Positions 1 to 64,000 of a DNA stretch of 64,000 nt are shown in pieces (positions within the stretch are counted from its first letter, which is position 1; each line of letters opens with the position of its first letter). The translations under genes and the position numbers were made by a program. The DNA is from Paenibacillus sp. PL2-23 (lineage in GTDB: Bacteria; Bacillota; Bacilli; Paenibacillales; Paenibacillaceae). The DNA lies in contig NZ_CP162129.1 of assembly GCF_040834005.1 (NCBI RefSeq), positions 1,407,501 to 1,471,500 of the forward strand. Direction: 5' to 3'. The notes beneath the pieces were generated by a model that saw nothing but the letters and a program-made list of their open reading frames with translations, ran no database searches and was not told the DNA's origin.

Positions 1-2
1 GG

Positions 3-962
3 GAAATACCGAAATATCGACCTGAATATTTTACGAATGATTACGGTTTTATTACGGACTATTTTGCGGAGATCATGCGTGAGCTTCGTAAAATCTCCTA
101 CGGAGATGCATTTGAGAAATTTTTTAAGTTGGGCAATAATCTGAACCAGAGAGATGTAATCGCGGTAAGAAGAACGGTGTCAGGATTAACCAAATTGATT
201 TACCCCAACGGGCAATTCACCAAAGAGAACGTTGAGGAAATTCTGAGGTTCGCCTTGGAAATGCGTCGAAGAGTAAAAGAGCAGTTGAAAAAGATCGGCG
301 GCATGGAATTTTATGATGTGAATTTTTCGTATATCGATCAAGAAACTTTCAACGAGGAATTTGTTCCAGTTCCAGAGCAGGGCGGTGGGAAGCTAATTCC
401 GGAGGGAATGGGCAAGCCCGGTCATATTTACACGGTATCGCATGGAAAGTCTGGTATGATTGGGGTCTACAAATTAGAGATGCAAATGACCTCGGGTACC
501 GGAAAATTTGAGAAAACCGGTCTTGGTTCGGATCGTGAAGCTAGGGAAGCTGTTGATACGGCGTATCGGTACTTAAAAGCGAATGGTAAAAATATTAGTG
601 GATCGATTAGTACGACCACAAAAGATTACCTCATGCACATCCAGGACATGAACGGTATTGGCATAACCAAGTACCTGACTTTACCTGCTGTAGTAGCTAT
701 ATGTTCGGTAGCCTTGAATAAACCTGCTCTAAGTTCCTCCGTAGTGTTGGGTGACTTAAGTATCGGTGGCACGATCATGAAAGTTGAAGAACTTGCTAAC
801 ACATTACAGGTTTGCTTGGACAGTGGAGCAAAAAAAGTTTTGATTCCAATTACATCAGCAGTTGATCTTGGAACTGTCCCGTCTGAATTGATTGGCTGCT
901 TCAATATTATCTTCTACCAGAGTGCGGAAGATGCTGTGTTTAAGGCATTAGGGGTTGAATGA
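3..962 (+). CDS. brxL: BREX protein BrxL, C-terminal part (5' end outside window)
   Basis: The reading frame is open from base 3, so the gene begins upstream and about 319 C-terminal residues are visible. The sequence starts in a stretch typical of BrxL just after its AAA+ core (YRPEYFTNDYG) and ends in a Lon-protease-like domain (GDLSIGGTIMKVEEL, then GAKKVLIPI). BrxL is normally the last gene of type 1 BREX operons and forms a DNA-binding ATPase ring needed for phage exclusion. Where active Lon has its catalytic serine (GPSAGIT) this protein reads MNGIGIT, so the serine appears to be glycine and proteolysis is unlikely. The rest of a BREX operon is expected to the left. The family call is firm; the missing dyad is my alignment by eye. 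Confidence 0.87.
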   Translation, partial: EIPKYRPEYFTNDYGFITDYFAEIMRELRKISYGDAFEKFFKLGNNLNQRDVIAVRRTVSGLTKLIYPNGQFTKENVEEILRFALEMRRRVKEQLKKIGGMEFYDVNFSYIDQETFNEEFVPVPEQGGGKLIPEGMGKPGHIYTVSHGKSGMIGVYKLEMQMTSGTGKFEKTGLGSDREAREAVDTAYRYLKANGKNISGSISTTTKDYLMHIQDMNGIGITKYLTLPAVVAICSVALNKPALSSSVVLGDLSIGGTIMKVEELANTLQVCLDSGAKKVLIPITSAVDLGTVPSELIGCFNIIFYQSAEDAVFKALGVE

Positions 963-990
963 ACGAAATATCAAAATTTTTGTCGAATTT

Positions 991-1018
991 TTGTTTGCCA
1001 AATCTATGAAACTATGAT
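991..1018 (+). promoter_or_regulatory. Sigma-A-like promoter of the DRT2-type ncRNA
   Basis: TTGTTT (991-996), a 16-bp spacer and TATGAT (1013-1018) place a transcription start near 1024-1026, just before the 5' hairpin of the ncRNA. The -10 box matches consensus at five of six positions, the -35 at three. It lies in the gap after brxL, so the ncRNA and probably the reverse transcriptase can be expressed apart from BREX. Confidence 0.6.
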
Positions 1019-1050
1019 AATATGATTTTGCCTTACAGATTGCTGTAAGG

Positions 1051-1188
1051 GTTGGAGATTGAAGTCAAGGGTCTGGCGAGCAGAAGCACGCACATGACAC
1101 ATTGACAAAGTTCACAGGTGGACACAAACTCACACATCAACCAACAAGCACTCCACATTGAACACGCCTCCTCAACTATCATAGCATA
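1051..1188 (-). other. neo: Predicted 138-nt template unit and endless neo-type ORF (46-codon repeat)
   Basis: On the strand complementary to the ncRNA, one frame (codons covering + positions 1054-1056, 1057-1059 and so on) has no stop from 1036 to 1230. GTTG occurs at 1051-1054, directly after SL1, and again at 1189-1192, the 3' arm of SL2, exactly 138 nt apart. Template jumping at this repeat would give a concatemer with a 46-codon period, so the open frame never ends. An ATG (complement of 1156-1158) follows a GAGGAGG ribosome site (complement of 1167-1173) by 8 nt, and the product begins MWSACWLMCEFVSTCELCQ. It is hydrophobic and cysteine-rich with one proline per repeat. All three sense frames contain stops. 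No protein exists in the genome as written; it would appear only after cDNA synthesis. Confidence 0.62.
1063..1183 (-). promoter_or_regulatory. Split promoter completed only across the cDNA repeat junction
   Basis: The complement of 1063-1068 reads TTGACT and the complement of 1178-1183 reads TATGAT. In the chromosome they lie in the wrong order and cannot act together. If the unit 1051-1188 is joined head to tail, TTGACT is followed by 12 nt to the unit end, 5 nt from the next unit, then TATGAT: a 17-bp spacer, with TGC just before the -10 as an extended -10. Transcription would start near 1171, just ahead of the ribosome site for the predicted neo ORF. Confidence 0.55.
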
Positions 1189-1296
1189 GTTGTTCATGCG
1201 TAATGTACGGGTGGCTGCAATACAATTACATCATACCTGCCAACTTAGGGATGCTACCCCCCGTGTTGGCAGGTATTGCACTTTATGGGGGAATAT

Positions 1297-2631
1297 ATGA
1301 CTGTGGATGAGTGGAAGAAAAAGGTGAAATTCCGAGGCTATGCCCATTTCGATAGAAAAATAACCATAAATGAAGCATGGGATTATATCTCTGATCCACT
1401 AAAAATAAAAACTCATGGATTTCTTCCTTTTATCCACCATACATTGAAAATTACGAAGTATAGTAAATCCAAAGGTAAGACTACCAAAAACCGTGAAATT
1501 TGTTATTCCGCACACATGGATCGGTATATCTATCAGTACTACGCTTATCTATTAAATGAAGAATATAATAAAAGAGTAACTATTGACGGTCTTGACCAAT
1601 GCTCGATTGCGTATCGCAACAATCTGCACATGAATAATATTCATTTTGCTAAACAGGCTTTTGACAAAATAATAGAACTTAAAGAATGCTATGTCGTCAT
1701 CGGGGACTTTAAAAGCTTTTTCGACAGCCTTGACCATCAGTACTTAAAAAAGCGAATGTGTGAGCTGCTTCAAAAAGACAAGCTTCCTAACGATTATTAT
1801 GCGGTATTTAAAAACATCACTAAATATTCAACATGGGAATTATCCGACCTTTTGAAAGAAAATGGGCATTTGATAAATCTTTCTGGAATTAAGCGACTAA
1901 ACAAACAAGATTTGGCGATACCTTGGAGTAAATTTAAGGCCTTAAAGAAGGACATGGTTACTCCAAATAAAAAATCGTTCGGCATTCCTCAAGGATCAGC
2001 AATAAGTGCTGTGTTGTCAAATATATACATGCTTGAGTTCGATGCTAAGATAAATTCATATGTTACTTCCAAAGATGGAATGTATATGAGGTATAGCGAT
2101 GATTTTATTGTTATCCTTCCGAAAGATAAGGCGTTACCATTGGAACAAGAACTTGCCTTCTTGATGTCAATCATATATGCAACACCGTCACTGGTGTTGG
2201 AGCCTGATAAAACCCAACTTTTTGAATGCAGTATAGGCAACATAGAATCATTTGAAATCCGCGATGCTTTATTATGTATGACAGGAAAAAAGAAAATTGA
2301 TTACTTAGGTTTTTCTTTCGATGGGAATGCTGTAACTATTAGGGATAAGACCATTTCGAAGTATTATAATAAGTTGAATCGAAATATAAAGAAGATTCTG
2401 AGAAGCAAAGATGATCCAAAAACAAAAGTAATCATTAAAAGCATACGCCTCTATCGAAAATTTGGATATCATGAGCATGAGGATAGCAAGGATTTAAAAA
2501 ATAGGAACTTCCTTAGTTATGTGGATAGGGCCGAACGAATATTTGGTCCTGATGAGCGAGTTAATGTAGTGAAGGCAAGACACATTCAGATGATAAGAAA
2601 AAAAATGAGAAATCACGAAAGACGATCATAG
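1297..2631 (+). CDS. drt2: Defence-associated reverse transcriptase, DRT2 (UG2)-like
   Basis: A 444-residue reverse transcriptase. Visible RT motifs are GDFKSFFDSLDH (about 135-146, first catalytic aspartate), GIPQGSAISAVLSNIYM (about 229) and RYSDDFIVILP (about 265, a YxDD active site). There is no maturase or endonuclease domain, so it is not a group II intron protein, and no retron VTG motif was seen. The N-terminal GYAHFD and WDYI segments and the single-gene layout with an upstream ncRNA fit DRT2, from my memory of the family. I chose ATG 1297 because GGGGGA at 1287-1292 sits just upstream; an in-frame TTG at 1276 would overlap hairpin SL4. Expected role: copy the ncRNA into concatemeric cDNA during phage infection. 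The enzyme type is certain, the subclass likely. Confidence 0.82.
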   Translation: MTVDEWKKKVKFRGYAHFDRKITINEAWDYISDPLKIKTHGFLPFIHHTLKITKYSKSKGKTTKNREICYSAHMDRYIYQYYAYLLNEEYNKRVTIDGLDQCSIAYRNNLHMNNIHFAKQAFDKIIELKECYVVIGDFKSFFDSLDHQYLKKRMCELLQKDKLPNDYYAVFKNITKYSTWELSDLLKENGHLINLSGIKRLNKQDLAIPWSKFKALKKDMVTPNKKSFGIPQGSAISAVLSNIYMLEFDAKINSYVTSKDGMYMRYSDDFIVILPKDKALPLEQELAFLMSIIYATPSLVLEPDKTQLFECSIGNIESFEIRDALLCMTGKKKIDYLGFSFDGNAVTIRDKTISKYYNKLNRNIKKILRSKDDPKTKVIIKSIRLYRKFGYHEHEDSKDLKNRNFLSYVDRAERIFGPDERVNVVKARHIQMIRKKMRNHERRS

Positions 2632-2646
2632 TGGTCGTCTTTTTTT
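2618..2646 (+). terminator. Rho-independent terminator of the RT gene
   Basis: AAAGACGA (2618-2625) pairs with TCGTCTTT (2635-2642) around a 9-nt loop, followed by a T run to 2646. The stem overlaps the last codons and stop of the RT gene and closes the DRT2-like unit. Confidence 0.8.
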
Positions 2647-2799
2647 GTGCGAATTTACATAAACAAGGACTTAATGCCTATATTGTCGAATTATCAGTAA
2701 AGGGATTTTCCCCATAAGAACGTATATTCGATGACAACCTATTGTCTAATCATTATGTTTTAATTTAATCAGCAGCTATTAACGATGGAGGGATCAGGT

Positions 2800-5484
2800 A
2801 TGGCATTTCTGAAATGCTCGGAATGCACCAATATGCTAAAGGCAATTCAAATTTCTAATAAAATCAGCCAAGTTGGGGAGCAACGATTACTTGAATATTC
2901 GCCAACCGGGATTAAATGCTCAGACTGGACTCCCGTAATTGAAAACCTCCGAGGATTCGCAGAAGGAATTTACTGTCCGTCTTGTTTTGCTATCGTTCCT
3001 CTAGAGAAAGAAGAATTTGCACTATGTGAGGATAACCGAATTCCTGGCGTCGTAAGTCATGACTTTTCATCAGAAGATGTACTGGATAAGCTGAAGAAGT
3101 TGGCCGAGGAAGAGGCCGCTGAGATTTATGTACATACACTTCCTGCCAAAGAAGCAACTTTTGCAGATATTCCTGAATCTACACCGGAGCCCATTAAGGA
3201 CGCCTTGCATCGAATGGGAATTAAGCAGTTATATTCACACCAAGCAGAAACGGCCGATGCAGTCCATTCTGGTTCTAATGTTGTCTTGGTCACTTCAACA
3301 TCATCCGGAAAGACGTTGTCCTATAACCTGCCGATTCTGAGTCGTTTATATAACCATCCCGAAGAACGTGCATTATACATATTTCCAACAAAAGCGCTAG
3401 CAAATGATCAGTTGGATCAAATTAGGCGTTTTGGCTTGCAACTGACGGAGAATCCTTCTTCCCTGGATGAGTGGTTTGAGACCCAGTTGCATTTGGGAGA
3501 TCGTCTGATTCATATTGGTCGGCTGGATGGGGATACCGAGAATGGGCCGCGGCAGCGAATCATGGAAAAAGCACAGGTATGGATGACGAATCCGGATATG
3601 ATTCATTACTCCATTCTCGGGCAAGTTCAGAAGGTGAAGTATGCGACCGCGCACCACATTCGAAATTATCTGCGGAATCTCAAATTTATTGTGCTTGATG
3701 AGATGCATATGTACCGCGGCACATTCGGAAGTCATGTCGCATTAGTACTCAGACGCCTGCTTAAGGTTTGCCGAGAGCTTGGTAATGCACACAAAATCCA
3801 GATTATCACGAGCTCAGCAACGATTGAGAACCCTGCTAGATTAGCAGAGGATCTTACGGGGCTAAGAGGCTTTACCCTCATTAATACAGATGGTTCCGCC
3901 CATCAGAAGAAGGGAATCGTCCTCTGGAATCCTGGCATGTCTGCCGACGAACAAGTCCGCCGCGCGCCTTCTACCGATGCGATTACGATGGCGAAACAAA
4001 TTATGACTGTGGATCAGAAGGTGATTAAGAGCATTATTTTTCAGCCTTCTCGCAGCCAGACGATGGTATTTACCCGTTATATCAAAGACGTATTGCGCCA
4101 GCCTCTCCGACTACCTAAGGAGAAAGTGGACGGAGAGAAACTCGCTGCTTTTTATACTGGAATCCTACCGAATGATACCCGGAAACGAATTATTGAGCGG
4201 CTCAAGTCCCACGATATTCATGTCATTATTACGACCAATGCCCTTGAAGTCGGGATTGATATCGGTGATCTGAGTCTCGCCGTTCTTGTTGGTTATCCCG
4301 GATCGAAAGCGGCATTCTCCCAACAGATTGGGCGCGTAGGCCGCAAAGGCGAGGGAGTCGCTGTCTTGATCCTGCAGGACGAACCGCTTCAGCAGTATTA
4401 CATGCGAAACCCACTGGAGTTTATTCACAAGGCTCCGGAGGTAGTTCGAATTAATCCAACAAATTACAAGTTGTTGGCTTTGCATATTCCTCTACTGAGA
4501 GAAGAGCTCGGGAGAGAAGTCACGAAGGAAGACTTGCAGAACATGTTCCCTGGATTAGTTGAAGACTATATCGAGACTGTTCTCCAAGTTGCCGCATCAG
4601 CGAATCAAGAGGAAGTCGTTGATAAAAAGTTTAGCCTTCGGTCCATCTCCGGGCAAAACTACAGCGTCACTATTCGTGGACAGGATCAAACGATCGTTGA
4701 CGGTCTGGATGAATGGAGTGCTCTTCGTGACTTCCATGAAGGAGCGATCTATTGGACTCCTGGAGAAAAAGGCTATCGAGTAGACTCTATCAATCGCAGA
4801 AAAGGCGAAATCATTCTATTGCCCATTCAAGAACTAACCTATTACACCCAATCTACTTATCGTGATGCCATCGATATTATGCAGACTTACCAGAAGCAAA
4901 ATATCGAAGGAATCGATATGGCCTATGGTGAACTGGAGATCAAGCGGAGCGTCTTCGGTTATAAAAAAGTTTACTTCGGACAGAAGCATGAATCGGAGCA
5001 GGTTCAATTGGATCATCCGTCCGTCACCCGATTTACTCCCGAAGGAATGTGGGTTACATTAACGGATTCCCAATGGGGCCACTTGAAAAATAACATCCTG
5101 GAGTGGGTAAATGAAGGCAGATCCCTTGATTTGTTGGCCGAAGGCTCACTTCACGCTGCAGGTCACGCTATGACTTCGGTTATTCCAGACCTCATTATTT
5201 GTGACGCGAATGACTTTACAGGTTTTTCGGCGAGCGGGATGACGGCTTTTGCGAATAGATCTGTTATCGGCTTCTATGGCGAGAATGGGTCCGGCCTCGG
5301 TACCATAGAAGCGATTTACGTGAAACTTCCGCAAGTACTTCGAAAAGCGCTTGAGCTTATTGAGAGCTGCCCTTGTGCTGAAGGATGTCCTAGCTGCGTG
5401 CAGCTCCCAGGTAAAGGAAATATTGAATTATTCAAACCTGGAGCCAAAATGCTGCTGAAGATTTTGATTGAAGGGATCGATTAA
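2800..5484 (+). CDS. DExH-box helicase with zinc ribbon and DUF1998-type Cys tail (MrfA-like), copy 1
   Basis: An 894-residue superfamily 2 helicase. Near the N-terminus is a four-cysteine zinc ribbon (CSEC then CPSC). The helicase core follows: Walker A STSSGKT (about 165-171), DEMH box (about 300), SSATIEN, and a C-terminal RecA domain with NALEVGIDIG and QQIGRVGRKG. The end carries the cysteine cluster CPCAEGCPSC (about 857-867) typical of the DUF1998/MrfA zinc-binding region. Relatives such as Bacillus MrfA are 3'-5' DNA helicases in repair, and DUF1998 helicases recur in defence systems such as DISARM and Druantia. Start ATG 2800 is preferred because GGAGG lies 7 nt upstream; an earlier in-frame ATG is at 2785. 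The next gene, a paralogue of the same architecture, starts 2 nt after the stop. Confidence 0.8.
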   Translation: MAFLKCSECTNMLKAIQISNKISQVGEQRLLEYSPTGIKCSDWTPVIENLRGFAEGIYCPSCFAIVPLEKEEFALCEDNRIPGVVSHDFSSEDVLDKLKKLAEEEAAEIYVHTLPAKEATFADIPESTPEPIKDALHRMGIKQLYSHQAETADAVHSGSNVVLVTSTSSGKTLSYNLPILSRLYNHPEERALYIFPTKALANDQLDQIRRFGLQLTENPSSLDEWFETQLHLGDRLIHIGRLDGDTENGPRQRIMEKAQVWMTNPDMIHYSILGQVQKVKYATAHHIRNYLRNLKFIVLDEMHMYRGTFGSHVALVLRRLLKVCRELGNAHKIQIITSSATIENPARLAEDLTGLRGFTLINTDGSAHQKKGIVLWNPGMSADEQVRRAPSTDAITMAKQIMTVDQKVIKSIIFQPSRSQTMVFTRYIKDVLRQPLRLPKEKVDGEKLAAFYTGILPNDTRKRIIERLKSHDIHVIITTNALEVGIDIGDLSLAVLVGYPGSKAAFSQQIGRVGRKGEGVAVLILQDEPLQQYYMRNPLEFIHKAPEVVRINPTNYKLLALHIPLLREELGREVTKEDLQNMFPGLVEDYIETVLQVAASANQEEVVDKKFSLRSISGQNYSVTIRGQDQTIVDGLDEWSALRDFHEGAIYWTPGEKGYRVDSINRRKGEIILLPIQELTYYTQSTYRDAIDIMQTYQKQNIEGIDMAYGELEIKRSVFGYKKVYFGQKHESEQVQLDHPSVTRFTPEGMWVTLTDSQWGHLKNNILEWVNEGRSLDLLAEGSLHAAGHAMTSVIPDLIICDANDFTGFSASGMTAFANRSVIGFYGENGSGLGTIEAIYVKLPQVLRKALELIESCPCAEGCPSCVQLPGKGNIELFKPGAKMLLKILIEGID

Positions 5485-5486
5485 GA

Positions 5487-8243
5487 ATGCCAGTAATCTG
5501 TTCCGCTTGCGGAGGCCAAAGACCTTACGGGGACTTCGTTCAAGTCAGTTATAAAGCAGATCCGAAAGGCTATTACCGATATATCCATCAACGTGCAAAC
5601 GGGATTCGAATTTCGGAGTGGCGCTCCCTTGAACCCGATATGGAGTCCTATATAAACAAACAAGCCGGCGTTTATTGTGCGCATGATGGATGCTTGATCT
5701 TGGACGGGATGTTAACACCGGAAGAAATGGAAATGATCTCAGACCGAAGACTTCCCGTTCAACAAGCATTTGATAGTGATATGCTCGTCCAGAACTTGCT
5801 TGAAGTAGGAACTCGTGTCCGAAGCGAAGTGCATGTGCATCAAATTGACGCCAATCAAGGCGCTTATGCTGGCCAAATCTATATGCCCAGTTGGCTGGAA
5901 CGGAAGCTGCAATCTCTGGGAATAGAAAAGCTATATGAGCATCAAGGAGAAGCTATACAGAACATCCGTGAAGGAAGAAATGTCGTTCTCTGTACGAAAA
6001 CCGCATCGGGAAAATCATTGGCCTACAATGTTCCCATCATGGAAAAAATGGTATCTGATCCGGATGCGTGTGCGCTATATTTGGCTCCGTTCAAAGCATT
6101 GGTCGAAGATCAGTTTACCCATTTGAAAGAATGGGCCGATGATATAGAAGAGCAGGGAAATGAAATTTCGCTTAATGGATTTTCGCGATTCACTGTGAAT
6201 GGACAACAAATATCTGTTGGACTTCTTCATGGACAACGGAACGTTCCAGAGCATATGAGAAAAGATCAGGCGTCTAGCTTCGTGTTCTCTGAGGGGCGCT
6301 ATTGGCTGACCAACGTTCACTATCTGCACTTAATTCTTCAAGGTGCAAGTTCACCTAAGGGGAAAGGCCCTGGGCTGTTGCGCTTTCTGCAAAATCTTCG
6401 GTTTGTTGTTATTGATGAGCTTCATCAATACTCAGGCTTGTTAGGTTCAAAGGTTTCTTTGGTCCTTCGCAGATTAAGAATGTTATGTGACAGGTTGGGG
6501 AATAAAAACGTCCAGTTTATTGCCTGCTCGGCTACCATTGCTAATCCAAAGTATCTAGCTGAAGAATTAACAGGAATGCGTGGACTGAAAGGATTTCATG
6601 AAATCTCGGGTGTACAAGCGCCAGTAAAGAAGAAAGCGATTTTGATGTGGAATCCTGGCTTATCAGACGATGAGCAGAAGAAAAGGGCTGTTGTTTCGGA
6701 TCTCTATGAAATTCTGCGCACGATCTACAAGGATGGAAGATGGCCAAGAAGTATCATTTTCACAAGCAACCGCCAGCAAGCCCAGCTTTTAAGTCGTGAA
6801 TTAAACATGATATTGCGCAGCCATCTTCATGACCATGGCGGGCTTTCGGCAGAAGAATCACATGAACTTTTTCTACCGTATCATGCTTATCTGACACAAG
6901 AAGTTAAGGAACAAACTATACAGAAACTCGAGCAAGGTGAGATCCTTGGAGTGGTAACAACGAGCGCTCTAGAGGTTGGAATTGATGTGAAGTGTCTGGA
7001 TGTATGTATATTGTTGGGGTATCCAGGTTCTCAGGCCTCCTTTTGGCAGCAGGCTGGCCGTGTGGGGCGCAGCAGAGACGGTGTGGTGATTATGATGGTT
7101 CAGGAAGAGCCATTGCAGCAATACTTTGCCCGCAACCCTGAAGAATTCTTTACGCTTTCGCCTGAATCTGCGGCGATCAATACAACGAATCCCAAGCTAT
7201 TAAAGGAGCATCTCGCATACGCAGCCCACGAACTGGGAGGGACGTTGACGAATGCTATGAATTATGTTCGCTCTTCGGCGCTTCGCAAGGTGGTTGCGGA
7301 AGCAAGCGACCAGTGGCAGCAGATTGAAGGGAAACTACACTATCAAGGAGAAACACCCCGGTATCAAACTTTGTTCACTATGGGCGATACCTATACGGTT
7401 GTAACCAAGAACGGGTGGAATGAGGACATCCTATTTCAAAGTGTGGACGGACGTTCCTTGATTCGAGATTATCACGTAGATGCCGTATTTCTGGGACCTG
7501 ACAATCGTACCTTTTATAAGGTCAAGTGGGTCAATAACAGGCAACGCAAAGTGGTTGTAGAGCCAGTAAGAACGGATTACCATACTCGCGGAATTGTTCG
7601 TGATAGCATTGAAATCCATGATATAACCAATCCTTTGATAAGTGACGCGGCGATCAAATCCAATCTTGGAAACATCATCGTAAAACGAAGTACATTTGGC
7701 TACAAAAAAATCTACAATCACGGCGCAACGCCTCCCGAAACCGTGCAATTAACAAACACATATCCTGTCAGTTTTCAAACCGAGGCGTTTTGGTTGATGT
7801 GGGATCACCAAGGAAGGAATGAACTTAGAGGTCTGCTCGAGGATGTGCAGAATCGCGAATCCATTGACTTGGAGACTTTGGTTGAAGGAAGTCTTCATGC
7901 CGTTGAACATGCCATAGCTTCGGCTATACCGGCTGTTGTAAGGTGCAGTATGGCTGATTTTCAGCATACTTCTTTTTATTCTGGCTCAGCCTTGTTTGGA
8001 ATGCCCGGGATGTTCTTCTACGATAGCCAAGCAGGAGGCGGTTCGGGTATAGTCGAGGTCGTCGCTGAAAAGTTCGGGGTTCTCTTGGAAAAAGCTCGAC
8101 AGATCATTAGCAGCTGTGGTTGTTCAGACGGCTGTCCATCGTGCATTCAGTTATTTCATTGTGAAAAACAGAATGAGCCGCTGCACAAGGCTGGGGCCTT
8201 ATTGGTAATCAACCATTTACGAAAATCTTTCGGATATCTCTAA
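5487..8243 (+). CDS. DExH-box helicase with zinc ribbon and DUF1998-type Cys tail (MrfA-like), copy 2
   Basis: A 918-residue paralogue of the preceding helicase in the same domain order: N-terminal cysteine pairs (CSACGG, then YCAHDGC), Walker A KTASGKS (about 170-176), DELH box (about 309), CSATIANP, TSALEVGID, QQAGRVGRS and a terminal SCGCSDGCPSC cluster (about 873-883). The two stay collinear to the end but clearly differ, so the duplication is old and both copies look intact and selected. The 2-nt gap to copy 1 implies one transcript and probably a joint complex. Function in DNA processing is inferred from family; no nuclease motif was seen in either. Confidence 0.8.
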   Translation: MPVICSACGGQRPYGDFVQVSYKADPKGYYRYIHQRANGIRISEWRSLEPDMESYINKQAGVYCAHDGCLILDGMLTPEEMEMISDRRLPVQQAFDSDMLVQNLLEVGTRVRSEVHVHQIDANQGAYAGQIYMPSWLERKLQSLGIEKLYEHQGEAIQNIREGRNVVLCTKTASGKSLAYNVPIMEKMVSDPDACALYLAPFKALVEDQFTHLKEWADDIEEQGNEISLNGFSRFTVNGQQISVGLLHGQRNVPEHMRKDQASSFVFSEGRYWLTNVHYLHLILQGASSPKGKGPGLLRFLQNLRFVVIDELHQYSGLLGSKVSLVLRRLRMLCDRLGNKNVQFIACSATIANPKYLAEELTGMRGLKGFHEISGVQAPVKKKAILMWNPGLSDDEQKKRAVVSDLYEILRTIYKDGRWPRSIIFTSNRQQAQLLSRELNMILRSHLHDHGGLSAEESHELFLPYHAYLTQEVKEQTIQKLEQGEILGVVTTSALEVGIDVKCLDVCILLGYPGSQASFWQQAGRVGRSRDGVVIMMVQEEPLQQYFARNPEEFFTLSPESAAINTTNPKLLKEHLAYAAHELGGTLTNAMNYVRSSALRKVVAEASDQWQQIEGKLHYQGETPRYQTLFTMGDTYTVVTKNGWNEDILFQSVDGRSLIRDYHVDAVFLGPDNRTFYKVKWVNNRQRKVVVEPVRTDYHTRGIVRDSIEIHDITNPLISDAAIKSNLGNIIVKRSTFGYKKIYNHGATPPETVQLTNTYPVSFQTEAFWLMWDHQGRNELRGLLEDVQNRESIDLETLVEGSLHAVEHAIASAIPAVVRCSMADFQHTSFYSGSALFGMPGMFFYDSQAGGGSGIVEVVAEKFGVLLEKARQIISSCGCSDGCPSCIQLFHCEKQNEPLHKAGALLVINHLRKSFGYL

Positions 8244-8248
8244 AGCAG

Positions 8249-8317
8249 TTGCTCAATATGTATCCGTCCGAAGTGTATCTGCATTTCAAGAGAAACCTGG
8301 ATCGTGGAATATTATGA
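8249..8317 (+). pseudogene. Orphan C-terminal tail (NMYPSEV...RGIL), copy of the tail at 14072-14140
   Basis: Directly after the second helicase, 23 codons including the stop read as a C-terminal tail with NMYPSEVYLHFKR and ending RGIL. The same tail, NMYPSEVFHHFKR...RGIL, ends the small ORF at 13769-14140, and the DNA is visibly alike. There is no start codon or upstream body here, so this is a gene remnant or a regenerated gene end. Together the two copies bracket the nuclease/McrBC/HD module. Confidence 0.65.
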
Positions 8318-8330
8318 GAAGGAGCGTATG

Positions 8331-9404
8331 ATGAAGAGTGTATTTTCCCGACTATTTCGGGTGTTGAATAACAGTAATAGTCATCCTCACGAGGACTTCT
8401 TAACTGAAGTGTTCGCCGAACTTCTTTGTGATCAGGAGACGATGATTGATTTTCTTGAGAATGTATTAGAAATACCGGTGCAGGAAGTGAAGCATTCATC
8501 CATTCAAACACAGGTGATGTTTCCGGCTTTGCCCCATCATCAGATGGATAGCCGACCGGATATGGCGATACGATTTTATGAAGGACAGAAACCATATGTA
8601 TTGTTCATCGAAAGCAAGTTAGGATCTCCGGAAGGAACGGATCAGTTGTCGAGATATGCGGATCAACTCAGCGTACTCACTAGTCAAGGAACAAAATGCT
8701 ATCTGATTTATTTAACCCAGTATTCTGATGAAAAGGATGCTTCGCTCGTATTAGCGAATCACAAAAACGTAGTTTTCAGGCAGCTGCGGTGGTTTCACAT
8801 TTTCAAGTGGATCAAGCAGTTGGAATTGGAGAATAGCTACGCGTCCAAAGTTTTGGATTATATGGAGGAGATCGGATTGGAAGATAATCGGCAGTTCACA
8901 CCTGTTGACGTGTATGCTATTCAAAACATGAATCGGCTGCAGCGCATGATGGACGAGTGCATGGATGGGATTGTAGACGGTGTGATGACAGAACATTTCG
9001 GTAGGGCACTTCAGCAATATAACCGTTATAACCAGCTAAAGTATCTGGAACGATACGTTAAGGCTAGTGAACAAGAAGGGCGAGCCACCGAGGTGGCTGT
9101 AGGTTTTTATTTAACAGATGGAGATTATCCCATGGTTTCCGTTGTTTACGAATTCTGTCCACGACGATGCTCAGACGTTCCTAGCGTTGTGGCAGCCATG
9201 CAGAACTTTATTGCTAAACATTCGGGCTGGGAAACTTTCGATTTAAACACTGACGCAGAATGGCAAGGGATTTCCTGTGACCGTAGTTTAGTCGAATTTC
9301 ATCATCATGAGGATCACATCAACGAAATCCAAAAATTTTTCCTCGAGAAATTAAATGAGCTTCATGAGATCAAGATTAACCATCCGGACTTGTACTGGAA
9401 ATAA
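8331..9404 (+). CDS. PD-(D/E)XK nuclease superfamily protein
   Basis: A 357-residue protein. The N-terminal third has HPHEDFLTEVFAELL, the opening helix common in this nuclease group, then SRPDMAI (aspartate about 76) and LFIESKLGS (E-x-K about 93-95), the metal-binding D...ExK core. The remainder resembles no domain I can name. Start ATG 8331 is chosen because AGAAGGAG at 8317-8324 is well spaced; ATG 8328 is equally possible. It precedes a McrB-like ATPase by 39 nt and probably acts with it as a DNA-cutting or DNA-sensing subunit of a type IV restriction-like system. Confidence 0.72.
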   Translation: MKSVFSRLFRVLNNSNSHPHEDFLTEVFAELLCDQETMIDFLENVLEIPVQEVKHSSIQTQVMFPALPHHQMDSRPDMAIRFYEGQKPYVLFIESKLGSPEGTDQLSRYADQLSVLTSQGTKCYLIYLTQYSDEKDASLVLANHKNVVFRQLRWFHIFKWIKQLELENSYASKVLDYMEEIGLEDNRQFTPVDVYAIQNMNRLQRMMDECMDGIVDGVMTEHFGRALQQYNRYNQLKYLERYVKASEQEGRATEVAVGFYLTDGDYPMVSVVYEFCPRRCSDVPSVVAAMQNFIAKHSGWETFDLNTDAEWQGISCDRSLVEFHHHEDHINEIQKFFLEKLNELHEIKINHPDLYWK

Positions 9405-9443
9405 ATGTCGCAATACTAAAGCGGAGACGACCTGGAGGCAACC

Positions 9444-11705
9444 ATGAATATTACCCAAATTGAAGAAGCCTTAAGTATTCCCGAAACATCACTGCGATGT
9501 CAACGTGTGCTGGATGAAGTACAGCCTGTACTTCGTCAGCTTATGGACGAGTTTAAAAACAAATATGCGAATGCCGCCCCGGAATTGCTCGATTACCATG
9601 TCCATACATATGAAGCTACTCTCCGTACTACGATGCACGATGCTCGGAATCCGAAATATTCGAATAAGAAGCAAGATTCGGATATTGGTAAGAAGGCGTT
9701 TGTTGAAATCATTGACAAAAAGTATTTTCAAACCGAATATGGGGTATTGTCTCTGGAAATAAACGGGTTAGAAAAGAGGATGAAAATTGTTCTTTCCAGT
9801 AACTTTTATCCATTCTGGGAGGCCATCAGAACGCAGGGAAATACCAAAGAATTAACGGAGGTCATAGAGTCTATATCAGACGATGTACATATTCAAGTCA
9901 GCGATAAAGACACCCCCTTTCTTTCAAAAATCGAATTGCTTCCCTACCTTCAAAAATGTGTCGACGAGAAGAGAAAACCATGGTTATACTTTGGTACATT
10001 TATAGATTTTGATCAAATTCCTGGTAGAGAAGAACTTGTTAATTTAGTTTGGAATACTTGGATCAAACTAGAGCCACTCCGTGTTTTTGTACGCAAAGAA
10101 GCATCCAGTCATGCGTTATCACTGCAAATTTTGGAGTTATTTAATAAGCATCAGAATGATTTCTCGATTACGCTTTATGGCAAAAACTATACGGTTAAGT
10201 TTGATGAGTTACAGGAGGTTAAGGCAAATGACCGTCGTCAAATGTACAGTATATTGGATAAAGGACAGTTGCTAGCCAAAATAGCATTGTATAGCTTTTT
10301 AAGAGAACCTAACGAAGTTATTGGCGTTAAAATTGATGGTCGAGGTCAAATTTATTCGAATCTTCGAGCTTTACATGGTTCTGGAAAAGTAGAGTGGTCG
10401 ATTTCAAAAAGCTTTTATTCCCGCGGCAAAGAGAACTCAGCTGATATGAACAAAGCACTTCAGTCAAAAGCAATGGAAGTGTTAACTCAGCATGGGTTTC
10501 AAGTCAGTGGATCTTCGTTTTATGTAGGAACATGGGACAATGACTCCATAAATTTCGTCGAGCCAATTGCTGACGTGAAGAAGCGATTGTTTATCGCAGG
10601 GGCACTATTAGCAGATTGTAGCGGGAAAGTATTTTTTCCGAAAGATAATATCGAATCTATACCTGAGCCAGACAATGGACTTGAAAATAATAATGATGAT
10701 CCGAATGAAGAGGTATTTCAGCACGATTTTAACCTGAGCGCCATCCTGTCCAATGTTCGCGAGAGTCCCTTCACCTACCCGGACGCCATTGTTCGGGACT
10801 TCCATTTGAACCTGACGAGCCTGGAGGATAAGCATTTTGTCATCCTGAACGGGATATCCGGTACGGGGAAAACAAGACTTTGCTTGCTCTATGCAAATGC
10901 TGTGTATGGCAAAACGTACGACTCGATGAATCCGTATTTGAAAGTCATTCCGGTTCGGCCGGATTGGACCGATTCTACGTCATTATTCGGTTATTACAGC
11001 GCTCTGGAAAAAAGATATGTTCGGACGCCCTTCCTGAACGCCGTGCTTCAAGCTATCCAGGAAGGAAAGCCGATGTTCATTGTGCTGGACGAGATGAATC
11101 TGGCCCGCGTCGAATACTATTTGAGTGACTACTTAAGTGCGATTGAATCGAGACAGCCGATTCGTCTGCATACGGAAAGCCATATTACAGATGTTCCGCA
11201 GGAGCTCCAGATCCCTCACAACCTGTATGTTATAGGCACGATCAACGTGGATGAGACCACGCATAGCATCTCGGATAAGGTGTTGGACAGAGCCTTCGTC
11301 ATGACCTTGTCGGATGTCGATCTGGATCAGTTCTGGAAAGCAGCGGAGTCAAAGTATAAGGTCGCCTTGCAGGAAGAATGGAAAATGCTTCAGGCACTTC
11401 ATGTAAAGCTAAGCCGGTATGAGCTTCATTTCGGTTACCGGACGATGAATGAGATGCTCCGCAAGCTGTACGCCAACGAGGAACTAGATTCGGATATTCG
11501 CATGGAGAAGAAGGAAGCAATCGATCGCGTGATTGCCGAGAAAGTGCTGCCCAAGATTCGCGGGGATGAGCGAATTGATGCTTTGCTCACCGACTTGATC
11601 GATTGGACAGCCGCGTTATTCGGCGACGGATCGGAATCGCTCTATCATTTGCTGCGCATGAAAGGAGAACTGGATCGGTATGGCGCTACCCAGTTCTGGA
11701 GATAA
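9444..11705 (+). CDS. McrB-like AAA+ ATPase
   Basis: 753 residues. The C-terminal AAA+ domain has Walker A NGISGTGKTRL (about 470-478), Walker B IVLDEMNLARVEYYLSDYL (about 546-565) and sensor IGTINVDETTHSISDKVLDRA. The DEMNLARVE signature is typical of McrB motors. The N-terminal about 430 residues form a separate region, which in McrB relatives recognises modified DNA. GGAGG at 9434-9438 sets the start. Base composition changes from AT-rich to clearly GC-richer near 10735, at the domain boundary, suggesting the recognition part was swapped. It overlaps the next gene (DUF2357/McrC-like) by 26 nt, the usual McrB-McrC coupling. Confidence 0.82.
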   Translation: MNITQIEEALSIPETSLRCQRVLDEVQPVLRQLMDEFKNKYANAAPELLDYHVHTYEATLRTTMHDARNPKYSNKKQDSDIGKKAFVEIIDKKYFQTEYGVLSLEINGLEKRMKIVLSSNFYPFWEAIRTQGNTKELTEVIESISDDVHIQVSDKDTPFLSKIELLPYLQKCVDEKRKPWLYFGTFIDFDQIPGREELVNLVWNTWIKLEPLRVFVRKEASSHALSLQILELFNKHQNDFSITLYGKNYTVKFDELQEVKANDRRQMYSILDKGQLLAKIALYSFLREPNEVIGVKIDGRGQIYSNLRALHGSGKVEWSISKSFYSRGKENSADMNKALQSKAMEVLTQHGFQVSGSSFYVGTWDNDSINFVEPIADVKKRLFIAGALLADCSGKVFFPKDNIESIPEPDNGLENNNDDPNEEVFQHDFNLSAILSNVRESPFTYPDAIVRDFHLNLTSLEDKHFVILNGISGTGKTRLCLLYANAVYGKTYDSMNPYLKVIPVRPDWTDSTSLFGYYSALEKRYVRTPFLNAVLQAIQEGKPMFIVLDEMNLARVEYYLSDYLSAIESRQPIRLHTESHITDVPQELQIPHNLYVIGTINVDETTHSISDKVLDRAFVMTLSDVDLDQFWKAAESKYKVALQEEWKMLQALHVKLSRYELHFGYRTMNEMLRKLYANEELDSDIRMEKKEAIDRVIAEKVLPKIRGDERIDALLTDLIDWTAALFGDGSESLYHLLRMKGELDRYGATQFWR

Positions 11706-13182
11706 TCCTGAATTCTACTGCTCGGACACGGGGATATGGACTCCGATTGATAAAATGCGATTTGAGGAAGCGCGAGTCTATCGCTGGAGAACGTCGTACC
11801 GCGAGCCATTCCAATTTTTTGCGCTTGGTATGCCGATCTCGATGGTGCGAACGGTAACAGGCTGGGAAGGCGAATGGACGGCGCCTTTCCAGTCTGGCTT
11901 GCTGACTTTCACAATTGAACAAGCTGAACGAATAACCCATGAGACGTACTTGTTTCCAGACAAGCGGAAAATAACCGAAGCAGACTACACGCAAATGATA
12001 GCGGATATTCTTGCGGAAGCGGCGGCTTGTTTTCAACATTGCGGAGCTTTTCTGAAGTTCGATAACAAAGGTTTCGCTCGAAAAACCTCATTGGCGCAGT
12101 GGGATTATGTCGATCGTTCCTTTTATCGGCTGCAGCAATGGTTTCGAGACATTCAAGCCAGACCGCTTCGCAGGCTGACCACGACTGATCAATGGATTCG
12201 CAGAGAAAACGTGAAGCATGTGACGCCGGCGCTACTTGCTTGGTCGGAACGACATCCAGGCAACGGAATGAGTCGAATAATTCCCGTTCCCGAGCTCGTA
12301 TGGTCTGGTGTGCGCGAGGACACGTACAGCGTATATGAGAACCGAGTGTTGCTTCGGCAACTGCTCGAGCTACAGCATCTTCTGCGTGAGTACCAGAGCG
12401 TATCCATGGATGCGATACGATCCAAAGCGGGTTATTATCTTGATCGTGTGAACGGGTGGCTGCGCTCTTCTTTTCTGCAGCAGCTACAGCCTCACGCTGG
12501 CCCGGTCGTCGTATCACAAGTGTTTCGCAAACATCCGATCTATCGGAATTGGTTTTCTTGGTTTCAGCAGCTCTATCAATTTAATGAGTACTCGATCGGA
12601 TTTCAAAACTCGATTCCTTTGAAAGACACGTATCATCTTTATGAAATATGGGTCTTCATGCAACTGGTCAAGATACTGCGGGAAAACGGCTCATTGCTCG
12701 ATTCTTCCGATCTCTTTACCCTTGAGCAGGATGGTCTAGTCTTGAATTTGTCCGAGAAAAAAGAGAGCCGAATTAGGCTGGTTGGCGGCGCCACTCTTGC
12801 TTATCAACGAAGGTTCAAACCGTCAACGCTCGATTTCGTCACGTATACGCATGATATGATCCCGGATATCGTTCTTGAGGTCAAAGGGCAATTGTTTATT
12901 TTTGATCCAAAGTATCGCGTCGATCGCAATCTACCGATGGCGCTAGGAGAAATGCATAAGTATCGGGATGGAATCGTGCGATCAACTGATGGCAGCAGGG
13001 CGGTAGAAGAGGTTTATATTATTACGCCTGCGGACGGTAAGGAAAATTCGATTCTGTTCGGAGACGACTATAGGAAGAAGCATCGCATGGGGGTATATAC
13101 ATTAAAGCCGGGCATATGGAATAAGGAATTAGCGAAAAAGTTAACGAATATCATGAGCGAATCCGTAGAGGCACTGATTTGA
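11680..13182 (+). CDS. DUF2357 / McrC-like nuclease partner
   Basis: 500 residues. The middle part has YENRVLLRQLLELQ, the helical segment seen in DUF2357 proteins, and the C-terminal part has the PD-(D/E)XK core: MIPDIVLEVKG (about 392-401), FIFDPKYRVD (about 405-414) and an EMHKYRDGI helix. McrC-family proteins bind an McrB ring, stimulate its nucleotide hydrolysis and cut DNA. The start overlaps the end of the ATPase gene, implying translational coupling. The target modification cannot be read from sequence. Confidence 0.78.
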   Translation: MALPSSGDNPEFYCSDTGIWTPIDKMRFEEARVYRWRTSYREPFQFFALGMPISMVRTVTGWEGEWTAPFQSGLLTFTIEQAERITHETYLFPDKRKITEADYTQMIADILAEAAACFQHCGAFLKFDNKGFARKTSLAQWDYVDRSFYRLQQWFRDIQARPLRRLTTTDQWIRRENVKHVTPALLAWSERHPGNGMSRIIPVPELVWSGVREDTYSVYENRVLLRQLLELQHLLREYQSVSMDAIRSKAGYYLDRVNGWLRSSFLQQLQPHAGPVVVSQVFRKHPIYRNWFSWFQQLYQFNEYSIGFQNSIPLKDTYHLYEIWVFMQLVKILRENGSLLDSSDLFTLEQDGLVLNLSEKKESRIRLVGGATLAYQRRFKPSTLDFVTYTHDMIPDIVLEVKGQLFIFDPKYRVDRNLPMALGEMHKYRDGIVRSTDGSRAVEEVYIITPADGKENSILFGDDYRKKHRMGVYTLKPGIWNKELAKKLTNIMSESVEALI

Positions 13183-13203
13183 AGCGGAGAGGAGTCAGTT
13201 AGG

Positions 13204-13842
13204 ATGGCCGATGTCGAAGATAAACATGGATTGAGTTGTAATTCACTCATTGAAAAAGCGATCGAATTTGCCGCCTATGCACATCGAAATCAGACGCGCA
13301 AAGGAACAGAAATTCCATATATCAGTCATCCGTATGCGGTAGGAATGATTTTGCTGAAAGCGGGTTGTAAGGAAGAAGTCGTAGCTGCCGGGATTCTGCA
13401 TGATACGCTTGAGGATACCGAGACGACCGATGAACAATTGCTTGAACTGTTTGGCTCCGTTGTTTTTGAAATTGTCATGGGTTGCTCTGAACCCGACAAA
13501 GGAGCCACTTGGGAGGAGAGAAAACAGCACACGCTGGAGGCTCTTAAAACGTCGAATCTGGCCATTCGTCAGGTGACTTGCGCAGATAAGCTGCACAATA
13601 TCCGCTCAATCAGACGGGATTTGGGGCAGTATGGCGAAGAGACATGGAAGCGATTCAAACGGGGACGTGAGAGCCAGCAATGGTATTATACTGGGCTAAT
13701 TGAAAGTCTTGGATACGCATCGCGATTCCCGCTCTTAGACGAGTTGCAAGATGAGATAGAGCAAGTTTTTGGAGCCCCATTGGCGCAACCGGGGTGGAGT
13801 AAACTTCGATACAGCCAAAAGTTTATTGATCTGGTTTTTTGA
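13204..13842 (+). CDS. RelA/SpoT-type HD hydrolase (small alarmone hydrolase-like)
   Basis: 212 residues. It shows the HD set of the (p)ppGpp hydrolase group: YISHPYAVGMIL (about 39-50), ILHDTLEDT (about 63-71) and CADKLHNIRSI (about 124-134). No synthetase domain is present, so it resembles stand-alone MESH1-type hydrolases. GGAGAGGAG precedes the ATG. It follows the McrBC-like pair by 21 nt and is probably co-transcribed. The last about 20 residues overlap another reading frame (13769-14140) and look unlike the family, so the natural C-terminus may have been altered. The substrate could be an alarmone or another nucleotide signal. Confidence 0.75.
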   Translation: MADVEDKHGLSCNSLIEKAIEFAAYAHRNQTRKGTEIPYISHPYAVGMILLKAGCKEEVVAAGILHDTLEDTETTDEQLLELFGSVVFEIVMGCSEPDKGATWEERKQHTLEALKTSNLAIRQVTCADKLHNIRSIRRDLGQYGEETWKRFKRGRESQQWYYTGLIESLGYASRFPLLDELQDEIEQVFGAPLAQPGWSKLRYSQKFIDLVF

Positions 13843-14140
13843 AACTGCGTATGGCAACCTGTCTGATATTGAAGAGCGGCAGCCGAAGTTTTTCAAGCTA
13901 GGAGCATGGGATCTTATACAGCATATCCACGAACGAGCTTATCCGCTATATCCGGAATATCAGGACGATTTCGATAGGCTGATAACTTATTTACAAGAAA
14001 GGGGCATTGAGTTTAAATTTAACAGTGAAGGCCCCGCTATTCTTGAAGGCTTCTGCACTGTACTCATGAGCGTATTAAACATGTATCCTTCTGAGGTATT
14101 TCATCATTTCAAGCGTGGTATAATACGTGGGATATTATGA
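13769..14140 (+). CDS. Unrecognised small protein, probably truncated at its 5' end
   Basis: 123 codons whose start overlaps the HD gene by 74 nt, so the annotated start is doubtful. The sequence from WFFETAYGNLSDIEERQ to the end (KFFKLGAWDLIQHI, then NMYPSEVFHHFKR and RGIL) looks like real protein, and its last 22 residues recur after the helicase pair at 8249-8317. I do not know the family. It may be the 3' part of a gene whose front was replaced when the HD gene or the nuclease module arrived. It is followed by a strong terminator. Confidence 0.45.
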   Translation: MEPHWRNRGGVNFDTAKSLLIWFFETAYGNLSDIEERQPKFFKLGAWDLIQHIHERAYPLYPEYQDDFDRLITYLQERGIEFKFNSEGPAILEGFCTVLMSVLNMYPSEVFHHFKRGIIRGIL

Positions 14141-14157
14141 AAGAAACTACATCATGG

Positions 14158-14189
14158 CGGACTTCAATTATTTTGAGGTTCGTTTTTTT
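14158..14189 (+). terminator. Terminator between the McrBC/HD module and the pPIWI-RE operon
   Basis: CGGACTTCAA pairs (with two G-U pairs) with TTGAGGTTCG around a 5-nt loop, then seven T. It closes the upstream transcription unit 84 bp before the next start codon. Confidence 0.75.
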
Positions 14190-14272
14190 ATAGGAACAAA
14201 CATTCGGTGACAAGTAGAGGTCAAATTGTTGTGTCATAATGATGGTTAAGTACTTTCAAGGAGCGTGTTCCA

Positions 14273-15340
14273 TTGAATAGATTACAAGATATGCTTTATT
14301 ACCTTATCACCGGATTACAACAATGGACAAAAAATTATGATCATGTCCCAGCGGAGCTTCACAGGGGTATGCTTATGTTTATACAAGAAGCCGGAAGGTC
14401 AGGGGCTGAGATTCCTACGGATTTGCACCGGCTTCTTCATATTTTGCATAAACCATCTTCTGAATGGGGAATTCAAGGACTTATTGAATATTATCCTGGC
14501 GAATCCGCTCTTATTGAAGAGTTTATTGGGATAACTCCTGAAGCAGAGGATTTCATTACTACTTATATATCCCCTGATGAAGCGCAGCAGAAGAATATGC
14601 TGGCTATTTTGCAATTTTGCAGAGATGAAAACCGGAATTTGCAAGAGGAATATACTCATATACGCACATTATTGTCCAGGACTCAGAATGCAGTATTGTC
14701 TGCGCTTCAACTCGCGCAATTTGCTGAGTCCATTCGTGACCGCGAATTAAGCGCATTAGTTCGTCAGTGTTATGAAGAGGTAACTCTACAGATAGATAAC
14801 TATCGTAAATGCCCGCATTGTGGATGGACATTAACATATAAGCATGATCGATGGAGCTGCAATAAAGAAAATATCTGTCGTTCATTAGCTGATTTCGAGA
14901 AATTCGATTTGTTCAACTATAAAGATGAACGAGTATTTCGGATGCTTCCCGGTATACAGAGGTATGTGCTGTTACCAGGGATTTCAGAAATGAAAATTGC
15001 CGAATGGTTAAGACAGAAAGGGTACGGCGTAGAATTATATCCTCATATTGATGAGTATGATCTTGCAATTTCACATAATGACATTGAAAGTAAGATGTTA
15101 TTGGATGTAAAAGATTTCAAGGATCCAAGAACGCTGGCGAATTTCTTTAATCAAAAATCATTATCGTATTTGGAGAAGTATGGTCAACAGGTGTACATTG
15201 TTGTTCCCAAATATCGAAATGATCTATATCCATCTTACGGTATGAGAGCCTCAACACTTTTAAAAGAAGACAGACGGCAACTCATAAAGATCATTATGGA
15301 GAATGAATTGGAAAAAACGTTGAAGAAGGTGCTCTGGTGA
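14273..15340 (+). CDS. REase-fold nuclease of the pPIWI-RE module, with zinc ribbon
   Basis: 355 residues, first gene of a four-gene overlapping operon. A zinc ribbon (CPHCGWTL...WSCNKENIC, about 180-202) precedes a restriction-endonuclease-like core near the C-terminus, with EYDLAIS (about 261) and LLDVKDF (about 279-285), the D...D-x-K pattern. The start is TTG 14273, with AAGGAG 9 nt upstream. pPIWI-RE loci described by comparative genomics combine such an REase with a DinG-type helicase and the PIWI-like protein, exactly as here. It probably cuts DNA marked by the PIWI-RE protein. Confidence 0.75.
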   Translation: MNRLQDMLYYLITGLQQWTKNYDHVPAELHRGMLMFIQEAGRSGAEIPTDLHRLLHILHKPSSEWGIQGLIEYYPGESALIEEFIGITPEAEDFITTYISPDEAQQKNMLAILQFCRDENRNLQEEYTHIRTLLSRTQNAVLSALQLAQFAESIRDRELSALVRQCYEEVTLQIDNYRKCPHCGWTLTYKHDRWSCNKENICRSLADFEKFDLFNYKDERVFRMLPGIQRYVLLPGISEMKIAEWLRQKGYGVELYPHIDEYDLAISHNDIESKMLLDVKDFKDPRTLANFFNQKSLSYLEKYGQQVYIVVPKYRNDLYPSYGMRASTLLKEDRRQLIKIIMENELEKTLKKVLW

Positions 15341-18300
15341 GGAAAACCTATTGGGATTTAACTGAAGAAATAAACAAAGAGTTTTTCTCTCTAGAACTAC
15401 CCAAAGCCGACATATCAACAATATTAAGCCTGGAGCTATTTGTGACAGGCTGTCATTTGATTGACCCGATGCTTCATATTGATCAAGGCTGGTCGTTATT
15501 GGTCGGTTATGATGAACCGATTTTAAAGTACATCGAACATAAAGATATCGTAGTTCGACTTAGAATTTTATTTCCTGAGTTAAGGAATAAAAAGATATTG
15601 GCCAGACGAATTGAAGCCTATCGAGCTATTGATATGAAGTTTCGATTGTTTGATATCGATGATCAGGGACGGACTAAGCAACTGGGTCCACGTTTTCTGA
15701 CAAATAGAATGAACGATTACCAGCAGATACTTAATAGACCGATTCCCAGACAAATCGATACAACTCCTTTCGCAACGCAGGGAAAATTCGAATACTCCAG
15801 AATTGTAAGAGGAGGATTTATTCAAAGTTTTAATGGTAACATCCCGGAAGCTTTAATAGTAAAAGAAAAGCGTTTATTACCCTCTTATCGTGAGAAGATG
15901 AGGCTTCGTTTAGAATTGCCATTCAATGGGCTATTGTTGGGCAAAGAAATGGATGAGATAACTGGCAAATCTTCTGCTTGGGAGAACAGGGCAGCTTCAG
16001 TTGTACTCGAGTCAATAGATTGGGATACAGAATTTGTCTACAAAGGAAACCAGCAAATTGGCGGAGCACTGGGGGCAGGTAAATCTACTTTCATGCTCAT
16101 GGAGACGTATCGTCTCGTGAAGCGGGAGGGAGCCAGAGTCGGCTTTATTGAAGGCAGCGTTTCCCAAGTAGTAGAGCGTATCAAAACTCTTCGCGAGTTA
16201 GGCATTCGTGCTGTTCCGATCATTGGTAAGTCATCAAGAAAGACGCATCAAGAGAATTATTTATTTGCAAATGCCGGCGGGATTATCGAGCTTAGTGATT
16301 GGACGAACAACGAATTTCAAGATCTAAAGCATTTGTCGGACTTATGTGTTATTAAAGCGTTGTCTGAAGATTACGAACGAAATAGTAGTTATCCGTGTAC
16401 TCAGCTAAAACAAGAAAATAAGTCTGTGAAATGTCCATTAGCGGATCAATGTGGAGTTTACCGTGATTTCTCCCGACTTGCAGAAGCAGATGTTTGGGTG
16501 GCTACGTCTGCAAGTGTACTCAAAACAAGAATTCCAGCGATGATTGACCCGTTAGAGAGGACGATCTATGAAGCGATGTACGATCTAATGGATGTTGTAT
16601 ACGTTGACGAAGCGGATGAAGTCCAAAAGCAATTCGATGAGACGTTCTTATCGGAATATAATGTCTTTGGAAGCGTTGAGGATATTTTCGAACGGCTGTC
16701 TAACGAATCCAATCAATTAACGAATGGACAGTATCATTTAGCAGGTGATCCTGTAGTTACGGAGTGGAAAGATAAGCTTCGCCAATTGGATCATATGATC
16801 TGGAGTATATATAAAAAGCTAGATCGTTCTCTAATGTTGCGTAAAAATATCAGTCGTAATCTGATTAGAGTGGCGGCGCTAGCCGATTCATTAAGCGAGA
16901 AGATCTCTTTCGACGATGAATCGCAAAAGAAAATCCGTAAACATTTATTGGATTATGCAAATGAGCCTTATCAAGATTCCATGTTATCTAGCATTGTTGA
17001 TGAGTTAGTAGAAAAAGAAAATCATGATGAAAAGCAGAAGCTGCTGACTCAGATTACAGAGAAACTGCTTAAAGGAACAATTCGGCCGCGTGTAAACAGA
17101 GATTTATTTTATGCGCAATTGGAGTTTTTTATTTATTTATGCCGAGCGGAAGAATGTATAAAGTTCATTCTGACTTCCTTTACTATGATTCAAGCCAAGC
17201 TAGGAATGACAGCAGATTTTTCTCCGTTATTCACTATGCAGAAAGATTATCAAGCATTCATGAAAGAGGCCATGACGGGCACGATGATCGGATATAAATA
17301 TGATTTGAAGGATGGGGAAACGACAGGAGCATTTAAATTAATCGAATATACAGGGGTAGGCAGATTATTGTTGCATGACTGGCATTGTGTATATGAAGAT
17401 TCTGATCAGAAACAAGGGCCGGCAGTTATCTTTCTATCAGGCACAAGCCATGCACCCGAATCCGCGCATTATCATTTGAACACGGGATCCAAATGGTTGC
17501 TCAAAGCAGATCGAATATCTCCAGAAGTTCAAATGACATTCAAACCCATACTTGACGCTCGACATGAAAAATTTCTGGAAATCTCGGGGATAGGCGATGA
17601 TGAGGTCAGAAGCAGTAATTTGTATGAGATGATCCAAAAACTCAAATCTGATATTCTTTATGAATTGAAATTTTGGAGTAATAGAGGGAATCCGCGAAGG
17701 GCACTCTTAGTGGTGAATTCGTATGATGATGTTGCCACAGTCGCCAGGGCTTTTCGCAGTGACCAGAGCTGGGTAGGTCGGTATAAAGTTCTATCAAGGG
17801 AACGAAGTCATGAACCGGATCATTTCCCTAGAACAATGATAGAGTCATTTCGCAAAGAAAAGGCTGAAGTATTGATTGTACCGCTTCTCTCTGTAGGTAG
17901 AGGTTACAATATCTTGGATCAAAACGGAGAGTCGTTGTTTGGATCAGTCTTTTTCCTTGTTCGTCCTTATCCTATTCCTAATGACATGAATTATTTGGTT
18001 CAAGCGCTCCACTCCTACTTGCCTCATTATTTGCAAAGAATAACAGGACAAGGGATTCATTACGAAAAAGCTGTTTCTAAATTACGCCAAATAAGCAGTG
18101 GTAAGTTTGAAGCAATGTATAAAAAGCCTGACTACTGGTCGATTCTTAACGATTCTGAAAGAGAAGTTATGGCGTGGTATACGTTTATCCCGATTTGGCA
18201 AATGATTGGACGATTGCTGCGCGGCGGTAAAAATGCCAGAGTATTTTTCTGCGATTCAAAGTTCAATGCAAAGCCTGCTGGTAAACCAGAAGGGATGTCC

Positions 18301-18450
18301 ATGCTGGATAGTTGGGCAGCGATTATGCAGAAGCACAAAAGGGATCCTTTGTTCTTGAGTTTGTACGGACCATTTATCTACGGAATAAATAATATCATTC
18401 GGGAGGGATATGGCGATGAAGAAGATGGAACTGTTTGCATTGGAGATTGA
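15337..18450 (+). CDS. DinG/XPD-type helicase of the pPIWI-RE module
   Basis: 1037 residues. Walker A is GGALGAGKST (about 240-249), the DEAD-like box is YVDEADEV (about 421-428), and between them cysteines in CTQL...KCPLADQC (about 353-372) sit where XPD/DinG helicases hold an iron-sulphur cluster. The C-terminal RecA domain ends with WQMIGRLLRGGK (about 953-964). The GTG start overlaps the preceding stop by 4 nt (GTGA), showing coupling. The expected role is to unwind or load guides or targets for the PIWI-RE protein. The iron-sulphur cluster is inferred from cysteine spacing. Confidence 0.78.
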   Translation: MRKTYWDLTEEINKEFFSLELPKADISTILSLELFVTGCHLIDPMLHIDQGWSLLVGYDEPILKYIEHKDIVVRLRILFPELRNKKILARRIEAYRAIDMKFRLFDIDDQGRTKQLGPRFLTNRMNDYQQILNRPIPRQIDTTPFATQGKFEYSRIVRGGFIQSFNGNIPEALIVKEKRLLPSYREKMRLRLELPFNGLLLGKEMDEITGKSSAWENRAASVVLESIDWDTEFVYKGNQQIGGALGAGKSTFMLMETYRLVKREGARVGFIEGSVSQVVERIKTLRELGIRAVPIIGKSSRKTHQENYLFANAGGIIELSDWTNNEFQDLKHLSDLCVIKALSEDYERNSSYPCTQLKQENKSVKCPLADQCGVYRDFSRLAEADVWVATSASVLKTRIPAMIDPLERTIYEAMYDLMDVVYVDEADEVQKQFDETFLSEYNVFGSVEDIFERLSNESNQLTNGQYHLAGDPVVTEWKDKLRQLDHMIWSIYKKLDRSLMLRKNISRNLIRVAALADSLSEKISFDDESQKKIRKHLLDYANEPYQDSMLSSIVDELVEKENHDEKQKLLTQITEKLLKGTIRPRVNRDLFYAQLEFFIYLCRAEECIKFILTSFTMIQAKLGMTADFSPLFTMQKDYQAFMKEAMTGTMIGYKYDLKDGETTGAFKLIEYTGVGRLLLHDWHCVYEDSDQKQGPAVIFLSGTSHAPESAHYHLNTGSKWLLKADRISPEVQMTFKPILDARHEKFLEISGIGDDEVRSSNLYEMIQKLKSDILYELKFWSNRGNPRRALLVVNSYDDVATVARAFRSDQSWVGRYKVLSRERSHEPDHFPRTMIESFRKEKAEVLIVPLLSVGRGYNILDQNGESLFGSVFFLVRPYPIPNDMNYLVQALHSYLPHYLQRITGQGIHYEKAVSKLRQISSGKFEAMYKKPDYWSILNDSEREVMAWYTFIPIWQMIGRLLRGGKNARVFFCDSKFNAKPAGKPEGMSMLDSWAAIMQKHKRDPLFLSLYGPFIYGINNIIREGYGDEEDGTVCIGD

Positions 18451-20884
18451 TGAAACACTGTTTTATAACGAAACTATCTATTATATGAAAATGCCGGAGA
18501 GCTGGAGAAACTTCTTTAATAGAGAGCGTACAGACCGCTTTAAGCTTGCATTTAAAGTAGAACCTCTAGGAAAGAAACTTAAAAGTATTTTCCCTGAAAT
18601 CGTAAGCGTATGTTCTAACAACAAAGTACTGCTCGATGATCAGCCTTGGCTGGTTTCCACAAAACCTATTCATTCATCGTATATAAAACATTTGACGTTT
18701 GGATGGCTAGCGCATCTAAAGGATTACTCCATTCTTGATTTACCGCAAGACGTAAGAGATTCGGAGCTTGTTTGGGTTTCTTCTACGTTTGGTGATGTTC
18801 ACGAATTCGTTGATAACTACCAGTGGGTTCCCGGCATGGCAGCAGTCAAGTTCTGCCAGGAATCAAAGTTTCTTGATTTAGGTAATGAGCTACGTGAAGA
18901 GCTGAAATTCTATCATGTTATCTTTAATGATAAACACGAATGCATTTCTAATCCGATTCGAAAATCTCATCGTCATGATCCATTTTCTTATGTCATTCGA
19001 TTTGCATTGAAGACTCGTGGGGGAGATGCTGATCGAGCCATACTAACGGTTTCCTTGGGGACAAGAAGGTATTTGAGCGATGTACAAATCAAAGAAGGCA
19101 AGTGCTACATGAGGTCTGGGCATTCCTGTTCGGTTTTGGTATCTGTTCAAAATCCATATGTTACGAGCTTAGATCGTTCATTTTCCCAATTGAAATTTGA
19201 AAGACGTCCTCGCAACTCTTCATATACATCATGGGAGAGCGCATTAGACGAATTGTATTGGGATGTGCTGAATGGGGAGTCTTTCGAGGCAGATTCGTTG
19301 CTTGTGAATCCCAAAGTCTATTCCGATGGGGATGGAGAAATCACGGCTTATGTCGTGAACAACAATCTATTTGCTGGAAATAGTGTGAGAGCGGGAATCG
19401 GCCTTCCTGAGAAAAGCGGTTTGTATAAGTTGGCCAAAGAGTTCTTAACGGATTATGGTTCAAGAGAACTTCAACTTATGCCTGATATTTCTCTTAGAGG
19501 TATGAATGACAATCGCTTTCCAATCGTTGTTCCTAAGGAAGAGAGATTAACTATCGAAATTTATAGTTCTCCAGAGATGTTTGAAGCAGTAAAAAAGGAA
19601 CTATCTACAGCGCAAAAGTCAATTGAGAACGTAACTATTCTTGAGGAGATTTCTGACTCCGTCTTTAGATTAAATTCGGATAAAGAGGTCATTGTTGAAC
19701 TTGTCCACTGTAACCCAGAGAGTATTACTTCGGAGTTAGAGATTGATAGTTATAAGGATAACTCGACTGCCCAGGACAAACGTATAAATCAAATCGTGAA
19801 ACAGCTTTCCCGAGCTGAACAATATGGCTATCCGGTATTGGCGCTCGTAGAAATAGAGGAAAAGGATAAATGGAGAGACGGTGCTGACCCCAAGAAGGCG
19901 ATTCGGGAAGGGCTGAAAAGAACAGGACGACTCTCACAATTTATTCACCCACTAACAGATGATGAGACAGGAGATTTGTCTCGTATTATTAATGCTGTCT
20001 TAGACCTCTTCAACGATTATGGTCTATTTAGTGATAACGTCAATAAGATCAATGCGTCTGGAACGTTGTTATCTATATCTGTCATAAAAGCTGGAAGAAA
20101 ATATCTGCCCGCCATATCAAGATTAGACGGCACGGATCTCAGTGTTAAGCTATTAGGTAATGATAGGTGGATGACTTTGTCTGAAGCGGCACTGAAAATG
20201 GATGAATCTAAATTTCTTGATAATCCTCGAAGAGAAAATAAAAGCAGCGAAGTGTTTAAAGCATTTATTACAGCTGAGATTCACAGTGAACTAGAACGGG
20301 GTTCGGGGCAAGTCATTGTGCTTATCAACGCTACATTAAGACACGGTTGGTTGGGGGCTATCGGTAATTCAAAAATACAATGCGATCGTGTTCCTTATCT
20401 TAATGAGCGTTTGGCCAATGAGACACGATTAAGGTTCATCCGTATTAACGCGACGGATGACATTCCTCAATATCGGATCATTATCGATGATGAAATGAAC
20501 AGATTTAACAAAGCTTCAGGGGTATTTAAAGATCCTATTGGTGTTTATTATGGTGTGGGCGGAAGACCAAGTGCATGGAAAGGAATTTTAATCGAGGCAA
20601 CCAAGTTTTCATCCCCGTCCAAATTATTGCTTCAACAACGGGCTGTAGAATACATTCCAATGGGAGCAAAGAATGAAGAGGAATCGGATGAGCTTGCACT
20701 TTTGGCGGATCATTTAAGACGATTAGGATTGACTTACGATAAGCACACCATTTTACCATATACAATGCGTGTCCTGAGCTCCTTATCGAAATACATAACC
20801 GGTAATGAGGACGATTATGATTACGATGCTGAGTTTGATGAAGAGGTGGAATTGGACTCGGAGGAAGTAGAGGTGAAATCGTGA
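18416..20884 (+). CDS. pPIWI-RE protein (RNase H/PIWI-like, DUF3962/DUF3893 type)
   Basis: 822 residues. The C-terminal half shows the family signature: VLALVEIEEKDKW then DPKKAIREGLKRTGRLSQF (about 475-510), the RNase-H-like strands VIVLINATLRHGWLG (about 634) and RIIIDDEMNRF, and IGVYYGVGGRPSAWKG (about 708-722). The terminal about 25 residues are highly acidic. pPIWI-RE proteins are Argonaute/PIWI relatives with invariant Arg and Glu residues, proposed to act on R-loops or invading DNA. ATG 18416 is preferred since GGGAGGG at 18401-18407 is well spaced for it; ATG 18410 is possible. It overlaps the helicase gene and the next gene. Confidence 0.8.
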   Translation: MKKMELFALEIDETLFYNETIYYMKMPESWRNFFNRERTDRFKLAFKVEPLGKKLKSIFPEIVSVCSNNKVLLDDQPWLVSTKPIHSSYIKHLTFGWLAHLKDYSILDLPQDVRDSELVWVSSTFGDVHEFVDNYQWVPGMAAVKFCQESKFLDLGNELREELKFYHVIFNDKHECISNPIRKSHRHDPFSYVIRFALKTRGGDADRAILTVSLGTRRYLSDVQIKEGKCYMRSGHSCSVLVSVQNPYVTSLDRSFSQLKFERRPRNSSYTSWESALDELYWDVLNGESFEADSLLVNPKVYSDGDGEITAYVVNNNLFAGNSVRAGIGLPEKSGLYKLAKEFLTDYGSRELQLMPDISLRGMNDNRFPIVVPKEERLTIEIYSSPEMFEAVKKELSTAQKSIENVTILEEISDSVFRLNSDKEVIVELVHCNPESITSELEIDSYKDNSTAQDKRINQIVKQLSRAEQYGYPVLALVEIEEKDKWRDGADPKKAIREGLKRTGRLSQFIHPLTDDETGDLSRIINAVLDLFNDYGLFSDNVNKINASGTLLSISVIKAGRKYLPAISRLDGTDLSVKLLGNDRWMTLSEAALKMDESKFLDNPRRENKSSEVFKAFITAEIHSELERGSGQVIVLINATLRHGWLGAIGNSKIQCDRVPYLNERLANETRLRFIRINATDDIPQYRIIIDDEMNRFNKASGVFKDPIGVYYGVGGRPSAWKGILIEATKFSSPSKLLLQQRAVEYIPMGAKNEEESDELALLADHLRRLGLTYDKHTILPYTMRVLSSLSKYITGNEDDYDYDAEFDEEVELDSEEVEVKS

Positions 20885-22029
20885 CTTCATTAATCAGAAA
20901 CTTAAGAGATGGTGAAGAATTCGTCGGATTTTATTTGATCAAAGAAGTAGAAGCAAAGCAGACCAGTAGTTCAATACCTAAAGATTATTTGGATCTCGTG
21001 CTTGCCGATTCCAGCGGTGCAATCTCTGCAAAGTATTGGGACGCGAGTAAGACGGACATAGAGACATTCTTTCCAATGTGTCTGGTCAAAGTACAGGGCA
21101 TGGTCCAAGTATATCGTGACAAATTACAAGTGAAAGTGAATCGAATAAGAAAAGCTGTGGAGCGGGACGGGGTGTCCATTACAGATTTCATCCGTTCTGC
21201 TCCTGTAAGCGCTGAGGAGCTTCTCCCAGTCATCCATCAGGCCATAAACAGTATAACAAACGAGGATATTCGCGCCATTGTTACTTATTGTTTTGAGAAA
21301 GTTGAAGATAAAATGCAATCCTCTCCCGCAGCTAAATATCACCATCATGCATATCACGGAGGGTTGGCTTATCACATTGTTCGAATGCTTGAAATAGGTG
21401 ACTTTATTTGCGGGCAACGACCGTTTATCAATCCAGATTTGATAAAAGCAGGTATCATTTTGCACGACATTGCCAAACCGGTTGAAATGATATCGGAGTT
21501 CGGTATGGTACTTGATTACAGCAACCAGGGCAAGTTGATCGGACACATCAGCATGGCGTCCAATTGGGTTACAGAAGCTTCAATCAAACTAGGCATCAAT
21601 CTAGAGTCGAATGTCATTTTGGCGTTGCAGCATTTGATTCTGTCTCATCATAATCTGGGTGAATGGGGAAGTCCTGTTCAGCCGCAACTACCAGAAGCTG
21701 TAGCTCTTCATTATATCGATGCGATGGATGCTAAATTGCAGATGGTAGAGGACATGCTTCAAACAACCGCGGAAAGTGAAGAATGGACACCGGGTATTCG
21801 TGGTTTGGAGAACAAAGCGATTTACAAATTAAAATTATTATTTCCTCAGGAGGGTAAAACATTGATTTGGGTAAACGTTCATATCCCCGACAAGTTATGT
21901 ACAGCCCATAAACCTACTTGCGGCCATGTTCTTCAAGAAGAAACGAACCTAAAAGGAATTCGAGAAATCAGAGGCGATGGTGGATGGTATGATTTCTTAC
22001 TCTTGGATGTTGCGTCATCATGGTCCTAG
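20881..22029 (+). CDS. YhaM-like OB-fold plus HD exonuclease attached to the pPIWI-RE operon
   Basis: 382 residues. The N-terminal about 90 residues match an OB fold (DLVLADSSGAISAKYWDAS, then VKVQGMVQVYRDKLQVKV). An HD domain follows with KYHHHAYHGGLAYH (about 152-165), GIILHDIAKP (about 191-200) and HLILSHHNLGEWGSP. This is the layout of YhaM 3'-5' exoribonucleases, with about 70 extra C-terminal residues. The GTG start overlaps the preceding stop by 4 nt, so it belongs to the operon. Published pPIWI-RE modules are usually three genes as I recall; a nuclease that trims 3' ends would fit guide or product processing. Confidence 0.75.
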   Translation: MTSLIRNLRDGEEFVGFYLIKEVEAKQTSSSIPKDYLDLVLADSSGAISAKYWDASKTDIETFFPMCLVKVQGMVQVYRDKLQVKVNRIRKAVERDGVSITDFIRSAPVSAEELLPVIHQAINSITNEDIRAIVTYCFEKVEDKMQSSPAAKYHHHAYHGGLAYHIVRMLEIGDFICGQRPFINPDLIKAGIILHDIAKPVEMISEFGMVLDYSNQGKLIGHISMASNWVTEASIKLGINLESNVILALQHLILSHHNLGEWGSPVQPQLPEAVALHYIDAMDAKLQMVEDMLQTTAESEEWTPGIRGLENKAIYKLKLLFPQEGKTLIWVNVHIPDKLCTAHKPTCGHVLQEETNLKGIREIRGDGGWYDFLLLDVASSWS

Positions 22030-22270
22030 ACAAAATATCAGCGATATGAATTCAAGAAATGTGGCAAATGTAGGCCATAAATAATAGAAGCATGAGAGGA
22101 ATCAAACAAATGTCAATAGATCTGGAATCTGATTTGAAATGATCCCGAGTTAGTCAGGAAGCAAAGAGAGAAGGCAAATCGCCGCTTAGTTCAATACAAA
22201 ATGACATATGTTATGAACACGCTTATTAATCTTTTGACAATGTATATGATTACAAATTTGTCCAAGTGTA

Positions 22271-22279
22271 TGGTAGAAT
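22271..22279 (+). promoter_or_regulatory. Extended -10 promoter before the SIR2 gene; otherwise empty 22030-22357
   Basis: TGGTAGAAT (22271-22279) is an extended -10 element 79 nt before the likely TTG start of the SIR2 gene. A consensus TTGACA occurs at 22234-22239 but is 34 nt away, too far to pair with it. The remaining 328-base gap after the pPIWI-RE operon holds no gene I can support. Confidence 0.4.
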
Positions 22280-22357
22280 AGTCCTAAAGGAAAATCGTTT
22301 CATAAAGTATACAACAGAATTATGTCGCTTTGCGTAATCGATTGCGGAGGGGTTATC

Positions 22358-23728
22358 TTGAGATATATCCATAACCAAACGGAAAATAATATTATTTTTC
22401 CAAAAGAAGAAGTGTATAAATTATTTGAAATAAATGATGAAATGGCGATCGATGGTGATGAATTCATAAAGGATTTTGCAGAGAATTATTCTGAACTCCT
22501 TAATAATAAATGGGAGAAGATTCAGAGTAAGTATCCGACTATTAAACAAATTGGATTAGAAGCGCTTGAACAATTACTTATTAAAAAAACTGAAGTTATT
22601 AGAAGTGAAATTTTATCAAAGTATCTTTTGAGTGAAAACTTACATGTATTAATGAGCAACGGTTGTTCTATATATGCTGGCTCAAAAGCGATTAATCAAA
22701 CAGATGAGTCAAAGTGCAAAACACTTTTACGTAATGCACAGTTTCAAGATGAGCCTCAAATCACAGATATTATCCAGAGATTAGTTGATGAAAAACCTGA
22801 AGTAGCTTTGGATAGATTATACGAAATTAAGATGTATTGTGCTAATGTCTTAAAAAAAGAACTCTCTAGCAATTGGATTGATGATTTTATTATTCAATAT
22901 AAAAATAGTTTCATTGAAGAGTTTGTTAATACGATTGATTATCGAAAAAACCATTTACATAAATTGTTCTTGAAAAGATTACTTGCTAGAAGCATTAAGT
23001 TGAAAAGAGTTAATCTGTTTACATTGAATTATGACTTGTTAATCGAGAAAAGTGCTGAAGAGATGGGGATATCTCTAAATAATGGCTTTTCGGGTTTCCA
23101 CTATAGAGTATTTATGCCGTCTATTTTCCATCAAGACTTCCACATCAATAGTCCCGATGGAATCAAAGCTCAAACAAAAAGCATGAATTTGTTCAAGCTT
23201 CATGGATCGTTATCTTGGAGGTTTGATGATTCAAAGCCTCCCTATGGAATTACAGAACAGCAGTATGATTTTGCGGAAAACGGAGAAATGAAAACCATTC
23301 TACCTGAATGCATAATTTATCCTGTTCAGAGTAAGAAGAAACACTCGTTGGATCTTCCCTACAGTGAGATGTTTAGGCAATTTATTGAGTTTGTCAATAA
23401 GCCCAGCTCAACTTTACTAATTATGGGCTATAGTTTCCTAGACGAACATGTCAATGACATTATAACGAACGCACTCACAAATCCCAGTTTTAATATGATA
23501 GTTTTTTCTTATCTTGATGAAAATAGCCCGCATATATCGGAGTACCAGAAGCGATTATTTGAAAGAAGCAGGGAGGATTCAAGAATAATTATTTTTTCTG
23601 GAAATATACTAGGCAATTTTGAGTATATAGTAAAGTTTCTTATCCCTTATGCTGATGATACAAACTTTGACGCCGTATTGTTCAATACCTATAAGAATCT
23701 AAAGGGCGATCACTCTCATGCTAAATAA
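22358..23728 (+). CDS. SIR2-family NADase of a SIR2-HerA defence pair
   Basis: 456 residues from TTG 22358, chosen because GGAGGGG (22346-22352) precedes it; an in-frame ATG at 22322 has no ribosome site. SIR2-like segments are LMSNGCSIYAGS (about 98-109), NLFTLNYDLLIEKSA (about 218-232), FKLHGSLSWRF (about 279-289) and LLIMGYSFLDEHVNDII (about 352-368). In SIR2-HerA systems the SIR2 subunit depletes NAD+ or cleaves nucleic acid on infection, within a large complex with the HerA hexamer. Its stop overlaps the herA start by 11 nt. The gene is AT-rich compared with its neighbours, suggesting separate acquisition. With herA interrupted, SIR2 may be silent or unregulated. Confidence 0.8.
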   Translation: MRYIHNQTENNIIFPKEEVYKLFEINDEMAIDGDEFIKDFAENYSELLNNKWEKIQSKYPTIKQIGLEALEQLLIKKTEVIRSEILSKYLLSENLHVLMSNGCSIYAGSKAINQTDESKCKTLLRNAQFQDEPQITDIIQRLVDEKPEVALDRLYEIKMYCANVLKKELSSNWIDDFIIQYKNSFIEEFVNTIDYRKNHLHKLFLKRLLARSIKLKRVNLFTLNYDLLIEKSAEEMGISLNNGFSGFHYRVFMPSIFHQDFHINSPDGIKAQTKSMNLFKLHGSLSWRFDDSKPPYGITEQQYDFAENGEMKTILPECIIYPVQSKKKHSLDLPYSEMFRQFIEFVNKPSSTLLIMGYSFLDEHVNDIITNALTNPSFNMIVFSYLDENSPHISEYQKRLFERSREDSRIIIFSGNILGNFEYIVKFLIPYADDTNFDAVLFNTYKNLKGDHSHAK

Positions 23729-23956
23729 TGACAAAGTAATTGGTAAGATCGTCAAAATAGAAGGAATCCATGTCCTAATTGAAATTACAGAGAAAGACAT
23801 TGCAAATAAGATTTCGTTATTTATGGGAAGTGGAGATTTTGCTGTATCTATAAATAAATTATTATTTTCTGTTCTACCCAGTGGGAAAAAGGTTGTAGGA
23901 AGAATAACAAAGATATTTGATAGAAATATGTTTGACCAAAATTCTATTTTCATTAA
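23718..23956 (+). pseudogene. herA: HerA, N-terminal fragment (interrupted by IS1380-family element)
   Basis: 79 codons with the HerA-type N-terminal barrel opening (IGKIVKIEGIHVLIEI), overlapping the SIR2 stop by 11 nt. The frame runs into the element and stops at 23969. The break is at the target duplication ATTAA (23952-23956). Joined across the insertion to 25624 onward, the frame continues FINASDRFLIEADLIG without error. Confidence 0.82.
23952..23956. repeat. Target-site duplication ATTAA, left copy
   Basis: ATTAA directly left of the IS1380-family inverted repeat; the identical right copy is at 25619-25623. A perfect 5-bp duplication indicates a simple and fairly recent insertion. Confidence 0.8.
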
Positions 23957-25618
23957 CCTGAATCCGTGACAGCTTAGGTCCCCTACCTCCTAGGCAGTCC
24001 GTATTTTGGAAAACAGGCGTAGAAGATTGTGTATCTTACAACATTCCCATCTTCGGATTCAAACAAGAAGCGCTTTTCACAGGAAGCAAGGCATGCGAAA
24101 TAAACCTCCTTTTTTACAGGGGGGAGGCGACTGGTGGCTGTGCTTGCGTTTCATTCACAATAATCAGGCAAATGCCTGGTAGATTCGACGAACGGTTTGG
24201 AACCATGGACTGTAACGGCCGAAATTGAAGGACGTTTGTCGGGCATGGCGGCTGACTCTAGCTGCGATGTAGATGATGTTCTGAATGACAGTTCGGATAC
24301 GACGGCGCCCGACGCCTCCACGAATCGGTGCATCATCTTGACGTAAGCTTTCTTGTCCCATGATGCGAAGCAGGTTATAGGCGAATACGCCAGCGTGCAG
24401 GACTAGCTCATTCGTATCGAACTTGCCTGCCGGCAATCGCTCCAAATCTAGATCGGTCTTAAGCTCACTATGAAATTGCTCGCTTGTGCCATGATCGCGA
24501 TAAAGCTCAATGACACGCCATGGCGAGCAAGTCAGAGATGTCCAGTAAACGTTCACTTCCACATCTGGAAACATGAGCACCTGCCCATCCCGATCGATCG
24601 TACGCACGATGACTTGGAACACTTGACGCAGGTTACAATCGAAGTCTTTCTGTGGAAATGTAATCGCGCCGATGTAGGTGGTCTTCCCAGGGCGTTGCTC
24701 ACAAGATATCCCTTTGTCTTCGGCTACTCGCAGCCAGCTTTCTTTGGAAGCGCCGCGAAGATTGACTTTAATGATGTAGTCAACATCTTTCTCCGCGTGG
24801 CAAACTTGCAAGTTTTCAAGACTATCGTGAGCAGAATCCATACGGACGAGTAGACGATCACTTGTAATGCGACGAGCGTAATGAATCGTTTCCCGAAGGA
24901 AATCAGCACCATCTTTCTGGCTGTGTGTACTACCTTCACGCAATTGAAGATTTACGCCATACCCTTCTCGGCCCAAATAGGCAAAGATGGGGGCATATCC
25001 AAATGTTCCTTTGTACGTGAGGGAGACACCTTCTTTTTTCGTGCCGGAGTTATCGAACGGCGAAACGTCAATGTCCAGCGGTATGACCGTATGCTCGCCT
25101 GCGTCAAGTCCAGTTACCGGGGCATTGAGGTTTCGGATGAGGTCGGCAGATTCCTGCAACAGAATGTCATTCCAATTGGCATCTATTGTTTGTGCAGCGG
25201 CATCCAGTCGCTGACGGAGCGTAGGGCTTGAAGGCACTTTGCGAATACCCAGGCATGTTTGAAACACCGTATCTTTGCGAAAAGGCTCGATGTGGTCGAA
25301 ATCGCTTTTACCTTGGCAGAGCAGACCAAGATAGCTTTTCATGACTTCGCCGTTCCCGTGGATCGGATTCTCCATTCCTTTAACGGCTGAGCGATTAAGA
25401 CGCTGAGACAACTGTGTATGGGAAAGCAGCGCACCGACCGCAGCCAAGCCTGCATGCGTTGTTAAGAGGATTTCCTTAGATTGGGTGAATTGGATCTTCA
25501 TATTCAGCACCTCGTTGGTGAAAGTAGATAATAAGCGATTATCTTTAATTTTCGACTTCAGAGATGCATTTTCCTTTAAATATCTCGGTTTTTATAAACT
25601 TTGTATCACGGATTCAGG
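23957..25618 (-). mobile_element. IS1380-family insertion sequence inside herA
   Basis: A 1,662-bp element bounded by inverted repeats CCTGAATCCGTGA (left 23957-23969; right, complement of 25606-25618), perfect over 13 bp, with the single transposase gene on the minus strand. Length, one-ORF layout and 5-bp target duplication fit the IS1380 family. The about 190 bp between the left end and the transposase stop carry no gene. Confidence 0.88.
24164..25501 (-). CDS. IS1380-family transposase
   Basis: 445 residues from the ATG at 25501; an in-frame GTG lies 9 nt upstream next to GAGG. DDE-transposase features of this family are visible: PLDIDVSPFDNSGTKKEG with the first catalytic aspartate, RMDSAHDSLENL with the second, and VIELYRDHGTSEQFHSELKTDLDLERLP, which holds the final glutamate. 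The ORF is intact and may still be mobile. Confidence 0.88.
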   Translation of the reverse strand: MKIQFTQSKEILLTTHAGLAAVGALLSHTQLSQRLNRSAVKGMENPIHGNGEVMKSYLGLLCQGKSDFDHIEPFRKDTVFQTCLGIRKVPSSPTLRQRLDAAAQTIDANWNDILLQESADLIRNLNAPVTGLDAGEHTVIPLDIDVSPFDNSGTKKEGVSLTYKGTFGYAPIFAYLGREGYGVNLQLREGSTHSQKDGADFLRETIHYARRITSDRLLVRMDSAHDSLENLQVCHAEKDVDYIIKVNLRGASKESWLRVAEDKGISCEQRPGKTTYIGAITFPQKDFDCNLRQVFQVIVRTIDRDGQVLMFPDVEVNVYWTSLTCSPWRVIELYRDHGTSEQFHSELKTDLDLERLPAGKFDTNELVLHAGVFAYNLLRIMGQESLRQDDAPIRGGVGRRRIRTVIQNIIYIAARVSRHARQTSFNFGRYSPWFQTVRRIYQAFA

Positions 25619-25623
25619 ATTAA
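25606..25623. repeat. Right inverted repeat and right ATTAA duplication of the IS1380-family element
   Basis: The 13-bp right inverted repeat (25606-25618) mirrors the left end at 23957-23969; ATTAA at 25619-25623 duplicates 23952-23956. Confidence 0.8.
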
Positions 25624-27067
25624 TGCATCGGACCGCTTTTTAATAGAAGCTGATTTGATAGGTATACACGATGATTATTTAAAAAAATTCGATTCTGGAA
25701 TAAACCATTTTCCTATTATCGGTAGTGAAGTTTATGCTGTGAATGAAAGAATACAAAAATCGGTTTTGGATATTGGTTCAAAGTGGAGAATAGAGGTGGG
25801 TAGAAGTTTTAATGACCCAAATATTTATATTTCAGCTAATCCAGACATTTTATTCGGGAAACATCTGGGGGTATTTGGTAACACCGGCACAGGTAAGACG
25901 TGCACACTTGCTTCAGTTATTCAAGGGATTAAACGCAGAATTTATAATAACTCCGATGGTTCTAAAAGTGAGATAAATCCCAAAATTATTATTTTCGATT
26001 CTAATAGTGAATATGATCGGGCTTTTGCGAGCGAAGAATTCAAAGTAAAGATTATCACTAAGCAAGAACTTAAATTGCCCCATTATCACCTCAATTTCTC
26101 AGAATATTATAAGTTTTTGGGTGCGAGTCAAGGCGTACAAGCTCCTGTTCTTAAGGCATCCATTAAGCAGTTAAGAGAAAAAAATAAGGATGTCAAAAAG
26201 TTTAACTTATCTGATGTTCCCACCGAAATAAGGAAATACTTAATGGCTCAAGCGGAAAAAGGGGCGGATAATGAGAGAAATAAGACCTTTAGTTTTTCGC
26301 AATGGTACGGATGGAATGCAACCATGATTAACAGAATAGAACGGCTAATTGAAGATGAAGATTTAATTACAATAATAGAAACTGATCAAAATACAGTTGA
26401 AGAAATATTGCAAAGTGAAGACGAGGTTATTTTAATTCAAGCCGACTTTAATAAAGATGAGTTAGATATTGTTATGTTTTTATTCAGTAAGCTTATTTAT
26501 GAGTGGTCAACCAAGAACAGAGATAAAGAACATAAGAATCATGTTCTTATCCTTTTCGAAGAAGCACATCGATATATTAATGAGGATGATGCTGAAGAAT
26601 ACAAACTAGGTAATTATTACATAGAGCGACTGGCAAGAGAAGGACGTAAATTTGGTATAAGTTTAATTATTTCTAGTCAAAGACCGTCTGAATTGTCACA
26701 AACAGTAGTATCACAATGTAATTCCTTTATAGTACATAGGATTACAAATAAGAAAGATTTCGATGTTATTAATAAAATATTAAGTACAAATAATCAAAAT
26801 CTCTTGAGTATTATTCCGGGATTAGAAAAGCAGTATGCAATTGTGATTGGTGAAGCTTTTGGATATTCCGATGTGATTAAGCTATTTGATGCCAACCCTA
26901 CTCCGAAAAGTGATGATCCAGAAGTAATATCCAACTGGAAAAATAATAGTGCGAAAGTCGTCACTGAAGAAAATAGCACGTTGGATAAAGATAGTACATT
27001 GGATGAATTCGTTAGAGGGATAGTAGGTAGTGCCAAGAGCTCTAATCCCGATATTGATGTTGACTAA
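25619..27067 (+). pseudogene. herA: HerA, C-terminal fragment with intact ATPase core
   Basis: The rest of the split HerA: VFGNTGTGKTCTLA (Walker A), VLILFEEAHRYI (Walker B) and YIERLAREGRKFGISLIISSQRPSELSQTV, the HerA/FtsK-like arginine and sensor region. An open frame begins with TTG at 25601 inside the IS end, but it lacks most of the N-terminal barrel. Precise excision would give an uninterrupted protein of about 560 residues, the normal HerA size. No internal stops or frameshifts were seen, so decay has not followed the insertion. It is AT-rich like the SIR2 gene. Confidence 0.82.
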
Positions 27068-27210
27068 AAATTGCTGTATCACGGTAATTGGTAAAATGCC
27101 TGACTGATCAAGATCCTTCCGTACTATAGCAGATTAAATTTCTATGGTGATATTACAGGTAGTTAATTGCGACTTTCACAAGACATCAATGTAGATACAA
27201 GAATGGCTGG

Positions 27211-29388
27211 ATGAATGCCATAATGAAGGGAATGGATGAATTGACAGTTGTGGAGAATATCGGATTTACACCCGAGACCGGACTGCGGGGACTGAATAGG
27301 CGGATACGCGCCTTGCTCTCAGCATCGACAGTGATTCAAAGTGAAACAGGAAGAAGTGGTATTCTATCTGATTTGTTAACATATTACCGTCAGACCGCCA
27401 TAGCAGAGCTTTTTCACGATAAATATATTATCGCCATTGCAGGTATGCAAGGGGTCGGCAAAACAACCTTGCTCAAGCAACTTTACGATATTCCTTCCGG
27501 TTATATCCCAGAGAATATCGGGCGTGGAGAAAAGCTGCCAATCTTAGTCACTGAGCACTCGGTTGAAGAGATACACACCTATGTACGGCGGGCAGAGCCT
27601 GTAGAAGGTAGCTATGACTTTGAACTGAGGGAGATCCCTATTCCTAGCTCGCAGTTTATGGAGATCTCGAGACAGCCAGGCGAGCACGATATGTGGCTAG
27701 AGTTGAAGGTTCCGTATCGATATTTCTATAGCCCGGACCAATGCTTCGCTCTTCTGCCGGGTATTGAGGATCTGGAGGGGCGGGATCAAGAATGGCAGGA
27801 CTTCGTCCGCCACGCCCTTACGCTTGCGGCAACCTGCATAATGGTCTTTGACCGGGCTAAGCTGGCGCAGGGACAAAACCGGACGCTGCTGGACAGCGTC
27901 GTCAAGGACTTCAAGGCGGCCAAGCCGATATTTGCCCTCTCTTCTTCGGATGAACGTAGTCCGGAGGACAATGCACAGTTAAAGGGGCTCGTGCTGAAGC
28001 ATTTCGGTATACCGGAACACGAATCCGACCGGGTTGTGCTGAAGGGTACTGGTGAGGAGTTTGGAAAAACCTGGATCGGGGAGCTTATGGATGCCGTCCG
28101 CAAATATGCTGCGATCCCGAGAGAGTTCCGTAGAAATCAAGTGAATCATATAGATCGCTTGATGACATCATTCACCGCAGTTCTCGCCAGGCTGCAAACG
28201 GAGCTCGACCGATACGATATGCGAAATGAAGCGGAGGAGGAGCAGGATTACCGGAAGCATCTGCAATTTTATGATCAAGCTGTCAGATCCTTTCGCATCT
28301 CCGTGGAACGCGCCCTGAATCAACTCCTTTCCTCCCACCAAAGCACGGCAGTACACGAAATTCAAGATATGATTGCAAGTAAGGGAGGTTTAACCAAGGT
28401 CAAGGAGTTTATTTTGGGAAAATCTTATCAGGGCCACTTGGAGTTCACCAGACACGTGCAGGGTGCATGGGAGAAGCCGCGAGTGGAGCTGAATAACGAC
28501 AATCCCTCTTCTCTGGCGGAGGATAAGGAAAGCGGAGAGCGGTTCTACATCGGGTTGAAATGCGCCCGACGGTTCCATGTGCTGATCAGCGATTATTTAA
28601 GGGATTTCTCGGTAAAACAGGCTAGAGCGAACCGGTTGCTTGCCTCGAAAGAGGAGCGGGAAGCGACCGGCAAGCAAGAGAGCACGGCTGAAATGGTAGT
28701 GAGACAGGACATTATCGATAATCTGAACGGATTCTTTTCCGATGAGCCTGTAAATGGAGAGAACTCCCGTGAGCTTATGGAGGAAAGCGTCAAGCTGATC
28801 CCCATTATTGCTATGGAGAGATTGGCGGAGTCCCTTGTGTTGTCTCAGATGGTGGTTAAGAACCACAATGGTCAGATGCTAGTGGAACGTCCGTCCGGAG
28901 AATTGGCAGAACAATTGGAGAAGGTGAAGTTCCCTCCCGGTTCCATTGTCCGCGGGGCGGCTTTGGTGTTCGGTATGGACGCTGTTGATGGTACGATTAA
29001 TACGGTTCCGGCTCTTCTTAAAGCGCTCGGAGTCCCCACGACTACAGCCAGTATGTCGGTTGCCGTTTCGTTATGCGGCCTCATATCGCTTGGATTCGTT
29101 GCGGCGAGTGTTTGTCGTCAGATCGCCAAGCAGGATTTTCAGGATGAGGATGCGGCAATCACCCTGATCCGGCAGTTTAAGGAAGCTTATCAACAAGCCG
29201 TGATGGACCACTTCGACGACTTAATGGCTGAAGCCAAGAAACGGATGGAAAACCGCCTTCGGGTCCGCCTCCATAAGAATGAGTCTTTCATTCGCTGGGA
29301 GAGGCTGAGATATACTCTAAGAGACATCCAAAACTATCAAATTGATCTGCAGAGGAGTATCCATGACTCTCTTGGATTTTTGGTCTGA
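27211..29388 (+). CDS. Dynamin-like P-loop GTPase with C-terminal membrane segments
   Basis: 725 residues. The G1 loop is IAGMQGVGKTTLLKQLY (about 75-91) and the G3-like strand is ALLPGIEDLEGRDQ (about 179). SSSDE around 250 sits near the usual G4 place without a clean NKxD. The middle is helical. Near the C-terminus hydrophobic stretches (TTTASMSVAVSLCGLISLGFVAASV, about 610-635, plus a preceding segment) look membrane-inserting. It is the first of three overlapping genes with a second GTPase and a small anchored coiled-coil protein. The arrangement recalls bacterial dynamin defence genes (LeoABC/Eleos) but does not match what I remember of either. The start is uncertain: ATG 27223 and 27232 are in frame. 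Confidence 0.62.
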   Translation: MNAIMKGMDELTVVENIGFTPETGLRGLNRRIRALLSASTVIQSETGRSGILSDLLTYYRQTAIAELFHDKYIIAIAGMQGVGKTTLLKQLYDIPSGYIPENIGRGEKLPILVTEHSVEEIHTYVRRAEPVEGSYDFELREIPIPSSQFMEISRQPGEHDMWLELKVPYRYFYSPDQCFALLPGIEDLEGRDQEWQDFVRHALTLAATCIMVFDRAKLAQGQNRTLLDSVVKDFKAAKPIFALSSSDERSPEDNAQLKGLVLKHFGIPEHESDRVVLKGTGEEFGKTWIGELMDAVRKYAAIPREFRRNQVNHIDRLMTSFTAVLARLQTELDRYDMRNEAEEEQDYRKHLQFYDQAVRSFRISVERALNQLLSSHQSTAVHEIQDMIASKGGLTKVKEFILGKSYQGHLEFTRHVQGAWEKPRVELNNDNPSSLAEDKESGERFYIGLKCARRFHVLISDYLRDFSVKQARANRLLASKEEREATGKQESTAEMVVRQDIIDNLNGFFSDEPVNGENSRELMEESVKLIPIIAMERLAESLVLSQMVVKNHNGQMLVERPSGELAEQLEKVKFPPGSIVRGAALVFGMDAVDGTINTVPALLKALGVPTTTASMSVAVSLCGLISLGFVAASVCRQIAKQDFQDEDAAITLIRQFKEAYQQAVMDHFDDLMAEAKKRMENRLRVRLHKNESFIRWERLRYTLRDIQNYQIDLQRSIHDSLGFLV

Positions 29389-31264
29389 GCTGTCGGAGGC
29401 TAAGTTGGACTGGGCGTATGAGGCACAGAGGCGTTTTGTTGCTTCCTTCCAGGATGAACGAGTCAAAGAGCTGTACGCGAAGAATCGGCAAAAGGATATA
29501 TTTGTTGCCGTATTCGGCCCGTCTCAGGTTGGAAAGACAACCCTGATCTTGCGGTTGATCGGGGTTGCCCCGGAGCATATGGCTAAAGTCAATCATGCTC
29601 TGAGAGGCGGCAGGGAGGAAGGGCGGTCATCAACAGTAACTTCGATGATGTACGCGGCTTCTCCAGATCAACACTATTACGTGAAAGGTTCTACAGGTTG
29701 TGACTGGATGCCTTTCCGCAATGAGCAGGAGGTTTCGAAATGGCTACATTTACTCCGCGGGGAGGTGGAGGCGAGTGCCACTTATTCGGTTCAACCGGTA
29801 GAAATACTTATTCCGCAGCGATATTTCATTCATAATCAGCGATCGGATATCTATGTCCGAATGATAGATCTGCCCGGAATTTACAGTTCGACACCAGAGG
29901 AACAAGACCATGTACTTAGGGTGATCCATCATTATTTGCCACAGGCCAATTTGATTTTGTTGGTTAACCAGGCGAAACAATTGGCTTCGTTTCAGCATTT
30001 TGGCATTGAGTCCATCGATGAGTGGAGATTTGTACCCGATAAGTTCCGCATTGTGCTGACTCATTCGGTATCCGCCAATTCGATACGGGAAATGATCCAA
30101 GAGGTGCCCCCGGAGGCGTTCCACAAACACTTCTACGAGGAATTTGGTAGAACTGTTGAGCGCTTCCCGATGAATGAGATCATGGTATATCCTCTTGAGT
30201 ACGGGAACTCCTGGGATCAGATGAGGCTGAAGAGACTCTCTTGGTTTGAACAGTATGACCGGCTTATGGAACACCTGTTAGATCAACTGCGGAACGATAT
30301 CAATGAATCGGCGAACGAATACAGTCAGGTCCGTATAAACTACAGACTATACAGGTCGGTGGAGGAGAAGCTCCGGGAAAAAGAAGCATGGTTTGAGCAA
30401 GGCCGGATCATGCTGGATAATCGCATGTGCGAAATGAAAGAACATTTGGAAGAATTGGACGGATATCTCGGAAGGATCGATGCCCAATCGACGGATCTGG
30501 AGCAGTTGATCGCGGCGCTTGAGTACATGGAGCTAAAGCCTGCCATCCCTATTCTGCCTAGCTGCAAAGATGGGGAAAAATCCATCAAACGGCTGCGTAG
30601 AGCAATACATGATCGTATCGATCAGATGGTAGCTTATGCGGACCAAATCTTGGAGCGTTACGAACGCAGGGTGGAGGACTTGCTGTCCTTGCACCCTGAT
30701 TGTCCGATTCCGGCAAGGTCTGCCCTGAAACGGTTGAAAGCAGGAGATCTGGAAGATACGATAAGAAGCTTTCTGGTACATCTAAATAGCTATACATTTG
30801 ATTTCTACTTGACCTGGTTTTCATCCAATTGGAACCGGGACTTGAATAAATTGAATGAGCTAATTAGTGAACTACATACAGTTGGGGTCGGGATTGTCCA
30901 TAATGTTATTCGTAAAGATTGGCAGAACCTACATCATACACTGCAAGGGGAGCAGCGAAAGCTGCTTCAGAAGCGGAAGGTTACATTTGGTAGACAGGCC
31001 GACCAACAAGCCGAGCTGGCTGTCGTGAAAGGTCAGTCAGAAATGCATTTAGCAAAATTTAAGTCGTTTCGGAAGCAAGCGGAAAGAGATAGGGAAACGG
31101 CTCTAAGCTTTCAGCGTTACGTCGACCAATGTTTCGAGGAGGCTTATGCCGGTGCTGTTGCACGAATCAACTCGAATGAGACTTGCAGTGCCCATAAGTG
31201 GCTATATTTTATGAACCTTCAGAACTTACAAAACGAGTACCGGAAATTAACGGAGGAAGTATGA
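29363..31264 (+). CDS. Second dynamin-like GTPase with coiled coils
   Basis: 633 residues from ATG 29363 (AGAGGAG 29351-29356 upstream), overlapping the previous gene by 26 nt. G1 is VFGPSQVGKTTLILRL (about 50-65), a switch I region with SSTVTSMMY follows, G3 is RMIDLPGIYSS (about 167-177), and LILLVNQAK lies in the next strand. The C-terminal half is charged and helical with likely coiled coils. It shares the general GTPase plan with the first gene but not close sequence. Two different GTPases plus a membrane-anchored third partner suggest an assembly working at the membrane, for example in abortive infection. The role is inference. Confidence 0.6.
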   Translation: MTLLDFWSELSEAKLDWAYEAQRRFVASFQDERVKELYAKNRQKDIFVAVFGPSQVGKTTLILRLIGVAPEHMAKVNHALRGGREEGRSSTVTSMMYAASPDQHYYVKGSTGCDWMPFRNEQEVSKWLHLLRGEVEASATYSVQPVEILIPQRYFIHNQRSDIYVRMIDLPGIYSSTPEEQDHVLRVIHHYLPQANLILLVNQAKQLASFQHFGIESIDEWRFVPDKFRIVLTHSVSANSIREMIQEVPPEAFHKHFYEEFGRTVERFPMNEIMVYPLEYGNSWDQMRLKRLSWFEQYDRLMEHLLDQLRNDINESANEYSQVRINYRLYRSVEEKLREKEAWFEQGRIMLDNRMCEMKEHLEELDGYLGRIDAQSTDLEQLIAALEYMELKPAIPILPSCKDGEKSIKRLRRAIHDRIDQMVAYADQILERYERRVEDLLSLHPDCPIPARSALKRLKAGDLEDTIRSFLVHLNSYTFDFYLTWFSSNWNRDLNKLNELISELHTVGVGIVHNVIRKDWQNLHHTLQGEQRKLLQKRKVTFGRQADQQAELAVVKGQSEMHLAKFKSFRKQAERDRETALSFQRYVDQCFEEAYAGAVARINSNETCSAHKWLYFMNLQNLQNEYRKLTEEV

Positions 31265-32031
31265 ACAAGAGCTTGCAAAAAAAACAATCTGGCAGCAAAA
31301 TTGCCGAACAGGCCAAGGAAGAACTGAAGCAGTTGATGGATGAACTATTTGTAGAGAAGCTGCAGGTGGGTATAGATACTCTCACTGAACAGAACAGCAG
31401 TGTAAAGAAGGAATTGGCTGAAAAGCTGGACATACAAGGCAGCCGGCTCCTCTGGCTTCAGAACGAGTTGAAGAAGATGGCGGAAGGGTTGCCGGATCAG
31501 TTGAAGCCGCTCGGTGTTATCGTGGAAGTGAAGGACACTGTAGATGAGCTGTGCGAAGGGCTTGCAGGCAGACTGGACAGCATGGAGAACGAGCTTAGAG
31601 AACGGCTCGAACAGGTGGTGAATGAGGCCGCTGGGGAAGTGAGTGATCTTAACGGGAAGCTTATCCAAACTGTGATGGAGCATCATACGGATGTGATGCG
31701 CGGCGCCTCAGAAGTAATCAACGAGAGCTTCAGCCAAGTTGCGGCAGCGATCAGTACAACGGCTGAGAATCTGAACAGCGAATCCGTTCGAAGCCAAACC
31801 GAGCTTCAAGTTCTGCTAGACGCCATCCGGATTGAGCAAACTGCCCGCGTTGATGCCGTTGCAAAAGAGCTCGAGAAGCAAATCATGACTGGCCAAGACA
31901 CTATGCTGAAAGCTATAGGGGATATGGAGGACAAGCGCAAGCGTCATGGTGTGTTCGGAATAGGGATACTTACTCTGCAGATAATTTTACTTGTTGTTAT
32001 AGCATGTAAAGAGCTTTTAGTGAATGGATAA
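31261..32031 (+). CDS. Coiled-coil protein with C-terminal membrane anchor
   Basis: 256 residues from ATG 31261 (GGAGGAAGT just upstream; start and previous stop overlap as ATGA). The body is heptad-rich from about residue 10 to 225. The C-terminal HGVFGIGILTLQIILLVVIACKELLV (about 228-253) is a transmembrane anchor. It probably tethers the two GTPases to the membrane or senses membrane change. I know no named family. Confidence 0.6.
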   Translation: MNKSLQKKQSGSKIAEQAKEELKQLMDELFVEKLQVGIDTLTEQNSSVKKELAEKLDIQGSRLLWLQNELKKMAEGLPDQLKPLGVIVEVKDTVDELCEGLAGRLDSMENELRERLEQVVNEAAGEVSDLNGKLIQTVMEHHTDVMRGASEVINESFSQVAAAISTTAENLNSESVRSQTELQVLLDAIRIEQTARVDAVAKELEKQIMTGQDTMLKAIGDMEDKRKRHGVFGIGILTLQIILLVVIACKELLVNG

Positions 32032-32098
32032 GAAGGTCTATGAAAATGTAATGAATAAGTCTTTTTTTAATACCTTTTTTTGAAGGGGGTTAAATTAA

Positions 32099-32269
32099 GT
32101 GGAAATCATGTTTAGATTATTATTTACGCTTTTAGGTTTTCTAGGGTCTTTGTTAATTCCCTTTTTTAACGACAGGGTACATCTTTGGTTATTGTCTAGA
32201 TTGGATAACCTTCCAATAATAAAAAGATTTCAATCCATTCGTGGGGTTTGGGTAGTGGCATATCCATAT
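32099..32269 (+). pseudogene. Membrane-anchored beta-rich protein, N-terminal fragment cut by transposon
   Basis: 57 codons from GTG 32099 (AAGGGGGT upstream). FRLLFTLLGFLGSLLIPFF is a membrane helix, and FQSIRGVWVVAYPY looks like the first strand of a beta domain. The sequence then runs into transposon DNA. The remainder is at 35504-35941, in the same frame when rejoined. The full protein would have about 201 residues. Confidence 0.55.
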
Positions 32270-32366
32270 TGTTTCTGCCGTCCATTAATAGCCGGAAGTT
32301 GACGTTCATAAATGTCCGAAATTAGACCGATATAGTGACCATACTATCAGTCTAAAGAAAGAAGAA

Positions 32367-32414
32367 ACGCTTCCGTAATCGTCATGCTGTTACGAGCAGC
32401 ATAACCGGAAGCGT
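32367..32414. repeat. Nested hairpin near the left end of the transposon
   Basis: ACGCTTCCG (32367-32375) pairs with CGGAAGCGT (32406-32414), and inside it ATGCTG (32384-32389) pairs with CAGCAT (32397-32402). It lies just before the first transposon gene and may limit read-through into it or serve as a protein site. Confidence 0.6.
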
Positions 32415-32433
32415 CACCCCAAGAATATGGTCA

Positions 32434-32979
32434 TTGTATCAGATTTCACGCTGGTTGAGAAGGAGTCTGCGACCGGCGTTTTTTGTTAGGAGTGCGGAAT
32501 TGGTTCCCTGTCCCTGCTGCGGCTGCTGGTTAGAGGTAGCGGGCAGTCGGGGGCGGGTGTGGTACAGAAGTAGCGGAGAACGAGCGAAGCTCATCATTCG
32601 GAGGTTGTACTGTAGGTCATGCGCAAGAATTCATCATGAGCTGCCAGATCTGCTTGTCCCCTACAAGCGGTATGACGCTGAAAGCATCGAAAATGCCTTA
32701 GTAGAGCCAGATGCTTTAGTAGTAGCCGCAGACGAATCCACCCTTTCTAGATGGCTGGCTTGGTTTCGGGTATGGGCGGCGTATGCAGCAGCAGCGCTTC
32801 AGGCGATTAGCATCCAGTTCCAGCTCCCTGTGCAGCAAGCGTCCGTTGCTCCGCAGTCCGCACTCCACGCTTTAGGACGGTATGTCGGTGACGCAGCCGG
32901 GTGGCTAAGAAGAACTGTCCGCCCCATCGCCAATTTAAATCTTTGGGTTACAGACCCGTTCTGCCTGTCTGTCCGCTGA
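32434..32979 (+). CDS. DUF6431-type zinc protein of the transposon
   Basis: 181 residues from a TTG start. A zinc knuckle (CPCCGCWLEV...YCRSCARIHHELPD) and the KYxAESIE-type segment match small proteins that I recall preceding this transposase type. The role is unknown, possibly DNA binding at the element ends. Confidence 0.6.
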   Translation: MYQISRWLRRSLRPAFFVRSAELVPCPCCGCWLEVAGSRGRVWYRSSGERAKLIIRRLYCRSCARIHHELPDLLVPYKRYDAESIENALVEPDALVVAADESTLSRWLAWFRVWAAYAAAALQAISIQFQLPVQQASVAPQSALHALGRYVGDAAGWLRRTVRPIANLNLWVTDPFCLSVR

Positions 32980-33025
32980 AGCTTGTTTTAGACTCATGCT
33001 AACCCTAGTAAATGGAGGCATGAGG

Positions 33026-34381
33026 ATGAACAGACAAAAGAAATCGGACAAGGTTGCGGCGGAACGCTTTCAACTGCTGTCGCCGCTCCTAGCATCCGGT
33101 CTGGATGCGGCGAAGGCGGCTCAGTTAAAGTCGGCCATTTGTGCGCAGTCCGGCTTATCAGAGAGGACGCTGCGCCGGTACTTGGCCGAATATCGCAAGG
33201 ATGGGTTCGACGGACTCAAGCCGAAACCCAAAGGCCGGAAGCCGCTGCCAGACACCATACCAACTGAGGTGCTGGAAGAAGCGATCCTGCTTCGGCGGGA
33301 GGTGCCGAAGCGGAGTGTGCGCCAAATTATCCAGATCCTCGAATGGGAGGAGAAGATCGCACCTGGAATAATTAAACGCAGCACCCTGCAGGCGAGATTA
33401 ACCAGGCGCGGTTACAGTTCAAGGCAGATGCGGATGTATGCCGGTGGCGGTACGGCCGCGCGGCGCTTTCAGAAGCAGTCCCGCAATCGCTTATGGCAGA
33501 GTGACATCAAGTATGGGCCGTACCTTCCCATTGGTCCTGGCGGTTCGAAGAAACAAGTCTATCTGGTGTTATTCGTGGATGACGCGACGCGGTATGTGCT
33601 GCATGGAGCCTTCTACGCGTCGATGGAGCAAGCCATCGTCGAGGACAGTTTCCGAAGAGCGATCGAGAAATACGGTGTCCCAGAGGCCGTGTACTTCGAC
33701 AACGGCAAGCAATACCGCACGACTTGGATGAACCGGACGTGCGCGAAACTCGGTATTCGCTTGCTCTTTGCCAAGCCCTACTCTCCGGAAAGTAAAGGCA
33801 AGGTTGAGCGTCTAAACGGCGCTGTGCAGAGCTTTCTGGACGAGGTCGCGCTTGAGAACGTTAAGACACTCACCGAGCTTAACGACTGGTTCCAAGTATG
33901 GCTTTCGGAGTGCTACCAGAATAAACCCCATGCCGCGCTGGCGAACAAACAAACACCCGAAGCTGCGTTTCGGAGCGATCCGGCAGCGCTTCAGTTCGTA
34001 AATTCCGAGCACCTCGCGGCCAGCTTCCTCCACGCGGAACAGCGGAAAGTGGATAAGGCCGGCTGTATCAGCTTTCAAGGCAAGAAGTATGAAGTTGGGC
34101 TGTTGTTCATTGGGCAAACGGTTCAAGTCGTCTATGACCCGGCAGATATCACAGAAGTGACGATCGAATACGAGGGATGTACGCCTTGGCAAGCACGGGA
34201 GCTCATCATTGGAGAAAGGGCTGGCAAGCGGCCGGCCCTTCCAGAGCATTTGCAGAAGCAGTCAGCAACGGAATCCCGCTTGCTCCGAGGTGCCGAGCGG
34301 AAGCATGACGAGCGCGCACAAACCCAAACGCCGGCCGTCTCCTACCGCATGCTGAGGAAGGAGGCTGGCAAGGATGTTTGA
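33026..34381 (+). CDS. DDE transposase (integrase-core, Mu/Tn552-like)
   Basis: 451 residues from ATG 33026 (GGAGG at 33014-33018). An N-terminal helix-turn-helix region (SGLSERTLRRYLAEYRKDGFDGLKP) is followed by an integrase core with QSDIKYGPY (first aspartate), AVYFDNGKQYRT (second) and SPESKGKVERLNGAVQSFLDEV (glutamate). A Mu-type beta-barrel tail is likely. It overlaps the next gene by 8 nt, as in transposase plus AAA regulator pairs. Confidence 0.82.
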   Translation: MNRQKKSDKVAAERFQLLSPLLASGLDAAKAAQLKSAICAQSGLSERTLRRYLAEYRKDGFDGLKPKPKGRKPLPDTIPTEVLEEAILLRREVPKRSVRQIIQILEWEEKIAPGIIKRSTLQARLTRRGYSSRQMRMYAGGGTAARRFQKQSRNRLWQSDIKYGPYLPIGPGGSKKQVYLVLFVDDATRYVLHGAFYASMEQAIVEDSFRRAIEKYGVPEAVYFDNGKQYRTTWMNRTCAKLGIRLLFAKPYSPESKGKVERLNGAVQSFLDEVALENVKTLTELNDWFQVWLSECYQNKPHAALANKQTPEAAFRSDPAALQFVNSEHLAASFLHAEQRKVDKAGCISFQGKKYEVGLLFIGQTVQVVYDPADITEVTIEYEGCTPWQARELIIGERAGKRPALPEHLQKQSATESRLLRGAERKHDERAQTQTPAVSYRMLRKEAGKDV

Positions 34382-35174
34382 ATCCTTCTACGACATGACC
34401 CGTACACCATTTGCTCGGGATATTCCCGTGACAGAGCTTTATCCGGCGAGTGCTATGGAAGAGATGCTGGACCGGTTGCAATACGCTGCTGAGCGCCAAT
34501 TATTCGCCGTCATTAGCGGCGACTGCGGGACGGGCAAGACAACAACAGTCCGCCGCTTTGCCGCCATGCTGGATGCAGCGAAGTATAAGCTGTTGTACCT
34601 GTCGGACTCCAAGCTAACGCCGCGCCACTTCTACAAAGGGTTGCTCGAACAACTCGGATGCGAGTCGAAGTTCTACCGAGGCGATGCGAAGCGTCAGTTG
34701 CATCGCGAAGTGGAACTCATGCGCGGCATTCATCGACTGGAACCGGTTGTCGTCGTAGATGAAGCCCATCTGCTCGATCGGGAGATGCTGGAGGAAGTGC
34801 GCTTTCTCCTCAACTTCAAGATGGATGCGCAAAGCCCCATGGCGCTAATTCTAGTCGGGCAGAACGAGCTATGGGAAAAGCTTCGTCTTCAATCCTACAC
34901 AGCGATTCGTCAGCGGATTGACTTGCAGTGCAAGCTGCCCTATTTCGACCGTTCCCAAGTCGGTGAATATCTGAAGCGTCAGTTAGCGTATGCCGGCACC
35001 AATCATGAGATATTCTCTGATGAGGCGGTAAATGAAGTTTACCGATTCTCGGGCGGATCGGCCAGACTCATCAACAAGTTGAGCACTCATTGCCTCATCT
35101 ACGGAGCCCAGATCAAGCGCCGCATCATTGACGATCATATGGTGAAGCACGTGATTCAGGGTGAATTGTCATGA
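34374..35174 (+). CDS. ExeA/TniB-like AAA ATPase of the transposon
   Basis: 266 residues: ISGDCGTGKTTTVRR (Walker A, about 45-59), VVVVDEAHLL (Walker B, about 125) and IRQRIDLQCKLPYF (sensor/arginine region). It resembles transposition regulators that pick the target and activate the transposase. It overlaps both neighbours by a few bases. Confidence 0.8.
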   Translation: MFESFYDMTRTPFARDIPVTELYPASAMEEMLDRLQYAAERQLFAVISGDCGTGKTTTVRRFAAMLDAAKYKLLYLSDSKLTPRHFYKGLLEQLGCESKFYRGDAKRQLHREVELMRGIHRLEPVVVVDEAHLLDREMLEEVRFLLNFKMDAQSPMALILVGQNELWEKLRLQSYTAIRQRIDLQCKLPYFDRSQVGEYLKRQLAYAGTNHEIFSDEAVNEVYRFSGGSARLINKLSTHCLIYGAQIKRRIIDDHMVKHVIQGELS

Positions 35175-35398
35175 ACGAGCCTTGGAACCAGATGACCTAC
35201 GATCGGGACGCGAATAGTTGGTTTGTCCTGCTAGGAGAGAAAGCTTATCCTGTTTATTGCGGTGAATGTTTTGAAATTCGCATTGGAGATCGTGGCATTC
35301 CCTGTCGACTCGAGCTTGACCGATATTGGTACGTGATCATGAGAGAAACGCGATTTAACTTGAGGAATAAAGAAGTTTACCATATTCGATTCGTTTAA
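35171..35398 (+). CDS. DUF5348-type small protein of the transposon
   Basis: 75 residues; the start and previous stop overlap as ATGA. It has a small beta-rich sequence (WFVLLGEKAYPVYCGECFEIRI, then GIPCRLELDRYWYVI) typical of the short last gene of this element type. Function unknown. Confidence 0.6.
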   Translation: MNEPWNQMTYDRDANSWFVLLGEKAYPVYCGECFEIRIGDRGIPCRLELDRYWYVIMRETRFNLRNKEVYHIRFV

Positions 35399-35403
35399 CA
35401 GAA

Positions 35404-35435
35404 ATGGGAAAGCCGAAACTTCTTGGCTTTCCCAT
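35404..35435. terminator. Terminator-like hairpin after the transposon genes
   Basis: ATGGGAAAGCC (35404-35414) pairs perfectly with GGCTTTCCCAT (35425-35435). The T run is weak. Confidence 0.6.
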
Positions 35436-35503
35436 TCATTGAATCTCTATGGACATGATTACGATCAGACCTTGGATAACTAACGCGATCATTTTCTGGA
35501 CAG

Positions 35504-35941
35504 TATGGATCAGCAGTAACACCATATAAATCAAAGGGGAATGATGTAAAAGATATACTTTTAATTGAGATAAGACAAATTGGAAAGGGAAGGTTTGTTG
35601 GGGATACTTTAAATGATGACTATGGTCGCTACTATGTTGAGGGAATAATTCAGGATAATAATTACATTACAGGTATTTGGTACAGCAGAATAGAGAGGGA
35701 CAAGCATTCCGGGGCATTTCAGACAACACTTGATGTCTATGGCAATGAGATGACAGGCAAGTGGATAGGATTTGACAGTAAGAATGAAATTCAGCATGGA
35801 AAGCAAATTTGGAGGTATTATTCTAAATGCCTAAGCAAGAAAGAGAAGAAAAGTTTATTGGAAGAGATTAAGCAACATAAGGGAATAGAAAAGTTCCTTC
35901 AGTCTAAAGGTTTTTTGTGGGACGAACTTTCAAATCTTTAG
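35504..35941 (+). pseudogene. Membrane-anchored beta-rich protein, C-terminal fragment
   Basis: About 144 codons continue the gene begun at 32099: YGSAVTPYKSKG, then YYVEGIIQDNNYITGIWYSR and GNEMTGKWIGFDS, repeated G-x-W strands of a small beta barrel, and a basic helical end. With the N-terminal membrane helix this resembles the TM-plus-beta-barrel effectors seen beside CD-NTases (Cap15-like), but no CD-NTase is present here, so the comparison is weak. A SIR2 gene starts 33 nt downstream. Confidence 0.5.
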
Positions 35942-35974
35942 TATGAATCTAAGTAAAACTTGAGGTGAATAACG

Positions 35975-37045
35975 TTGAAAACCGCAGTTTTTTTGGGGGC
36001 TGGTGCTTCAGCTGCTGAAGGTGCGCCAATACAATCAAATCTATTCCGAGATTATTTCGAAGCAACTTCCTTTGCCAGTAATAACAACAACTCCGAAATG
36101 AACCACGAGTTAGGTGATTTCTTCAGATATTTTTTTGGTGTAGATCTACGTTTCGTTAACCCCAGGGACGTTACTTTTCCAACATTTGAAGAGGCTTTAG
36201 GGATTCTTGATATGGCAGAGAAGAGAAAAGAATCATTTAGAGGATATAACTTAGACACAATTACCCACAAAAAGGATAAAATCAGAATAATTCACCAATA
36301 TCTGGTTTTACTAATGGCGAAATCAATACACGATAATTTAGAGACATACAATGGATATCACAATGAACTTATTAATAAACTTAAATTAAAGTCGCAAATA
36401 AAGGATACTGTTTTCGTTAGTACTAATTATGATATTTTAATTGATAATGCTATAGCAAGTCATTATCCTGACATAACGATAGATTACGGTTTAGATTTTA
36501 CAAACTACAAAAACCAAGGGGACTGGGCACCACCTGACAATAATGCTGTTAAGCTTTATAAGATGCATGGTTCTCTTAATTGGCTTTATTGCACAACTTG
36601 TAATAATTTAAAATTAACCCCTAGGGAGAAAGGGATTTTACGATTAATTAGTAATGTTGAAAATGCCACATGTAGTTATTGCAACTCCATAGTTAGCCCA
36701 ATAATTGTTCCGCCTACATATTTTAAGAATATGAGCAATGTTTTCCTTAATACCATTTGGTATAACATTGAAAAAGAACTACGTGAAATAGATCATATTA
36801 TATTTTGCGGATATTCGTTCCCCGACTCAGATATGCATTTAAAGTATTTATTGAAACGGATAGAAACTAATAGAAATGGGAGCCTGAAAATAAGTGTCAT
36901 GAACCACCATCCTGGAAAAAGTGTAAAGGTTAGAAGGGAAGAGGAAGAGCGGTTTAAAAGATTTTTTAGAAGTGAAGTTTTATACAGAAAAAAAGGTTTT
37001 CGTGAGTTCTCCAATAATCCTCTTTACTATTTTAGGAATTCTTAA
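35975..37045 (+). CDS. SIR2-like NADase with zinc knuckle
   Basis: 356 residues. AVFLGAGASAAEG (about 4-16) is the SIR2 NAD-binding loop, VFVSTNYDILIDNA (about 147) and KMHGSLNWLYC (about 195) are further conserved blocks, and IIFCGYSFPDSDMHLKYLL (about 275) is the C-terminal SIR2 block. Between them CTTC (206-209) and CSYC (233-236) form a structural zinc site as in classical sirtuins. Stand-alone SIR2 proteins in defence islands deplete NAD+ during infection. It probably shared a transcript with the disrupted membrane beta-barrel gene 33 nt upstream. The second SIR2 protein of this window (22358) lacks this zinc site. Confidence 0.78.
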   Translation: MKTAVFLGAGASAAEGAPIQSNLFRDYFEATSFASNNNNSEMNHELGDFFRYFFGVDLRFVNPRDVTFPTFEEALGILDMAEKRKESFRGYNLDTITHKKDKIRIIHQYLVLLMAKSIHDNLETYNGYHNELINKLKLKSQIKDTVFVSTNYDILIDNAIASHYPDITIDYGLDFTNYKNQGDWAPPDNNAVKLYKMHGSLNWLYCTTCNNLKLTPREKGILRLISNVENATCSYCNSIVSPIIVPPTYFKNMSNVFLNTIWYNIEKELREIDHIIFCGYSFPDSDMHLKYLLKRIETNRNGSLKISVMNHHPGKSVKVRREEEERFKRFFRSEVLYRKKGFREFSNNPLYYFRNS

Positions 37046-37130
37046 TTGAGTATTAGAGACCTACGTTATCTGGAGATGGTTTACCTTGGCTTAATACCAT
37101 AATCGTCGTCTAACAAGAACGGGAGGAAAG

Positions 37131-37169
37131 ATGTCGGTTACTGGTGAATTTGGTGCTATTCAGGCTTAA
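37131..37169 (+). CDS. Tiny 12-codon ORF with strong ribosome site (possible leader)
   Basis: MSVTGEFGAIQA followed by TAA, preceded by GGGAGGAAAG. It ends 19 nt before the GTG of the next gene, which has its own AGGAGG. It could be a leader peptide or only the relic of a lost gene. Confidence 0.3.
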   Translation: MSVTGEFGAIQA

Positions 37170-37187
37170 GCTAACAGGAGGATTACA

Positions 37188-38201
37188 GTGTCTGATTTTC
37201 ATACCTATTTACACATCATAGACGCTAATAAGAGAGCACTTTATCGTTCGACTTTGCAGGCGTTCGCAGACTCTCACAGTAAGGCTCGTCACTCCGCGGC
37301 AACGCCGCATGAGCCGGATTTTATCGCAAATCTGGCTGCATATGGAATCCCCAGAATGGCGGCGGACTGGAAGCGTATCCTGGCGCCTTTCGGCGTCGCC
37401 ACTTCCGTGGTATCGGTGTTTTGCCACTCGCGGCCAATTGTTCATCATAGCTTGTCCACGACCAATCCGGAAATAGGGGATTTACTTATCGTGCATGTGC
37501 ACCACCCCAGGAAAGGAAAGAGCAAACGTACGGCATTGCTGCTTCAGGCAAAAATGATGAACGACCTTACGGTGGAACTGAACACAAACGATCATCAATT
37601 GTTGCTTTATCAACATTGGCCGACGTTTCAATTTGTAAGGCCATCGATACCCGGCGTTACTCTCGATGTTAAGCCAAAACAGGCACACAGGGGCGCACAG
37701 TACCTGCTGGTTGATGACGATCATTTCATGGGACCTTATTCCTGTGTTTATTCGATTTCGGAGGCCGATGATACTCTGATTCCGGGACAAAGTCTGTCTC
37801 GGGCAATATATAAAGTTTTGTGCTTTGATGAAGGGAAAGAGTTTCTGGGAAGAAAAGCCTCTACGCGGAGATTGGATTGGTCCCGATTGATCTGGATGCT
37901 TATGGAACAGTCGATAGGTAAAAACTTCAAACGCAAGAACATCGGGGTTCACTCCAAGCCTAGAGTACATGGATCTAACTTGAGTGGCATGTCCGGTCTG
38001 TTTGCGTGTCTAACTTCGAATCCTGGGACAAGACATCATTCTTTCCTGTCGGATGTATTTGGTGCCGAAAAATGGAATCAAATCGAATTAGGTGAGGGGG
38101 GAAACCATCTCTTCGAATCGAATGAGGATGTAGGAATCCCAACCGTGATAATTGAGACATCCTACATGGATTCAGAAAAGATAGAGCGAGCGGGTGGTTA
38201 A
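37188..38201 (+). CDS. Unrecognised protein, possible restriction-endonuclease-like fold
   Basis: 337 residues from GTG 37188 with AGGAGG upstream. I do not recognise the family. EIGDLLIVHVHHPRKGK followed by ALLLQAKMM (about 94-124) fits the D...QxK strand pair of PD-(D/E)XK folds that process DNA or bind it. The C-terminal part is basic (GKNFKRKNIGVHSKPRVHG) and could bind nucleic acid. It sits alone between a SIR2 gene and a DUF4365 nuclease in the defence island. Confidence 0.45.
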   Translation: MSDFHTYLHIIDANKRALYRSTLQAFADSHSKARHSAATPHEPDFIANLAAYGIPRMAADWKRILAPFGVATSVVSVFCHSRPIVHHSLSTTNPEIGDLLIVHVHHPRKGKSKRTALLLQAKMMNDLTVELNTNDHQLLLYQHWPTFQFVRPSIPGVTLDVKPKQAHRGAQYLLVDDDHFMGPYSCVYSISEADDTLIPGQSLSRAIYKVLCFDEGKEFLGRKASTRRLDWSRLIWMLMEQSIGKNFKRKNIGVHSKPRVHGSNLSGMSGLFACLTSNPGTRHHSFLSDVFGAEKWNQIELGEGGNHLFESNEDVGIPTVIIETSYMDSEKIERAGG

Positions 38202-38344
38202 CCTGGGGGTTTTTCCGTATAGATAAAGACAAACGGAATGTTAGTACCGGGGGTTGGTATTCCTTTGAATTTTAGCGGATATCTTTCTTCACGCTCGTCG
38301 TGCCTACCGTACAACTTAGGCTTTTCCCTCTTTTTCATTATATG

Positions 38345-38373
38345 TTCGACATAATTCTACATCTACGTGTAAT
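38345..38373 (+). promoter_or_regulatory. Candidate promoter of the DUF4365 gene
   Basis: TTCGAC (38345-38350), 17 bp, TGTAAT (38368-38373). A better -10, TATAAT, is at 38383-38388 but has no clear -35. The 217-base gap contains nothing else I can support. Confidence 0.35.
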
Positions 38374-38418
38374 AATCTTGTCTATAATGGAGCGAGGTGC
38401 GAGGAAGGAAGGGTCGTC

Positions 38419-39330
38419 ATGCCAACCGAATTGAAAATCAAGCTGCCAAAGTTTACGCGAACGAGAAAGGTAGGGAATGCCTCAGAGGACTATCTATCGA
38501 GCTATCTTGGCAAGTTCGATAATGTGATCAAAGTACCGAATCAGAACGACCAAGGGATTGATTTCATCTGCGAACAAATAACCGATGATGAGCAACCTAA
38601 CGGGAATTATTACTTCGTTCAATGCAAGGGCATTGACAAGACTCAACACAAGAATGGAACGCTATCGGTAAAAATCAAAGTTACGACAATCAATTATTGG
38701 TTGATCACAAGGCGACCGGTATTATTAATCGTCGTAGATGAGAAGAATCACTGCTTCTACTGGGCATATCCCTATGATCAAGTTCAGCATAGATTAAAAG
38801 AAATTCAAGCCAAAAAATCGATAATAATTAAAGTATCGGTAGAACAGCGAATCAATCATTCCGACAACCAGCTTCCTTCGCAAATTCTGGATATTATAGA
38901 GGAGTATGACCCTGATAAAGTCTTAAAGGAATTATACAGTCCAGCTAACGGGGCTATTGAAGTCAGTGACATTTTCGATTTATATAAAGCGATCCATCAT
39001 CTAAAATCAAGGGAAGACCACAATCTGGATTACGTCAATCCAGAGTTATTGCAATACGCTAAGCACGTAAGAAGCAACTTTGATTACTTCTTCGTGACTT
39101 CCGAGATTAGAATTTGGTATAAATATACGAATCAATTGCGGTTTTCCTTATTCAAGAAGACGGAAAGTGGAAGATGTTTTTTTATCGGAAATATTATCGT
39201 TCTATCCGGAGCGGAAGAAGGTTCTGTTGATCATCTTGTAGAGTTAGCCAATAGAAGTTGGTTAGATACTAAAGGAGATATCATGGAGATGTTTGACGAT
39301 ATCGTCAAATATCTCAATCGTCATTATTAG
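38419..39330 (+). CDS. DUF4365-type PD-(D/E)XK nuclease-like protein
   Basis: 303 residues. The N-terminal domain has VGNASEDYLSSYL (opening helix), NDQGIDFICEQ (catalytic aspartate about 47) and YYFVQCKGIDK (Q-x-K about 67-69), the DUF4365 pattern of archaeal-Holliday-resolvase-like nucleases. The C-terminal about 150 residues are unassigned. The ribosome site is GAAGGAAGGG. As an isolated gene in a defence island it may be a single-gene nuclease effector or the remains of a larger unit. Confidence 0.65.
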   Translation: MPTELKIKLPKFTRTRKVGNASEDYLSSYLGKFDNVIKVPNQNDQGIDFICEQITDDEQPNGNYYFVQCKGIDKTQHKNGTLSVKIKVTTINYWLITRRPVLLIVVDEKNHCFYWAYPYDQVQHRLKEIQAKKSIIIKVSVEQRINHSDNQLPSQILDIIEEYDPDKVLKELYSPANGAIEVSDIFDLYKAIHHLKSREDHNLDYVNPELLQYAKHVRSNFDYFFVTSEIRIWYKYTNQLRFSLFKKTESGRCFFIGNIIVLSGAEEGSVDHLVELANRSWLDTKGDIMEMFDDIVKYLNRHY

Positions 39331-39396
39331 GATTCAGCGATTTAATAAATTTTGGTGCGCCAAGCATGGCGATTAACTTGGCGGTGAGAGTCTGTT

Positions 39397-39931
39397 GTGG
39401 GTATAGAACAGATCCATTGTTCCTGCTGTGGAAAACCTTACGCAATTACAGGTCTGTCGGAAGATTCGAACGAATACGATATCCAGATCAACTGGTGCGC
39501 GTGAAATATCATCGCAAACGAATGGTTCGGACCTGCGATTGCACTAAACCTAAGTTTATCACCGCCCCCCAAACCTCCCCCAAGTAATTCCGAAGGGGAA
39601 GTTTTCCCATGCCATCCTCTAGTATGTAATCTTGATGAAATATTACTTCCAAGTCCCTCTGCACCGCTTGCTGGGCATGCTCTGGATGCGGGGATTGCCT
39701 GTCACTGAAAGCAACAACGTTGGTAATTTTCACACGCTGCACGACCTGCTCACCCCACTCTACAAGCGTCTGCTTCAGATTAACCAGAAAGCGGATCATT
39801 GGCATGTGGACGAAACAGGATGGAAGGTCTTTGCCCACACCGAAAAGAAGGAGAACTTCAACTGGTGGCTGTGGATCTTTGCCTCCAAACAGACTTTGAG
39901 GACAAACAGGGACATACATGATCTGACTTAA
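39397..39931 (+). pseudogene. Broken IS66-family transposase remnant
   Basis: Pieces of an IS66 transposase in two or more frames: a zinc segment (IHCSCCGKPY, then RYPDQLVRVKYHRKRMVRTCDC), then, after a frameshift, YYFQVPLHRLLGMLWMRGLPV...LLTPLYKRLL...HVDETGWKVF, the IS66 core with one catalytic aspartate. The rest of the transposase is missing. It marks a decayed mobile element at the right edge of the defence island. Confidence 0.75.
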
Positions 39932-40264
39932 TCTAATACAAATTGACCAACAATAAAAACTAATTGCATCAGCATTCAGCGGAATCAGTCCGAATAGAAA
40001 ATACATACTCACCCAACATGAGGGGCTGGTACTAATTGAGCCTGATTGATGTAAAATTGATGTAAAACATCAACGGAAACCATAGAAATGCATCTAAACA
40101 GAACGGAAACCAATTGTCAAAAAGCCCGTCAGATCAAGGCTTCCGCGGATTCCAATAGATCACATCCTAAGACTATATGTTCCCGCATACGGTTCATGTT
40201 GAGTGTTGCTCACTGTTAGTGCGGAAGGATAATTAAATCGGAGATGTATTGGCGGAAATAGCAA

Positions 40265-40290
40265 AGAGGGGCGGCGAACCCCTCTTTTTT
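40265..40290 (+). terminator. Terminator; 39932-40305 otherwise without genes
   Basis: AGAGGGG pairs with CCCCTCT around CGGCGAA, then a T run. The preceding about 330 bases contain only short repeats (TTGATGTAAAA twice, ACGGAAACCA twice) and no gene I can support. Confidence 0.7.
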
Positions 40291-40305
40291 GTTGAATGAA
40301 TGATT

Positions 40306-41037
40306 TTAATCCGTCAACTTAATCAGTTTTGTAAAATAATTCAGTCCGTCATCGTTAATTTCATTTCTTCCATAAGCATCTAAAAATATATTCCTGTATT
40401 TATCAGTCTTCAAGTTATAATTTAGTGTCCATAATCCCCAATAGATATCGTAATGTCTGTCGCCTACTCCACCATATCCTAAATCAATAAAACCTTTGAA
40501 TGAAAAGTAATCCATTATGATATTAGGTAAGCAGTAATCACCATGTATTATCACATTGTCGATCGCACAATAGTTGTACTCATTCATAATACTAAGGTCT
40601 ATCCCCTTAATATGTGCTTCATTCAACAATTCATTAGTTCTATTGCCATATGGACAGCCCTCGGTAGGTAGTGAGTGCAACATTTTTAGATATTCGCCAA
40701 ACACACTTGCTAATTTACTAGGATTCTCAATGTGTGGCACTGCCGTTCCATCTTCACCACTTACTGCTTCTGTAAATAAATAGTCATAATCTAAATCAGA
40801 TTCATAGACTATGGCATTCGGTGCGACGTTATGTTTATGTAAAAAATTTGTCATTTTGTATTCACGTTCAAGCGAACCTCTTTTGCTTATCTTTAGAAAA
40901 GCACGTTCTTCACCCGATACAAAAAGTGTCTTTGCATTATCGGAACAACTACTATCATAAATTGTTGCCTCTTTTATATACTGCCTAATGGTTAGCGGTA
41001 TAGTCTCAATATCAAAGGAGACTTCCGTTCGTTCCAT
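40306..41037 (-). CDS. Aminoglycoside phosphotransferase-like kinase
   Basis: 243 residues from the ATG at 41037 (GAGGAGGGG upstream; an earlier in-frame ATG lies at 41064). Kinase signatures are VIIHGDYCLPNIIMD (Brenner-type catalytic loop, about 160-174) and GFIDLGYGGVGDRHYDIYW (metal-binding DxG, about 180-198). The layout is that of APH(3')-like enzymes, slightly short. The actual substrate may be an aminoglycoside or another small molecule. It is the only minus-strand gene near the edge of the island apart from the IS transposase. Confidence 0.72.
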   Translation of the reverse strand: MERTEVSFDIETIPLTIRQYIKEATIYDSSCSDNAKTLFVSGEERAFLKISKRGSLEREYKMTNFLHKHNVAPNAIVYESDLDYDYLFTEAVSGEDGTAVPHIENPSKLASVFGEYLKMLHSLPTEGCPYGNRTNELLNEAHIKGIDLSIMNEYNYCAIDNVIIHGDYCLPNIIMDYFSFKGFIDLGYGGVGDRHYDIYWGLWTLNYNLKTDKYRNIFLDAYGRNEINDDGLNYFTKLIKLTD

Positions 41038-41239
41038 ATAATTTCCCCTCCTCATACAATTCATTAGTAAATCTTAACATAAAGCTCGGATAGTTTTGTG
41101 TAAAGTATGATTTCATTCAATTTTTCTTGATATCTTGAACCTATACGACGGATATTTACAGCCCCATAATATAAGGTATGTTTCATACCTGCTGATTTTG
41201 AGGTTAGTCGGCGGTGGCAATAAGAAACAATCCTCGTAA

Positions 41240-41664
41240 GGTGTAGGGAAATCAAACGCTACATCTAGTCTGCTGACTTTCCAACGCTCAGGCTCAATCA
41301 TATTAAATCCACTTCGCGAAGTAGAACTGCCAACGAATAAGGCAGAGCTGGAAGAATTCCTTGCCGATCTCGTTATATTCATCGAGCATAGCGATGGCGA
41401 ACGTGTTCTGAGTAAGCCGGAGGTGGTTTCATATCAAGATAACGTCATGGGCTTGAAATTGGAATCACGAAGTTCTCTACTTTTACCATTCTCAACATGG
41501 AGAACTGTTTAGAATATGCACAGCAGTTAGAACAAAGCCAACAACAGAAGGTGCACGAAGCTTATGTTACTGACTATGCATGGGCATACCAAGATATTGA
41601 AGAAGCATCAAGGAATCACGAGTATACGATCGATAACGGCATTGAGACAATAAAATATCCATAA
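41240..41664 (+). pseudogene. Frameshifted fragment of an unknown gene
   Basis: Open from 41240 to 41511 (LREVELPTNKAELEEF, VIFIEHSDGERVLSKPE), then in another frame 41497-41664 (MENCLEYAQQLEQSQ to a stop). The codons look protein-like on both sides of the shift. No family is recognised. The rest of 41038-41908 holds nothing I can support. Confidence 0.4.
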
Positions 41665-41670
41665 TGCCAA

Positions 41671-41706
41671 AACCCACCCATTCGTTACAGAACGGGTGGG
41701 TTTTTG
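41671..41706 (+). terminator. Terminator after the unknown gene fragment
   Basis: AACCCACCC pairs with GGGTGGGTT, with inner TTC/GAA, followed by a T run. A surviving terminator supports the view that a real gene ended here. Confidence 0.7.
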
Positions 41707-41917
41707 CTGCAGCTTATTGAAAAAATGGTCCTTCTGTCGCCTAGGATTACATTAAGCGCCGCGCCGAAGTTCGAATAATACGAGGCGCGGTTGAGGTGAG
41801 CAAGCTCATCGAAAAGTAGGGTCTGTATTTAGAAGGAGAATCACTTCATTTGAAGAATAAGTAGGAGTTATGACAAGCCTTGTGAACGTAATCCTAAGAA
41901 GCTGAAAGGTGACAAAA

Positions 41918-42685
41918 ATGGACACAAATAGAAACTCTATAGACGAAAAAGATGAAAAAATTGCCCAGCTCGAAAGACTATTAATAGAATTGAAGGAAGG
42001 ACAAATGCAAAGCGCTGCAACCATCGCTTTAGATCATAACGCAAGATCTTTATCTCCCCCGAAAGGAATATTTAAGTTTTTCTTAAAAGCTGCTGGAGTG
42101 AAGATGATATTGGCCATTCTTGTTATATTAATCATTGCTTCAGGAGGCGCTTGGCTATTTGCGGGCAGTACCTTCAAGCAAGAATCAGTCACGTTTGTTG
42201 AACATGTCCAACAACTGGCCACATTGGCAACCGCTGAGGCTCATATGAAAGCGGTTATACAAGAAGAGGACAATAAGATTTTCGGAAAAGACATCCCTAT
42301 TGATCTTCCAGGAACAAAGCGAGAGCTCCTATTGGTTGTACCTGGAACGGTTATTGCAGGTGTTGATTTGAAAGGAATCACTTCTGAGGACATGGAAATT
42401 AATGAAGAAACAAAACAAATTGACATTACCCTTCCTCATGCCAAGCTTATCCAGGAGCCATCCTTACAGATGGATCAAATATTAGCCATTGACAAAGGCG
42501 GGATTTTCCGTGGAGATGTGAAATGGGATGAAGGTTTTGCCCTGGCCGCTAAGGCACAAGAGCAAATTCGTCAAGATGCCATCTCTGTTGGTTTACTAGA
42601 TACTGCAGAGAAAAGTGCAGAAAAAGTGTTGAAGGAATTTTTTAAAAATATTGGCTATACGGTAAATGTCACTTTTAAAAGCTGA
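41918..42685 (+). CDS. DUF4230-type membrane-anchored protein
   Basis: 255 residues. A short cytosolic N-terminal coiled region is followed by one membrane helix (KMILAILVILIIASGGAWLF, about 60-80) and an extracytoplasmic domain of the DUF4230 type (ELLLVVPGTVIAGVDLKGI, then ITLPHAKLI). Function unknown; often a stand-alone envelope protein. ATG 41918 is preferred over GTG 41909 by spacing from AAAGG. Confidence 0.65.
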   Translation: MDTNRNSIDEKDEKIAQLERLLIELKEGQMQSAATIALDHNARSLSPPKGIFKFFLKAAGVKMILAILVILIIASGGAWLFAGSTFKQESVTFVEHVQQLATLATAEAHMKAVIQEEDNKIFGKDIPIDLPGTKRELLLVVPGTVIAGVDLKGITSEDMEINEETKQIDITLPHAKLIQEPSLQMDQILAIDKGGIFRGDVKWDEGFALAAKAQEQIRQDAISVGLLDTAEKSAEKVLKEFFKNIGYTVNVTFKS

Positions 42686-42772
42686 TATTGATGATTACCC
42701 GTGATACAAAGTTGACCTTGCATATGAGCGGACCAACAAACGGTATTAGCTTATCGGAATCCACTCCAATCG

Positions 42773-42817
42773 GTGCTTAGTGACATCATCATGATGGCGC
42801 TAAGTACTTTTTTTTTT
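42773..42817 (+). terminator. Terminator after the DUF4230 gene
   Basis: GTGCTTAGTG pairs (with G-U) with CGCTAAGTAC, an inner CATCAT/ATGATG stem extends it, and about ten T follow. Confidence 0.8.
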
Positions 42818-42834
42818 GTGGCTTTGTAGAAGGA

Positions 42835-42864
42835 TTGACAATAAATTGCTTTGCAGCTTATTAT
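42835..42864 (+). promoter_or_regulatory. Promoter of the SDR-ArsR operon
   Basis: TTGACA (42835-42840), 18 bp, TATTAT (42859-42864): a near-consensus sigma-A promoter 75 bp before the SDR start. Confidence 0.75.
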
Positions 42865-42879
42865 GTTTAAGGGATTAAA

Positions 42880-42901
42880 CATTCAAACGTACGAACGAAT
42901 G
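42880..42901. promoter_or_regulatory. Candidate ArsR operator
   Basis: A symmetric dyad, CATTC-N3-CGTACG-N3-GAATG, lies just past the predicted start of transcription. ArsR-type regulators bind such dyads over the transcription start, and an ArsR gene ends this operon, so autorepression is likely. Confidence 0.5.
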
Positions 42902-42939
42902 GATACAATAAAGATATAACCGACAAGGAGCTGCATGAC

Positions 42940-43716
42940 ATGAAAAAAACCGTATTAATTACAGGAGCATCTGGAGGGATCGGGTACGTGCTCGCTTATC
43001 GTTTTGCTGAGGCTGGGTATCGTCTGGTGCTTGTGGCACGGAGCTCAGACAAGCTGCAGCAGCTGGCGAGAGAGTTGAAGGATACGTACAGGGCTTCATG
43101 CATGACTGTAACGAAGGATCTGGGGGTAGAGAGCGAGATTGCTGCCTTGCACAAGGAGCTTCTGGAGCAAGAGATCGAGGTTGATGTGCTCGTCAACAAT
43201 GCGGGCTTTGGATTGTACGGTGAATTTGTGGAAACAGATCTTGAGCAGGAGCTGAATATGATTGACCTGAACGTTTGTTCACTTACCATGCTTACGAAGC
43301 TGTTCGTCCCAGCTATGGTGAGGAAGGGGACGGGGGGTGTGCTGAATGTAGCTTCGGTAGCGGCATTCCAGCCTGGACCGTTGATGGCGGTCTATTATGC
43401 TACCAAAGCGTACGTATTATCATTCTCAGAAGCTCTTGAGAATGAGCTCAAGGGTACGGGGGTAACGGTGACAGCGCTATGCCCGGGGCCAACCCAGACA
43501 GGATTTAGCGACCGGGCGAATTTGGGCACGTCCAAGCTGTTCAAGAGTGGTGCGATGGATGTTCGCAAAGTGGCCGACATCGGGTATAATGGTTTTTTAC
43601 AAGGGAAATCGGTTGTTATACCAGGGGCTCAGTACAGGCTGCTGACACTGCTGATCCGCTTTATGCCGCGCAAGCTGGTGACTTCAATCGTTCGTAGTAT
43701 TCAGGGCAAAGCCTAA
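42940..43716 (+). CDS. Short-chain dehydrogenase/reductase
   Basis: 258 residues of a classical SDR: TGASGGIG (8-15, NAD(P) binding), NNAGFG, a serine in the strand NVASVAAF, and YYATK (about 151-155, catalytic Tyr-x-x-x-Lys). The C-terminal part with PGPTQTGF is typical of DltE/YqjQ-like reductases. The substrate cannot be told. It is co-transcribed with the ArsR gene 37 bp downstream. Confidence 0.85.
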   Translation: MKKTVLITGASGGIGYVLAYRFAEAGYRLVLVARSSDKLQQLARELKDTYRASCMTVTKDLGVESEIAALHKELLEQEIEVDVLVNNAGFGLYGEFVETDLEQELNMIDLNVCSLTMLTKLFVPAMVRKGTGGVLNVASVAAFQPGPLMAVYYATKAYVLSFSEALENELKGTGVTVTALCPGPTQTGFSDRANLGTSKLFKSGAMDVRKVADIGYNGFLQGKSVVIPGAQYRLLTLLIRFMPRKLVTSIVRSIQGKA

Positions 43717-43753
43717 AGGACATAGCTGTCTTAGATCAAGGAGGATATCACGT

Positions 43754-44071
43754 ATGGGTGCTGTAGAAACGTTTCGATCATGCATACCATTGTTTCAAGC
43801 GTTAAGCGACCCTGCAAGGCAGGATATTATTCTGTTATTGGCTCAAGAGGACTCTCTGTCTGTTAATGAAATTGCGGAGCATTCCAAGCTGTCCAGACCT
43901 GCCATCTCTCACCATCTGAAGATTCTTCGGGATAACAAGCTGGTTGATATCGAGCAAAAAGGGACTCAGCGTCACTATTCCTTAGCGCTTAACAGTGCGG
44001 TGGAATTGCTCAAGGAGCTGATCGTAACTGTCGAGACGACCTGCGATTTGGGCGAGAGCAAGCCTTCCTGA
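43754..44071 (+). CDS. ArsR-family transcriptional regulator
   Basis: 105 residues with the winged helix-turn-helix of ArsR (LSDPARQDIILLLAQEDSLSVNEIAEHSKLSRPAISHHLKILRDNKL). No clear metal-binding cysteine pair is present (a single Cys near each end), so it may sense something other than metal. AAGGAGG precedes the ATG. It probably represses its own operon through the dyad at 42880. Confidence 0.85.
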   Translation: MGAVETFRSCIPLFQALSDPARQDIILLLAQEDSLSVNEIAEHSKLSRPAISHHLKILRDNKLVDIEQKGTQRHYSLALNSAVELLKELIVTVETTCDLGESKPS

Positions 44072-44100
44072 TCATTAGCTCGCAATGAATGCCATAAGAG

Positions 44101-44131
44101 CGCAGCCCCCGCTAGTGTAGCGGGGGCTGCG
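44101..44131. terminator. Strong bidirectional hairpin after the ArsR gene
   Basis: A perfect 14-bp stem CGCAGCCCCCGCTA / TAGCGGGGGCTGCG with a 3-nt loop. There is no long T run; it may end transcription from both sides. Confidence 0.6.
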
Positions 44132-44156
44132 TGCGCTGATCTTCAATGCGGCTGTG

Positions 44157-44903
44157 TTAATTCATTTCCTTCATCGTATTTCGTATACTCATGTACAGCC
44201 TCTGCCATTCAGGGGCAGTGTGCATGAGATGCTCGGAAGACCGCACGAATTGCGCTTCCTCTTTGCTTTCTCTTGGAAGGGTCCTTTCGGTCGGTCCCAT
44301 GGGCTTCGACGCGTTATGGCGTACCGCCTTGGCCTTCGCTTTCTCTAGTCTTTTCTTTCCCACTGCCTGATGTCCCTCCATCCATTGGCCAAGCTGTCTA
44401 CGTCTCCGTTACCCAAGTTTGGCGAAGCGCCAGCAGCTCCTTCAAATCGGCGGTCGAAAGCTCCGTTATCCACTGCTCGCCGCTGTCCACGACTTGATTC
44501 GTGATGCTCTGCTTGCGCTCCAACATCTCATCTATTGGTTCCTCGATTGTTCCCAGTGTAATAAACTTATGAACCTGCACATCCTTCGTTTGCCCGATAC
44601 GGAATGCCCGATCGGTCGCTTGATTCTCGACGGCGGGATTCCACCAGCTCGTCAGCTCATCCAGGATCGGCATCGCCTCGAATTCCGGGAATCGGCCTGA
44701 ATACATATATAGATCAATCCAATCACGATAACGTTTCGTCTCATACAGATACATGTCGTAAGCCTCAAAGGTCAGTGAAATATGCTTCATCACCCATCTC
44801 CGCCACTCCGGGTTGCTTTGTTCCAATCCGTCGATTGCCCTTCCTCCAGAAGCTCCTCAATGATCGTATATAGAGCATCTACTGCATTGTGATCCGAGGA
44901 GGA
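44157..44903 (-). pseudogene. Collapsed SWIM-protein / SNF2-helicase remnant
   Basis: Minus-strand pieces: [17 protein letters not shown] (upstream, other frame); then one frame (44398-44826) whose first half ([20 protein letters not shown]) looks like the end of a SWIM zinc-finger protein and whose second half ([30 protein letters not shown]) is helicase motifs V-VI of an SNF2 protein; then another frame down to 44157. An internal deletion seems to have fused two neighbouring genes. Not functional as a helicase. Confidence 0.6.
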
Positions 44904-44987
44904 GCCTATATTGTCGAACGATGTAAGAAAAATATCAGGGGTGTATCGTACAATCACAAAAAAAGGACAAGAAAAGAGGTTTGTTAG

Positions 44988-47900
44988 ATGAAGAAACGCA
45001 AACCAATTGCCATGCTGATGTCATTCATTATGATGCTGTCTGTACTTCCAATTGTCCCGATAACGGCACACGCCGATGCAAATGGCTGTGATGCAAGCGC
45101 CAGAGCTGCATATGGAGGCCTTGGTGGTACAGAGCTTTTCCTAGGCGGCAAATATATTGAGCTTGGGATCAGCAATTGGGGGGATTTCGGCACAGAGGGT
45201 ACCAAGCCTGCTAACTTTCATGGCACGCATACCTATCCGTATAACCAACATAGAAGCAATATTGGAATGAGCGCAGATCATGACGGCTTCTGTCAAGGAA
45301 TTGATATGCCAATAGACTACTATTTGCCGGGTACTGCAAAAGAAGGATTTTCAGTAGGATATGCGACTCACCCGGATGGCATTAGAAGTAATGATTTCAG
45401 ATCCAATATGGCTTTGATGGACGGCAGGCAGCCTGTAACAAATGGACCAATCCTCAAAGGCAAGGAGATGTCCACCACCGTAATCAATACCTCGCAAGTG
45501 GATAAAGGCATTCTGAGCGCAACCATCGTCTCGACTTGGATTAATAGAAGTTTAACGAAGGATAATCCTGTAATGGAAGTGAGGCAAGTGATATCCTTCC
45601 ATGAGGACGATAAGTTTTATCGGAATGATGTCACCCTTACGAATATTTCGGATCAAAGTGATTATCCACGAAGCTGGACAAGCACAAGGTATTCACGCTC
45701 GCTTGATCCTGACAATACCGTAGACCAAAACGATATGAGATTTTATGAAACTAGAAATGTGGTTACCCATACGATAGCCGAAGACGGCATTGCTGTGGTC
45801 AAAGCGGAATCACATCTAGATGATGATCGGTTATACCAAGTATTCGGCTCAAGGATGCCGATTTTCTATTATTCCGAGGATCCGGCAGCAAGAGGCTCCG
45901 TCTTTGGCGGCTATACAACCAATCCTTATACTGATGCCGTATATACGACACCTCGACAGAAGAATTTGCCTTGGGTTAACGATGTGTCGATCGGAATGAG
46001 TTGGGATGCGGGTCCTCTGGAGCCAGGTGAGAGGAGTGAAGTCTTTACCTACTATACGAGCTTGGATGAGCGAGTATTTGAAGAAGTCATTGCGGACATC
46101 CAATTGGATGAACGGGGTCTGCAGCCTTTCGAGGAGACGGAAGCGAATGATGGTACGGTATCCGGTAAACAGAAAGTGGCGATTTCCGGGGCGACACTTG
46201 TCGAGACGCTGGATATGAATCATATTCGCGTCAATAATCTTCCAGCGGGCTTAGGCTTTGCGGCCACTCGCTTGAGTGACAGTGAGATCGAAATGGAGTT
46301 GACGGGTGCGGCTGCCCAGCATCGCAAGGAAGCATCGGTCGACAACTTATCTGTAACGGTCGGTAAAAATAATTTGATAGGGTCTTCAGCAGATCTTACG
46401 ACCAAGACGTTCAGTGTGACATTTATGGATCCTGCCCTGCTTGCTTTGGATAAAGGGATCGTGACGGGGAATGTGAACGGTGAACTCGATGAGGCGCTTA
46501 CATTGTCCATTACGAACGGTACATTCGCCACAGATATTTCGATAGATGACATCGTGGTCCATCATCTTCCTGATGGTCTAAGTGCGACATTGACAGGAGC
46601 CTCTGCCCATGAGCTGCAGATTGGATTTAGTGGAGCGACGGCGGATATGGTGGATGTGAATACGGCGTACGTAACGGTACAAGCAGGTGGGCTGATTGGA
46701 AGCCCGACGGATTTAAGGACGAATACGTTCAAAATTGACTTTCCGGAAATAGAGCCCTTTGTGGTTGTGCAATCCCCCCTATACGAGTCGGAAGCCAATG
46801 ATGGCAGTATCGCTGACCAATTGGTGTTAACGCTTGTAGACGGTACTTGGGATTCCAATGCTACAGATGCAGTTAATGCGGTCAATTGGCCAGCAGGCTT
46901 GGAACCGGGGGAGGCTATACTGAACAGTCCAACCCAAATGACGGTTTCCATCAACGGGCAAGCAAGCAGTCATGAATGGATTGATAGTATTCAAGAGGCA
47001 CAAGTTGAAATCATGGGCATCCCGTCCAACACGTTTTCGATTATGTTCCGTTCACCACTGTCGTTTATTACAGCCTCACCTGATGTGCTCCATAATGCGG
47101 GCGACGGCTCCATAGCAGAGACACTGACGGTTACGCTGCATAATGGCAGATTTGCAGGTGAAGTCATGAGCTCGGGTGTGACGGTCAACAATCTACCGGA
47201 GGGGCTTGGCTTCGACGTGGCGCGTATAAGCGACACCCAACTGGAGCTACAGTTCACAGGACAGGCAACCAAGAAGCTCGAAGCTTCTTCATTCGCCTCA
47301 GTTACTGTTGATGCTGGTAATGTGATGGACGCTGTGTCGTCGTTAACCTCCAATCCTGTAGATATTCGGGTTCCAGATGATGCGTCATTAGCTGTTCTGG
47401 ATGCCATGCATCTGACTTGGGATACGATAAGGGAAGAGAATGTCCTACAGACCTCCGTTCAAACGAATGTATGGCTCCCAGCTACAGGAATATACGGCAG
47501 CAATATAACGTGGACGACCTCGAAGGATTCCGTCATTTCTCTTGACGGTACCGTGGTTAGACCTTCTTTTGAAGAGGGGGATCAGGAGGTCACCTTAACA
47601 GCGGAGCTTGTGAACGGTACTTCCACACAAACCAAGATTTTTGAGCTTATTGTCAAGAAATTGGCAGGCACAGACGAGCAATCGGTCAATGAGGATGCGG
47701 ACCAAGTGACATGGGACATGATCCGGCAGAAGAATGTGATACAGGATAGTGTTACCTATGACTTGAATCTGCCAAGCGAAGGGGAATACGGCAGCAGTTT
47801 GACTTGGACCACTTCGCAAGCCGCTGTCATTGACACGAATGGCAAGGTAGTACGTCCACAGAAAGAGGAGGGCGACCAGCAGGTCACTTTAGTTGTAAGA

Positions 47901-50744
47901 ATCAGCAAAGGTGATGCTGCCGTTACAACAACCTTTGATCTTATTGTTATAGCTCTGGAAGACGATGTTCAAGCTCAACTGGACGAAGTCATCGGCACAT
48001 TGAGAATTGGTTATGCTGACCAGGATTCGGCGCAAAGTGTGACACAGGATATTACACTGATCTCTGAGGGTTTTTATGATGCTGAGGTCGTATGGACCAG
48101 TCACCGTAGCGAGCTAATCAGTCATACCGGAAAAGTGAACCGTCCCCTTAAGGATACGGTGGTAAGAATAACAGCGCGAGTCACGAAGGACGGCTTCTTT
48201 CGAGAAAAGGACTTTTTCGTCACAGTGAAAGGAACAAGTGGAATCAGTCTCCCGCAGGATGAGGATGATGTAGAAATTGGATATGCACCTGGGGATTCAG
48301 CGGACCATGTCACAAAAAACTTGTACCTGACGAAGCTTGGTCATACGGGCTCTGAAGTGACTTGGGCTTCGGACAAGCCAGCCGTTATCTCGAACAGCGG
48401 ACGAGTGAATCGACCGGGTCCAGATGAAGCTGACGAAATAGTTGAGCTTACGGCAACACTTAGGGACCCTGACAACCCGCTCATCACAAGAACGAAGACC
48501 TTTAGGGTCACGGTTATCAAGCTGAGTGATCAGGAGGCGGTTGACGAAGCGGCCAAGAAGCTGAAGATTGATGATGCGGCCGAATTCGTAGACGGAGACA
48601 TCTGGGAAGGGGTTACAGAGGCGTTTCTTCTCCTGAAGCAAGGTGCATATGATACGGATATTACATGGGAATCGAATACACCTTCCGTGATCGAGGTCGA
48701 CCTGGAGGGCGAACAGGCGCAAGTAAACGTCACCCGGCAACGGGAAGAGAAGCATGTCATCTTGACGGCTACGTTTACAAGAAACGATAAGACCGCTACA
48801 AAGCGATACTTAATTATCGTAAAGGCATTGGGCATTACCAAGGACGGCGGCACTCGATTGGACACGGTCAGAGATGCTAAGCTGGCAACGCTACAAGACG
48901 GGGCTCCAGTAGAGCAGAGCATCAAGATTCTGCGGACAGTCATGTCTAACGGGACCAAGATTGACACGATTATAGTCGATGATAATGGGATGTATGACTT
49001 GGTTGCATCGATTGACCCGAACGATCCTGATGCGTTAAATCGTCTTGTCACCATCACCCATGATGATGATGAGCTTGAGCATGCGGATGAAATTGCTGTC
49101 GAAATTCCAGCGACGGCTATAACAACGATGGCAGGTCGGAACATATCCCTGCATATTGGAAGTGACCTGGCTTCGATTCAGCTGGATGAAGCAAGTGTGA
49201 AAGCAATCGAGGATATGGGGACAGATTTGTACTTTAGAGTTGCACCTGTGAACCAAACACAAGATCAGGCAAGGATTCAGAGTAACGCAATGAATATTGG
49301 CGCTACTAAGATTACTTTAGCCGATAACGAGCAGATTCAGACGATTGGAAAGCCGAGAGTCATCGAGTCGAACTATCATGGGGTGATTACAGAGGTTCTT
49401 ATTCCTTTGTCAGATTTCTCCGATCAGATCCCGGTTGGAAGCTCAGCAGAAAGAGACGTATTCTTGAATAGTCTCAGGATTTATGTGGAGCATAGTGACG
49501 GAGAATTTGCAGTGTATACACCGCAGCGAATGGTATATACGAATGCTGGTGTGCCGACTGCGGCTGCATTCCAAATTAGCAAATTCAGCAGCTTCCAGCT
49601 GATTCGCTTGGTTGAGGGCAGCACAGGAGGCGGATCGACTGGTCCTGGCACCCTGCCGGCACTTGAACCGGTATCGGAGGAAGAATTCCCATTAACTTGC
49701 AAGAGGGTGCAGGAGCTTCAGGACCTGAATGAAGTTATTGAGGTGAATACCGAGAGCTGGACGATTAAGCTGAATGCCGCTGACTTGAATTTGGAAGATA
49801 TAAGTCTGTTATTTGACGGGCAAGAAAGGGATCATTGCGAGATTGTAATGAAAGTTACAATCGTCGAAGCAGATGAAGACCAAGAGGACGAGTTCAAGAA
49901 AGCGGCTGAACACAGGGAAGTTGATGTCGTAGGAGATCAGGTGTACATCTCGATCGAAGCTGTATATGACGGACAAACTAGGCCGGTGACGAGCCGCGGA
50001 AAGATGGAGTTCACATTGCCGATTCCGGATGGCATGAAGATTACGACAGGCGTATTGTACAGGGAAGGGAATCTGCATCATCAACCAACGTATGTATTCA
50101 TTGAGAATGGACGTTATTATGCTCGCATCAACAGCTTTGAAACCGGACTTTTCGGACTGATCTGGAACCCGCAGCAATTCGCAGATGTAGAGAACCATTG
50201 GAGCAAGCTGGACGTAAACGACATGTACTCTAGACTTGTTGTGAACGGGGTTAACGAAGCCTCCTACGAGCCAGAGCGTGAAATAACGAGGGCGGAATTC
50301 ACCGCTATCTTGGTCAGGGCTCTGGGAATCGTAAGACATGAGTTGGTTGTACCGAAATTTAGCGATGTGCCTGACAAAGCATGGTATCAGGGAGAGATGG
50401 CCGTCGCCATCGAGAACGGACTAATAGAAGGGTATCCTGACGGAACGTTCAGACCGGGTAACAACATCACGCGACAAGAAGCGATGATGATTATGAAGAG
50501 AGCGATGACCATCACGGAGTTGGAGTCGTCGCTTAGCGAGGAGTTATATCTAAAGCTTCTTCTAACCTTCGTGGATGGGAATACCATTGCGGATTGGGCA
50601 GAATCAGCCGTCCAGAGCAATCTTTCTACGGGAATTATTGTTGGAAGAAATGGACGATTGGATCTAAATGCGGGCATTACACGTGCGGAGACCTCGGCAA
50701 TAGTGAGGAGATTATTGATTCTATCGGAACTCATTAATCCGTAG
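44988..50744 (+). CDS. Giant SLH-anchored surface protein with Ig-like repeats
   Basis: 1918 residues. Signal peptide 1 to about 30 (MLSVLPIVPITAHADA). Residues about 35-370 form an unassigned N-terminal domain. Four beta repeats of about 100 residues follow (about 385-800), each with an NLP-x-GL motif. Then come about five repeats of the atrophied bacterial Ig type with YGSxxTWTTS and VxRPxxEEGDQxVTL motifs (about 805-1285). A further beta region has a glycine-rich linker (GSTGGGSTGPGT, about 1540). Three SLH repeats end the protein (about 1731-1918; FADVENHWSKLDVNDM, FSDVPDKAWYQGEM, FVDGNTIADWAESAV) and bind pyruvylated cell-wall polymer. It is probably an adhesin or polysaccharide-binding protein on the cell surface. 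Confidence 0.82.
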   Translation: MKKRKPIAMLMSFIMMLSVLPIVPITAHADANGCDASARAAYGGLGGTELFLGGKYIELGISNWGDFGTEGTKPANFHGTHTYPYNQHRSNIGMSADHDGFCQGIDMPIDYYLPGTAKEGFSVGYATHPDGIRSNDFRSNMALMDGRQPVTNGPILKGKEMSTTVINTSQVDKGILSATIVSTWINRSLTKDNPVMEVRQVISFHEDDKFYRNDVTLTNISDQSDYPRSWTSTRYSRSLDPDNTVDQNDMRFYETRNVVTHTIAEDGIAVVKAESHLDDDRLYQVFGSRMPIFYYSEDPAARGSVFGGYTTNPYTDAVYTTPRQKNLPWVNDVSIGMSWDAGPLEPGERSEVFTYYTSLDERVFEEVIADIQLDERGLQPFEETEANDGTVSGKQKVAISGATLVETLDMNHIRVNNLPAGLGFAATRLSDSEIEMELTGAAAQHRKEASVDNLSVTVGKNNLIGSSADLTTKTFSVTFMDPALLALDKGIVTGNVNGELDEALTLSITNGTFATDISIDDIVVHHLPDGLSATLTGASAHELQIGFSGATADMVDVNTAYVTVQAGGLIGSPTDLRTNTFKIDFPEIEPFVVVQSPLYESEANDGSIADQLVLTLVDGTWDSNATDAVNAVNWPAGLEPGEAILNSPTQMTVSINGQASSHEWIDSIQEAQVEIMGIPSNTFSIMFRSPLSFITASPDVLHNAGDGSIAETLTVTLHNGRFAGEVMSSGVTVNNLPEGLGFDVARISDTQLELQFTGQATKKLEASSFASVTVDAGNVMDAVSSLTSNPVDIRVPDDASLAVLDAMHLTWDTIREENVLQTSVQTNVWLPATGIYGSNITWTTSKDSVISLDGTVVRPSFEEGDQEVTLTAELVNGTSTQTKIFELIVKKLAGTDEQSVNEDADQVTWDMIRQKNVIQDSVTYDLNLPSEGEYGSSLTWTTSQAAVIDTNGKVVRPQKEEGDQQVTLVVRISKGDAAVTTTFDLIVIALEDDVQAQLDEVIGTLRIGYADQDSAQSVTQDITLISEGFYDAEVVWTSHRSELISHTGKVNRPLKDTVVRITARVTKDGFFREKDFFVTVKGTSGISLPQDEDDVEIGYAPGDSADHVTKNLYLTKLGHTGSEVTWASDKPAVISNSGRVNRPGPDEADEIVELTATLRDPDNPLITRTKTFRVTVIKLSDQEAVDEAAKKLKIDDAAEFVDGDIWEGVTEAFLLLKQGAYDTDITWESNTPSVIEVDLEGEQAQVNVTRQREEKHVILTATFTRNDKTATKRYLIIVKALGITKDGGTRLDTVRDAKLATLQDGAPVEQSIKILRTVMSNGTKIDTIIVDDNGMYDLVASIDPNDPDALNRLVTITHDDDELEHADEIAVEIPATAITTMAGRNISLHIGSDLASIQLDEASVKAIEDMGTDLYFRVAPVNQTQDQARIQSNAMNIGATKITLADNEQIQTIGKPRVIESNYHGVITEVLIPLSDFSDQIPVGSSAERDVFLNSLRIYVEHSDGEFAVYTPQRMVYTNAGVPTAAAFQISKFSSFQLIRLVEGSTGGGSTGPGTLPALEPVSEEEFPLTCKRVQELQDLNEVIEVNTESWTIKLNAADLNLEDISLLFDGQERDHCEIVMKVTIVEADEDQEDEFKKAAEHREVDVVGDQVYISIEAVYDGQTRPVTSRGKMEFTLPIPDGMKITTGVLYREGNLHHQPTYVFIENGRYYARINSFETGLFGLIWNPQQFADVENHWSKLDVNDMYSRLVVNGVNEASYEPEREITRAEFTAILVRALGIVRHELVVPKFSDVPDKAWYQGEMAVAIENGLIEGYPDGTFRPGNNITRQEAMMIMKRAMTITELESSLSEELYLKLLLTFVDGNTIADWAESAVQSNLSTGIIVGRNGRLDLNAGITRAETSAIVRRLLILSELINP

Positions 50745-50842
50745 TTCATCTCGCTTATTTTTAATTGAACAATACGGTTGCAACTAGTAGACTAGAACTA
50801 TATCTATAGACATACATACTAGTGCAGCAGGAAGGTGGACTT

Positions 50843-53800
50843 ATGTTGAGACATCAAGTGAAAAAAAGTTTTATAGTTTTTATGCTTGTAATGCTATTTG
50901 CAGCAACGATCATGCCCCCAGTCTATGGTGACAGGAGCACGATTCCGAACGGTGATGGCATGAGCCACAGCGCAGAGGTTGAACCGAACCCGCTCGGGGA
51001 TAATTTGTCGACAACGGAGTACGATATATTACCGGCAGGTTTTTCCTCTATGGGAGGGACGTTTGATGGTCGTTATATATGGATGGCCAGCTTTAACGGC
51101 AGTGTTGTGGCTATACAGAAGGTGGACACCTCAACTGGAACTACAGAAAGCATAAGCTTGCCTAACGATGTTAGCGGTAATTTTGTTGGCAGCGTGTTCG
51201 ATGGACAGCACGTTTGGTTCATTCCGCACTCCAGCAATAAGCTGGTTAGAATAAACAAGGATACTAACGTGATAACTTCATTCGATGGATGGCCTGCCGG
51301 GTCCCGAGCTACAGAAAGTTCTGGACAATTTGCAGGGGGAGCATTCGATGGTACATACCTGTGGCTTTCGCCTTATGGTGCATTAAAGGTTGTGCGTGTG
51401 GATGTATCCGACGGATCTATGACTGCTTATGATCTGCCTGGCGCCATTTCCTCCTCTTCCTCCAGCAAATTTATTGGCGCCGTGTATGACGGAGAGAGAG
51501 TCTGGCTTCTTCCTTATTCGGCGTCGGAAGTCGTTAGCATTAACCCAGCAGATGGATCCATGACGACGCATAGCAGCTGGCCTGCGGGCTTTGCCAAAGC
51601 TACAAGCTCCATTATAGGCGGCGTATTTGATGGTAGGTATATTTGGCTGACACCATATTTAGCGGATCAAATTGTTCGTCTCGATACAATGGATGGATCC
51701 ATGATGGGGTTTAATAGTTGGCCAGCCGGCTTTGATAAGACGTCAAGCATGTATTTCGGCGGAGCTTTCGACGGCCAAGCGATTTGGTATATTCCACTAC
51801 TAGGCGGCAAGCTTATTAAAATTGATAAGGATAATGGAGAAATTCAGAGCTTCAGCCTGAATGTTTGTGGAAGTCCAAGCTATATGGGAGGCATATTCGA
51901 TGGGAATCGCATCTGGCTGGTTCCGGGTTCCCCTGTTACGAAGCTTGCCAGTATTGGCACTTCGCTTGGGAGTGGTGACGACACTGCGCCCGTCTTAACT
52001 AGCGGTGACCTGGCTGCATCTTCTATTACGTATTCCGGAGCCGTTCTAAGCTGGAGCAAGGCTTCGGATAACGTCACTGTATCGTGTAACCTGGAGTATC
52101 AGGTGTACCAATCGGCCAGTCCCAATATTGGTACAGTTGCCGATATAGAAATTAATGGAACTCCAATCGGGTCACCAGCCAAGGATATTGCGACGAGTTC
52201 TATTACAGGTCTCACGCAAGGGACAAGCTATTATTTCAACGTTCTTGTGAAGGATGGCAGCGGCAACAAAACAGCTTATACCATGACGCAAGTGACAACA
52301 CTGGAGCCTACGGTTACGCTTAGCTACAATGGCAACGGCCATACGGAAGGAAGTGTCCCTGTTGACGGCACGGCTTACACCCAAGGACAAGCGGTAGCTG
52401 TAGCTGGCAATACAGGAGCTTTGTACAAGAGTGGTTATGTGTTCGAGGGCTGGAATACAGCCGCGGATGGAAGCGGTCAAGATTATGCGCCGGGTGCTTC
52501 GATAACGTTAGGTTCCACGAATGTTACGCTTTACGCCAAGTGGAGACCGCTGAGCGAAGAAGCGAGATTAAGCGCATTGGAGTTATTCGGAGTGTTGCTG
52601 TCACCTGCCTTCGATTCAGATACGCTGGCTTATACGGCAACAGTAGGTTATGCAGTAGAGAATACGACAGTTACGGCAACTGCTTCATCAGACCTGCACG
52701 ATACAATGACGTTAAACGGAGACACTGTGCTCGTTAGCGGACAAACCAGCGCACCTGTTGGGCTGGCTGTCGGACAAAACGAGCTGAAAGTGAAGGTGAC
52801 AGCAGAGGATTCGGCAACTGAGATGACCTATACGGTAAATATTACACGTGAAGCGCTCATTCTCCCTCCAACTGTGCCTGCACCTCCGAAGGAGGATGGC
52901 TTCCGGATTATCGTGAACGGTCAGCCGCAGGAGCAAATTGCATCAGTCGAGAGGCACAATTCCAACGGACGCTCCAGCCTGTCGGTTCATGTGGACACAG
53001 ATAAGCTCGCGGCCCAGTTAGCGAAGGAAGGGAGCAAGCCTACGATAACCATTCCTGTTACGGGCGCCTTCGATAAGGTGTCCACGAATTTAAACGGTGC
53101 CGCGGTGAAAGCGATGGAGAATAAGCAGGCGCTGCTTGATATTCAGACGCCAATTGCCAATTATAGACTTCCTGCTTCGGAGCTCGGAGTTGAACGCCTC
53201 AACGAGCTGCTTGGTGAAGGCGTGCAGGCAGAGGATATGGTAGTACAGATTGTGATTGAGATGAGCGATGCAGAGAAAGTGCTGCTTATGAATGAAGCCG
53301 AGGCGAAGGGCGGCTTTCAGGTGCTTACAGCACCTGTAGACTTCAAGATTTACGCCAGCTACCAGGAGAAGACCGTTGAGGTCAAGCAATTTACCGCGTA
53401 TGTAGAGCGTGAGATTATGTTGCCGGAAGGGACAGACGCCGGTAAAGTAACGACCGCCCTTGTGTTGAATGCCGATGGATCTACGTATCATGTGCCGACT
53501 TACGTAACGAGTCGTGATGGGAAGTCGTACGCTGTTATTAATAGCTTGACGAACAGCACGTATACGCTTGTATATAGTCCCAAGTCATTCAAGGACTTGG
53601 AGGGTCACTGGGCGCAATCCGTTGTGACGGATTTGGCATCCCGACTTGTTATAAACGGAGTATCCGCGGAGCGTTATTCCCCAGATACTGCTATCACCCG
53701 AGCCGACTTTGCCGCGATTGTCATCCGCGCTCTTGGCTTGTCAGAGGCGAATGGAATGTCCGATTTCCTGGATGTAGAGGATGAGGCGCATTATGCAGGG

Positions 53801-54157
53801 GCCGTTGCAAGAGCCCAGGAGTTTGGGTTAATTGAAGGGTATCAGGATGGAACCTTCCGTCCAGATCAAACGATTACACGGCAGGAAGCTATGGTTATTC
53901 TGACTCGTGCCTTTAAACTTGCGGGTCTGTCTACAGAGTGGACCTCGTCAGAGGATCCAGAGTCCAACTTAGCAATGTTCGCGGATCGAGACACCATTGC
54001 AGCTTGGGCAAAGCCGGCAGCTGCGACTATGGTTCGCCATCAGCTGGCAATGGGGAATGGCGGCTTTGAGCTTATGCCGGAGAAGGAGCTCACTCGCGCA
54101 GAGACGGCAGCTCTGGTGCAACGATTGCTGAAGGCTGCAGAGCTTATCAATGAATAA
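50843..54157 (+). CDS. SLH-anchored surface protein with predicted seven-bladed propeller
   Basis: 1104 residues from ATG 50843 (AAGGTGG upstream). After a signal peptide come seven repeats of an FDGxxxW motif (FDGRYIWM, FDGQHVWF, FDGTYLWL, YDGERVWL, FDGRYIWL, FDGQAIWY, FDGNRIWL; about 60-370), which suggests a beta-propeller. Then a fibronectin-type domain, one InlB-type B repeat (GYVFEGWNTAADGSGQDY), a cadherin-like beta-sandwich domain, an unassigned region and three SLH repeats (about 920-1104). The C-terminal half resembles that of the preceding giant protein, so the two share an ancestry. The ligand is unknown. Confidence 0.8.
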   Translation: MLRHQVKKSFIVFMLVMLFAATIMPPVYGDRSTIPNGDGMSHSAEVEPNPLGDNLSTTEYDILPAGFSSMGGTFDGRYIWMASFNGSVVAIQKVDTSTGTTESISLPNDVSGNFVGSVFDGQHVWFIPHSSNKLVRINKDTNVITSFDGWPAGSRATESSGQFAGGAFDGTYLWLSPYGALKVVRVDVSDGSMTAYDLPGAISSSSSSKFIGAVYDGERVWLLPYSASEVVSINPADGSMTTHSSWPAGFAKATSSIIGGVFDGRYIWLTPYLADQIVRLDTMDGSMMGFNSWPAGFDKTSSMYFGGAFDGQAIWYIPLLGGKLIKIDKDNGEIQSFSLNVCGSPSYMGGIFDGNRIWLVPGSPVTKLASIGTSLGSGDDTAPVLTSGDLAASSITYSGAVLSWSKASDNVTVSCNLEYQVYQSASPNIGTVADIEINGTPIGSPAKDIATSSITGLTQGTSYYFNVLVKDGSGNKTAYTMTQVTTLEPTVTLSYNGNGHTEGSVPVDGTAYTQGQAVAVAGNTGALYKSGYVFEGWNTAADGSGQDYAPGASITLGSTNVTLYAKWRPLSEEARLSALELFGVLLSPAFDSDTLAYTATVGYAVENTTVTATASSDLHDTMTLNGDTVLVSGQTSAPVGLAVGQNELKVKVTAEDSATEMTYTVNITREALILPPTVPAPPKEDGFRIIVNGQPQEQIASVERHNSNGRSSLSVHVDTDKLAAQLAKEGSKPTITIPVTGAFDKVSTNLNGAAVKAMENKQALLDIQTPIANYRLPASELGVERLNELLGEGVQAEDMVVQIVIEMSDAEKVLLMNEAEAKGGFQVLTAPVDFKIYASYQEKTVEVKQFTAYVEREIMLPEGTDAGKVTTALVLNADGSTYHVPTYVTSRDGKSYAVINSLTNSTYTLVYSPKSFKDLEGHWAQSVVTDLASRLVINGVSAERYSPDTAITRADFAAIVIRALGLSEANGMSDFLDVEDEAHYAGAVARAQEFGLIEGYQDGTFRPDQTITRQEAMVILTRAFKLAGLSTEWTSSEDPESNLAMFADRDTIAAWAKPAAATMVRHQLAMGNGGFELMPEKELTRAETAALVQRLLKAAELINE

Positions 54158-54164
54158 TATTTAG

Positions 54165-54190
54165 GGAGCCCGTGAGGGCTCCTTCTTTTT
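54165..54190 (+). terminator. Terminator after the propeller/SLH gene
   Basis: GGAGCCC/GGGCTCC with a GTGA loop and a TTCTTTTT tail. Confidence 0.85.
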
Positions 54191-54276
54191 GTTCAAATCC
54201 TTGTTCAGATTCATTTAAGAAACAAACCTTATGATGACTGCATACTAACAACCCGATATGATAAGGAGTGTTTCAG

Positions 54277-55509
54277 ATGAAATCCAAAACATTACATACA
54301 GCAGGTGCCGTTACGATGGCGTTATGGATAACCTTAGCGGCTGCGGGGTGCTCTGAGTCAGGGGAACGCGTGACCGTAACGACAAACCAGGGTTTAGCAG
54401 CAGATGGATCGGCACCGGAAGTGATCGTCGGTTCGGAGGAATCGGAGGTTGCTGCGGGGACGACCGTCTCCGAGGTTTCGGACTATTTTAGCGAAAGAGA
54501 TCTCGTGCAAACGGCAGACCTGGCGAACGCTGCCTCGATTGAACTGGAAAGCGGTCAGGATGTGAGGATCACGGAGGAAGGGGTCTATGTGCTTGGCGGC
54601 GATGTCTCCAATGTGACGGTTGTGGTGGAAGCAGCCGACGATGCCAAAGTCCAGCTGGTTCTGGACGGAGTCGCGATAACGAATGTAGATGCGCCGGCTA
54701 TATATGTGAAGGCTGCCGACAAAGTATTTGTTACGACCACAGACAGCAGCAGCTCTATGGAGGTGACGGGCAGCTATACGGCAGATGGAGAAGGTAATCT
54801 GGATGCCGTTATTTTCTCAAGAGCCGATCTGACGCTGAACGGAACGGGGAGCTTGGCTATTATAGCGCCTACAGGCAACGGTATTGCTTCCAAGGATGAT
54901 CTGAGAATTACTGGAGGCGAATATACCATTGAAGCCGCTGCCGACGGCTTGGAGGCCAATGATGCGATCAAGATTCACGATGGAATCCTCACCATCCAAT
55001 CAGGCAAGGATGCCTTGCATAGCGAGAATGAAGAGGATGCTTCTCTGGGATATGTCTACATGGAAGGCGGCACCTTGCAGATATCCGCTGTAGACGATGC
55101 AATCCGCGCCAACAGCTACGTTCGAATAGATGGAGGCACAATTAACATTGAGATGTCTCAGGAGGGCATTGAAGCTAACTATATTACCATCAATGATGGT
55201 CAAATCACGTTATATGCGAAGGATGACGGCATTAACGCGTCGGCGAAGGTTGATGCGCCTGTAGGGATTGAAGTGAATGGCGGAACCATTCATGTAGAGG
55301 TGGGCAGCGGTGATACGGACGCATTTGATTCCAATGGCAATCTCTATATTAATGGAGGAATCATAACGGTAGAAGCTTCATCTGCTTTTGACTTTGATGG
55401 CGAGGGTGGATTAAACGGCGGCAATGTGACGGTCAATGGCGCAACGATTACCGAGCTAACCGCATCCCGAGGCGGCGGTATGGGGATGGGTATGGGTGGT
55501 CGACGATAG
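54277..55509 (+). CDS. Lipoprotein with carbohydrate-binding (DUF4353-like) beta-helix repeats
   Basis: 410 residues from ATG 54277 (AAGGAG 9 nt upstream). The lipobox LAAAGC is at about residues 19-24, so the protein is a lipid-anchored envelope protein. The body is made of short repeats such as DAIKIHDGILTIQSGKDALHSEN, VRIDGGTINIEM and ITINDGQITLYAKDDGINAS, the pattern of the carbohydrate-binding DUF4353 group found near CotH-type proteins. The end is glycine/methionine-rich (GGGMGMGMGGRR). Intact; a strong terminator follows. Confidence 0.75.
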   Translation: MKSKTLHTAGAVTMALWITLAAAGCSESGERVTVTTNQGLAADGSAPEVIVGSEESEVAAGTTVSEVSDYFSERDLVQTADLANAASIELESGQDVRITEEGVYVLGGDVSNVTVVVEAADDAKVQLVLDGVAITNVDAPAIYVKAADKVFVTTTDSSSSMEVTGSYTADGEGNLDAVIFSRADLTLNGTGSLAIIAPTGNGIASKDDLRITGGEYTIEAAADGLEANDAIKIHDGILTIQSGKDALHSENEEDASLGYVYMEGGTLQISAVDDAIRANSYVRIDGGTINIEMSQEGIEANYITINDGQITLYAKDDGINASAKVDAPVGIEVNGGTIHVEVGSGDTDAFDSNGNLYINGGIITVEASSAFDFDGEGGLNGGNVTVNGATITELTASRGGGMGMGMGGRR

Positions 55510-55521
55510 CAAAGTGTAAAA

Positions 55522-55560
55522 AAAGGGGTTCCCTAACGTTAACGTCAGGGAACCCTTTTT
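55522..55560 (+). terminator. Terminator after the lipoprotein gene
   Basis: GGGTTCCCT pairs with AGGGAACCC, followed by TTTTT; the flanking AAAA also makes it work in reverse. Confidence 0.8.
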
Positions 55561-55606
55561 GTCGATTTTCCTATTATCCTATCAGGAGAAATATTAAATT
55601 TTAAAT

Positions 55607-56064
55607 CAAGGCGTCAAAATATTTACAATTGGACTGGGCAGCAGTATTGATGTAAGCTTGTTGAAAAATATCGCAGAAGCAACAGGCGGCAAGTATTATC
55701 ACGCGACTACAGCTTCAGATTTGTCCGGCATATTCGAACAGACCTCCTCGGAGACCGTTGATTTGACGAGGGATACGGATGGGGATGGGCTATCGGATTA
55801 CCACGAGAAGCGGGGCATGCGAGTGAACACGAGCTGGATTACACCGCTTATGATCGAGCGGATACCGATGCCGACGGCCTGGGAGCCAGCTTCTTATTCC
55901 ATAGGCTGGGAAAAGATATTGGGCCATGGACTGCCAGGGATGAGTACGGCTATCCTCTAACTCCGGATGATGCGTTCGGGTATGAGACCTCAAAACTGCA
56001 CGCTATTGATTTATTTATTGGAGATTCCATGCTGAAGTATCCGAACACATCCACAATATACTAA
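55607..56064 (+). pseudogene. VWA-domain protein, 3' remnant with frameshift
   Basis: The end of a von Willebrand A domain (GVKIFTIGLGSSIDVSLL, then ATGGKYYHATTASDLSGIF) followed by a calcium-type repeat (DTDGDGLSDYHEKRG). Near 55840 the frame shifts; the other frame continues DTDADGLGASFLFHRLG...YGYPLTPDDAFGYET to a stop at 56064. There is no start or VWA front half, so the gene is dead. Confidence 0.7.
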
Positions 56065-56078
56065 GAGTTGGTGAAGCT

Positions 56079-56423
56079 ATGGCTGATTGGAAGCATTATA
56101 TAATCACGCATAGGAAGCTGTGGTGGGTATATGTGATTTCGATTCCAGTCTCCTTGCTGGGATTGCTTGTGTCTGTCATATTCGTCGTAAGGCTGCTGGA
56201 GGCCATGAACGTAAGCGCGAGTGGAAATCTAGCTGGATCAAGCTTTATTGCGGCATTCATAGGCGCATTGCCTGCGCTCTATGCCAACACTGTCGCCGCA
56301 AGAGGTTATTCAGGTAAACATGCAGGGGCACAAGTCGCGCTTACTCACTTGATAACGCTGCTTGTATATTTTCTAATCATGTATTTGTGCTTGTACGCGA
56401 TGATTATCGATTTCAGACGGTGA
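56079..56423 (+). CDS. Small integral membrane protein, unknown
   Basis: 114 residues with three hydrophobic spans (about 15-42, 52-70, 85-110) and a basic N-terminus (HRKLWWVY). It starts 14 nt after the VWA pseudogene. No family recognised. Confidence 0.5.
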   Translation: MADWKHYIITHRKLWWVYVISIPVSLLGLLVSVIFVVRLLEAMNVSASGNLAGSSFIAAFIGALPALYANTVAARGYSGKHAGAQVALTHLITLLVYFLIMYLCLYAMIIDFRR

Positions 56424-56483
56424 GTGAAGCGGGAATTCGTATCCGGATACGTTCGAGTGGTAGCCAAGAGTGACACAATAAAT

Positions 56484-56511
56484 GCCCCTCCGCCATGATT
56501 GGCAGAGGGGC
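56484..56511. terminator. Hairpin between the small membrane gene and pectate lyase
   Basis: GCCCCTC-C-GCC pairs with GGC-A-GAGGGGC; it lies between convergent genes and could serve both. Confidence 0.5.
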
Positions 56512-56547
56512 TGTTCTCATGGGAGCTGAGGAGAATGAACAGCTCCT

Positions 56548-58458
56548 CTATGGAATATCCTTTGCTCCAATATCCGTCCCCGAGGGCGTTCCTGCGCCGA
56601 TCAAGTCGCTGCCGGAGGCCAGCTTCAGGAAGCTGCCCAGATTCGGTGAGCCATCCGAGTTCCGCACAAGATATGGCGTCAAGCTGACGAAGTCGGCATC
56701 CGAAGCCAGCAGGCCGCCAGCATTCGAACTCTTGTTGTTCTTCCACCAGACATTGCTTCCGGCTACGTCGGTTCCGCTGGTCTTGTCGCTGGAGCCGCCC
56801 TTGTAGGAAAGATTGTTCTTGAACTGATGGGTCCCGTTGTCGAACGCGAAGTTGCTTTGGCCATTATTGTACGACGTATTGTTCGTCATTGTGATTGAGC
56901 CAGGGTTGCTGTTGAAGGTAAAGCCATGCTTCTTGTTCTGGTAGGCGATGGAGTTCTGAACGATATGATGAACGGGAATGTTCTCGCCGCCCAGCTTGAA
57001 GCCGTTGCCATCGCTGTTGCTTGTCGTGCTGCCGGAGGAGGTCTGGCCGTTGTGATGCGCAATGCTGTTCAGAATTGTGACGGGGCCAATTGCGCCGGTG
57101 TCCGTCTTGGTATACAGATCCCAGCCATCGTCCGTGTTATAGGCCGCGATGCAGCCATCGAAGACGTTGCCATCCCCGGTGGTCAGCTTCGCGGCGAAGC
57201 CGTCGGCGTCTTCTCCATTGTCGGGATCGAAGTTGTCGTGGGAATACGTATTCAACACCAAATTATGGCTAGGCCATTCACTCTTGGCAGCCGTAGAGGC
57301 GTATCGTCCCAGCTGCACGCCGGTATCCTTATTATGGTGTACGTCAAGATTCTCGAGCCGGTTGTAGCTTCCGCCGATGAAGATGCCGTTATCTGCGGCT
57401 CCCTTGATTTCCAAGCCTTTGATGACCCAATAGCTGCCGTTCAGCTGAATGCCGCGGGCGTTCTGCGACACATTGGAGGCGTTATACGGCTGAGAGGAGA
57501 AGTCCAGAATTGGCTTCTCAGAGCCGTAAGGCTGAATATGCTTCTTCGCGCTGCTTGATCCATTGTTCGTCCGCTCGATGGTGACTTGACTGGAGAAGGA
57601 GTAAGTGCCGCCTCGCAGATAGATGGTACCGCCAGGCGCTACTCTGGTTAGCGCTGCGGTCAGCGTTGTCGGGCTGCTCAGCGTGCCGGGATTGCTGTCT
57701 GAGCCATTCGGAGCGGCATAAATCGCCCCGGTTACGGGAGGCGTTGACGTCGGCGCTGGTGTAGGGGATGGAGCAGGCGTCGGCGCAGGCGTAGTCGTAG
57801 GCGTCGGCGAAGCTGTAGGCGTCGGCGTAGCGGACGGGGAACCCGCTGAATCAGAAACCGAGACATCATCAAATTTGGTGACGGTTTTGTAAGCGACGAG
57901 CCCAATGCCGCCCGAGGATAGACTGGAGTCGCTTGCAGTAAGCTGCAGCTGTCCATTCACGTACATGTTCAGCGTAGAGCCGTTCAGCTCCAGCTTGACG
58001 GTGTACCAGGTGCCGGTGGACAACGTGTAGTCTTTGGTGGCGAGCGTCGTGCTGGACCCGCCAACCTTCTTGCGGATCTCCAGCTTACCGCCGGTGCTAT
58101 TGTAGAGGGATGCGGCATAGAAATTGTTCCCGTCCTGATAACGGCCGGCCACGTAAACTCGGTTCGAGCCGTTCCAGTTGTCTACCTTTACACGGGCTTC
58201 GACGCTATAGTTCGTCCACGAGGAGCTGCCTGTCGAGGCGCGCCCTTCACTGGTGCTTGACTGATAATAGACGGGCGAGCCGCTGTCAGTCACGACGGAC
58301 CAAGAGCCGTTTTGCGTGGACCATCCATCGGCCTGGCCATCATTGAAATTATCGGAGAATAGACTGGCGGCATAAGCTTGCTGGAAGACGAGAAGTCCTG
58401 CGATAGATGATGCGGCAACGATAGAAGCGAGCGCTTTCAATTTTGTGCGGGGTGCCAT
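56548..58458 (-). CDS. Secreted pectate lyase-like polysaccharide lyase (PL9 type)
   Basis: 636 residues. Signal peptide (about 1-30, ending AYA). An N-terminal jelly-roll domain of LamG/DUF1080 type (about 31-205, FSDNFNDGQADGWSTQNGSW) probably binds carbohydrate. A Pro/Thr/Ser linker follows (about 206-245). The right-handed parallel beta-helix (about 248-636) carries the PL9 pattern: YAAPNGSDSNPGT, GTIYLRGGTY, GEDADGFAAKLTTGDGN and YNTDDGWDLY, with the aspartates that bind calcium. AGGAGG precedes the ATG. Expected action: beta-elimination of pectin or polygalacturonate outside the cell, which suits a plant-associated Paenibacillus. The linker DNA is a short-repeat tract near 57740-57840. 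Confidence 0.82.
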   Translation of the reverse strand: MAPRTKLKALASIVAASSIAGLLVFQQAYAASLFSDNFNDGQADGWSTQNGSWSVVTDSGSPVYYQSSTSEGRASTGSSSWTNYSVEARVKVDNWNGSNRVYVAGRYQDGNNFYAASLYNSTGGKLEIRKKVGGSSTTLATKDYTLSTGTWYTVKLELNGSTLNMYVNGQLQLTASDSSLSSGGIGLVAYKTVTKFDDVSVSDSAGSPSATPTPTASPTPTTTPAPTPAPSPTPAPTSTPPVTGAIYAAPNGSDSNPGTLSSPTTLTAALTRVAPGGTIYLRGGTYSFSSQVTIERTNNGSSSAKKHIQPYGSEKPILDFSSQPYNASNVSQNARGIQLNGSYWVIKGLEIKGAADNGIFIGGSYNRLENLDVHHNKDTGVQLGRYASTAAKSEWPSHNLVLNTYSHDNFDPDNGEDADGFAAKLTTGDGNVFDGCIAAYNTDDGWDLYTKTDTGAIGPVTILNSIAHHNGQTSSGSTTSNSDGNGFKLGGENIPVHHIVQNSIAYQNKKHGFTFNSNPGSITMTNNTSYNNGQSNFAFDNGTHQFKNNLSYKGGSSDKTSGTDVAGSNVWWKNNKSSNAGGLLASDADFVSLTPYLVRNSDGSPNLGSFLKLASGSDLIGAGTPSGTDIGAKDIP

Positions 58459-58794
58459 TAGTAATTCCTCCTTAGAATGGATTCTTCGACGAGCTTTACA
58501 TCATAGCTTGCATGGCGAGTCCGGTGCTTCCTCTCCTTTCGTTCCAATATGTTCCTGCATCCCTAGATATAGCCTAATGAACTTCGGTGCGGCAATAATC
58601 ATCCTGTTATAAGTTGCCAAACCACGCGTACAGCGAACGTTCGCGCAGCGGAGATAATCATTTTGTTAGATGGTAATCAATTCGTGATCTCTCAGGCTAT
58701 CCTTCCAAAAAAAATACTAGATTCATGAATGAACGCCGCCGGACGGGCAATCCTGAGTAATACAAGATCAGGTAAGTAGGAAAGGGTGGCGTGT
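58459..58794. other. Intergenic region between divergent genes, no further feature
   Basis: 336 bases between the pectate lyase start (minus) and the small DUF7667-like gene (plus). It must hold both promoters; I see no box pair good enough to call and no RNA gene. Confidence 0.5.
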
Positions 58795-59049
58795 ATGGTT
58801 GCGATTCACGCGGTTCATCGACGTCTGGCTGAGCTGGCCTTGAAGGCTAAGCTGACGGGAGGGAGCTACGAAAGATTGTCGCTGATGGAGAGGCAGGAGC
58901 TTGTTCACTGCCTGTCCGTTAATCTGGAGCTGGTGCGCAAGCTGGATTCTCTGAAATCGCTTGCGTTTCTTGCCTATGAGCAAGGGGATATGGTCTGGCA
59001 CAATGAAATTTGCGAGAAGCTGGAGGAGCTGGAAGCGGGGCTGATATAA
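58795..59049 (+). CDS. Small DUF7667-like protein
   Basis: 84 residues, all helical (MVAIHAVHRRLAELALKAK, then ERQELVHCLSVNLELVRKL). It resembles short Paenibacillus proteins I know as DUF7667; function unknown. ATG 58795 is preferred over GTG 58786 by spacing from AAAGGGTGG. Confidence 0.5.
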   Translation: MVAIHAVHRRLAELALKAKLTGGSYERLSLMERQELVHCLSVNLELVRKLDSLKSLAFLAYEQGDMVWHNEICEKLEELEAGLI

Positions 59050-59172
59050 GCGGAAAAATGGATGGTTTGCTACCTATTCGTCTTCTTCTTCGTAAAAGTT
59101 TGTTATGATAAGAGTGCCGGAGCCGCTCCGGCATGTCTTCATCCATACTTAATCAATCGAAGGAGAGATGGC

Positions 59173-59958
59173 ATGTCATTTTTTAATCGTATGATGGCTA
59201 GTGTGGGAATTGGAGCCGCTAAGGTAGACACCATGCTTGAGAAGCCTAACTATTGTCCTGGAGAAGAAATCCGAGGTGCTGTTCGTATTCAAGGGGGTTC
59301 CGTCAACCAGCGAATCGAAGGCATCGATCTATCTGTCATGACTTATTACGTCAAGGAAGTTAACGATTCCAAGATGAAGCAGAACGTAGAGCTGGGCAGA
59401 GTGCGCGTGTCCCCTCCGCTGGATGTGAAGGCGAATGAGCTTAAGGAAATCGGCTTTGTTTTCCAGCTGGCGCCAAATACACCCCTGTCGATCGGCCGCA
59501 CGCCGGTCTGGATCAAGACGACGGCCGATATTCGCGCTGCGATGGACCCCACAGACAACGATTATATCGAGGTCATGCCGACCTACGCGCAGAGCGCTGT
59601 GCTGGAGGCTATTGAAGCGCTGGGCTTCCGTATGAAGTCGGCGGAAACCGTATACGCTCCGAAGCTAGGGGACTCTTATTCGCCATTTGTGCAGGAGTTC
59701 GAATTTATTCCTTACTCCGGCTCATACCGCGGCCGTCTCGATGAGCTGGAGCTGGTATTCTTGCGCAATCACGGCGCAGCTCTGGAGCTGCTGCTGCAGA
59801 TTGACCGCAAGGCGACAAGCCTGTTCGGGATGTTCGCCGAAGCAATGGATATGGACGAATCGTTTGTCCGCGTATCTATCTCCGGAGATGACGTTCAGCG
59901 CGGGCCTCAGCATGTGGCTGCTGTGCTTGACCAGATTATTGCCAGGTACGCGCATTAA
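59173..59958 (+). CDS. spo0M: Spo0M-family sporulation-control protein
   Basis: 261 residues from ATG 59173 (GAAGGAGAG upstream). An arrestin-like N-terminal domain (VDTMLEKPNYCPGEEIRGAVRIQGG, about 18-42) and a helical C-terminal domain match Spo0M, a cytosolic protein that modulates early sporulation and cell division in Bacilli. Length is normal. Confidence 0.88.
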   Translation: MSFFNRMMASVGIGAAKVDTMLEKPNYCPGEEIRGAVRIQGGSVNQRIEGIDLSVMTYYVKEVNDSKMKQNVELGRVRVSPPLDVKANELKEIGFVFQLAPNTPLSIGRTPVWIKTTADIRAAMDPTDNDYIEVMPTYAQSAVLEAIEALGFRMKSAETVYAPKLGDSYSPFVQEFEFIPYSGSYRGRLDELELVFLRNHGAALELLLQIDRKATSLFGMFAEAMDMDESFVRVSISGDDVQRGPQHVAAVLDQIIARYAH

Positions 59959-59984
59959 CTCAGACGCTATATGCAACCTCGGTC

Positions 59985-60011
59985 AAGCTGCCCGTGAACA
60001 ACGGGCAGCTT
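59985..60011 (+). terminator. Terminator-like hairpin after spo0M
   Basis: A perfect 11-bp stem AAGCTGCCCGT / ACGGGCAGCTT; the T tail is weak. Confidence 0.65.
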
Positions 60012-60084
60012 ATTGCACGTGAAGTTGAGTCCAACATTTGGTATTAGTCGGACGACTTTGTGCTTTACGCGGGGTTCAGCTCAT

Positions 60085-61662
60085 TTAGCCCCTTTCCAGC
60101 AAATACCCCTCCGGCATGCTTACCCGATTCCTGCCTTGCCGCTTCGCCTCGTACAGCGCCTCGTCTGCCTGCCGCAGCAGCCATTCCAGACTGACTCCAC
60201 CGCCGGCGGAGGTTGCCGCAACACCAAAGCTTGCAGTAACGGTCAAGCTTTCAGCATCCACTGCAAGCGGCCTCTCCTCCAGCGCACTCCTTAATTCATT
60301 CGCAAGCGCATAAGCGTCATGGATACCGGACCCCGGTATGGCAATCACAAATTCTTCCCCGCCGTACCTCCCCAGCAAGCAATCGGGCCCAACGACTTCT
60401 CGGCAGACGGTTGCAACATGCATGAGCACAGCGTCCCCGACATCATGGCCGTATGTGTCATTAAAGCGTTTGAAGTGGTCGATGTCGAACAGAATAACCG
60501 CTGCTGAGGCGTGATCCACGGCATGCTCCTCCAGCATGGCCCGTGACTGCGAGACGAAGCGGGCGCGGTTCAGCAGGCCGGTCAAGGAATCGTAGTAGGC
60601 CATTTGCTTCAGCTGCTCCTGCAGCATGCGCTGCTCCGTCACATCAATCAGCATTAGCAGGCTGCCCACCGCGACTCCGCCCTGTCTCGTTATGAGCGAG
60701 GAGCGAATCTCGTATTCCGCCATATGCTCGCCCGAGCTCCAGCGCAGATGGCCCTGAACGCCTTCAATGCTGCGCTCCAGCGGGAATTCTGTGCCTGCCA
60801 GACGCTTCCATACGGAGTCCAGCGTCAGTCCCACCAAGCCGGGACCCAGCGCGGGCAGCATCCGGCCTGCCGCAGCATTGTAATCAATCAGCCGCTCTGA
60901 CAAATCAAGCACGAGAACGCCCTCGCCCATGCTCTCGAATAAGCGTTCCTTGGCAATGGGAGAGATTCTTAACATCTGAGCGGACATAAGCGCCCATAGG
61001 TACATGGCTGAAGTGACGCACAGCACGAAGGGAACAATGTCCATACCGTCCGGCGTTACTCCCATTAGATAGATGAAGGAGGCTGTCATAGGAAGGAATT
61101 GCCCGCATATAAGCGTGAGCAGCTGCTTGCGATAAGCCTTATTTGTCTTCCGCCATTGCCTGATCAGCAGAATGCCCCCGGCGAGCAGGCAGCCGAATGT
61201 AAAGGCTCCGTGAATAAGGTACCATTGACCGACAACGACATCGGCCATTGGCGTAGGCGAGCTTTCCCGCAAATAGATATCTTTATAAAATAAATGATGG
61301 CTGTCGTTCGTGATGACCAGCGCCAGCGTCGTGACGGGAATTGTGAACATAGCCCAAACTGCCCAGCGGGGGAGAGACTTGCCCATATAGCGAAGGACCA
61401 GCATCAGGCCTATGACGGGAGCAAACGCTATGCCGAGATATTCGACAATAATCCAGCGCTTGATCTCGGCCAGGCTGTCGCTGGCAAGCTCGAAGCCGAA
61501 TCCAAAAATATATATGGATTGAAGCGCCGTTAACAGGATGAGATTGCGCGCATCCGGGAGATCCTTCCTTTTGTAAACCGCAAACATACAGAGCAGAACA
61601 CTGATTACGCCGGAAGTGACAATCAGGGTGAGGTACATGGTTAACCGGGATTCCATTGGCAT
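60085..61662 (-). CDS. Membrane diguanylate cyclase (7TM-PAS-GGDEF)
   Basis: 525 residues from the ATG at 61662 (TTGGAG upstream; an earlier in-frame ATG at 61770 lacks a good site). About seven hydrophobic helices (about 8-225) form a HisK_7TM-type sensor, then a PAS-like domain (ERLFESMGEGVLVLDLSERL, about 235-350), and a GGDEF domain (about 365-520) with DIDHFKRFNDTYGHD and an active RYGGEEFVI site. An RxxD inhibition site just before the active site was not evident. It makes cyclic di-GMP in response to a membrane or extracellular signal. It is divergent from the next gene, a dual GGDEF/EAL protein. Confidence 0.85.
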   Translation of the reverse strand: MPMESRLTMYLTLIVTSGVISVLLCMFAVYKRKDLPDARNLILLTALQSIYIFGFGFELASDSLAEIKRWIIVEYLGIAFAPVIGLMLVLRYMGKSLPRWAVWAMFTIPVTTLALVITNDSHHLFYKDIYLRESSPTPMADVVVGQWYLIHGAFTFGCLLAGGILLIRQWRKTNKAYRKQLLTLICGQFLPMTASFIYLMGVTPDGMDIVPFVLCVTSAMYLWALMSAQMLRISPIAKERLFESMGEGVLVLDLSERLIDYNAAAGRMLPALGPGLVGLTLDSVWKRLAGTEFPLERSIEGVQGHLRWSSGEHMAEYEIRSSLITRQGGVAVGSLLMLIDVTEQRMLQEQLKQMAYYDSLTGLLNRARFVSQSRAMLEEHAVDHASAAVILFDIDHFKRFNDTYGHDVGDAVLMHVATVCREVVGPDCLLGRYGGEEFVIAIPGSGIHDAYALANELRSALEERPLAVDAESLTVTASFGVAATSAGGGVSLEWLLRQADEALYEAKRQGRNRVSMPEGYLLERG

Positions 61663-61935
61663 CGGGCTCCAATATTCCTTATTGTTCGTATTGTTCCATC
61701 GTATCATAATATACGGGGACTTGCCCCCTTGGAAAAATGTTTTACGTCTAATACCATCGAAAAATGGCATTTTTTTGTTGAAGGATATTCCGCGCTAGAG
61801 TAGACTAGATATAATACAAACTTTTCAGTTGTGCCGCTATGCCCAGGTCAGCTATGCGCCTTGCGAAGCAGCTTGTTTTGAACACAGTCAGAAGTTCCTA
61901 CTCACAGAGATTGACAAGTAGAAATGAGGATCACG

Positions 61936-64000
61936 ATGAATAACGAGGTCTGGATTGAGCAGTCGAAGGATAGATGCTCGCAACGAGGAATCAAGCCGGA
62001 GGACGTCCCGACGTTTACCCAGTTTTACAGTGAAGCCGAGCTCAGCGCGAAGCGTGAGGAATACGAGGAGATTTTGTCCGTTATTAATTTCTTCATTCAT
62101 AAGATGCTGGAGCTCATGAAGGGACTGCCGCTTCTCATTCTCATTACGGACGAGAAGGGCTGTGTTCTGGAAATGGCGGGGGACGAGACGATCAAGAATA
62201 TCATAAGCCAGTCGGGAATTGGCGTTGGCTTGATCTTCGACGAAGAGGAAGCGGGTACGAATAGTATTAATCTGGCGCTGGATCATCGAGAAGCATTCCA
62301 GCTGATTGGAAGGGATCATTACTTCCATTTTCTAGAGGGAAGCGCCTGTTATTCCGTTCCGTTCCAATATACGGATGTGAGCAATCTGCTGGGCACGATT
62401 ACGATTATGACCTCTTATGATCAGCACAATCCATTTCTGCTGGCCATGCTTTCCACGGTTGTCGACTCTATTGAGAGAGAGCTGCTGCTGAAGAAACAAA
62501 ATCGCAGGCTGCATATTCTGAATCAGGTTGTCATTGAGACGACCCGCAATGGGATCATTATTACGGACAAGGACGGCAACATCACGGAATACAACCGGTT
62601 CGCGGAGTACATCACGGATTTGAAACGGCAGGATGTGCTGCATAAGTCGATTGCGGAATTGAAGGTCAGTCAGTATATTGGCGAAGTGCTTCACAAGGGG
62701 ATCGTCTACGAGGATATGGAGCTCAGCATCAAGCAAGGCAATCATGGCGAGAAGCTCGTATGCTTGTTCGACGCCTTCCCGATCCTGGACGAGAACAAGA
62801 GAATTATGGGCGCATTCGCGCAGTTCCGTGATATTACGGAGCGCTCCAAGGTCGAGAAGCGGATTAACCATCTCGCTTATCACGACGACTTGACGGGACT
62901 GCCGAACCGCCGCTACTTCGCGCGGCATCTGGATATGCTGCTGGACGGCTCAGCTGGCGATCAGCATCCGTTCGCCTTGCTGTTCCTTGACCTCGATAGC
63001 TTCAAGAAAATTAATGACAATCTGGGTCACAACAACGGTGACCTGCTGCTGAAGCTGGTAGCTGAACGTCTGCTGCTGTGCATTCAATCCTCCAAGCATA
63101 TTATTTCGCGGATGGGCGGAGACGAGTTTACGATTTTGCTGAAGGAGCTGAGAAGCCAGACCGAAGCGATTGAGATTGCGGAAAACGTCATCAAGGCGTT
63201 CGAAACTCCGTTTGTGGTGGATGATTACGAATTCTACATTACAGCGAGCATAGGCATCGCGTATTATCCACAGGACGGCAGAGACGCGGAGACATTAATG
63301 AAGCATGCCGACATTGCGATGTATCAGGCGAAGGACACCGGTAAAAACAACTATTCGATCTTCCGGGCTGCGAAGAGCAGCATCGGCATTGAGCAGCTGA
63401 CGCTGGAGAGCTCCATTCGCAAAGCGCTGCAGAACAACGAATTTCTGCTGCATTACCAGCCGCAGATTGACGTGGAGACAGGCAGAATTATCGGGACCGA
63501 GGCACTTATCCGCTGGAATCATCCAACTCTTGGACTTGTCTCGCCGGGCAAATTTATACCGATTGCGGAAGAAACGGGACTTATTGTCCCTATTGGCGAG
63601 TGGGTACTGAGAACCGCCTGCCAGCAGAATGTGGAATGGATTGCCAAGGGCATTCCGCCTATGAAGATTTCCGTGAATTTATCGACACGACAGTTTCTCA
63701 AACGTAATCTGGTCGAGACCGTACATAACATCGTGAAAGAGACGGGACTTGATCCAACTCTATTGGAGCTTGAAATTACGGAATCCATGACGATGGACGT
63801 TGATTTCGCTGTAGAGGTGCTGGGTGAATTCAAGAAGCTTGGCATACCGATCTGCATTGACGATTTCGGTACGGGCTACAGCAATCTGTATTACATGAAA
63901 CTGTTCTCTATTGACCGGCTCAAGATCGATCAGTCCTTTATTCGGGATATTATGACCGATTCGATTGACGCCGATATTGTCTCTACCATTATCGCCATGG
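61936..64000 (+). CDS. GAF-PAS-GGDEF-EAL cyclic di-GMP enzyme (3' end outside window)
   Basis: 688 codons visible, still open at the window end. An N-terminal GAF-like domain of the AcoR/NtrC-activator type (LITDEKGCVLEMAGDE, EEEAGTNSINLAL), a PAS domain (TTRNGIIITDKDGNITEYNRF, about 200-300), GGDEF with RMGGDEFTILL (about 392-402), and EAL beginning LHYQPQIDVETGR with TEALIRWNHP and IDDFGTGYSN. Both catalytic motifs look intact, so it may make or degrade cyclic di-GMP. The start is ATG 61936 after GAGGA. The GAF type is unusual for a GGDEF/EAL protein. Confidence 0.85.
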   Translation, partial: MNNEVWIEQSKDRCSQRGIKPEDVPTFTQFYSEAELSAKREEYEEILSVINFFIHKMLELMKGLPLLILITDEKGCVLEMAGDETIKNIISQSGIGVGLIFDEEEAGTNSINLALDHREAFQLIGRDHYFHFLEGSACYSVPFQYTDVSNLLGTITIMTSYDQHNPFLLAMLSTVVDSIERELLLKKQNRRLHILNQVVIETTRNGIIITDKDGNITEYNRFAEYITDLKRQDVLHKSIAELKVSQYIGEVLHKGIVYEDMELSIKQGNHGEKLVCLFDAFPILDENKRIMGAFAQFRDITERSKVEKRINHLAYHDDLTGLPNRRYFARHLDMLLDGSAGDQHPFALLFLDLDSFKKINDNLGHNNGDLLLKLVAERLLLCIQSSKHIISRMGGDEFTILLKELRSQTEAIEIAENVIKAFETPFVVDDYEFYITASIGIAYYPQDGRDAETLMKHADIAMYQAKDTGKNNYSIFRAAKSSIGIEQLTLESSIRKALQNNEFLLHYQPQIDVETGRIIGTEALIRWNHPTLGLVSPGKFIPIAEETGLIVPIGEWVLRTACQQNVEWIAKGIPPMKISVNLSTRQFLKRNLVETVHNIVKETGLDPTLLELEITESMTMDVDFAVEVLGEFKKLGIPICIDDFGTGYSNLYYMKLFSIDRLKIDQSFIRDIMTDSIDADIVSTIIAM

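What the first reader, a model, noticed from the sequence alone, without database searches (positions are those of the whole stretch)
1051..1192. 138-nt unit bounded by a GTTG repeat encodes an endless ORF when concatenated
GTTG sits directly after SL1 (1051-1054) and in the 3' arm of SL2 (1189-1192), exactly 138 nt apart, which is 46 codons. On the complementary strand one frame is free of stops from 1036 to 1230, so head-to-tail copies read without end. An ATG with GAGGAGG 8 nt upstream starts it. The repeat is hydrophobic and Cys-rich (MWSACWLMCEFVSTCELCQ...). All sense frames are closed. Boundaries, period and frame agree independently, as expected of a neo gene made by template jumping.
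Basis: partly seen in the sequence, partly recalled or inferred. Interest (0 to 1): 0.95.

Follow-up and report, generated by a model that had tools for sequence, protein, structure and literature searches.

The report
Hidden repeat gene beside antiphage enzyme
Next to an antiphage reverse-transcriptase gene lies an RNA template whose antisense copy, strung head to tail, would form a promoter and an endless protein-coding gene; this is the trick known from a Klebsiella defence system, here in a distant branch with a different joining signal.

Summary
The RT at 1297-2631 is a Drt2 (PADLOC E=3.7e-140), so this is a DRT2 antiphage locus with its template RNA upstream. Head-to-tail copies of 1051-1188 (138 nt) have one stop-free antisense frame of 46 codons.

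Alone this is weak: 398 of 2000 shuffles of the 138-mer are also open, and GTTG is not strictly conserved. Two additions make it strong. (1) The jump brings TTGACT (1068-1063) exactly 17 nt from TATGAT (1183-1178), rebuilding a promoter that is not contiguous on the chromosome. (2) Among 28 DRT2 loci, a score blind to frame picked a period divisible by three in 22.5 and antisense-open in 18.7 (ties averaged); shuffles gave 8.6 and 1.5. The opposite strand gave 0 of 27 open.

It is a new member of the KpnDRT2/Neo kind in a divergent clade: longer repeat, GUU-type rather than ACA jump site, RNA resembling Rfam RT-6. Eight of 28 loci failed the test. No cDNA or protein data were available; synthesis, toxicity and defence are inferred.

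The parts
995..1023 (+). promoter-like site of the ncRNA (TTGCCA-17-TAATAT, TG before second hexamer)
   Evidence: 1 found, 0.8 expected from shuffles, so weak alone; the stretch is largely conserved in L012-L015
1031..1050 (+). SL1, 5' hairpin of the ncRNA; lies in the Rfam RT-6-like stretch 1029-1091
   Evidence: centroid fold; RT-6 37.4 bits, E=9.6e-7, below the gathering score 46.7
1051..1188 (-). 138-nt template; antisense copy is one Neo repeat of 46 codons (YAMIVEEACSMWSACWLMCEFVSTCELCQCVMCVLLLARPLTSISN), stop-free when concatenated
   Evidence: frame kept in L012-L015 and L019
1051..1054 (+). proposed jump donor site GTTG (cDNA 3' end CAAC)
   Evidence: GGTG in L013, GTGG in L019
1063..1068 (-). 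-35 hexamer TTGACT of the rebuilt promoter
   Evidence: TTGACA in 16 of the 19 loci outside the window clade (those loci were chosen with a score that rewards TTGACA)
1178..1183 (-). -10 hexamer TATGAT of the rebuilt promoter, preceded by TGC (extended -10)
   Evidence: spacing 17 nt across the 1051/1188 junction
1167..1173 (-). ribosome-binding-site-like GAGGAGG, 8 nt before ATG 1158-1156
1156..1158 (-). ATG start codon in the Neo frame
1173..1192 (+). SL2 hairpin; its 3' arm holds the proposed jump acceptor GTTG 1189-1192, its loop and 5' arm hold the -10 on the other strand
   Evidence: -5.1 kcal/mol; 17 of 200 shuffles fold as well
1209..1215 (+). pseudoknot strand 1 (GGGTGGC)
   Evidence: 7 of 7 pairs with strand 2 in 14 of 14 loci, near-copies included
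1253..1259 (+). pseudoknot strand 2 (GCTACCC) in the loop of the 3' hairpin
   Evidence: two-sided pair changes in one or two loci at each of positions 2, 3, 4, 6 and 7
1297..2631 (+). Drt2 reverse transcriptase, 444 aa, YSDD motif

Best explanation
This is a DRT2 antiphage locus of a divergent clade (Bacillota, inferred from its named relatives). The RNA from about 1030 to about 1280 binds the Drt2 RT through a 3' pseudoknot domain. On infection the RT copies template 1188->1051. The cDNA end CAAC leaves GTTG 1051-1054, re-anneals to GTTG 1189-1192 in opened SL2, and a further 138-nt repeat is made. Each junction places a -35 (TTGACT) 17 nt from an extended -10 (TATGAT). Once double-stranded, the concatemer is transcribed and translated from the RBS and ATG into a stop-less, hydrophobic, Cys-rich repeat protein (Neo) that arrests the infected cell. 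Shown here: RT family, RNA elements, rebuilt promoter, period, stop-free frame and their conservation. Inferred from KpnDRT2: RT binding, cDNA synthesis, phage triggering, second strand, translation, growth arrest.
For: The RT is Drt2: PADLOC PDLC03757 E=3.7e-140; the nearest solved chains are the DRT2 chains 9lje and 9c0i, E about 1e-61. The junction rebuilds TTGACT-17-TATGAT with TGn. All 6 loci of the window's clade compared (W, L012-L015, L019) keep P=138 and the open frame.

The frame-blind best candidate over 28 DRT2 loci (the window and the Kpn-like control L035 included) had period mod 3 = 0 in 22.5 and an open antisense frame in 18.7, ties averaged. 60 rounds of shuffles, in which on average 24.6 of 28 loci had a candidate, gave means 8.6 and 1.5, maxima 15.6 and 4.3. 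At score >=12 it was 24 loci, 20 mod 3, 18 open. The opposite strand of the same stretches gave 0 of 27 open. Other segments of the same loci gave 21% open (n=317), 16% at score >=12 (n=60). Among the 13 of these loci fetched after or beside the first scans, 8 had an open best candidate.

L062 and L063, closely related (templates 91% identical), differ by a 3-nt indel and both stay open. The Neo frame has positive GRAVY in all 21 repeats computed (0.28 to 1.43, mean 0.67; other antisense frames mean -0.21). A pseudoknot with two-sided changes is kept in 14 of 14 loci.
Against: NCBIfam Drt2 equivalog score 376.5 is just under its cut-off 390. No ACA motifs, which KpnDRT2 needs, lie in the junction flanks. 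Microhomology at the jump is only partial in L013, L019 and L021, and absent at the same place in L010. Of the 28 loci, L022, L033, L034, L036, L040, L041, L060 and L062 had no open best candidate. A wider search gave what I judge by eye an acceptable alternative only for L062 (180 nt), a weaker one for L041 (144 nt, 18-nt spacer) and a 192-nt one for L027; L033, L036 and L040 gave none. L033, a fairly close relative (42%), has 5, 1 and 4 stops in the three frames at 147 nt. Counting every hexamer pair at >=10 of 12 instead of the best one is much less clear: 62 of 138 mod 3, 35 open, in 16 loci. Codon positions do not show purifying selection on Neo: third 48, first 41, second 30 over six pairs. 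Hydrophobicity is not specific to the Neo frame in the window (other antisense frames 0.55 and 0.75), and in several loci another frame is as hydrophobic.
Confidence: 0.86

Rival explanations
1. The RT copies the template into repeats, but the DNA itself (or the act of synthesis) is the effector; the open frame is a by-product of composition.
For: L033, L036 and L040 have no open frame under the search used; 398 of 2000 shuffles of the 138-mer are open; other DRT families act through DNA products (PMC12632851, passages).
Against: Stop-free antisense frames at the frame-blind best period in 18.7 of 28 loci against 1.5 in shuffles and 0 of 27 on the other strand; a 3-nt indel between relatives that both stay open; promoter, RBS and ATG in order.
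Confidence: 0.08
2. An ordinary antisense small ORF (1033-1197, 54 aa) is transcribed directly from the chromosome.
For: the ORF listing reports it with an ATG at 1197.
Against: The consensus scan found no promoter-like site on the minus strand of 940-1310; a plain ORF would not need a period divisible by three or a promoter rebuilt across the jump.
Confidence: 0.03
3. The locus is a decayed DRT2 that no longer makes Neo.
For: Only the C-terminal part of the upstream BrxL is seen, though the window edge may cause this.
Against: Full-length RT with YSDD, open frame and RNA elements, conserved in close relatives.
Confidence: 0.03

Closest known systems
KpnDRT2 of Klebsiella pneumoniae and its close homologues (Neo; PMC11100668, PMC12039810, passages read)
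   Same: Drt2 RT with upstream pseudoknotted ncRNA; template beside a hairpin; -35/-10 rebuilt across the repeat junction; repeat divisible by three; stop-free antisense frame; hydrophobic Neo.
   Different: Here 138 nt, not 120 (mostly 117, several 111 or 129, in 42 close homologues of KpnDRT2); CAAC/GTTG junction, no ACA-1/ACA-2; TTGACT/TATGAT with extended -10; Cys-rich Neo; RNA resembles Rfam RT-6, whereas the Kpn-like L035 matches RT-12.
Rfam RT-6 RNA (RF03027)
   Same: Covers SL1 and the -35 region here (1029-1091, 37.4 bits) and reaches the gathering score in L010, L020, L021 and L026.
   Different: A 75-nt model that covers only the 5' part of the DRT2 ncRNA. The window's own score is below gathering (46.7).
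DRT9 and DRT10 (PMC12632851, passages read)
   Same: RTs of the same wider group making repetitive DNA from an ncRNA.
   Different: Homopolymer (DRT9) or short tandem repeats (DRT10), protein-primed; the passages I saw describe no encoded protein. PADLOC Drt9 scores far below Drt2 here (66 against 466 bits).

Membership tests
DRT2 (Drt2/UG2) | RT of the Drt2 family with catalytic YxDD | tested here: met
   PADLOC Drt2 E=3.7e-140, 466 bits; PDB DRT2 chains E about 1e-61; YSDD in P0001. NCBIfam NF041746 376.5 bits, below its cut-off 390.
DRT2 (Drt2/UG2) | Pseudoknotted ncRNA directly upstream of the RT | tested here: met
   Fold z -3.65; pseudoknot 7/7 in 14 of 14 loci with two-sided changes. 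The swapped-strand control also pairs in 51 of 120, because the motifs are similar, so covariation carries the claim. Transcription not tested.
DRT2/Neo as in KpnDRT2 | Promoter rebuilt across the repeat junction | tested here: met
   TTGACT-17-TATGAT, TGn.
DRT2/Neo as in KpnDRT2 | Repeat divisible by three with a stop-free antisense frame | tested here: met
   138 nt, one open frame; kept in 6 of 6 loci of the clade.
DRT2/Neo as in KpnDRT2 | ACA-1/ACA-2 motifs at the template ends (close Kpn homologues) | tested here: not met
   No ACA in the junction flanks of the window; GTTG/GTTG instead. I take ACA as a feature of the Kpn-related clade, not of all DRT2.
DRT2/Neo as in KpnDRT2 | RT-dependent concatemeric cDNA and second strand on phage infection | not testable with these tools
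   needs sequencing of cDNA
DRT2/Neo as in KpnDRT2 | Neo protein arrests growth | not testable with these tools
   needs expression
Rfam RT-6 RNA | Gathering score 46.7 | tested here: not met
   37.4 bits in the window; met in 4 relatives, below it in L037.

The most novel reading that the evidence does not exclude
Neo-gene synthesis is an ancestral trait of nearly the whole DRT2 family, including divergent Bacillota and phage-borne clades where Neo could not be annotated. Each clade uses its own jump motif (AAC, AAAC or ATAC in the cDNA instead of TGT), and repeats run from about 111 to 192 nt. The invariant is the promoter rebuilt at 17-nt spacing.
Probability: 0.6. Interest if true: 0.68.

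Novelty: new member of a known kind. Interest (0 to 1): 0.57.

Why it matters
The KpnDRT2 preprint states that Neo annotation was more challenging in divergent DRT2 clades and suggests possible alternative mechanisms (PMC11100668 section 10). A frame-blind rule (promoter rebuilt at 17 nt plus microhomology) gives a candidate neo gene in 18 of 28 loci outright, nearly all of them divergent. The question becomes directly testable: the rule gives a junction, a period and stop-codon mutants for each clade. It also links the Rfam RNAs RT-6 and RT-12 to DRT2 templates; a search of the held library for both names and accessions found no paper.

Tried and rejected
Single-locus statistics: not persuasive alone. 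Counting every hexamer pair rather than the best: 7 pairs at 12 of 12 (5 open), 22 at >=11 (12 mod 3, 9 open), 138 at >=10 (62 mod 3, 35 open) in 16 loci. Codon-position test for purifying selection on Neo: third 48, first 41, second 30 over six pairs, L014 and L026 used twice; not convincing. Rfam at gathering scores on the window: no hit; at relaxed threshold RT-6. tRNA: none. Viral-contig scan with P0001: no relatives; with alignment A1: 16 loci, of which only L043 was used in the counts. The first pseudoknot script picked the wrong stretch and was corrected. MAFFT misaligned the first pseudoknot strand, so pairs were counted by script.

Rows left out of the 28-locus count: L011, L023, L025 and L028 (partial genes), L012-L015 (near-copies of the window), L016-L018 (same systems as L012, L014, L015), L042 (RT match starts at residue 66), L044 (short upstream). 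Never entered: L001-L009 (own genome; L001 and L009 are the window locus, L002-L008 weaker profile matches), L045-L058 (short, distant RT matches), L059 and L065 (same as L027 and L033). Of the 32 plasmid and phage hits listed I fetched 8 and left 24. The scoring rule was settled after viewing, so it is not blind to the data as a whole; the frame was never part of the score. 13 of the 28 loci (L035-L041, L043, L060-L064) were fetched after or beside the first scans.

Full report
What is there. The window begins in a BrxL-like gene (75-962; PADLOC BrxL), followed by a 334-nt gap and a 444-aa reverse transcriptase at 1297-2631. The RT is Drt2 by PADLOC (466 bits, E=3.7e-140). By sequence its nearest solved chains are the DRT2 chains 9lje and 9c0i (E about 1e-61). 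It falls slightly short of the NCBIfam equivalog cut-off (376.5 against 390 bits), which fits a divergent member. The stretch 1027-1286 folds far better than shuffles (z -3.65). Its 5' part matches Rfam RT-6 RNA below the gathering score (37.4 bits, E=9.6e-7). The same family passes its gathering score in relatives L010, L020, L021 and L026, and stays below it in L037.

Observation. As a single-locus coincidence this is not rare. 398 of 2000 shuffles of the 138-mer had an open antisense frame, and 10 of the 60 pairs of exact 4-mer repeats at 90-180 nt in the region gave one.

The missing piece. A jump from 1051 to 1188 joins TTGACT (1068-1063) to TATGAT (1183-1178) at a spacing of 17 nt with TGC before the -10. 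On the chromosome the two hexamers lie over 100 nt apart and in the wrong order. A plain promoter scan of 940-1310 finds nothing on that strand. KpnDRT2 rebuilds its promoter across the junction in the same way (PMC12039810 and PMC11100668, passages).

Close relatives. L012-L015 and L019 (63%) all keep 138 nt, the frame and the RBS. The GTTG pair is exact in the window, L012, L014 and L015, but the first site is GGTG in L013 and GTGG in L019. The boundary is thus better described as a partial microhomology beside SL1 and in SL2.

Divergent relatives. I collected DRT2 loci by whole-genome, viral, phage and plasmid searches. With P0001, matches were found in 3 of 51 genomes of the genus (E<=1e-20), 11 of 394 of the family, 9 of 398 of the class and 4 of 398 of the phylum (E<=1e-40); these samples overlap and include the own genome. 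For 28 loci I took the 420 nt before the RT and its first 15 nt. I scored every pair of hexamers that a jump of 100-180 nt would bring to a 17-nt spacing, by hexamer matches plus microhomology, without regard to frame. The best-scoring period was a multiple of three in 22.5 and antisense-open in 18.7 loci, ties averaged: 18 outright, L019 and L027 in part, 8 not. 60 rounds of dinucleotide shuffles (on average 24.6 loci with a candidate) gave means of 8.6 and 1.5, with maxima of 15.6 and 4.3. For scores of at least 12 the counts were 24 loci, 20 multiples of three and 18 open. The opposite strand of the same stretches gave 0 open of 27. Other segments of the same loci gave 21% open (n=317), and 16% at score >=12 (n=60). 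Segments of the rest of the window gave 25% (n=211), and 30% at score >=12 (n=19). Of the 13 loci fetched after or beside the first scans, 8 had an open best candidate. The rule took its final form after I had seen scans of these loci, so it should be re-run on fresh loci. Periods of the open best candidates run from 111 to 177 nt; L062 (180) and L027 (192) come from wider searches.

Results against. L022, L033, L034, L036, L040, L041, L060 and L062 had no open best candidate. L033 is the most telling, because it is close (42%) and keeps the RNA elements, yet has 5, 1 and 4 stops in its frames at 147 nt and no open candidate in the wider search. L036, a gammaproteobacterial relative, also failed, so the rule may miss real cases. 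Counting every hexamer pair instead of the best is much less clear (62 of 138 mod 3, 35 open at >=10 of 12). Substitutions do not favour third codon positions clearly (48, 41, 30 for third, first and second over six pairs), so a conserved Neo amino-acid sequence is not shown. GRAVY of the Neo frame is positive in all 21 repeats computed, mean 0.67, against -0.21 for the other antisense frames. In the window, though, the other antisense frames are hydrophobic too (0.55, 0.75), and in several loci another frame is more so.

RNA architecture. The 3' domain has a hairpin whose loop (GCTACCC, 1253-1259) pairs with GGGTGGC (1209-1215). In 14 of 14 alignable loci, five of them the window and its near-copies, the seven pairs form, with two-sided changes in one or two loci at each of positions 2, 3, 4, 6 and 7. 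The strand-swap control is weak (51 of 120 also pair) because the motifs resemble each other. This matches the pseudoknotted ncRNA reported for DRT2 (abstract of PMC12039810).

Jump motifs. Across open loci the shared letters at the junction fall into groups by eye: AAC or GAC in the window clade and its nearer relatives, AAAC in L029-L032, ATAC in L038 and L039; several others show no clear motif. The ACA/TGT pair of KpnDRT2 is not at the window's junction. In KpnDRT2, mutants that disrupt the homology lose defence (PMC11100668). Whether the shorter matches here guide the jump, or SL1 and SL2 do so, is open.

Tree. On a tree of 33 RTs, of which I labelled 23 as having an open candidate, these are spread over several deep branches (8 changes; 170 of 500 label shuffles as low, so no clustering). 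This fits an old trait with missed or lost cases, but does not prove it.

Literature. I read passages and section 10 of PMC11100668, passages of PMC12039810 and PMC12632851, and the outline and abstract of PMC12596737; other papers I saw only in search listings. The preprint says Neo annotation in divergent clades was more challenging and may mean other mechanisms. A search for DRT2 with Neo and Bacillota, and one for RT-6/RT-12, returned no paper. Two broader searches listed 13 and 7 papers, none with a title or abstract opening on this clade; I did not open all of them. My searches listed only the preprint of the first KpnDRT2 paper, and supplementary tables were out of reach, so part of this may be in print.

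Verdict. It is a new, divergent member of a known kind. The wider result, that a frame-blind promoter rule finds neo candidates in 18 of 28 sampled DRT2 loci, is the more valuable part and can be tested directly.

Noticed in passing
window 1-39330: Defence island: BrxL, DRT2, two helicases matching DruE/BrxH/SngC models, a PDC-M26A-like ATPase, a pPIWI-RE set (14273-20884), SIR2 and HerA, further SIR2 and Aga-type matches (PADLOC).
   Followed up: partly
window 22322-27067: SIR2 (22322-23728) and HerA (25601-27067) genes of a likely pair are separated by what looks like an IS transposase ORF on the other strand (24164-25510; judged from its ORF only, no search run).
   Followed up: no
L035:1334-1446: Rfam RT-12 RNA (72.9 bits) lies just before the drt2 gene of a Photobacterium plasmid; RT-6 is the 5' part of the RNA in the window's relatives. 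Two separate Rfam families thus look like pieces of one kind of RNA.
   Followed up: partly
L038 (Clostridioides phage HGP05), L037, L039, L043: DRT2 with candidate neo templates sits in records filed as phage or viral, so phages may carry this system.
   Followed up: no
L062 and L063: Closely related DRT2 loci (templates 91% identical) whose templates differ by a 3-nt indel (180 and 177 nt), both stop-free antisense.
   Followed up: yes
L033: DRT2 relative at 42% identity that keeps the RNA elements but has a stop in every antisense frame at 147 nt: decay, or a different junction.
   Followed up: partly
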